From positions 1 through 27,438 of IMG/VR virus record IMGVR_UViG_3300046167_000360: a stretch of DNA of 27,438 nt. One strand, 5' to 3'. This DNA comes from a virus. The number at the start of each line of letters is the position of its first letter. Position 1 is the first letter of the stretch. Below the pieces are notes generated by a model that saw only the letters and a program-made list of their open reading frames with translations, did no database searches and was not told where the DNA came from. A program made the translations under genes and the position numbers. Positions 1 to 27,438 of the stretch are shown in pieces.

Positions 1-171
1 GGCACAACTGACGTTGAAATACAGCCGCCATTACGCGCTGATGCTAGTAGTGCTACAGTCGATTTTACACAGCCTTTAGGAACATGGAGACTTGCTACTA
101 ACGATGTGAATTGGTCTACCGGTACAAGCCAGTTAACACCATTTACCTTTGCTTGCGTTGAGGTTATCTAA
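1..171 (+). CDS. Phage tail protein, C-terminal end (partial)
   Basis: The first frame is open from base 1 to a TAA at 169-171 and gives 56 residues, so the start lies outside the window. The fragment contains the phrase IQPPLRADASSATVDF and then a short beta-rich end. Such a PPLR phrase near the C-terminus is familiar from small minor tail proteins that lie between tape measure and tail tip in siphoviruses and gene transfer agents. The stop codon overlaps the ATG of the next gene (TAATGA), which suggests translational coupling. The assignment rests on position and this one motif, so the exact role (distal tail or tip assembly) is open. Confidence 0.6.
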   Translation, partial: GTTDVEIQPPLRADASSATVDFTQPLGTWRLATNDVNWSTGTSQLTPFTFACVEVI

Positions 172-763
172 TGAGTAGAGGGACTTCATGCCGATATGGA
201 GACAGCAGTTGAAAATACTGTTGTCAGACCTTTCTTACTTATCGACTTAGAGTTTAGTTCACCTATTTACCTTTGGTCAGGTTATGGCGATTTAAACTAT
301 GCACAGCACTGACTATCTTGGTGTTGGTGAGTTGCTAGGATTTAACGCTATAGAAGAATCGCAAGACTTAGGTGCTAAAGGGATTACTATCAACCTATCT
401 GGTATCAATGGCACAACCCTGCTCACTAAAGCACTAACAGAAGAATATCAAGGTAAAGAGGTTACAATTAAACTTGGCATATTCGATAGCTTCGGAGATA
501 TACACAATACACCTGTTACTATCTTTTCAGGTTTTATGGATGTTTTAACTATTGATGAGGGTGGAGAAACATCTACTATTAATCTTTCTGTAGAAAACAA
601 GCTAATTCAGTTAGGCAGAAGCAAGACCAGAAGATATAACAGTGCAGACCAACGTGCAGACCACCCAACAGATGAGGGTTTTGATTACGTTGCAAGCATT
701 GCAGAAAAAGACATCACATGGGGCGGAGAGACTATCAAGCCAGCATCACAGCAAGCTAAGTAA
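171..763 (+). CDS. DUF2163-like tail protein, apparently broken by two frameshifts
   Basis: The likely start is the ATG at 171, which overlaps the upstream stop. It reads MSRG and then leaves the frame. One extra base near 183 restores a frame reading LHADMETAVENTVVRPFLL, and that frame reaches TGA at 310-312 after LYLWSGYGDL-type residues (YLWSGYGDLNYAQH). A second extra base between 301 and 310 leads into the longest intact piece, 299-763, which begins TDYLGVGELLGFNAIEE. The pieces joined in this way read like one DUF2163-type tail protein, a family adjacent to the tip hub in gene transfer agents and many siphoviruses. The joined product would be about 196 residues, short for DUF2163. The breaks could be sequencing or assembly errors, a dead gene or, less likely, recoding. 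I see no convincing slippery site. Confidence 0.6.
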
Positions 764-781
764 TAACTACAGGGGAAAGGC

Positions 782-1231
782 ATGGAATATCGAGAGGAAT
801 CTTACACCAACATCAAAGATGATATTAAGCCGCTAATCGAACAACACTGGAAACAGATTGCAGTAAACAAAGACAAGATTAAGTTGAACCCTGACTGGGA
901 TGAGTATCAAAGACTGTACTTTGCAGGTAATCTAAAGATATTCACAGCCAGAGACAATAGTGAGTTAGTTGGCTATTTTATAGCTGTAGTATCAAGAAAC
1001 ATACACTACAAAGATCACCTGTTTGCCAACAACGATGTGATATATGTTAGACCAGACAAACGCGCTGGCATGACAGGATTTAAGCTAATCAAATACGCAG
1101 AAAGCAGATTAAAAGAGATGGGTGTTAGTGTAATTAATATAAACACTAAAGTTCATGCGCCTTTTGATAGTTTAATGGATCGAATGGGTTATAATCTGAT
1201 TGAGCGTTTATATTCTAAATATATAGGTTAA
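782..1231 (+). CDS. GNAT-like acetyltransferase of phage tail region
   Basis: This is a 149-residue protein with a strong ribosome-binding site (AGGGGAAAGG) just before the ATG. Residues 85-110 hold the acetyl-CoA-binding signature of the GNAT fold: a beta strand VIYVRPDKR, the turn RAGMTG at 94-99, and then a helix. The C-terminus MGYNLIERLYSKYI is typical of the last strand of small GNAT enzymes. The family transfers an acetyl group from acetyl-CoA to an amine. The substrate is unknown here. The gene sits inside the tail-tip operon, between the DUF2163-like protein and the hub protein. GNAT-like genes are known among virion genes of several phages, where the role (virion protein modification, host modification or purely structural) is mostly unresolved. 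Confidence 0.72.
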   Translation: MEYREESYTNIKDDIKPLIEQHWKQIAVNKDKIKLNPDWDEYQRLYFAGNLKIFTARDNSELVGYFIAVVSRNIHYKDHLFANNDVIYVRPDKRAGMTGFKLIKYAESRLKEMGVSVININTKVHAPFDSLMDRMGYNLIERLYSKYIG

Positions 1232-1233
1232 TT

Positions 1234-3954
1234 ATGGCAGTAGCGGCATTTTCAGCATTAACTTCAACTCTATTAGCAGGGGCGACTGGTGTCACTCTTT
1301 TCGGCACAACAATGTTTGGTATGCAAGCATTTCTTGCTATGACTGCTACCTTTGCTGTATTAGGTGCGGTTAGTCGCTCCCTATTTGGTCAGCCTGAATT
1401 GAATACTATGGATGGCATTAACTTTAATGTGCGCGATCCAGCAAGCACCAGAAAGATAGTCTATGGCACTGCACGAGTAGGCGGCACGATTGTATTCTTT
1501 AACACCAGTGATACTAACAACAACTATCTACACATGGTTATTGCTGTTGCGGGGCATGAGATAGAAAGTTTTGAAGAAGTATATTTTGGTGATGAAAAGG
1601 TTTGGGATGGTGGAAGCTACCTTAACGACTGGGATGACCACTGCTTACTTAGCTTTCACGATGGCTCACAGACTACAGCAGACAGCACCTTAGTCAATGC
1701 GGCAACTGGCTGGTCTGCAGATCACAAGTTATTAGATACAGCCTACATCTACGCGCGCTTAGACTACGACAGGGCAAAATATGTATCTGGCGTACCTAAT
1801 ATTTCATGTGTAATTAAGGGCAAGAAAGTATACGACCCAAGAACAACTACAACAGTTTGGTCTGATAACCCTGCGCTTATTCTTAATGACTATCTAAAAG
1901 ACACTAAGTATGGTCTAGGCGAGTCAGCATCTAAGATAGATACCACTGCGCTAACTACTGCGGCCAATATATGCGATGAAAATATGCCTATTGGCGGTGG
2001 GAGCAATCAGAAAAAGTACACTTGCGATGGCGTGTTAGATACCGCTTCAAGCATCAAGTCTAACGTAGAAAACATCTTAACAAGCATGATGGGTAGCCTA
2101 CACTGGTCAGATGGCAAGTTTTATATACTTGCTCAAAAATATGTTACGCCTGTTGCAGATGCTATCGATGAAGATGTAATTGTTGCACCTATCAAAGTAT
2201 CTACTAAGCGTAGCAGATCATCTTTGTATAACTCAGTTAAAGGTAAGTTTGTATCTACTGAGAATAACTACGTTGTAGCTGATTACCCGACACAGTCTGT
2301 TGCACAATACGTCACAGATGATGGCGAGGAGTTAGCACTTGATTTAACCCTACCAATGACTACTGAGAACAAGCGAGCGCAGAGAATAGCTTATCTGACT
2401 ATGAAGAAGTCTAGACTACAGATGAGCATTAATATGCAACTTAATCTGTCTGGCTTAAAGTACAAGGTTGGCGACAATGTTAAGGTTGTTAATTCACGCT
2501 TTGGTTGGACTACTGGTAGCCCTAAGATATTCGAGATAACCAATCTACGAATTGTGCCTGATCCTGAGAGAGGCATCTTAGTTGAGATAGATGCTGTAGA
2601 GAATGAAGATGTAGATGACTGGACTGGCACTAGCGCAGGGAGCTTTGTTGTACCTACTGCACCTGACGTTTATACAGGTACAGAAGTTGTTGCTCCGACC
2701 AACATGAAAGTTTACGGCTTTGACAAAAGCACACGTAGAGGCGTTAAAAAAGTTAAGATTGTTTGGGATGGTGTAGAAGAAGCTGATGGCGCAACACCAT
2801 ACGAGCCATATTTTAAGCAGTATGTTATAGATGTTAAGTCAAGCCACGCTAAGTACGATGTTACACACTACACAAGAACACTCAACCAGCTAGTGGATAT
2901 ATACAGCACAGGTAAGCATAAGCATACAACTGTCGAAGTTCGCGCAGAAAACATACGAGGATATTTGAGTCAGCCTTTAGTTAGCGCAGAACTAAAAAGC
3001 CAAACCATATATCCAGAAGAACCATTAGAGCCAACACTTACTTTCTACGGCACACAGGCTACACCAACGGAAGAATATTTAACACAGCTAGTGAGAGATC
3101 ATGGTGTTCAAGTTGTCAATGGACTAGAAATATTATACGTTCAAGTTGATGGCAACAATGACCCTGTAAACTCAGCAGAATATGAGTTCACAACAGAAAA
3201 CTTTATTATCAATAGAACTACAGACGATTTAGCAGAAGAAGTAGATATATCTGATTTGCCAGAGCTACTAACTAATGGAACATTTAGCGACACATCAGCT
3301 TGGATTTTACCTGATAATCCGCAATGGGAAATAACAGGCGGCAAATTAGTCTACGACAACCCCCCTAATGGTGCTGGTTTTATATGGCAAGATGTGCAGA
3401 CAGATACGATAGGTAATCACACTGCATCATTTAATATTTTATCGTTAACAGGCACTGTAGCACTATCTATTTATGAAAATGGAGTCTCTATTGCCACAGA
3501 ATATTACACGACTACAGGCGTCAAGACTTTAGACTTTACAAGTCAAAACAGAAACCTACAATTTGCTATTGTAAGATTCTCACCAAGTACATTTGCGGCA
3601 GAAATTGACACAGCATCACTAAAAGCTAAATTAGATGATGCAGTACAAGAATATACTTTGTTTCTACCTGAAAGCGTTACTGAGACTGTTACTTTTGCAC
3701 ATACTGAAACAGACAAAGATGGCGTACCTGCAACTGGAGTGACAGAAACATACACAGGATTTACTGGGACAAATCTAACTGATGCTGGTCGTAAATATGT
3801 TAAAGTTAAGCTAGAAAGAAGCACAGCTAATGTTGGCTTTTCACAATTAAAAACAACGGTTACTGCATCTTGGACAGTAACAGGATCTGGTATAGGCGAT
3901 GTAGTGAAGCAAGCAGAAGCAGAGATATTTTTAACAGCGAGGGTAATATCGTGA
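1234..3954 (+). CDS. Tail tip hub / host-specificity protein (J-like) with CBM-like insert
   Basis: This 906-residue protein starts two bases after the preceding stop. Residues 5-50 are hydrophobic and glycine/alanine-rich, as is common at the N-terminus of central tail hub proteins. Residues 55-300 read like the hub core of lambda J and gene-transfer-agent tip proteins (RKIVYGTARVGGTIVFF near 73-89). Residues 480-590 look like a fibronectin-III-type domain. Residues about 678-798 begin LLTNGTFSDTSAWIL and continue with WEITGGKL, which resembles a galactose-binding-like or CBM4/9-type sandwich domain inserted near the C-terminus. The protein should close the tail tip and contact the host surface. 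The next gene overlaps its end (GTGA). Fold assignments are by pattern, and length and context support the hub call. Confidence 0.75.
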   Translation: MAVAAFSALTSTLLAGATGVTLFGTTMFGMQAFLAMTATFAVLGAVSRSLFGQPELNTMDGINFNVRDPASTRKIVYGTARVGGTIVFFNTSDTNNNYLHMVIAVAGHEIESFEEVYFGDEKVWDGGSYLNDWDDHCLLSFHDGSQTTADSTLVNAATGWSADHKLLDTAYIYARLDYDRAKYVSGVPNISCVIKGKKVYDPRTTTTVWSDNPALILNDYLKDTKYGLGESASKIDTTALTTAANICDENMPIGGGSNQKKYTCDGVLDTASSIKSNVENILTSMMGSLHWSDGKFYILAQKYVTPVADAIDEDVIVAPIKVSTKRSRSSLYNSVKGKFVSTENNYVVADYPTQSVAQYVTDDGEELALDLTLPMTTENKRAQRIAYLTMKKSRLQMSINMQLNLSGLKYKVGDNVKVVNSRFGWTTGSPKIFEITNLRIVPDPERGILVEIDAVENEDVDDWTGTSAGSFVVPTAPDVYTGTEVVAPTNMKVYGFDKSTRRGVKKVKIVWDGVEEADGATPYEPYFKQYVIDVKSSHAKYDVTHYTRTLNQLVDIYSTGKHKHTTVEVRAENIRGYLSQPLVSAELKSQTIYPEEPLEPTLTFYGTQATPTEEYLTQLVRDHGVQVVNGLEILYVQVDGNNDPVNSAEYEFTTENFIINRTTDDLAEEVDISDLPELLTNGTFSDTSAWILPDNPQWEITGGKLVYDNPPNGAGFIWQDVQTDTIGNHTASFNILSLTGTVALSIYENGVSIATEYYTTTGVKTLDFTSQNRNLQFAIVRFSPSTFAAEIDTASLKAKLDDAVQEYTLFLPESVTETVTFAHTETDKDGVPATGVTETYTGFTGTNLTDAGRKYVKVKLERSTANVGFSQLKTTVTASWTVTGSGIGDVVKQAEAEIFLTARVIS

Positions 3955-4838
3955 GTTGGTCACAAAAGAAAAGTAAGCTCAGTGGCAACACTATTATTGA
4001 TGGCACTATAGAGGGCGATCAGTTAGCAGACGATACAGTTACTTTTGCTAAATTAAATGGCGTTAAAGATGAAGATGATTTCGCATCTAATAGCAATACT
4101 TCCCTAGCTACTCAGCAGTCTATTAAGGCTTATGTTGATGGTTTGTTAGATAAAAAAGAAACGCAATATGGTGCGGCACATGATAGTCTAAACATGAGCT
4201 TGAACACATCACATCAAACAGTACACACAACATACAAAACGCTACCATATACAGAAAAAAGACTGCAAACGGCTAAGTTTCAGGTTTCCATGCAGAGTGG
4301 TTCTAGCACATTTAGAAATGATACTCAATTTTATATAACAGTGACTAAGCCATCTACAACTACAGCATATTCTATTGGAACGGCAACATATTTAAGCAAC
4401 CCGTTCCAGTATGTGCATCGAATTACCTTTGATGGGGATATAACAGACAAGTTAACTGTTGGTGGATCTATAGGTCTTAATCTAGATTCATCATCATATT
4501 TTGCCGATAGAGGCGTAAGAGGATTTTATTACCAGCAAAGTAGTGATTATACAGTTGTTGAATACAGTTCATACCCAAGTGCAATAGTTTCATCGGGATC
4601 GCCTGTTGAAGTTTTTTTTGATCCTTTCCATTGGCTTGTCGCTGGCACAGATGTAAATGTAGAACTTTTCAATATTGATTTGCCGTATAGCCAACAGCAG
4701 GGAGTGTTTACAATAGAAGCTAGGTTAGGATATTTTAGCCAAGCATCGAGCTACAAGCTGAGAGGAAAAGAGCTAACATCAGGCGATGTGGTTACAATAA
4801 ATAAATTAGACCACACTCTAAAAGTGAGGAAGCTGTAA
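3951..4838 (+). CDS. Tail fibre protein
   Basis: I place the start at the GTG at 3951, because it overlaps the hub stop as GTGA and has GAGGG about eight bases upstream. An upstream in-frame ATG at 3870 lies wholly inside the hub gene and lacks such a site. The product is 295 residues. It opens with QKKSKLSGNTIIDGTIEGDQ and carries the phrase TSLATQQSIKAYVDGL at residues 50-65, a frequent hinge motif in the stems of marine phage fibres. The remainder is serine/threonine-rich and beta-rich without recognisable enzyme motifs. It probably attaches to the hub and forms a trimeric side fibre or its base. The receptor is unknown. Confidence 0.7.
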   Translation: MSWSQKKSKLSGNTIIDGTIEGDQLADDTVTFAKLNGVKDEDDFASNSNTSLATQQSIKAYVDGLLDKKETQYGAAHDSLNMSLNTSHQTVHTTYKTLPYTEKRLQTAKFQVSMQSGSSTFRNDTQFYITVTKPSTTTAYSIGTATYLSNPFQYVHRITFDGDITDKLTVGGSIGLNLDSSSYFADRGVRGFYYQQSSDYTVVEYSSYPSAIVSSGSPVEVFFDPFHWLVAGTDVNVELFNIDLPYSQQQGVFTIEARLGYFSQASSYKLRGKELTSGDVVTINKLDHTLKVRKL

Positions 4839-5041
4839 TGAAAGTTGGCAAATTTGTTTTGAATAGTGATGGTGTTGTAGAAGAAGTGCCTAATGACGAA
4901 TCATATGGAACATGGGCGGAAGCGTTTGATGTTGCGCGCGCATTGCAAAATGATACTATTGATGACGACAGTGTTGTTGATATATTTGTTGCCGCAGAAA
5001 CATCGCCCACAACTTATGTTATTAAAAGCATATTAGAGTAG
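4838..5041 (+). CDS. Small acidic hypothetical protein, tail module
   Basis: This 67-residue acidic protein has an ATG that overlaps the last base of the fibre stop (TAATG), so it is translated with the fibre. It has no signal peptide, membrane segment or motif that I recognise. Residues 19-40 are acidic and helix-prone (ESYGTWAEAFDVARAL). Small proteins beside fibre genes often are fibre assembly chaperones or minor virion proteins. That is only a guess from position. Confidence 0.6.
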   Translation: MKVGKFVLNSDGVVEEVPNDESYGTWAEAFDVARALQNDTIDDDSVVDIFVAAETSPTTYVIKSILE

Positions 5042-5059
5042 CGAATGATATAATCGCTA
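5039..5059 (+). promoter_or_regulatory. Extended -10 promoter inside a 6-bp inverted repeat
   Basis: TGATATAAT at 5046-5054 is a perfect extended -10 element. It is enclosed by the inverted repeat TAGCGA (5039-5044) and TCGCTA (5054-5059). I see no good -35 hexamer, as expected for extended -10 promoters. It lies 27 bases before the next gene and shares TGATATRATCGCT with the early promoter at 13621. The repeat could be an operator or could put a hairpin at the 5' end of the transcript. Confidence 0.5.
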
Positions 5060-5080
5060 GATACATAACTGGAGAACAAC

Positions 5081-5431
5081 ATGACAGCCGCAAAATACGA
5101 TCTTGAAATAGATCAGGGTTCTAGTTTCAGCACATCTATAACAGTGAATGAAAACAATAGCCCAAAAAACCTGACTGGATTTGGTGCTAGAGCGCAAATG
5201 CGCCCATCTATAGATTCGCCTGACAACCAAAAAACTGATTTCACTTTTGATCTTACAAGCGCAAGCACTGGAATCATTATTATGAAGTTGTCGCATACAG
5301 TGAGTACATCTTTAACTTCTGGAGTTTATTTCTATGATTTAGAAATATTTGAGGGCGATGCAGGAAGCGAAACTTCTGTAACGAGACTTATGCAAGGTAA
5401 AGTAACTATTAACCCAGAGGTTACGCGATAA
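5081..5431 (+). CDS. Baseplate/fibre-adaptor-like beta protein
   Basis: This is a 116-residue protein with GGAG upstream of its ATG. It reads AAKYDLEIDQGSSFSTSITV at the start and ends VTRLMQGKVTINPEVTR. This pattern (polymer-like beta domain, 'YDLEIDQGSSF', 'SGVYFYDLEI', 'G.VTI.PEVTR') is common in short phage structural proteins just before a large fibre gene. They resemble the N-terminal domain of baseplate upper proteins. It overlaps the following fibre gene by one base (TAATG), so the two are probably co-translated and assembled together. No enzymatic motif is visible. Confidence 0.6.
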   Translation: MTAAKYDLEIDQGSSFSTSITVNENNSPKNLTGFGARAQMRPSIDSPDNQKTDFTFDLTSASTGIIIMKLSHTVSTSLTSGVYFYDLEIFEGDAGSETSVTRLMQGKVTINPEVTR

Positions 5432-7887
5432 TGACTATTACTGTATCTGTCACTAAAGATGTCACAGACCTTTCGGTTACTGACACTGAAACAAGCCTAA
5501 CTATTACTCCTAGCACGATTGAGCTAGGCGTAGTTAATGTTGCATTTAGTCAGGCTAGTTCAGCAGATGCAATTAGTTCAGATGCTACTGGTTACATTAC
5601 AGCGACTACAGTGCAAGGCGCATTAGATGAAATAGGTGCTGACCCACAATTTACTACTACCCTAAAAAATAAGTTAGATGATATAGAAGAGGAAGCTAAC
5701 AAACTTACTGCAGGTAGTAATGTAAATATCTCTGAGGGTGCTATTAACGCTGATGTATTAGGTGCATTACAAGCCGGTCAAAACATATCTATATCAGAAA
5801 CAGGTGAAATATCTGCAAGCGCAGTAAGCCTGACTGATGTTTACACTGCGACTAACGAAGATGAGCATTTAGACTTAGACCCTACACCAAATCAGGGTGA
5901 TGTTGTTATTCGTACTGACGAAAACAAGACCTATATTCACAATGGCGGCACATCAAACACAATGGCTGACTACACAGAGTTGGCAACAACTGGTGGCGTA
6001 AATTCAATTAATGGTGCAACAGGCGTTGTTTCTTTTGGCAAATCTAATCTAAGTGATTATGCGGCTAATGAGTTTATAGATTGGACTGTAAGTCAGGCGC
6101 AAGACATTCACGCTGGCAACTACACAAATACTACATATAGTGCTGGCTCAAATATAACCATAAATGAAAATAATCAAATAAGCTCTACTGGTGGCGGCAC
6201 AACTAACACTGCTGGCGATGGCATTAACATTGACGATGGTGCGATTAGCCTTAATACAGATTATTTATATGACACTATTAAATTTTCTTTTACAGGAGCA
6301 AATGCAGACAGTGGGGTATATGTAAGAACTGCACCAGATATATATAACCCCTCAGGAATAGATTTTCATGGATTATATGTTTATCTCGATGACCCAAGAG
6401 AAGATACAGATGTAAAATTATTAGCTGGATTTACTGTAGATGAATTTTTTGTAAGTGGTCGAGTTAATGTTAATGAGGCACTTAGGATAGATAATGAAAC
6501 CGCATTGATTACTACTCCGCAAAATAGCTCAGACTATTCAGCCACAACTAAAATAAAACTAGGCGATGTCGTTTTTTGTAAAGATAGAAGTTTAAATGAC
6601 AACAGCAAAAATATAGCTAATACAAAGTATGTTGATGCGGCTGTTGCAGACCTAGAGCAACACGTTGAGCCTTTACCCACTTTCACAGATACTAGATATG
6701 GTGGTTATTTATACTACAATCAAAATGATGCATTAGAGTGGAGAAAGCCTAACATCAATGTTTATGCAACTACACCAGTTGCAGATAATGAAGTAGATTT
6801 TTATGTAGCTGATTCACATATGCAGTTTCAAAGTTTTGGTGATTTAGGCGTACCTTTAACAATACAGGGCGGCACTGGTGTAACAGTAACGCAAACTGGC
6901 GGTAACGGATGTACGATTTCTGCAAACCCTGATGGCTTGCCAGATCAGACAGAAGCAGTTGACAACTACGTTCTGACTAGTGAATACAATGCTTCAGCTG
7001 GTGAAGGCACTGCTGTATGGACTGAATTAACGACAGCCGTATTACCTGACCAAACAGCCGCTAATAATAAATATTTAAAAAGCGTTAATGGAACAGCAAC
7101 TTGGGAAGGGGTTGATGCATTCCCTGACCAAACAGATAACTCTGGTAAGTTTCTAACTACAAATGGAACTTTAACAAGTTGGGCAGAAGTAGATGCCTTA
7201 CCTGCGCGAACCGCAGAAACAGATGGTCAGTTTTTAGCAAGTGATGGCGATGGAAATTCATATTGGGCAGAAACACAAACTAATATTCCTACGCAGTCTA
7301 GCCATACTGGTAAGTTTTTAACAACAGATGGCAATAGTCTAAGCTGGTCTACAATTAATACAGCAGGACAAACTGGTAATATAACATTTAGCTCTAGCAC
7401 TATAAGTTCATCTGACACTGATACTGTAACCATTGGCGATAAGTTATTATGTAATGACACTATATCTGCCGAAGATATTAGCCTCAACAGCGCAGGTACT
7501 CCGAGCGTTATTAGCACATCTAGCTACAATATTACTGCACCAGATGGCGTATATTTCAATGGCTGTGCCGCGCCAGTTAGACAGTTTTTTGTAGAAATAC
7601 CCAAGTATGGAAGTGATAACGACATATTGTATATTCAAAATGGAATTACAGTCCGATGGCGCACTGATGGTTCAAGTGAGCATTATGTATCTATAGCTTG
7701 CTTTAATGCAGGTTATAATAATAATAATGCTTTTGTTGAATGCAGTCTTGTGCAAACATATAGCCAAAGCGACCCAGAAATAAGTTTTTATACTAGAGCC
7801 GATGACGAATTTGCATCAACTTTTAAAACTTTTTTTAGCGATAGATTTTTTGAAGGTCGTTTGATGGTTAAAATTTATGAGTTATAA
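5431..7887 (+). CDS. Large tail fibre protein with LPDQT repeats
   Basis: This 818-residue protein is rich in Thr, Ser, Asn and Gly. Residues 50-90 carry the stem phrases TGYITATTVQGALDEI and TTTLKNKLDDIEEEAN, typical of fibre N-terminal shafts. Residues 95-290 hold several NITI/INADGAI-type beta repeats. Residues 503-644 hold five degenerate repeats beginning LPDQT or similar. Residues 645-818 form a beta-rich tip that is probably the receptor-binding part. It is likely a homotrimeric fibre. It overlaps the protease gene downstream by 11 bases, so fibre and protease are made from one message. The receptor cannot be read from the sequence. Confidence 0.75.
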   Translation: MTITVSVTKDVTDLSVTDTETSLTITPSTIELGVVNVAFSQASSADAISSDATGYITATTVQGALDEIGADPQFTTTLKNKLDDIEEEANKLTAGSNVNISEGAINADVLGALQAGQNISISETGEISASAVSLTDVYTATNEDEHLDLDPTPNQGDVVIRTDENKTYIHNGGTSNTMADYTELATTGGVNSINGATGVVSFGKSNLSDYAANEFIDWTVSQAQDIHAGNYTNTTYSAGSNITINENNQISSTGGGTTNTAGDGINIDDGAISLNTDYLYDTIKFSFTGANADSGVYVRTAPDIYNPSGIDFHGLYVYLDDPREDTDVKLLAGFTVDEFFVSGRVNVNEALRIDNETALITTPQNSSDYSATTKIKLGDVVFCKDRSLNDNSKNIANTKYVDAAVADLEQHVEPLPTFTDTRYGGYLYYNQNDALEWRKPNINVYATTPVADNEVDFYVADSHMQFQSFGDLGVPLTIQGGTGVTVTQTGGNGCTISANPDGLPDQTEAVDNYVLTSEYNASAGEGTAVWTELTTAVLPDQTAANNKYLKSVNGTATWEGVDAFPDQTDNSGKFLTTNGTLTSWAEVDALPARTAETDGQFLASDGDGNSYWAETQTNIPTQSSHTGKFLTTDGNSLSWSTINTAGQTGNITFSSSTISSSDTDTVTIGDKLLCNDTISAEDISLNSAGTPSVISTSSYNITAPDGVYFNGCAAPVRQFFVEIPKYGSDNDILYIQNGITVRWRTDGSSEHYVSIACFNAGYNNNNAFVECSLVQTYSQSDPEISFYTRADDEFASTFKTFFSDRFFEGRLMVKIYEL
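6937..7362 (+). repeat. Five degenerate 26-35-residue fibre repeats
   Basis: Five tandem units encode residues 503-644 of the large fibre. They start LPDQT, LPDQT, FPDQT, LPART and IPTQS, and are 35, 26, 26, 29 and 26 residues long. The shared pattern is P-x-Q-T, about five variable residues, then KFLTTNG or a variant, then a Trp. Unit-length variation points to shaft growth by duplication. Confidence 0.75.
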
Positions 7888-9892
7888 GACTTATCATGTA
7901 ATTTCTAACAAGGGTTTTGATGTTCGTCTGGTTAAGGATGAACTAACTGCTGATAGTGGTAGTTCTGAAATTCCTACCAGACAAGTACAAATAACTGATA
8001 CCTGCGCTGAATCTAAAAGATGTATTTCTTGTTTGCTAACAGAAGATGAAGCTAATCTTTTAATGAATGATGAAAGGATCAAATGTGTTGAAGCAGATGA
8101 TCCTGAAACTGTAATAGTTAGCTACGCCACACAAGATGGCGACTTTAGAAGAAGTAATGATCCCGCACGAACTAACTGGGGGTTATTAGCACACAGTCAT
8201 TCTGAACACGTTTACTCTGGAACTGATACATTAAAATCAGGGTTTACACACAGCATTGATTATTCATTAGCTGGTGAGGGTGTCGATATTATCATTATTG
8301 ATGAAGATATGATTGACCACCCAGACCTACAAGATGAAAAAGGTAATACTAGATTTATAAAGCACAACTGGAATAACACTTGGAATCAGGCTTATCCTGA
8401 TAATATTGACGCAAAAAAATATTTTCTCGATCCTGAAAAGTATTATAAAGATTATGAAGATAATCATGGAACATCATGTGCGAGCATGGCGGCTGGTAAA
8501 GATTATGGCTTTGCTAAAAAGGCACATATATATTTTTGTAAGGCTTATTTTGCAAATCCACTTATAGGGCCAACTACTTGGCTACAGTTAATAAGGGTTT
8601 TTCACGAAAACAAAGGTAACAATAGACCAACAATTGTAAGTGGTAGTTTCGGCTTAGCATGGAATGCCCTACAGTTTAATACTATAAGTGGCGGTGGCTT
8701 TCGAGATTCTGCAGATGATGAAATTGAAACATGGACTGTTGGCACAAGAACACAAGATGAATTAGCAGTCGCTTACAATCTGCGATGGAATGAGGCAGGA
8801 ATGCCAGCACAATCCACGTTTTTAGATACTGCTACTGAAGAATTGATAGATGCAGGTGTACATTGTTTTTTCTCAGCAGGTAATAGAGGTATCAGGTCAG
8901 TTAAGCCAGATCATCCTGAGTATGATAACTACGTTAATACAATATTAGGTCAAAGATTTTATAATAGACCGCAATCACCATACCATACTGATGCTTTTCA
9001 TGTTGGGGCAATTGCATCAAGTTCACTTAATGATAAATATAGGCTTGCGGACTTTACCAATAGAGGAAGTGCTGTTGACTTATTTGTAGCTGGCGAAGAT
9101 ACGCGATGTGCATCTACACAACACGACACACCATTGACATACGGATTAGAAGATTACCCGCGAGATAGTAATTTTAAAACGCAAAGATTTGGCGGCACTA
9201 GCGGTGCTTGTCCTTTACTTGCTGGCATAGCCGCTTTACATCTATCATCTATGTCGCATCTAACGCCTAAACAGCTAAAAGCAAGGCTTTTAAATGATTC
9301 TTGGGCTGGTATTGATGAAGAATCTGGCTACTTAGGTTCAAGAGCATTCACTGACTCTGTTAACAGAGTTGTCTACAATAGGTATAATCAAGCAGTAAGT
9401 GTTACATATAATAACGCACACCAAATGCAAGGTAATTTAGCTGTAACTAAAAAGCCTATATTTGAAACACAGTTACACATACAAGATAGATCGTTTGGCA
9501 ATCAAAAATATGGTATTTATAGAGAAGCTGTACCAGTTGAAGGTTATGATGCCGCATATTTTGCTAATGACGTTACTAGTTTTATATACCCAAATTCGAC
9601 AATAGATGAGTTTTATTCCGAGATTCCTGAGACAGACCACAGGAAATTCACTTTGAGATTTAAAGGTGCAGAAGTGTATAATGGAAATTGGGAAAAAATA
9701 CACGTTGATGTTTCTGGTGGTCGTGATTATCAGTCTGTAGATTTATTTAGAAAAGATGCTATATATAATGATGCTAGTAAAACATTTGTATGGAGAATAG
9801 AAAGCAACGTAGATATTAAAACAACTAACGCAGAGGCATCAGTGCCTTTTGGCATTCACCAACTAAAAAGATCAACTTTGTATATAATTTAG
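7877..9892 (+). CDS. Subtilisin-like (S8) serine protease in the tail module
   Basis: This 671-residue protein has every catalytic element of a subtilase. The aspartate motif IIIIDEDMIDHPDL gives D142, NHGTSCASMAAG gives H197, FSAGN gives the oxyanion N336, and GGTSGACPLLAG gives S442. Residues 1-80 look like an I9-type prodomain that ends in CVEADDP. It holds four cysteines (43, 49, 52, 70). No signal peptide is visible, so the protein probably reaches its substrate with the virion or acts inside the cell. Residues 500-671 form an unassigned C-terminal region. It starts inside the end of the large fibre gene. Subtilases beside fibre genes are known from some marine phages. Possible targets are host surface proteins or the fibres themselves. 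Its activity is well supported by the motifs, while its role is inference. Confidence 0.88.
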   Translation: MSYKTYHVISNKGFDVRLVKDELTADSGSSEIPTRQVQITDTCAESKRCISCLLTEDEANLLMNDERIKCVEADDPETVIVSYATQDGDFRRSNDPARTNWGLLAHSHSEHVYSGTDTLKSGFTHSIDYSLAGEGVDIIIIDEDMIDHPDLQDEKGNTRFIKHNWNNTWNQAYPDNIDAKKYFLDPEKYYKDYEDNHGTSCASMAAGKDYGFAKKAHIYFCKAYFANPLIGPTTWLQLIRVFHENKGNNRPTIVSGSFGLAWNALQFNTISGGGFRDSADDEIETWTVGTRTQDELAVAYNLRWNEAGMPAQSTFLDTATEELIDAGVHCFFSAGNRGIRSVKPDHPEYDNYVNTILGQRFYNRPQSPYHTDAFHVGAIASSSLNDKYRLADFTNRGSAVDLFVAGEDTRCASTQHDTPLTYGLEDYPRDSNFKTQRFGGTSGACPLLAGIAALHLSSMSHLTPKQLKARLLNDSWAGIDEESGYLGSRAFTDSVNRVVYNRYNQAVSVTYNNAHQMQGNLAVTKKPIFETQLHIQDRSFGNQKYGIYREAVPVEGYDAAYFANDVTSFIYPNSTIDEFYSEIPETDHRKFTLRFKGAEVYNGNWEKIHVDVSGGRDYQSVDLFRKDAIYNDASKTFVWRIESNVDIKTTNAEASVPFGIHQLKRSTLYII

Positions 9893-9900
9893 GCAATATT

Positions 9901-10146
9901 ATGAACTTTCTGAAAAACATACCGCCTAGCGTAATACTTGTTCTTGTAATACAGGCTATTTATTTTATTGACTTCCAGTCAAAGCTAAATGGTAGTGTTG
10001 CTGAAAACGCTAAAGATATTGCTCGCAATGAAGCCAAGATCGAAACCCTATCTAGAAGCGTACAGAATCAAGAAGTATCTCTAGCTAGAATAGATGAGAA
10101 TATCACTCACATTAGAGAAATAATGGAACGCATGAGCGGTGAATAA
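9901..10146 (+). CDS. Small membrane protein with coiled coil
   Basis: The 81-residue product has one hydrophobic segment at residues 8-25 (PSVILVLVIQAIYFIDF). A heptad-like helical region follows at 30-78 (NAKDIARNEAKIETLSRSV). The layout suits an inner-membrane-anchored coiled coil, as in holin-associated proteins, Rz-like i-spanins or XhlA-like proteins. It opens a cluster of two exported proteins and a second membrane/coiled-coil protein, followed by holin and endolysin. An accessory lysis or envelope role is plausible, but no family is certain. Confidence 0.6.
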   Translation: MNFLKNIPPSVILVLVIQAIYFIDFQSKLNGSVAENAKDIARNEAKIETLSRSVQNQEVSLARIDENITHIREIMERMSGE

Positions 10147-10765
10147 TTGGCTTATAGCTATCCTATGTTTGTTTGCTAGTGTAGCTTTTGCGAATCAGCA
10201 AGAGGGTTCGTTAAATACTTATAACGGAGATAGCAGTACGGTCAGTTCTAATAACTCTGATGACAGCACTACCAATAATTATAATGGTGCTGGCAGTAGT
10301 TCAGAGATACCTGTTGGCTCTGCAATAACTCCTAGCTATATGTCTAATGGTATGGATACCTGTCTAAAAGGCACAGGCGGTAGCTTGCAGACAGTAGGTG
10401 TTGGCTTTAGTCAGGGCAGTTATGAGGTAGATGAAAACTGCGTTAGGCTCAAAGAAAGTAAATTATTATCTGATTTGAACATGAAAGTGGCGGCTATATC
10501 CCGCCTATGCGATAGCGTTAAAGTATTTCGCAGTATGCTACTTGCGGGCAGTCCTTGTCCGATAATCCAAAACTCTAGGTTGGTCGTGGGGAAACGAGCA
10601 TTCTTGGCTATTAAGTCGAAGCCAGAACTATATATTCCTGACTACAAAAACAATGCCGATTACTACAAAGGCATCCTAAATATTGGAGAGGTAACAGAAG
10701 ATGTTGAAGAAGATACTATGTCTATTAGCGATAAGTTCCGTAGCTCAAAGCGATCCGCTGAATGA
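10139..10765 (+). CDS. Exported phage protein with four cysteines
   Basis: The start is GTG at 10139, overlapping the preceding gene by 8 bases. Residues 1-18 form a Sec-type signal peptide (NWLIAILCLFASVAFA) with cleavage expected after AFA. Residues 19-60 are a low-complexity Ser/Asn/Thr stretch. The core follows with IPVGSAITPSYMSNG and four cysteines in DTC, ENC, RLC and SPCPI contexts, consistent with two disulfides in the periplasm. I recognise the core as one that recurs in marine phages beside lysis genes, without a known function. Its last 65 bases overlap the next gene in another frame. It may be periplasmic, outer-membrane or virion-associated. Confidence 0.65.
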   Translation: MNNWLIAILCLFASVAFANQQEGSLNTYNGDSSTVSSNNSDDSTTNNYNGAGSSSEIPVGSAITPSYMSNGMDTCLKGTGGSLQTVGVGFSQGSYEVDENCVRLKESKLLSDLNMKVAAISRLCDSVKVFRSMLLAGSPCPIIQNSRLVVGKRAFLAIKSKPELYIPDYKNNADYYKGILNIGEVTEDVEEDTMSISDKFRSSKRSAE

Positions 10766-11540
10766 CTTAATAGATAGCTCATCTGCCATTGTCGATCAAA
10801 TGACAACTGGTATTAAACTGGTTGGTGCGGCACAGGAATACGCACATCATGGCGATGCTTTGTCAGATGGTACGCTATCCAGTACAGCGCATATATCTAG
10901 CGAACAACTCCAAGCCTACAATAATGCTCTTAACGGTATGCAGTTTTATCTACCCTTCGGCTCTGTTCAAAGCGTACTAGAAGAAAGAGCGAGCGAGGAA
11001 TTGAGCTTAATGACCGATGCTGTAGATGTGTTCACCGAGGTAGTAGTAGAAATGGTACAGGTGGCACAGGTAGCTGAGATGGCTGAGACTGCTGAAAGCC
11101 CAGCCGAACAAGAACAGGTGCAGGAGTTTGTAGCAGAGAATCAGGAAATGCTAACCATCAGCCAAGAGCAGGTCGATACATATAACTACTCTGTAGACAA
11201 TATTGAGACTCACGCTAACAACGCATCAGCATTCATTGCAGTGGCGGCTAATACCGAAGCTGTAGACTTTTTACAGCAGGGCGCAGAGAACAACAACACA
11301 ACAGCAGAGCAAGCTAACCTAAATTACAGCACAGCTAATCAATGGGTATCTATGTCTTGGGCTAATACAAATAACGCAACTGCTGTATACTTAAATGGTA
11401 GCGATGGTATTGGTTTGGATTTATATGTTTCAGAGGCAGAAGTTCTAATTGCTGGCAGTGAGTCAGAGTTTTTCCAGACTTCACCATTAGGTCAGGGCTA
11501 TAGCTGTTTCATGTATGGAGAGGAATGTAGTGGGTATTGA
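10701..11540 (+). CDS. Exported helical phage protein
   Basis: ATG at 10701 is preceded by GGAGAGG about ten bases upstream. Residues 1-17 (MLKKILCLLAISSVAQS) form a clear signal peptide. The mature part is acidic and mostly helix-forming. Residues 110-160 are very rich in Glu, Gln, Val and Ala (EMVQVAQVAEMAETAESPAE). The C-terminus holds two cysteines (SCFMYGEEC). The reading frame starts inside the end of the preceding exported protein, so the bases for this signal peptide also encode that protein's C-terminus. Export, shared expression and position before the holin point to the periplasm or outer membrane. I know no function. Confidence 0.62.
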   Translation: MLKKILCLLAISSVAQSDPLNDLIDSSSAIVDQMTTGIKLVGAAQEYAHHGDALSDGTLSSTAHISSEQLQAYNNALNGMQFYLPFGSVQSVLEERASEELSLMTDAVDVFTEVVVEMVQVAQVAEMAETAESPAEQEQVQEFVAENQEMLTISQEQVDTYNYSVDNIETHANNASAFIAVAANTEAVDFLQQGAENNNTTAEQANLNYSTANQWVSMSWANTNNATAVYLNGSDGIGLDLYVSEAEVLIAGSESEFFQTSPLGQGYSCFMYGEECSGY

Positions 11541-12009
11541 AGATACAGAGATTAAGATAGGCGGCACTAGCTTTAAAGGTATTTATGTCGCAATTTTGTT
11601 GTCTTTAGCGACTAGTTTAGGGGGCGTGTTCTGGAGTGCCAGTAGCCTATATAGTAGACTAGAAGCAGTTGAATCAATTCAAGTACCAGATGTGCAACCT
11701 ATGCAAGAAGATATACAGCTAATAAAACAACAGCTAGTAGATAACGATATAAGCCAATTACAGACGAAATTAGCGACTTTAGGCACTAACCTTGAAACTA
11801 TACTCGATCAGCAAGAAAAGCTCTTAGAATTGAAAGGAGAGCTTTCTGGGATAGAGAATGAGATAGAAGCTATGAAAGGTGTTGTGGCAAAAGCGGAAGT
11901 TATCACAGCAGATAATCAGGCTTTAGAGGAGCAGTTAAAAGTAGCCGGTAGAGAGATCAGCGATTTGTGGATGGCGATGGATGATCTCATGAGCAACCCA
12001 TTGAGGTAA
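11530..12009 (+). CDS. Membrane-anchored coiled-coil protein
   Basis: I choose GTG at 11530 because GGAGAGG (11517-11523) sits six bases upstream. An in-frame ATG at 11515 would place that site inside the gene. The 159-residue product has a membrane segment at about residues 16-38 (GIYVAILLSLATSLGGVFW) and then a long coiled coil to about residue 150. It repeats the architecture of the 81-residue protein at 9901, so two anchored coiled coils flank two exported proteins. It could be a spanin-like or holin-partner component. It overlaps the preceding gene by 11 bases. Confidence 0.6.
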   Translation: MGIEDTEIKIGGTSFKGIYVAILLSLATSLGGVFWSASSLYSRLEAVESIQVPDVQPMQEDIQLIKQQLVDNDISQLQTKLATLGTNLETILDQQEKLLELKGELSGIENEIEAMKGVVAKAEVITADNQALEEQLKVAGREISDLWMAMDDLMSNPLR

Positions 12010-12011
12010 TT

Positions 12012-12383
12012 ATGTTAGAGCAATTGATAGCACCAGTATCAGGTTTACTTGATAAGTTTATAGTAGACAAAGACCAGAAAGCGAAACTAGCGCATGAGAT
12101 CAGCACTATGGCTGAGAAACACGCACAGCAGATTGCGTTAGCGCAGATAGAAGTTAACAAGGCAGAAGCGAAAGGCAACTGGTTTCAGTCGTCATGGCGA
12201 CCTGCTACCGCTTGGGTATGTGTTCTTGGTTTTATGGTAAACTTTCTTATAAGTCCGATTGCTCATGCGTTTGGCATTGAAGTTCCACAGGCGGATACAA
12301 CTGTAATGTTACCTGTATTAATGGGTATGCTTGGTCTTGGCGGCCTACGCACAATGGAGCGCGTTAAGGGAGTATCTAAGTAA
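12012..12383 (+). CDS. Holin, GTA-type three-TM family
   Basis: The 123-residue protein has an amphipathic charged helix at 20-55, then SSWRPATAWVCVLGFMVNF with a membrane span at about 63-84, and a second hydrophobic segment at about 95-113. The WRPxxAW phrase and layout match the GTA holin 3TM family, which releases gene transfer agents and phage progeny by making holes in the inner membrane. The first helix may count as the third membrane element. The endolysin follows one gene later. The gene overlaps the next by one base (TAATG). Confidence 0.78.
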   Translation: MLEQLIAPVSGLLDKFIVDKDQKAKLAHEISTMAEKHAQQIALAQIEVNKAEAKGNWFQSSWRPATAWVCVLGFMVNFLISPIAHAFGIEVPQADTTVMLPVLMGMLGLGGLRTMERVKGVSK

Positions 12384-13096
12384 TGTATCAATACCACAAA
12401 GACAGGCCAACAACCCACCTGTATCACGATATAGTCAAAGGAAATATGTGGGATGCTAGGCCACTAAACATCTTTGGTTTTAACAGAACAATAGGCACAG
12501 CATTTGAAACAATCTGGGATGATGGCGGGAACTATACATTCCCTACATCAGCGACAGCAATGGATATTGTTTCTAGTTCTACTAGCGATACGATGCAGGT
12601 TAAGGTTAGCGGATTAGATGCTAACTACAACGAGGTCAGTGAAACACTTACTCTAAATGGTACAACGAGCGTAAGTGGTACAACGGCATTCCTGAGAATA
12701 AACAGCGCAATCATACTGACTGGCTCGAATGTAGGAAATATTACAATCAGCAGTGGCGGACTAACCTATGCTTATATAGGTGCTACTTTAGGAACAACAC
12801 AGTCTAGCGTTTACACAGTGCCAGCAGGATACAGTTTATATTTGACTCGTATTGATGTATGCTCAGGTACTAACAATGGGCAAAAATATTTGACGTTCCG
12901 CAATGTCGTTACTACTAGTGCAGGTCGGACTTTACGAGTAGCCGAAGCGACATTCTCAACAAGTCAGGTTAGCTTTGATAGGCAAGTGCCATTCAAGATA
13001 GGCGAGAAATCAGACTTTCACTTTGAAGCTAAAAGCAGTTCTAGTGAAAATGAAGTCAGTATTTTTATCGAAGCTATTTTAGTTAAAGATGATTAG
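12383..13096 (+). CDS. Beta-rich virion structural protein
   Basis: The 237-residue protein begins YQYHKDRPTTHLYHDIVKG and continues as an almost purely beta, Thr/Ser-rich chain. The phrase VYTVPAGYSLYLTRIDVCSG near 142-161 is a recurring motif of small beta-sandwich phage structural proteins. I see no export signal and no catalytic motif. Its place between holin and endolysin is unusual for a fibre. It could be a decoration or head-fibre protein. The ATG is coupled to the holin stop. Confidence 0.55.
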   Translation: MYQYHKDRPTTHLYHDIVKGNMWDARPLNIFGFNRTIGTAFETIWDDGGNYTFPTSATAMDIVSSSTSDTMQVKVSGLDANYNEVSETLTLNGTTSVSGTTAFLRINSAIILTGSNVGNITISSGGLTYAYIGATLGTTQSSVYTVPAGYSLYLTRIDVCSGTNNGQKYLTFRNVVTTSAGRTLRVAEATFSTSQVSFDRQVPFKIGEKSDFHFEAKSSSSENEVSIFIEAILVKDD

Positions 13097-13104
13097 AGGT
13101 CGTT

Positions 13105-13533
13105 ATGACAGAAGAAAAAAAGGCTAAACCGAAGAAGCCAAAGAATGTAGAGAACGAATACTTTTCGCACAAAGAATTGAAGTGCAAGCACACAGGTGAA
13201 AACAAGTTTGATCCTGAGTTTTTAGAAGTATTAACCAAGATTAGAAAAGAGTGCGATTTTCCGTTCGCTCTATCTAGTGCCTACCGCTCACCAGAACACC
13301 CCATAGAACAGCGAAAAAGCCGCGTTGGGGCGCATACAACCGGCAAAGCAGTAGATATACTATGTAGAGGCGATAAAGCTGTAGAAGTGATTTCAGTGGC
13401 TCTAGCTAACGGAATAACGCGCATTGGCGTACAGCAAAAAGGTTCAGGCAGATTTATCCATCTTGATATGTGTACCCAAGAGGACTTCCCAGAGATTCCA
13501 AACTACCCAGAAGAAACCATCTGGTCTTATTAA
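13105..13533 (+). CDS. Endolysin, peptidase M15-type
   Basis: The 142-residue protein carries the zinc-peptidase signature of the M15_3 family: SAYRSPEHP at 58-66, GAHTTGKAVDI with H77 and D84, and FIHLD with H119. These residues should bind zinc and cleave peptide cross-links in peptidoglycan. No signal peptide is present and the N-terminus is lysine-rich, so export through the holin at 12012 is expected. It is the last gene before the strong terminator and so ends the late operon. Length is normal for a single-domain phage M15 enzyme. Confidence 0.88.
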   Translation: MTEEKKAKPKKPKNVENEYFSHKELKCKHTGENKFDPEFLEVLTKIRKECDFPFALSSAYRSPEHPIEQRKSRVGAHTTGKAVDILCRGDKAVEVISVALANGITRIGVQQKGSGRFIHLDMCTQEDFPEIPNYPEETIWSY

Positions 13534-13554
13534 TTCCTTTGTAGTTACTCCCTT

Positions 13555-13579
13555 GCCTCACTTATGTGGGGCTTTTTTT
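13555..13579 (+). terminator. Intrinsic terminator after the lysis genes
   Basis: GCCTCAC (13555-13561) pairs with GTGGGGC (13566-13572) around the loop TTAT, with one G-T pair, and seven Ts follow directly. It lies 21 bases after the endolysin stop and before the early promoter, so it likely ends late transcription. Confidence 0.88.
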
Positions 13580-13601
13580 CGTCTATTAGTTAAATAATTG
13601 T

Positions 13602-13629
13602 TTTACTTTCTCTAAATATGTGATATGAT
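13602..13629 (+). promoter_or_regulatory. Early promoter (extended -10)
   Basis: TTTACT at 13602-13607 and TATGAT at 13624-13629 are separated by 16 bases. TGA precedes the -10, giving the extended element TGATATGAT. TGATATGATCGCT matches the element at 5046 at 12 of 13 positions. It sits between the terminator and the first tiny early gene. This is the most likely start of early transcription. Confidence 0.65.
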
Positions 13630-13665
13630 CGCTTTACATTAATCAAAAACACAAAGGAAATACAC

Positions 13666-13809
13666 ATGACTTTAATCCAGCTACTAAAAAAACTTAACAG
13701 AGAAAATGTTAAGTACAACGCAGAAGCAACAATTAAGCATAATGCACAAGTAAACGCTTACATTGAAAAACTAATAGAAGGAAAAATGCAAACTATTGAT
13801 GCAATATAA
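13666..13809 (+). CDS. Small hypothetical protein, first early gene
   Basis: This is a 47-codon gene with AAAGGAAA upstream of the ATG. The product is MTLIQLLKKLNRENVKYNAE followed by a helical, lysine/asparagine-rich remainder that ends QTIDAI. It has no membrane segment. It is first behind the early promoter, a place where phages often keep host-takeover peptides, but no function can be read. The ribosome-binding site, the promoter and a C/G hairpin 7 bases after the stop support it as a real gene. Confidence 0.6.
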   Translation: MTLIQLLKKLNRENVKYNAEATIKHNAQVNAYIEKLIEGKMQTIDAI

Positions 13810-13816
13810 TCTAACC

Positions 13817-13832
13817 GCCCCCGAAAGGGGGC
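13817..13832 (+). other. C/G hairpin after stop codon (GAAA loop)
   Basis: GCCCCC and GGGGGC pair perfectly around a GAAA tetraloop, 7 bases after the stop of the 47-codon gene and just before the next ribosome-binding site. No T-run follows, so an RNA-end stabiliser or processing signal fits better than a full terminator. Confidence 0.65.
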
Positions 13833-13849
13833 AACCTAAGGAGTTAACT

Positions 13850-13987
13850 ATGACAAAACTATATGAAGTGTATTTAGACGATAAGCTAATAAGCGGTATG
13901 CTGTTGACCAAAGAAAGCGCACTCAAATTAGCTGATGAATATCGAGGCAAAGGCTTAACTAAAATAATTTCAGTTAAAACTGTATAA
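13850..13987 (+). CDS. Small hypothetical protein
   Basis: The ATG at 13850 has AAGGAG upstream and gives 45 residues, MTKLYEVYLDDKLISGMLLT then a helix and IISVKTV. An upstream in-frame ATG at 13796 lacks a site and runs through the hairpin, so I reject it. The alternation of strand, helix and strand suggests a small alpha/beta domain. No family is recognised. Confidence 0.6.
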   Translation: MTKLYEVYLDDKLISGMLLTKESALKLADEYRGKGLTKIISVKTV

Positions 13988-14002
13988 CCAAAGGAGTAAA
14001 TT

Positions 14003-14194
14003 ATGACAGACTTAAATAAACTTACTGACTACGAGGCTGGCGAATGGGACTGCGTACATGGCAGTCAAGCGGCAGAGTGTATGTCAGCACAATATTACGC
14101 AGGGTATGGCGATGCGTACGCTAGTGAGCAAAGCGCAAATTGGTACTCTGAGAAGAAATTTCTTGAAATCATGGGAGAAGCAAATGAAGTCTAG
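14003..14194 (+). CDS. Small acidic hypothetical protein
   Basis: The 63-residue product has AAAGGAG before its ATG. It is acidic and aromatic-rich, with EWDCVHGSQAAECMSAQYYA followed by GYGDAYASEQSANWY. Its end overlaps the ERF gene by 11 bases. Two cysteines are present, but there is no zinc pattern. No function is recognised. Its place beside the recombination genes is the only hint. Confidence 0.6.
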   Translation: MTDLNKLTDYEAGEWDCVHGSQAAECMSAQYYAGYGDAYASEQSANWYSEKKFLEIMGEANEV

Positions 14195-14807
14195 CGAAGA
14201 AACAAATGAGCTAGCCCTAGCGTTATGTTTGGCGCAGGGTCAGATGGGGGGTGCTGTTAAAGACAGTTCTAACCCATTCTTTAAATCAAGCTATGCAGAC
14301 CTTACATCTGTTATCAAAGCAATTAAACAGCCTTTTGCTGATAACGGTCTAAGCTATACACAGTTCCCAGTTAGCAGTGATATTGGGGTGGGTGTAGCGA
14401 CTAGGCTGATGCACGTTTCAGGTCAGTGGGTAGAGTCAGAGTTTGTTTTACCTATCGTAAAGCAAGACCCACAAGCGGCAGGTTCAGCAATAACCTACGC
14501 AAGACGGTACGCTTTGCAGTCTATTGCAGGTATTCCGACAGCCGATGATGATGCAGAATCAGCTATGCTACGATCCGATAAAGTAAAAAAAGATGAATAT
14601 CAGGATATGATTGTTGACCTACTGCCTAGCGTTAAAGCTATCAAAGACGGCATAGCAACAGAAGATTACTCGACAGCTAACGAAGCATGGAAAGAGTTAA
14701 GCGACACAGAGAAGCAACTGCTATGGAAAGCACCAAGCAAGGGTGGAGTATTTTCTACCAAAGAACGCAACATAATGAAAACCCCTGAATTTAGACAAGC
14801 ACTATAG
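14184..14807 (+). CDS. erf: ERF-family single-strand annealing recombinase
   Basis: The ATG at 14184 follows GGGAGAAG and gives 207 residues. An in-frame start further upstream at 14058 would lie inside the preceding gene. The N-terminal 120 residues match the ERF superfamily: FFKSSYADLTSVIKAIKQPF near 33-52 and the hallmark DPQAAGSAITYARRYALQSI at about 95-114. ERF proteins anneal complementary single strands and help circularise and recombine phage DNA. The C-terminal third is helical and less conserved. An SSB-like gene follows directly, as is common for annealing systems, and NinB and NinG lie further on. Confidence 0.87.
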   Translation: MKSSEETNELALALCLAQGQMGGAVKDSSNPFFKSSYADLTSVIKAIKQPFADNGLSYTQFPVSSDIGVGVATRLMHVSGQWVESEFVLPIVKQDPQAAGSAITYARRYALQSIAGIPTADDDAESAMLRSDKVKKDEYQDMIVDLLPSVKAIKDGIATEDYSTANEAWKELSDTEKQLLWKAPSKGGVFSTKERNIMKTPEFRQAL

Positions 14808-14816
14808 GAGTGTATT

Positions 14817-15122
14817 ATGAAAGTTGGAATAAGTGTAAGAATAGACGTAACAAAGATAGACAAAGAACGCCTGTACAAGGGAGCAAAAGGGACTTATTTA
14901 GACCTGACGACCTTTGTTGATACTGATAATAAAGACCAGTATGACAATAATGGGTTTATTAGCCACAGCCAGACTAAGGAAGAACGCGAAGCTGGCGAGA
15001 AAACACCAATACTAGGCAACGTAAAAGTGTTTTATACCGATGGTGGCGCGCCACAGAGTAGCGGCAAGGCTCAACAGGTAATGCAAGAAGCTGATCTATT
15101 GGAAGATGATATTCCGTTTTAG
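14817..15122 (+). CDS. SSB-like single-strand DNA-binding protein
   Basis: The 101-residue protein follows ERF with TAGGAG before the ATG. The N-terminal 75 residues are beta-rich (KVGISVRIDVTKIDKERLYK, then YLDLTTFVDTD), compatible with a small OB fold. The last residues are LEDDIPF, the acidic tail with terminal Pro-Phe that bacterial SSBs use to recruit repair and replication enzymes. Tail plus position beside ERF makes SSB the best call, though the OB core is divergent and shorter than cellular SSB. Confidence 0.72.
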   Translation: MKVGISVRIDVTKIDKERLYKGAKGTYLDLTTFVDTDNKDQYDNNGFISHSQTKEEREAGEKTPILGNVKVFYTDGGAPQSSGKAQQVMQEADLLEDDIPF

Positions 15123-15130
15123 TTAAAAAC

Positions 15131-15150
15131 CCCGCCCCCGAAAGGGCGGG
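15131..15150. other. C/G hairpin after the SSB-like gene
   Basis: CCCGCCC (15131-15137) pairs with GGGCGGG (15144-15150), 8 bases after the stop. On the + strand no T-run follows. Read on the - strand it ends in TTTTT and would be a terminator, although no - strand gene is known here. Confidence 0.6.
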
Positions 15151-15165
15151 TAAACCATAGGAGTG

Positions 15166-15195
15166 ATGGCGGGGAAACCATCCCGACCAATTTAA
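15166..15195 (+). CDS. Possible nine-codon leader peptide
   Basis: ATAGGAG ends two bases before an ATG reading MAGKPSRPI and TAA. The close spacing makes translation uncertain. It lies between the SSB-like gene and the Xre regulator, which has its own ATAGGAG site. CGGG and CCCG inside it could form an alternative hairpin. It might be a leader that controls the regulator, or chance. Confidence 0.2.
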   Translation: MAGKPSRPI

Positions 15196-15211
15196 CACAT
15201 AGGAGCATCAA

Positions 15212-15406
15212 ATGATAGATTTTGGGAAGTCATTAAAGAGAGCGCAAGAGAGCAAGAATATAAACAGTAGCGATCTGGCTAGGAGTTTAGGCGTTCACAG
15301 GCAACAGGTTAACATCTGGCGTAATAAAAAGAATTGTAGACTGGATACAGCAGTTAAGATTTGCAAGGCTTTAGATTACAAATTAGACGAGTTTATTACC
15401 CTATAA
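15212..15406 (+). CDS. Xre/Cro-type HTH transcription regulator
   Basis: The 64-residue protein is a single HTH_3-type domain. Helix 2-turn-helix 3 reads SSDLARSLGVHRQQVNIWRN at 19-38, with the usual helix 5 around AVKICKALDY. ATAGGAG lies before the ATG. The size is like Cro or a minimal repressor. It lacks a C-terminal dimerisation or cleavage domain, so RecA-type induction is unlikely. A candidate operator, TGCAA-N6-TTGCA, lies 33 bases after its stop inside a promoter. It may control its own region or the early-to-late change. No integrase is present, so a lysogeny role is not supported. Confidence 0.85.
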   Translation: MIDFGKSLKRAQESKNINSSDLARSLGVHRQQVNIWRNKKNCRLDTAVKICKALDYKLDEFITL

Positions 15407-15413
15407 AAGAAAA

Positions 15414-15429
15414 CCCCCTGAAAAGGGGG
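15414..15429. terminator. C/G hairpin, possible weak or two-way terminator
   Basis: CCCCC and GGGGG pair around TGAAAA, 7 bases after the Xre stop. CTTTA follows on the + strand, which is weak for termination. On the - strand the run TTTTCTTTT follows the stem. It may end the Xre message or block read-through in both directions. Confidence 0.45.
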
Positions 15430-15430
15430 C

Positions 15431-15459
15431 TTTACAAATGCAAGTATTATTGCAATACT
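15431..15459 (+). promoter_or_regulatory. Promoter with embedded candidate Xre operator
   Basis: TTTACA (15431-15436) and AATACT (15454-15459) are 17 bases apart, and TGC just before the -10 makes it an extended type. A perfect inverted repeat TGCAA-N6-TTGCA occupies 15439-15454, almost filling the spacer. A protein bound there would block RNA polymerase. The Xre gene directly upstream is the natural candidate. The -10 is weak, so this is moderate evidence. Confidence 0.45.
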
Positions 15460-15465
15460 CTATGT

Positions 15466-15532
15466 GCGGATAGAGAAAGGTTAGCTTAACACATTATTAT
15501 AGTGTCTTGTAACATCAACCCCTTTCTTTTTT
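15466..15532 (+). ncRNA. Candidate short RNA with own terminator
   Basis: Transcription from the 15431 promoter would begin near 15466. AGAAAGG (15474-15480) pairs with CCTTTCT (15521-15527), and a run of six Ts begins at 15527. The 40-base interior holds a smaller hairpin, ACAC-N9-GTGT at 15490-15506. The result would be a short RNA of about 65 bases with no reading frame. The large loop weakens the terminator call. Confidence 0.3.
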
Positions 15533-15547
15533 CGCGCTTTAGTTATC

Positions 15548-15728
15548 GGGCTAGAGGCTGGCGAATCTCTTAAATCAAACGCCAGAGCGAAGTTGACCCT
15601 CTTGACATAGCCCCTGATGCAGATCGGTTTCTGCGGATGGATAGATTAGATATTCGATACGATAACGAAATAACCGCGAAGTTGCTCATGCCCTTTGATC
15701 GAAAATTTAGCTTTGCGAAGTTAAAGGG
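15548..15728 (+). ncRNA. Non-coding region with nested inverted repeats
   Basis: No gene is visible in 15407-15810. In 15548-15613 three contiguous 5' arms, GGGCTA, GAGG and CTGGCG, pair in order with CGCCAG, CCTC and TAGCCC, leaving one-sided bulges on the 3' strand. GCAGA-N6-TCTGC (15619-15634) and CCCTTT/AAAGGG (15691-15728) follow. GCGAAGTT occurs three times (15587, 15676, 15715). The block could be a structured RNA, the 5' leader of the gene at 15811, or a replication origin with iteron-like repeats. Confidence 0.35.
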
Positions 15729-15740
15729 TTAAATGTGCAT

Positions 15741-15765
15741 TTCAATATATATTTGAATACATAAT
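15741..15765 (+). promoter_or_regulatory. AT-rich inverted repeat and possible -10
   Basis: TTCAA-TATATAT-TTGAA (15741-15757) is a perfect inverted repeat with an AT-only core. CATAAT (15760-15765) directly after it is a near-consensus -10, 46 bases before the next gene. The -35 region is poor, so an activator or repressor site is possible. Confidence 0.35.
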
Positions 15766-15810
15766 ATTTACTAAATCAGGCGAGGCTTGACCGAGCCATA
15801 GGAGATTAAA

Positions 15811-16032
15811 ATGACACAACATGAACGTATTTATAACTACTTACTCGAAAACAAAGTAATCACTGCTAGAGAAGCAATGCTTGATCTAGGTATCTACAGG
15901 TTGTCTGCAAGAGTATCTGAGATGCTTCAAGATGGATTCAGTATCAGCAAGAAAAGAATCACTGTTAAAAACAGATGGAACGAGAAGTGCAATATAGTTG
16001 AATACAGTTTAGGTGCTGACAATGTTGCTTAA
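15811..16032 (+). CDS. Small HTH protein (HTH_39-like)
   Basis: The 73-residue protein begins MTQHERIYNYLLENKVITAR and continues with LGIYRLSARVSEMLQDGFSI, the winged-helix pattern of the phage family often called HTH_39. The recognition helix would lie at about 28-42, and VKNRWNEKCNIVEYSL would form the wing. ATAGGAG precedes the ATG. It opens the operon of replication and recombination genes directly after the structured non-coding region, so local regulation or origin binding is plausible. Confidence 0.68.
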   Translation: MTQHERIYNYLLENKVITAREAMLDLGIYRLSARVSEMLQDGFSISKKRITVKNRWNEKCNIVEYSLGADNVA

Positions 16033-16390
16033 TAACGGTGATACCTATACGCCGGAAGATGCTGATGTTATTGCATGGGAAAAATCTTATCCTGCTATCA
16101 ATGTTTACCAAGAGCTTAATGCAATGGAGTCATGGCTTGATGCCAACCCTACGAGGAGAAAAACGCCTAAAGGGATTAAGAGGTTTGTTAACTCTTGGCT
16201 GGCCAGAGCGCAAGATAAGGGTGGATCACCGCAGGTTAAGAGCAAGACCCATAGCATCAGGAGCAGAAACATAGAAGATAGCCTAGCGGATGTTAGCTGG
16301 GTACAAAACGTAGAAGCAAAGAACAGAGCCATTAACTACTTTATGGGTAAGTATGGTTTCTACTGGGATGGAGAGAGAAAAAATGGGTAG
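16022..16390 (+). CDS. Phage replication-associated protein (probable)
   Basis: ATG at 16022 has AGG eight bases upstream. An in-frame GTG at 16013 is an alternative start. The 122-residue product carries YQELNAMESWLDANPTRRKT and then KGIKRFVNSWLARAQDKGG. This W-L-x-A-N-P-x-R-x-K-T...F-x-x-x-W-L-x-R-A phrase is common near the C-terminus of phage replication proteins and primosome-type loaders. Here it is almost the whole protein. It lacks a Walker motif, so it is not itself a helicase or ATPase loader. It overlaps both neighbours (11 and 8 bases), so it is part of a tight operon. Confidence 0.5.
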   Translation: MLLNNGDTYTPEDADVIAWEKSYPAINVYQELNAMESWLDANPTRRKTPKGIKRFVNSWLARAQDKGGSPQVKSKTHSIRSRNIEDSLADVSWVQNVEAKNRAINYFMGKYGFYWDGERKNG

Positions 16391-16661
16391 TATTAAACGA
16401 TTGGAATACAGAGGCAATCATCCTGACCTAGTCAATGGTCAGTCATATACATACAGAGAGTTTGCTAAGGTTGCAGGTGTTAGCTACAGAACATTTGTTA
16501 GCCGAGCTTTTAACAAGCGTTATATCTCTGATGCTGAGTTAGTGCCATTGAACACACATAAGATACCTAAGCAGTGGAAGAATAAGCCTGACCTGACAAT
16601 TTCCAGAATGGAAACCTACTTGGATCAGGTAAGTCAGAACTGGCTTAGAAAGAGTCTATGA
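16383..16661 (+). CDS. Small HTH-like DNA-binding protein
   Basis: The 92-residue protein starts at an ATG that overlaps the preceding gene, with GGAGAGAG upstream. It is basic. YREFAKVAGVSYRTFVSRAF at about 24-43 has the spacing of a helix-turn-helix, with Gly in the turn. The C-terminal half is helical (ISRMETYLDQVSQNWLRKSL). It overlaps NinB by four bases (ATGA). I infer DNA binding but cannot name a family. Confidence 0.55.
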   Translation: MGSIKRLEYRGNHPDLVNGQSYTYREFAKVAGVSYRTFVSRAFNKRYISDAELVPLNTHKIPKQWKNKPDLTISRMETYLDQVSQNWLRKSL

Positions 16662-17116
16662 CTCAGGGGGCATTTGTGAAGTTTAACTCTAAGCAGGATG
16701 TAGAGAAAAAGGCTAAGTACCTAATCGACAGTATGATGGATTGGGACTTTAGCCGCCCCCTTGCTGTTAAGCTAGAGCCATACCAGAACCCAAGAAGCCT
16801 AAACCAGAACGCCTTACTGCACATCTGGTGCAGGGAAATAGCTAAAGGCATGGAGAAGAAAGGCTTTAAGGTTACAGAGGGTGATGCACTGGAAGCATGG
16901 AAGCTATGGTTGAAGCGTAGGTTCATTGGGACAGATGATTTCCAGATTAGTAAGACAGAGATAAAGGGGCAAGTTAAGCGAAGTTCTGATCTAAATAAGG
17001 GTGATATGGTGCATTTTATGGATCAGTGCTATCATTGGGCGAGAGAGCAGGGGATAAACCTAACAATTCCAAAAGAATGCGAGTACGCGGAGTTGCTAAA
17101 ACAACAGGAGAGCTAA
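16658..17116 (+). CDS. ninB: NinB-like recombination protein
   Basis: The 152-residue protein matches the NinB (lambda Orf) family in length and in the phrase RPLAVKLEPYQNPRSLNQNA at about 34-53, followed by LLHIWCREIAKGM. Lambda Orf binds single-stranded DNA and SSB and helps load recombinases. With the ERF and SSB-like genes upstream and NinG downstream, this rebuilds a lambda-type recombination set in one operon. The ATG overlaps the preceding stop. Confidence 0.78.
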   Translation: MTQGAFVKFNSKQDVEKKAKYLIDSMMDWDFSRPLAVKLEPYQNPRSLNQNALLHIWCREIAKGMEKKGFKVTEGDALEAWKLWLKRRFIGTDDFQISKTEIKGQVKRSSDLNKGDMVHFMDQCYHWAREQGINLTIPKECEYAELLKQQES

Positions 17117-17119
17117 GGG

Positions 17120-18298
17120 ATGGACAAGATAGATCCAAGAACACTGTTAGAATTAGACATACCGAAAACCAAAAAGCAGATCGAGTACCTAAAAGCCGTA
17201 ATAGAACATGGCACTCACAACAAGGCCGCTAAAAAATTAGGCGTTAACAGGCGATCAGTTGATAAAAGCATCAAAGCAGTAGAACACAAAGCCGCATTAG
17301 TCGGAGTTGCACCCCACCGAGACTTAACCCGCCAGACCGCAGAGGGATTTGAAGCCAAGCGAATCTCTACAGCATACAAAGACGATGGATCAGTAGCCTT
17401 GCAATGGGTTATCCAAGAGCCACATAAACGCGATATGCGCGCAAAGATTGAAGCCCTACTGGATGGCTTAACCGATGACTTAAAAGGGCTTAAAAAGCCA
17501 CAGAAGCCCCCTAAAGAGGTAGATGAAGACTACTGCGCGCTCTATCTGGTCGGTGACCATCATTTCGGCATGTTAGCCTCAGCAGAGACCAAGCTAGATG
17601 ATGAAAACTGGGATGTTAAGATTGCGACTAAGGTATTAACCAACGCAGTTAATAGATTGGCAGGTAGAGTTGGCAACGCTAAGACGGGTGTTTTGGTAAA
17701 CGTGGGAGATTTCATGCATGAAGACGGCAAGCAAATGACCACAGCAGGAACGCCTGTAGATGTTGATACGCGCCTTAACAGAACATTTAGACTAGCAGGT
17801 AGGCTGTTCCAGACCCTTATTGATAAGATGCTAGAAGTGCATCAAGATGTTGTTGTAATCAACGTGCGCGGCAACCATGATTCTGACATAGCCTGTCACC
17901 TTTCTAGCTGTTTAGATTTACTGTACGACAGAGAGCCAAGAGTCGATGTGCTTAAAAACTACTCAAAGTTTATACACTGGGAATGGGAGAACAATTTATT
18001 TGTATTCCATCATGGTGATAGAATAAAGCATGAGCAGATTCTACAGGCAGTGATAACTAACCTAGATGATGAATGGTCGAAGTGTAAGAATCGCTATTGT
18101 CATTTAGGGCATATTCACCATCACATGAGCAGAGAAGTCGGCTCTATGCAGTTTAGCCATTGGGGAAGCCTAACAGCAACCGACCAGTGGCATTCTGATT
18201 CAGGCTACGGAGCAGAGCGTTCTATGACTGCTATTGTTTACCACAAGCAGTATGGCGAAGATTCCAGAGTCAAAATTAACGTGGATGCGGTTAAATGA
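17120..18298 (+). CDS. HTH plus calcineurin-like metallophosphoesterase
   Basis: The 392-residue protein has two parts. Residues 18-56 form a helix-turn-helix (KAVIEHGTHNKAAKKLGVNR, then RRSVDKSIKAV). Residues 138-345 contain all metallophosphoesterase motifs: GDHHFG (145-150), GDFMHED (196-202), GNHD (251-254), HHGD (297-300) and GHIHHH (330-335). These bind two metal ions and hydrolyse phosphodiesters. Similar HTH-phosphoesterase proteins are frequent in phages and are sometimes mislabelled as oxidoreductases. Its place between NinB and NinG suggests a nuclease acting on recombination intermediates, in the manner of SbcD/Mre11, but it lacks a partner ATPase here. The C-terminal 45 residues are a beta cap. 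Confidence 0.82.
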   Translation: MDKIDPRTLLELDIPKTKKQIEYLKAVIEHGTHNKAAKKLGVNRRSVDKSIKAVEHKAALVGVAPHRDLTRQTAEGFEAKRISTAYKDDGSVALQWVIQEPHKRDMRAKIEALLDGLTDDLKGLKKPQKPPKEVDEDYCALYLVGDHHFGMLASAETKLDDENWDVKIATKVLTNAVNRLAGRVGNAKTGVLVNVGDFMHEDGKQMTTAGTPVDVDTRLNRTFRLAGRLFQTLIDKMLEVHQDVVVINVRGNHDSDIACHLSSCLDLLYDREPRVDVLKNYSKFIHWEWENNLFVFHHGDRIKHEQILQAVITNLDDEWSKCKNRYCHLGHIHHHMSREVGSMQFSHWGSLTATDQWHSDSGYGAERSMTAIVYHKQYGEDSRVKINVDAVK

Positions 18299-18498
18299 GC
18301 AAAATAATAAACTTTCCAGATGGTGGCGATGATGATAATTCAGGAGATATTACAGTTAATAAAGAGTATTGTTCTACTTGTGGGGGCGGCCTTGAGTTGT
18401 GGACTTCTACTGATTTTGTGGCTTATGGTGTTTGCTCTCGTTGTGATCTGGGAGTTGGTACACAGCCCATTATTCTTGTATCGGGTACTGAGCATTAA
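18295..18498 (+). CDS. Small zinc-ribbon protein
   Basis: The 67-residue protein overlaps the phosphoesterase stop (ATGA). It has an acidic start (DGGDDDNSGD) and two CxxC knuckles, C26-STC29 and C47-SRC50, spaced as in a zinc ribbon. Such small ribbons between recombination genes may bind DNA or a partner enzyme. A larger open frame over the same bases (18320-18526) looks like a shadow. NinG begins at the next base after the stop. Confidence 0.65.
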   Translation: MSKIINFPDGGDDDNSGDITVNKEYCSTCGGGLELWTSTDFVAYGVCSRCDLGVGTQPIILVSGTEH

Positions 18499-18930
18499 AT
18501 GGCAAAGCGCAAAAAAGCAACAGTAGCCCAAGAGGTAGAGAAAGCCGCCAAGCTATTACAGCGTTATGTAAGGCTAAAGGCATCTGATGATAATGGATAC
18601 TGCACCTGCGTAACCTGCGGCAAGGTAGATCATTACAAAGCTATGCAAGGCGGCCACTTCATTCCCAGAGGCAGAACTATTTTTAAGCTATACGAACCCA
18701 ATATCCAACCCCAGTGCCCCCATTGCAACTGCTGGGGCATGAAACAGGCTCATTATGTATTGCGTTATAGGGAGTGGATGGTTGATTACTATGGCGAGCG
18801 CAGGGTAAAAGCTATGGAAAAACTAGCATGGCGAACTGCACCTAAGTTTGACAGGCAAGAAGTCATAGAATTTCAAAAGGAATTAAAGGAAAAAATCAGG
18901 GATGAGGAGTACAGGATTGGAGAATATTAA
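18499..18930 (+). CDS. ninG: NinG/Rap-like recombination endonuclease
   Basis: The 143-residue protein matches NinG (lambda Rap). It has a basic N-terminal helix with LQRYVRLKASDDNGYCTCVT, then C40, the HNH-like GGHFIPRGRT with H53, NIQPQCPHCN with C73 and C76, and a helical C-terminus. Lambda Rap cleaves branched DNA such as D-loops and Holliday junctions. Length is near the C-terminal two-thirds of lambda NinG, as in many phages. It starts directly after the upstream stop and ends the recombination operon. Confidence 0.85.
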   Translation: MAKRKKATVAQEVEKAAKLLQRYVRLKASDDNGYCTCVTCGKVDHYKAMQGGHFIPRGRTIFKLYEPNIQPQCPHCNCWGMKQAHYVLRYREWMVDYYGERRVKAMEKLAWRTAPKFDRQEVIEFQKELKEKIRDEEYRIGEY

Positions 18931-18959
18931 AAAAATTAGCCTAAATGTATAAAAAGTGT

Positions 18960-18989
18960 TTGACAGATGTATATGTTTTGATTTACGCT
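18960..18989 (+). promoter_or_regulatory. Promoter before the second small-gene cluster
   Basis: TTGACA at 18960-18965 is a perfect -35. The -10 at the right distance is TACGCT (18984-18989, 18-base spacer), which is weak, and TATGCT at 18989 would need 23 bases. TTACGCTATGCTT is close to TTACGTTATGATT at 20539, so the two may share regulation. It lies in the 88-base gap after NinG. Confidence 0.5.
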
Positions 18990-19018
18990 ATGCTTACTTA
19001 ATCAAATCGGAGAGCAAA

Positions 19019-19252
19019 ATGCGATTAACAATCAAAAAAATCAACCAAGCAGTGCAGGAAATTGAGCAAAGTTGGGAATTAGTTAAAGGTAATGGTTACT
19101 TTTACTGGTCGCATCCAACTGATTTTAGCTATTTAGATTGTGCAAGCATTCCTGTTTGCAAGCTAAATGATTTAACTCTAGACCGATGGATTGAGGAGTT
19201 TGTAGGTCGCAAACCTGCACATGGCACACTTGCTTACTACGATTCACTATAA
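19019..19252 (+). CDS. Small hypothetical protein
   Basis: ATG at 19019 follows TCGGAGAG and yields 77 residues. An upstream in-frame ATG at 18956 falls before the promoter's start point. The N-terminal helix is basic (MRLTIKKINQAVQEIEQSWE). The middle is aromatic (GNGYFYWSHPTDFSYLD) and the C-terminus has DRWIEEFVGRKP. I recognise no family. It is first behind the 18960 promoter, so it should be expressed early. Confidence 0.6.
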   Translation: MRLTIKKINQAVQEIEQSWELVKGNGYFYWSHPTDFSYLDCASIPVCKLNDLTLDRWIEEFVGRKPAHGTLAYYDSL

Positions 19253-19261
19253 TGAGAACCC

Positions 19262-19281
19262 GCCCCCCTCGATAAGGGGGC
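19262..19281 (+). other. C/G hairpin after stop codon
   Basis: GCCCCC (19262-19267) pairs with GGGGGC (19276-19281) around CTCGATAA, 9 bases after the preceding stop. No T-run follows. It repeats the arrangement at 13817, 15131 and 15414. Confidence 0.6.
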
Positions 19282-19304
19282 AACTAATCAAACTGGAGAG
19301 AACA

Positions 19305-19466
19305 ATGAACGACTTATATCAAAAAACTTATATGGATTTAAACGAAATTAAAAAGGCCAAAAGGGATTACAAGCCTATGTTAGCCGCAGTAGCCTTATTC
19401 GCTATGTATGTATTTGTATCAACTATGGATTACCAAGACTGCTTGCGAGGTGCTATGTCATGCTAA
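19305..19466 (+). CDS. Small single-span membrane protein
   Basis: ATG at 19305 follows TGGAGAG and gives 53 residues. Charged residues 1-22 precede one hydrophobic span at about 24-40 (PMLAAVALFAMYVFVS), and a short tail ends CLRGAMSC. The upstream in-frame ATG at 19221 lies inside the preceding gene and crosses the hairpin. It overlaps the next gene by seven bases. Small early membrane proteins can block superinfection or signal to the host. No specific evidence is present. Confidence 0.6.
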   Translation: MNDLYQKTYMDLNEIKKAKRDYKPMLAAVALFAMYVFVSTMDYQDCLRGAMSC

Positions 19467-19927
19467 ACACATTATTTGATGACTTTATTTGGGAGCATAT
19501 TGACGTTATCCACTACAAAGAAGATTCGCGTTTAAGCGAGTTTAGCGATCAGGATAAGGATAAGGCAGTGCACCTATGGCTAAACAGCCACAGAACGTGG
19601 TTAGAGGACATTTACCCTGTATCATTCGGTAGAAGCGTAGGCAAGATTGCTACAGATATGCTATTTGGTAAGAAGCCAAACCACAGCAAGCTAATTTCTA
19701 ACCTGTTTATTGCGATGGCAGAAGATTGCCCTGATGACTATGGCCGCGATGAGCAATGGTGGTCAGAAGCACTAGAGATACACCTAGACACAATAGTTAA
19801 TCTAGGCAACTTTGCAGACGACCTTAGAGACAGAATCTACCTATATCTAGAGCCGGCTATTGAGGACTATGTATGGGAGAGAGCCGCAGACCTAGTCGCT
19901 GAAGATGCGAGGGAACGCCATGAGTAA
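19460..19927 (+). CDS. Hypothetical acidic protein
   Basis: The 155-residue protein is acidic and helical with many Trp, Asp and Glu residues (DEQWWSEALEIHLDTIVNL). GAGGTG lies seven bases before the ATG. I see no motif, export signal or membrane span. It overlaps both neighbouring genes and so belongs to the small-gene operon. Acidic early phage proteins include DNA mimics, but this one also has basic stretches (GKKPNHSKL), so I do not propose that. Confidence 0.6.
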   Translation: MLNTLFDDFIWEHIDVIHYKEDSRLSEFSDQDKDKAVHLWLNSHRTWLEDIYPVSFGRSVGKIATDMLFGKKPNHSKLISNLFIAMAEDCPDDYGRDEQWWSEALEIHLDTIVNLGNFADDLRDRIYLYLEPAIEDYVWERAADLVAEDARERHE

Positions 19928-20090
19928 TAAAGAAGAATGGGAAAGATTACGCGACCAATACCCACCACTAGAGATCGAGTTTGACAAGGAAGAACGCACA
20001 GCGTTTGATCGATGGGTTGAGGGAATGGGATATGATGGTATTATACAAATAACGGGGAAAGACAATGACAAAGACAAAACAAGCAGTTAA
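19920..20090 (+). CDS. Small charged hypothetical protein
   Basis: I choose ATG at 19920, which has GAGGG six bases upstream, over the in-frame ATG at 19905, which would put that site inside the gene. The product has 56 residues, very charged and soluble: SNKEEWERLRDQYPPLEIEF, then GMGYDGIIQITGKDNDKDK. It overlaps both neighbours. No family is recognised. Confidence 0.55.
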   Translation: MSNKEEWERLRDQYPPLEIEFDKEERTAFDRWVEGMGYDGIIQITGKDNDKDKTSS

Positions 20091-20253
20091 AGAGGTAAAC
20101 AGAATGGCAGATATAGCGATTTTAAAATCAAAAGTTAAAGGTTATGTATCAGATGCAGTTAAGTGGCTAGACGGCGAGTTCTACGGCCACAAGCGCGGAA
20201 AGCTGATATTTGTAGTCGCCATTGTAATCATGGCGTTAGTACAAGTTTCATAG
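20065..20253 (+). CDS. Small C-terminally anchored membrane protein
   Basis: ATG at 20065 follows GGGGAAAG and gives 62 residues. A second in-frame ATG at 20104, with AGAGG upstream, would give 49. Both contain a basic amphipathic region (ILKSKVKGYVSDAVKWLDG) and a terminal hydrophobic span (KLIFVVAIVIMALVQVS). A tail-anchored inner-membrane peptide is likely. It is the last gene before the packaging-side non-coding region. Confidence 0.55.
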   Translation: MTKTKQAVKEVNRMADIAILKSKVKGYVSDAVKWLDGEFYGHKRGKLIFVVAIVIMALVQVS

Positions 20254-20254
20254 T

Positions 20255-20318
20255 GTGAAACCCTAGAGTAGCAAGGCACCCTCCTGCCTGATTAGCCAGC
20301 TTGGTTCACTGGTGCTAC
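20255..20318 (+). ncRNA. Candidate three-way-junction RNA (or packaging-site DNA structure)
   Basis: A closing stem GTAGCA (20268-20273) pairs with TGCTAC (20313-20318). Directly inside it lie hairpin 1, AGGCA-CCCTCC-TGCCT (20274-20289), a six-base linker, and hairpin 2, CCAG-N9-CTGG (20296-20312). GGTTCA in the second loop can also pair with TGAAaCC at 20256-20262, giving a pseudoknot. No reading frame crosses it. Loop 1 resembles the anti-Shine-Dalgarno sequence. It lies between the last small early gene and terminase, so it could be an RNA or part of a cos/pac site. Confidence 0.4.
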
Positions 20319-20388
20319 GAAACGAACCATTACCTACAAGCATAACCAACATAATCAAATAACAGTAGTAGCCCCCTGAAACACTCTC

Positions 20389-20394
20389 TATAAT
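20389..20394 (+). promoter_or_regulatory. Possible -10 element before the 33-residue gene
   Basis: TATAAT at 20389-20394 is a consensus -10, 25 bases before the small gene at 20420. No acceptable -35 lies 16-18 bases upstream. The rest of 20319-20419 shows nothing further that I can support. Confidence 0.3.
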
Positions 20395-20419
20395 CCCGCC
20401 TTAACCACCGAGGCATCCA

Positions 20420-20521
20420 ATGAAAACCATCCTAATATTCGCAATTATTGCGCTAACTCTTATCGCCATTGATGATCTAGCAGGCAGAAAAACACCATCC
20501 AGAGAGCAACAAGAAAACTAA
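20420..20521 (+). CDS. Tiny hydrophobic peptide
   Basis: A 33-residue frame, MKTILIFAIIALTLIAIDDL and then a charged tail ending REQQEN, has CGAGG before its ATG. The N-terminal 17 residues are a membrane span or uncleaved signal. It would insert in the inner membrane. The nearby -10 and ribosome-binding site make it more likely than chance. Its function is unknown. Confidence 0.5.
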   Translation: MKTILIFAIIALTLIAIDDLAGRKTPSREQQEN

Positions 20522-20550
20522 TTGCTTGACTGTCAAACTTACGTTATGAT
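20522..20550 (+). promoter_or_regulatory. Promoter before the packaging operon
   Basis: TTGCTT (20522-20527) and TATGAT (20545-20550) are 17 bases apart. TTGACT at 20526 overlaps the -35. TTACGTTATGATT inside it resembles the 18960 promoter region. The next gene starts 41 bases further on. Confidence 0.5.
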
Positions 20551-20590
20551 TCTAAGTCATAGAAACTAATGCCAATGGCAAGGTACAGCT

Positions 20591-20842
20591 ATGAACTTAG
20601 GTTTAAGTATGAGAGTATCAGAATGTGAGGAGAACGGTTGGTTCGATCTGTTGTCTAAGCTAGACGAGATAACACAGAGCCTAATCGACAATCCAAGCGC
20701 AGGGCATCAAATCAAAACAGCACTAGTATTCTGGAAAGATGCAGTAGACTGTCGTGCTAAAGGTTTACCCCCTGAAGAAGATGATATAATAATCAAAAAT
20801 CCTATTATGAATGTCAGAGAGGCATTCGGAGCAGATATGTAA
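20591..20842 (+). CDS. Hypothetical protein preceding terminase
   Basis: The 83-residue acidic protein has AAGG about eight bases before its ATG. It is helical in the middle (WFDLLSKLDEITQSLIDNPS) and ends in an acidic region with NPIMNVREAFGADM. Its stop is directly followed by the TerS ATG, so the two are coupled. Such genes at the head of packaging operons are common and mostly unassigned. Confidence 0.6.
   Translation: MNLGLSMRVSECEENGWFDLLSKLDEITQSLIDNPSAGHQIKTALVFWKDAVDCRAKGLPPEEDDIIIKNPIMNVREAFGADM
20782..20790 (+). promoter_or_regulatory. Extended -10 element before terS
   Basis: TGATATAAT lies inside the end of the preceding gene, 52 bases before the terS start, and matches the extended -10 at 5046 in all nine bases. 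TTTACC at 20764 is 15 bases upstream. Being within a coding region, it may be chance (GAT ATA ATA codons). Confidence 0.3.
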
Positions 20843-21208
20843 ATGGGAAGACCCAAATGGATACCTGATGCAGAGATATGCGCTAGAGCTTCAGAAATGG
20901 CTTCTAGGGGATTAACTGTAGCTCAGATAGCTGATTGTCTAGGGGTAGCTGAGTCTACGTTATACAAGAAGCAAGATGAATACGTAGAGTTTATGGAGTC
21001 TATAAAAAGGGGTAGAAGTAAAGGAATGGATACAATCACCAATGCGTTGTTTGAGAAAGCAAAGGCAGGTGACAATACATCTATGATCTTTTACCTTAAG
21101 ACAAGAGACAGAGAGAACTGGGGCGAGCAATACACAGAACCAGTCAAAGAGATACCACCTATCAATATAACTGTTCACCCTGATGCAATTAACAAAGCCT
21201 CAGAGTGA
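20843..21208 (+). CDS. terS: Terminase small subunit
   Basis: The 121-residue protein begins MGRPKWIPDAEICARASEMA. An N-terminal helix-turn-helix follows at about 22-45 (GLTVAQIADCLGVAESTLYK). The middle is helical, with RGRSKGMDTITNALFEKAKA, and NWGEQYTEPVK comes near the end. The HTH plus an oligomerisation helix just before TerL is the standard TerS plan. It recognises the phage packaging site and hands DNA to TerL. It overlaps terL by 26 bases. Confidence 0.8.
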   Translation: MGRPKWIPDAEICARASEMASRGLTVAQIADCLGVAESTLYKKQDEYVEFMESIKRGRSKGMDTITNALFEKAKAGDNTSMIFYLKTRDRENWGEQYTEPVKEIPPINITVHPDAINKASE

Positions 21209-22394
21209 GATATTCTGCTCACCCTCTAGGTTCAGAGCGGTAGTAGCAGGTAGACGATTCGGCAAGACGTTTCTCTCAACAGGAGAGATTCTAAGAGCCG
21301 CTATCGGGGGTGCTAATAGAAACTGCTGGTATGTAGCTCCCACATATGGGGCGAGTAAGGAAATTGCGTGGGATATGCTTATACAAACTATCCCAGAAGA
21401 ATACATAGCCAAGACTAATGAGACAGCGTTAACCATTAAGTTAATTAACGGATCAACGATTGCGTTAAAGGGTGCAGAGAAGCCTAACAACTTACGTGGT
21501 AGAGCCTTAGACTTTGTAGTGCTAGATGAGTTTGCAGATATGCGACCAGAGGCATGGTATGAAGTTCTAAGACCCTCTCTATCGGATAGGCAAGGTCATG
21601 CGCTGTTTATCGGCACACCTAAAGGCAGAAACCATTTCTACGATCTATGGGCTAGTGGCTTAGATGGCGCGGATGGATGGGATAGCTTTCAGTACACAAC
21701 CTTACAGGGCGGCAACGTACCACAGCATGAAATAGACCAAGCTAGGAACGATTTAGACGAGCGTACTTTTAACCAAGAATATTGCGCCGAATTTGTTACT
21801 TACAGCGGTTTGATATATTATGCCTTTAGTAGGGAACTATCCGTTGTCAATGTAGACGATAATGGTGGTACACTACACATTGGTATGGACTTTAACATTG
21901 ATCCTATGAGTGCTGTTGTATGCTTACGGCATGGGCAAGACTTACAGGTTATTGATGAACTAGTTCTATATGGATCAAATACAGATGAGGTTGTTGCTGA
22001 GATAAAGGATCGTTATCCTAATCGCAGTATAATTATCTACCCTGATCCAGCATCAAGACAGCGCAAGACTAGTGCTGGTGGTCGGACTGATTTGTCGATC
22101 TTACAAAACGCAGGATTTAGCGTTAAGGCGAAGAAAGCTCACCCGTTGATCAGGGATAGAATCAATGCGGTTAATAGTCGTTTGCTATCAGGTGATGGCG
22201 AGCGGCATTTGTTTGTTAGCCCCAAGTGCAAGCAAACCATTAAGAGTTTAGAGAGACAGACTTACAAAGAGGGTACGAGTATTCCAAACAAAGATGGCAC
22301 TGATCACATGAATGATGCGTTAGGCTATCTGGTTGAATACCTGTTCCCAATAAGAACCGAATATAATACACCGCAACCGACTAGGTGGACTTGA
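21183..22394 (+). CDS. terL: Terminase large subunit
   Basis: The 403-residue protein has both terminase activities. The ATPase half shows Walker A AGRRFGKT at 22-29, Walker B FVVLDE at 111-116 and the coupling motif GTPKG at 144-148. The RNase H-like nuclease half has D236 in GMDFNIDP, D288 in IIYPDP, and D374 and D378 in DHMNDAL. It packages and cuts the genome at the portal. ATG at 21183 has no clear ribosome-binding site, so translation probably depends on coupling to terS. Length is at the short end for TerL but all motifs are present. Confidence 0.92.
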   Translation: MQLTKPQSEIFCSPSRFRAVVAGRRFGKTFLSTGEILRAAIGGANRNCWYVAPTYGASKEIAWDMLIQTIPEEYIAKTNETALTIKLINGSTIALKGAEKPNNLRGRALDFVVLDEFADMRPEAWYEVLRPSLSDRQGHALFIGTPKGRNHFYDLWASGLDGADGWDSFQYTTLQGGNVPQHEIDQARNDLDERTFNQEYCAEFVTYSGLIYYAFSRELSVVNVDDNGGTLHIGMDFNIDPMSAVVCLRHGQDLQVIDELVLYGSNTDEVVAEIKDRYPNRSIIIYPDPASRQRKTSAGGRTDLSILQNAGFSVKAKKAHPLIRDRINAVNSRLLSGDGERHLFVSPKCKQTIKSLERQTYKEGTSIPNKDGTDHMNDALGYLVEYLFPIRTEYNTPQPTRWT

Positions 22395-23776
22395 TGAGAG
22401 ATATTGAATATACACACCCCGACTATGATGCTTATAAAGCCAGATGGGAGTTCTATCTGCGAAGCTATATGGGGGGCGATGATTATAAAGGTGGTAGCTA
22501 TCTAACAAGCTATGTATCTGAGGGCAAGGAAGAATACGCAAGACGTATAGACCTAACCCCAATGGACAATCACTGTAAGAACATTGTTCACATCTATTCC
22601 AGTTTTCTATGGCGTGTACCGCCAACAAGAGCCTTTAACAGCCTTTCTAACAACGCCGCACTACAGCCATTTATAAAAGATGCTGACCTTGATGGTCGTA
22701 GCTTTGATGCGTTTATGCGACAGGCGCAGGTTTGGTCTAGTGTATATGGTCACGTATGGTTAATGCTTGATAAGCCTCAGTCTAATGCCAGTACAAGAGC
22801 AGAAGAACTAGAGCAAGAGATTCGCCCTTATATGACGTTGATAACACCAGAGAACGTGTTTGACTGGAAGTATGAGCGCACCCCCAGTGGTAGATTCAAG
22901 CTGACCTATCTTAAGGTTAGAGAATCTATTGACCGAGTTACAGATACAGAGACACAGATATATTGGCGCGTATGGCGTGAAGATAGAATTGAATCATGGC
23001 GCACACTAAATGATACTGATGAACTACTAGAGACTATTGATAACGCACTAGGAAAAATACCTGCTGTATTCCTACCTGCTAATCGCTCTGTATTGAGAGG
23101 CATTGGCATATCAGATATATCAGATGTATCGCATATGCAACGAGCTATCTATCAGGAACTATCAGAAGTAGAGCAGTTAATTAGAATCAGTAACCACCCA
23201 ACACTGGTTAAGACTTACGAGACAGATGCTAGTGCAGGAGCAGGTGCAGTTATTAACCTACCTGATGATATGGATGGCGCATTAAAGCCTTACCAGATGC
23301 AACCTAGTGGTGCTAACCTTGACGCTGTAAGAGCATCTATTGTGGATAAGGTAGAAGCTATAAACCGTATGTCACATATGGGTGCAGTTCGAGGCACAGA
23401 AGCTATGACCCAATCAGGCGTAGCAATGCAGACAGAGTTCCAGATGCTTAACGCCAAGCTATCTGAGAAAGCCGATCTATTAGAGTTAGCAGAAGAGCAA
23501 ATCTTTGACCTGTTCTGCCGGTGGCAACAAGTAACTAATGACGTAGAGATATTCTACCCTGATGCGTTTGATCTACGTGATTACGACAAAGAGTTATTGT
23601 TCCTACAACAGATGAGAGCAACAGGCGTACAGTCAGAAACCTTATCGCAGGAAATTGATAAGAAGATTGCTGACTTATTACTTGATGATGAACACTTAGT
23701 TAAAGCCCACACAGAGATTGAGTCTGGCGCACAGCGCATTGGCAACTTTGCAGATGAGATAACTAATGGCGGCTGA
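22394..23776 (+). CDS. Portal protein
   Basis: ATG at 22394 overlaps the terL stop (TGATGA) and has AGGTGG five bases upstream. An in-frame GTG at 22385 would use that site as codons. The 460-residue protein starts RDIEYTHPDYDAYKARWEFY and includes TPMDNHCKNIVHIYSSFLWR near 56-75, ISNHPTL, and a long helical region around 330-380 (INRMSHMGAVRGTEAMTQSG). This fits the SPP1-type or DUF4055-type portals, which form the dodecameric DNA channel. Gene order TerL-portal-head morphogenesis confirms it. Confidence 0.85.
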   Translation: MRDIEYTHPDYDAYKARWEFYLRSYMGGDDYKGGSYLTSYVSEGKEEYARRIDLTPMDNHCKNIVHIYSSFLWRVPPTRAFNSLSNNAALQPFIKDADLDGRSFDAFMRQAQVWSSVYGHVWLMLDKPQSNASTRAEELEQEIRPYMTLITPENVFDWKYERTPSGRFKLTYLKVRESIDRVTDTETQIYWRVWREDRIESWRTLNDTDELLETIDNALGKIPAVFLPANRSVLRGIGISDISDVSHMQRAIYQELSEVEQLIRISNHPTLVKTYETDASAGAGAVINLPDDMDGALKPYQMQPSGANLDAVRASIVDKVEAINRMSHMGAVRGTEAMTQSGVAMQTEFQMLNAKLSEKADLLELAEEQIFDLFCRWQQVTNDVEIFYPDAFDLRDYDKELLFLQQMRATGVQSETLSQEIDKKIADLLLDDEHLVKAHTEIESGAQRIGNFADEITNGG

Positions 23777-24512
23777 TACTGACCACTACAACATTGTTGA
23801 GCGGTTAGCTGAAAGGCATGAAGAAAGAATAGCCTCTGCACTTGTTAAGCTAGAAGATAGAGTTGCAGACCTAATGGCTACAGCACCGTTACGCGATGGT
23901 CAGTTGTTTGATTTAGAGTGGGCGTTAAACGCTAGAACAGAATTACGTCAGGCTATAACAGAAGAATACCTGACTGAGGTAGATAGCATAATCAGGGACT
24001 ACAACAGTGTAGCTGATGATGCAGTAGCAATGCTTGGAACATATGGCGATATTGCTGAACTTGATCGCGATGTTATTAGCCAACTACAGAGAATGTCTTT
24101 TCAAGGCTTAGAAGATTTAGGCACAGAGTATTTAGATGTGCTGGCAAAGCAAGTTTATGAAAGTACGCTAACTGGTACAACCTTTGCCGCTAGTGTTACA
24201 GCAGTTAAGGCTACTGTTGGTGATGGCATGAGTAGATATGTTAAACAGCAGGTGCATGATTCGCTGACACAGTTTGACAGGACTATTAACGCTAAAGTTG
24301 CATTAGATTCTGGTGCTGAGAAGTTTGCCTATCGCGGCCCTGATGATGAAGTGACAAGAGACTTTTGTGATAAGCACGTTAATAAGACTTACACAATCGA
24401 TGAGATAAAAGAAATATGGCAAGGCGAATGGGCAGGTAAAAGCAGTTCTAATGCCTTTGCTACAGCAGGTGGCTATAATTGCCGCCATAGATTCAGACCA
24501 GTATTTGACTAA
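23766..24512 (+). CDS. Head morphogenesis protein (SPP1 gp7/Mu F-like)
   Basis: The 248-residue protein overlaps the portal gene by 11 bases. The N-terminal 180 residues are helical. The C-terminus carries the family hallmark KFAYRGPDDEVTRDFCDKHV followed by GGYNCRHRFRPVFD, with Cys and His residues at regular positions. Members are minor capsid proteins that bind the portal and are packaged in a few copies. They may protect or eject DNA. Confidence 0.82.
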   Translation: MAADTDHYNIVERLAERHEERIASALVKLEDRVADLMATAPLRDGQLFDLEWALNARTELRQAITEEYLTEVDSIIRDYNSVADDAVAMLGTYGDIAELDRDVISQLQRMSFQGLEDLGTEYLDVLAKQVYESTLTGTTFAASVTAVKATVGDGMSRYVKQQVHDSLTQFDRTINAKVALDSGAEKFAYRGPDDEVTRDFCDKHVNKTYTIDEIKEIWQGEWAGKSSSNAFATAGGYNCRHRFRPVFD

Positions 24513-24522
24513 GAGGTGTATT

Positions 24523-24597
24523 ATGCCAAGCGGAAAAGGTACATATGGATCAAAGGTCGGTAGACCTAAGAAAAAGAAACGCAAGACAAAGAAATAA
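24523..24597 (+). CDS. 24-residue basic peptide of the head operon
   Basis: AGAGGTG precedes an ATG that opens MPSGKGTYGSKVGRPKKKKR and ends KTKK. Eleven of 24 residues are Lys or Arg. The phrase GKGTYGSKVGRPxKK recurs in small genes beside head genes of many tailed phages, so I treat it as a real gene that length filters miss. It may bind DNA or RNA, or capsid proteins. Its role is unknown. Confidence 0.7.
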   Translation: MPSGKGTYGSKVGRPKKKKRKTKK

Positions 24598-24646
24598 CTT
24601 GTGTTAAACTATTAATTCACCAACTACTCCTTGTGAGGTTCGTAAC

Positions 24647-25309
24647 ATGAGCGATGAAATCATGGAAACCGTAGAAGCTGAAACTGAGACAGCGGCAGTA
24701 GAAACTCAGACTAAGACGTTTACGCAGGATGAGCTAGACCGAATCGTTGCAGATCGTATTGCTAGAGAACAGCGCAAATTTGATAAGAAGCTAGGTGGCA
24801 TCAACTTAGATGAAGCTAAAGAGCTACTGACTCAGAAAGAGCAGACTGAACTAGAGCAACAGAAACAACGTGGCGAGTTTGATTCTATCCTAAAGCAAAC
24901 AGTCGAAAAGAAAGACGAAGTAATCAACAGTTATAAAGCTAGACTGCAAGAGACGTTAATTGATGGACAGTTAACTAGTGCCGCTAGTCGTAATAACGCC
25001 GTTGATACAGCGCAAGTAACTGCTTTATTGAAAGGCAATACTCGACTAAATGAAGATGGGGCGGTCGAGATTGTGGATTCTAACGGAACACCGCGTTACA
25101 ATGACAAAGGTGATCTGTTATCCGTTGATGAAATGGTTACAGAATTTCTAACTGTAAACCCACACTTTGTACGTGCCTCACAAGGCGGTGCTGGTAGTAT
25201 GGGTAGCGCAGGTGGCTCTACTCCGAAGCCTCAATCGGTGGAATGGATGGTCGAGAATTGGAATAGCGGTGGCAAAGAAGCCTATGCCGCTACGAAGAGA
25301 AAGACCTAA
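24647..25309 (+). CDS. Head scaffolding protein
   Basis: The 220-residue protein has the usual scaffold composition: an acidic start (TVEAETETAAVETQ), FTQDELDRIVADRIAREQRK at 25-44, a Glu/Lys/Gln-rich coiled coil to about residue 105, and a Gly/Ser-rich linker near 180 before a basic C-terminus. It sits directly before the capsid gene. Scaffolds guide capsid assembly and are then expelled or degraded. No separate capsid protease gene is visible. Confidence 0.85.
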   Translation: MSDEIMETVEAETETAAVETQTKTFTQDELDRIVADRIAREQRKFDKKLGGINLDEAKELLTQKEQTELEQQKQRGEFDSILKQTVEKKDEVINSYKARLQETLIDGQLTSAASRNNAVDTAQVTALLKGNTRLNEDGAVEIVDSNGTPRYNDKGDLLSVDEMVTEFLTVNPHFVRASQGGAGSMGSAGGSTPKPQSVEWMVENWNSGGKEAYAATKRKT

Positions 25310-25345
25310 TTATATTTTTTCTTTCTATTTATTGAGGTTATTATC

Positions 25346-26179
25346 ATGGCATCATCAACAAGCACAACTTTAGACGATCTATTTGCAAATATTATTGCAC
25401 AGGCTCGTTTCACTGCTGAAGAACAATCCCTAATGTTAGGTCTTGTAACTCAGTACAACATTGCTGGTCAAGCTGGCAAAACAATCCAAGTTCCTAAGTA
25501 CCCTGCAATCGCGGCGGCTGGCTTAACTGAAGGTACTGACATGAGTTCAACTACTGTTAGCACTTCATCAGTTGAAGTTACTGTTGGCGAAGTAGGCGCA
25601 CAGGTTGTTCTTACTGACCTAGCGGCTATGGGTGCTGGCAACCCTGCTGATGAGTTAGGTACTGTTCTTGGTAACGCAATTGCTACTAAGATCGATACTG
25701 ATCTTATTGGTCTATTCACTGGCTTTAGTGCTGGCTTTGGCGCGGCGGCGGCAGAATTGACTGTTGCTGATCTATTCAAAGCGGCGGCTACTCTACGAGC
25801 TAACAAAGTGACTGGCTCTATGGCGGCTGTAGTACATCCTTTCCAAGCGTATCAGCTAAAAGCTGGCTTAACTAATACATTTGCTAACCCTAACGGTGGC
25901 GACCTACAAAACGAAGCTATGCGTAATGGCTACGTTGGTTCTATCGCTGGTATTGATGTATATGAGTCTGCTAATGTTGCTATCGATGGTAACGATGACG
26001 CTATCGGTGCTGTATTTGCTCCTGAAGCTCTTGCAATCGCCCTTAAGTCTGATTTCAACTTAGAAGTACAACGTGACGCATCACTACGTGCTAACGAGTT
26101 GAACGCTACTGCTATTTATGGTGTAGCTGAGTTAGACGATGACTTTGGTGTTAAATTGACTGCTGACGCGGCACTTTAA
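25346..26179 (+). CDS. Major capsid protein
   Basis: The 277-residue protein follows the scaffold, with TTGAGGTTATT before the ATG. It reads TLDDLFANIIAQARFTAEEQ at the start. PADELGTVLGNAIATKIDTD lies near 100-119. LRANKVTGSMAAVVHPFQAY and LRANELNATAIYGVAELDDD follow, consistent with the spine helix, P-domain and A-domain of an HK97-type fold. The GCG-rich alanine codons and even codon use suit very high expression. A strong hairpin terminator follows. Confidence 0.87.
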   Translation: MASSTSTTLDDLFANIIAQARFTAEEQSLMLGLVTQYNIAGQAGKTIQVPKYPAIAAAGLTEGTDMSSTTVSTSSVEVTVGEVGAQVVLTDLAAMGAGNPADELGTVLGNAIATKIDTDLIGLFTGFSAGFGAAAAELTVADLFKAAATLRANKVTGSMAAVVHPFQAYQLKAGLTNTFANPNGGDLQNEAMRNGYVGSIAGIDVYESANVAIDGNDDAIGAVFAPEALAIALKSDFNLEVQRDASLRANELNATAIYGVAELDDDFGVKLTADAAL

Positions 26180-26188
26180 TATTGAACA

Positions 26189-26215
26189 ACCCCCTGCTTC
26201 GGTGGGGGGTATTTT
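26189..26215 (+). terminator. Terminator after the capsid gene
   Basis: A nine-pair stem, ACCCCCTGC (26189-26197) with GTGGGGGGT (26202-26210), two of the pairs being G-T, carries a TTCG loop, followed by ATTTTA. It starts 9 bases after the stop. Partial termination here would raise capsid messages above downstream genes. Confidence 0.78.
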
Positions 26216-26228
26216 ATCTGAGGTTAAT

Positions 26229-26504
26229 ATGGCGATTACATATAGAGGCGAAAGGTTCAACGGCTATAATAAGCCAAAGCGAACATCTGGTCATAAGACT
26301 AAGTCTCACGCCGTATTAGCTAAAGATGGAGATAAGGTTAAACTGATTAGATTCGGTCAGCAGGGGGCAGATAACAAGCCACCTAGAAAAAACGAATCAG
26401 CGGCAGATAAAGCAAAGCGTAAGGCGTTTAAAGCGCGACACGCTAAGAACATAGCCAAAGGCAAAATGTCAGCGGCTTATTGGGCAGATAAGGTGAAATG
26501 GTAA
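26229..26504 (+). CDS. Small basic head-region protein
   Basis: ATG at 26229 follows TGAGGTT. The 91-residue protein is strongly basic, with KDGDKVKLIRFGQQGADNKP in the middle and KAFKARHAKNIAKGKMSAAY then WADKVKW at the end. This resembles a family of small phage proteins (DUF6321-like) often found beside capsid genes. An upstream in-frame ATG at 26202 lies within the terminator stem and is rejected. It may bind DNA or stabilise the head. Confidence 0.65.
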   Translation: MAITYRGERFNGYNKPKRTSGHKTKSHAVLAKDGDKVKLIRFGQQGADNKPPRKNESAADKAKRKAFKARHAKNIAKGKMSAAYWADKVKW

Positions 26505-26917
26505 TGGCATTTAGTACAGACTCAGATTTGATTTCATTAGTGCCTGATATTTTAGAATTAGGTATTACGTCATTCAGTGGAGAGCATACAAAGGCTCAAA
26601 GCGACATTGTACGAGAACTACGCATTAACTGGTGGGACAGGAAAGGGTTAACAGGTGATATCAATACTGATTACCTGACTACGTCACAGTTCACCAGATG
26701 CGCGGCCTACTTAGTATTATGGAAATACGCTTTACCACAACTTACTAATTGGGTTGATGGCGATAGATACCAAAGCATGATCACTTTCTACAAGTCTCGT
26801 TATGGCGAAGAACTAGAAGCCATTTTAAGAGATGGTGTTGAATACGATGCTGATAATGATGGCAGTCTCACACAGGCAGAGAAAAAGCCTGTTCACAGCG
26901 GTAGACTGAGTAGATAA
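26504..26917 (+). CDS. Head-tail connector protein with EF-hand-like loop
   Basis: ATG at 26504 is coupled to the upstream stop (TAATG) and has AAGGTG at a good distance. The 137-residue protein is helical, with QFTRCAAYLVLWKYALPQLT at 62-81, in line with gp6-like connectors that extend the portal. Residues 115-126, DADNDGSLTQAE, match the EF-hand calcium loop at every ligand position (D1, D3, D5, G6, E12). I infer calcium binding from this match. Confidence 0.68.
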   Translation: MAFSTDSDLISLVPDILELGITSFSGEHTKAQSDIVRELRINWWDRKGLTGDINTDYLTTSQFTRCAAYLVLWKYALPQLTNWVDGDRYQSMITFYKSRYGEELEAILRDGVEYDADNDGSLTQAEKKPVHSGRLSR

Positions 26918-27338
26918 TGCAGGTAAAAGTTACTTCTAATGCTAAGAAAGTAGAAGCGGCATTAAAGAAGAAAGGGAAAGATATTGATAAAAGCATGAAG
27001 CGTGCGTTATCGCGTACAGCTTTGGCAGGTATTAATATAATAGAAGATAGAACGGATGCAGGAATTGGTTACAAGGGTGGGGCGTTTAAGCCATACTCAG
27101 AGAAGTACAACGCATTTAGGCGTGGTAAAGGTAGAGGCTCTAATGTTGATCTACAGTTTACTGGGCGAATGCTAGGCTCTATGACAAGTAAGGCAGATAG
27201 AAAGAAAGCCACAATCTTTTTACTAGAGCAGAAGAATCTAAAAAGGCGGCTATGAACAATAAGACTAGACCGTTTTTTGGTTTTAACAGAAAAGAAGAGA
27301 AGCAACTTGCTAACGTATTCTTTAAGGCGATTCTATGA
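26917..27338 (+). CDS. Neck/tail-completion protein (HK97 gp10-like), frame broken near the end
   Basis: The first 101 residues, from MQVKVTSNAKKVEAALKKKG to DRKKATIF, read like HK97 gp10-type proteins (FKPYSEKYNAFRRGKGRGS, then LQFTGRMLGSM). The frame then runs to an early stop at 27255. The -1 frame continues the family text as FTRAEESKKAAMNNKTRPFF and ends at TGA 27336-27338, overlapping the next ATG (ATGA). One missing T in the five-T run at 27217-27221 explains it. The restored protein is about 140 residues. A sequence error is likeliest. CTTTTTA is only an imperfect slippery heptamer. Confidence 0.7.
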
Positions 27339-27438
27339 GCATAAGAGAAGATATAGCTTCAAACTTGGTTGATACCATTAAGGCAGTTAAAACGCCTGTA
27401 GCGGTAAAATATGCGACCAGAGAGCCATTCGATTTTGA
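27335..27438 (+). CDS. Tail protein, N-terminal end (partial)
   Basis: ATG at 27335 overlaps the upstream stop in the restored frame and has AAGG upstream. It gives 34 residues, MSIREDIASNLVDTIKAVKT and then VAVKYATREPFDF, before the window ends. Position after the neck protein suggests a tail terminator or minor tail protein. The start phrase is common in siphovirus proteins at this place. Confidence 0.6.
   Translation, partial: MSIREDIASNLVDTIKAVKTPVAVKYATREPFDF

Follow-up and report, generated by a model that had tools for sequence, protein, structure and literature searches.

A Structured RNA in the Gap before the Terminase Genes

Does the 337-nt gap between the open reading frames (ORFs) at 20065–20253 (62 codons) and 20591–20842 of this 27.4-kb virus record, whose genes lie mostly on the plus strand, specify a functional RNA, and what might such an RNA do? 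The gap lies within the window, by which we mean the whole stretch of 27,438 nucleotides that was analyzed. The second ORF is followed by terS, the gene for the terminase small subunit (20843–21208), and by genes for the terminase large subunit (21183–22394) and the portal protein (22385–23776). The large terminase shares 54% identity with its counterpart in Pelagibacter phage HTVC202P, and Pelagibacter phages are among the nearest cultured relatives in terL. Within the gap, at the early/late boundary and 5' of the terminase and portal genes, we find a 62-nt element (20268–20329, plus strand; cmsearch match at 20265–20330, 76.3 bits) that is supported by covariation and that presumably acts in cis as part of phage transcripts.

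It is near certain that the element folds as RNA into a three-way junction of helices P1, P2, and P3 with a pseudoknot, in which the P3 loop pairs with six bases 3' of P1. P1 is composed of GTAGC (20268–20272) and GCTAC (20314–20318), with changes on both sides in four of its five pairs. P2 joins AGGCA (20274–20278) to TGCCT (20285–20289) around the loop CCCTCC (20279–20284), and is followed by the junction strand J2/3 (GATTA, 20290–20294), whose final base before P3 is usually A. P3 consists of GCCAG (20295–20299) and CTGGT (20309–20313), which are 100% paired in 31 sequences, and homologues exchange C-G for A-U and G-U for C-G within it; in further lineages (L195, L202, L203, L207, L210, L214, and L196) the third pair is G-C. 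The P3 loop CTTGGTTCA (20300–20308) contains the 5' strand of the pseudoknot, TGGTTC (20302–20307), which pairs across the linker GAAAC (20319–20323) with GAACCA (20324–20329). The geometry is rigid at these positions, as the P3 loop is 9 nt long in every aligned element and the linker measures 5 nt in 54 of 56 distinct elements, whereas P2 is free to vary in both sequence and length (about 3 bp or more), and neither the sequence nor the length of its loop is conserved. Invariant unpaired positions are a U and an A in the P3 loop and an A in the linker. The loop pairing, for which covariation is the evidence, would close a rigid, ring-like knot. In the terS-linked lineages the P2 loops are pyrimidine-rich (CCCTCC, TACTCC, TCCTCT, TCCCTT), and in others they are U-rich.

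An earlier note on this DNA had placed a three-way junction in non-coding sequence at 20255–20318, and the minimum-energy fold of that interval is exactly P1/P2/P3. The closing stem it described exists, although at the 5 bp supported by covariation (GTAGC/GCTAC) rather than 6, and both internal hairpins, given as 5 and 4 bp, exist as well, although P3 has 5 bp including a G-U pair (GCCAG/CTGGT). A pseudoknot had also been proposed and is strongly supported by covariation; however, its partner strand lies downstream, beyond the interval then considered, and not in the 5' tail. The tail GTGAAACC is found only in the window and in the 95%-identical locus L004, and the 5' flank is unconserved elsewhere.

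Covariation among Homologues

A search with the small terminase retrieved 32 related loci, and alignment of the stretch upstream of terS reveals three divergent groups (A, which is window-like, B, and C) in which the surroundings differ but the element persists. Across these groups the helices carry compensated changes. When 31 diverse elements are aligned with plain MAFFT, 90.0% of the cells in P1, P2, P3, and the pseudoknot are paired, and the covariation score is 0.456, compared with 0.173 ± 0.014 for shuffles and 0.08–0.12 for slid partners. Taken by itself, the pseudoknot is paired in 94.6% of its cells and shows changes on both sides in four of its six pairs among these 31 homologues, its variants including TGGTTC/GAACCA, TGGTAC/GTACCA, TAGCCC/GGGCTA, TAGTCC/GGACTA, and TGATCC/GGATCA. 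An all-against-all column scan of 37 non-redundant elements, aligned with a covariance model built without the pseudoknot, places three pseudoknot pairs, two P3 pairs, and one P1 pair at the top, each of the six being 100% paired. The terminal P3 pair is mostly G-U and is C-G in other elements, which fits an RNA transcribed from the plus strand. A descriptor search of all fetched loci returned 60 unique elements with the consensus loop and none in reversed sequence.

The stems and the corrected pseudoknot thus covary among homologues by compensated changes, as the earlier note had proposed to check, whereas the second check it named, folding energy against shuffled controls, gives nothing unusual (z = 0.40 on the plus strand and −0.08 on the minus strand). 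Since the energy is unremarkable, a single sequence would not have been sufficient to reveal the element. We consider the comparative evidence for it to be overwhelming.

Distribution among Phages

A degenerate core pattern composed of P3, its loop, and an AACG linker matches at least 119 stretches of viral contigs, and a control pattern in which the P3 pairing is broken matches none. Variants of the pattern with U-A at the third P3 pair or G-C at the second had no matches. In 84,980 bacterial and archaeal species genomes (257 Gb) the core pattern occurs twice, in both cases apparently by chance, as these stretches lack the pseudoknot partner and reach no more than 10.8 bits in the model search; we saw no genuine match in these genomes. 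By the core pattern, the element is therefore restricted to phages, and its carriers belong to several unrelated groups of uncultured, mostly marine phages. The newly found loci are mostly without terminase linkage: the L051 phage encodes PolA, thymidylate synthase, and MazG, the L038 phage a primase and a helicase, the L073 phage an HNH protein and PolA, the L046 phage a RecE-like nuclease and an integrase, the L082 phage an SNF2-type helicase, and the L045 phage a different terminase. The 34-kb contig L088 carries two divergent copies (5916–5971 and 12898–12963), one whose P2 is long (about 10 bp) and one in which two hairpins replace P2, and a sequence resembling a tRNA 3' end lies just upstream of the first; both keep P3 and the pseudoknot, with P2 altered, and score weakly with the model (23 bits).

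The element was not found in the cultured phages HTVC202P/111P/026P/112P, HTVC023P/027P, 023Pt_psg01, and DSL-LC04/06, and blastn with several versions of it against 50,697 phage records, a search of low power for short divergent elements, gave chance matches only. No family in Rfam 15 scores above its gathering threshold, and a comparison of the 221-nt region with all 4227 models at E ≤ 10 produced no credible match, only chance-level ones. We found no literature on a phage xrRNA or on the present motif. We conclude that the element represents a new, previously uncatalogued RNA family, with the qualification that the candidate Ocean-VI (Weinberg 2010), which has no Rfam model, lay outside the sequence comparison. 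A compact knot that is common to several unrelated phage groups and absent from Rfam and, by the core pattern, from host genomes constitutes an RNA family in its own right.

Tandem Copies and Gene Context

Many lineages, including much of group B, carry two or three copies in tandem. L073 has a triple array (6985–7052, 7054–7124, and 7132–7200), two copies each are found in L038, L052, L210, L214, L196, L026, L072, and L127, and in group B P1 of the second copy starts directly after the pseudoknot strand of the first. The first copy mostly starts between about −6 and +14 nt relative to the stop codon of the upstream gene, and the next gene lies anywhere from 19 to more than 500 nt away. An intrinsic terminator follows at 5 nt in L135, 18 nt in L088, 47 nt in L021, and 60 nt in L045, a layout resembling that of an sfRNA. 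In L135, L073, and L052 the element faces a convergent gene on its 3' side. Other copies lie 18–26 nt upstream of a start codon with no terminator between (L051, twice, L114, L082, L195, and L038), several lineages (L051, L082, and L195) have the element in a 5' UTR, copies in L051, L082, L195, and L038 are located just 5' of Shine–Dalgarno sequences, and the two copies of L038 open a transcription unit 3' of a terminator. Given contexts that range from operon ends to 5' UTRs, the element is neither bound to one gene nor limited to leaders. The neighboring genes are many and unrelated, encoding MazG-like proteins, small membrane proteins, or nothing recognizable, which argues for a general role in RNA stability rather than the sensing of a single metabolite.

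These observations also bear on the earlier suggestion of an RNA regulator of translation, in which the P2 loop CCCTCC would act as an anti-Shine–Dalgarno sequence. A functional structured phage RNA is strongly supported, but this mechanism is not, because the loop varies, with TTACTTTG, TTTATTT, and others of differing length among homologues, and because the operon-terminal copies of L135, L073, and L052 have no gene to regulate.

The surroundings of the element in the terS-linked phages have further conserved features. The 62-codon ORF directly 5' of it has a C-terminal membrane helix and no PHROG match, and an ORF of similar size with membrane character occupies the same place in many of these phages. 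A tiny ORF of 33 codons (MKTILIFAIIALTLIAIDDLAGR..., 20420–20521), absent from the ORF list, is kept in all three groups and encodes a membrane helix with a D-D/Q/E-L/F motif after it. The Shine–Dalgarno sequence of this ORF lies within the 3' arm of a conserved hairpin, GCCT..AGGC (20398–20414). At 20362–20394, an [AG]CATT[AT]-like box (ACAGTA in the window) and TANAAT (20389–20394) are conserved across groups A, B, and C with an identical spacing of 21 nt, and this non-standard spacing suggests an activator-dependent late promoter. A second conserved promoter-like stretch, with a short hairpin adjoining the Shine–Dalgarno sequence of ORF 20591–20842, is located at 20520–20590 in all three groups, although with differing sequence. 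Group B has an extra segment of about 110 nt with a strong intrinsic terminator (about 2438–2471 in L021) between the element and the late promoter, which groups A and C do not have. In L210 (1909–2053) and L214 (4277–4421) the tandem pair is directly followed by a long, imperfect inverted repeat (CGTGC...GCACG), which may be another structured element. We considered a stop-codon read-through pseudoknot and rejected it, as the frame past the TAG at 20251–20253 closes after five codons and the spacing from stop codon to P1 varies among lineages.

A Possible Roadblock to RNA Decay

We tentatively propose, with a probability of roughly 40%, that the element is a phage RNA roadblock to exonucleolytic decay that works like the exonuclease-resistant RNAs (xrRNAs) of flaviviruses, whose topology it has and which suggest by analogy that it may protect phage RNA likewise. 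On this view, RNase J, a 5'→3' enzyme, is the most plausible candidate for a host exonuclease that would degrade the upstream message and stop at the knot, and the RNA 3' of the knot would survive, either as the mRNA of the next gene or, where an intrinsic terminator follows directly, as a short stable non-coding RNA. A tandem array would be expected to halt the enzyme more completely. A general decay roadblock would account for the tandem arrangement, the rigid parts combined with a free P2, the sites after stop codons and before terminators, and the indifference to neighboring genes. RNase J, found in 47 of 58 sampled genomes of Alphaproteobacteria, could be present in the host. Against this reading stand the unconserved 5' flank, the lack of covariation for the xrRNA pairing PK1 and of any relation in Rfam, and the 5' UTR copies of L051, L082, and L195, where other cis-regulation is equally possible. 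That DNA phages have convergently evolved tandem RNAs of xrRNA topology, which either shape mRNA decay or leave behind stable sfRNA-like fragments and so keep the host's 5'→3' exonuclease occupied, seems to us conceivable rather than probable. If the element does block exonucleases, phage control of host 5'→3' decay becomes directly testable.

Among the alternatives, it is rather unlikely that the element belongs to a phage small RNA acting in trans on host or phage targets, or to the 3' end of such an RNA, in which the knot would form a stable or protein-binding body and the terminator the 3' end. Such an RNA would agree with the terminators directly 3' of the copies in L135, L088, L021, and L045 and with the convergent next genes of L135, L073, and L052; however, it would have no conserved single-stranded seed, since the unpaired P2 loop varies, and the copies of L051, L114, L082, L195, and L038 lead within 18–26 nt into a start codon. 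We judge it less probable still that the knot serves as a 3'-end stabilizer that blocks 3'→5' exonucleases (PNPase, RNase R) and protects the upstream gene. The tight position of the first copy after the upstream stop codon in most lineages and the loose distance to the next gene favor this role, yet it would be redundant where a terminator hairpin follows 5–18 nt downstream (L135 and L088), and the L038 copies stand at the head of a new transcription unit.

About equally improbable is a cis-regulatory binding site for control of the neighboring gene, be it a riboswitch-like aptamer or an operator bound by a phage or host protein. The invariant unpaired bases of the P3 loop and linker and the copies just 5' of Shine–Dalgarno sequences would suit such a site, but the neighbors differ among lineages, operon-terminal copies (L135 and L073) have no gene to control, and in the terS-linked phages a conserved −10-like box, joined in one group by a terminator, precedes the next gene. 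A metabolite riboswitch would be expected in the 5' UTRs of one pathway, and what we find are mixed neighbors and operon-terminal copies. Processive antitermination of the put type, in which the RNA makes RNA polymerase resist terminators, is very improbable: the element is restricted to phages, precedes terminators in some lineages, and lies at the early/late boundary in the window, but read-through in L135 and L073 would be antisense to the convergent next genes, and the terminator of L135, followed by convergent genes, is not one that would need to be read through. Chance hairpins or a DNA-level element (protein-binding inverted repeats or a packaging site), to which the ordinary single-sequence energy and the adjoining terminase genes of the window might point, are on our alignments already refuted by the covariation, with G-U pairs on the plus strand, of three helices and a pseudoknot, by the broken-pattern control (0 vs. 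at least 119), and by the location of most other lineages away from terminase genes.

Comparison with Known RNAs

The put RNA of phage HK022 is a structured, cis-acting, phage-only RNA of about 65 nt with two stem-loops in a promoter-proximal position. The element resembles it in size, in being confined to phages, and in presumably acting in cis, but it is pseudoknotted, often operon-terminal, and unlike the two-hairpin put RNAs in topology. Downstream-peptide (glutamine-II), manA, wcaG, PhotoRC-II, and Ocean-V are, like the element, structured or pseudoknotted marine RNAs, and the tiny conserved ORF 3' of the element in the terS-linked phages recalls motifs of the downstream-peptide type. These five marine and cyanophage motifs, described by Weinberg in 2010, reportedly have topologies other than the element's, and their Rfam models do not match the 221-nt region at E ≤ 10. 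A search for tRNA and tmRNA found none.

Plant viruses and pegiviruses have xrRNAs that are likewise viral RNA roadblocks built on a loop-to-3' pseudoknot; their junction architecture appears different from the element's. The class-1 xrRNAs of mosquito-borne flaviviruses, which halt 5'→3' exoribonucleases just 5' of P1, are closer. Both they and the element form a three-way junction of P1, P2, and P3 in which the P3 loop pairs a few nucleotides 3' of P1 (PK2, L3-S4), a pairing that our scan recovered though it was absent from the covariance model, both occur in tandem copies, which are common but not universal in xrRNAs, and both lie in non-coding stretches after a stop codon. The element differs in belonging to DNA phages, in its unrelated sequence, and in its unconserved 5' flank. 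In group B, a GTCAGGCC-like similarity to flaviviral sequence is a coincidence, as the TCA in question is part of the upstream copy's pseudoknot strand in the tandem array. In class-1 xrRNAs, about two 5' bases pair with the junction (PK1) and thread the 5' end; no such flank–junction covariation was detected among the 37 non-redundant elements, in a scan that a 2-bp contact could escape. Because no such signal was detected and the roadblock is proposed by analogy, we describe the element as possibly working like an xrRNA, without assigning it to the xrRNA family.

The two pseudoknots of one xrRNA contribute unequally: it is no longer resistant once the loop-to-3' pairing is lost, but it remains partly resistant without PK1 (PMC13161572). 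Flaviviral class-1 xrRNAs block exonucleases mechanically and in vitro also stop bacterial RNase J1, an enzyme that according to MacFadden et al. xrRNAs never naturally meet (PMC5760640). The phage element might be the exception, and if it does block exonucleases, bacterial and animal viruses would have reached one mechanical solution to RNA decay.
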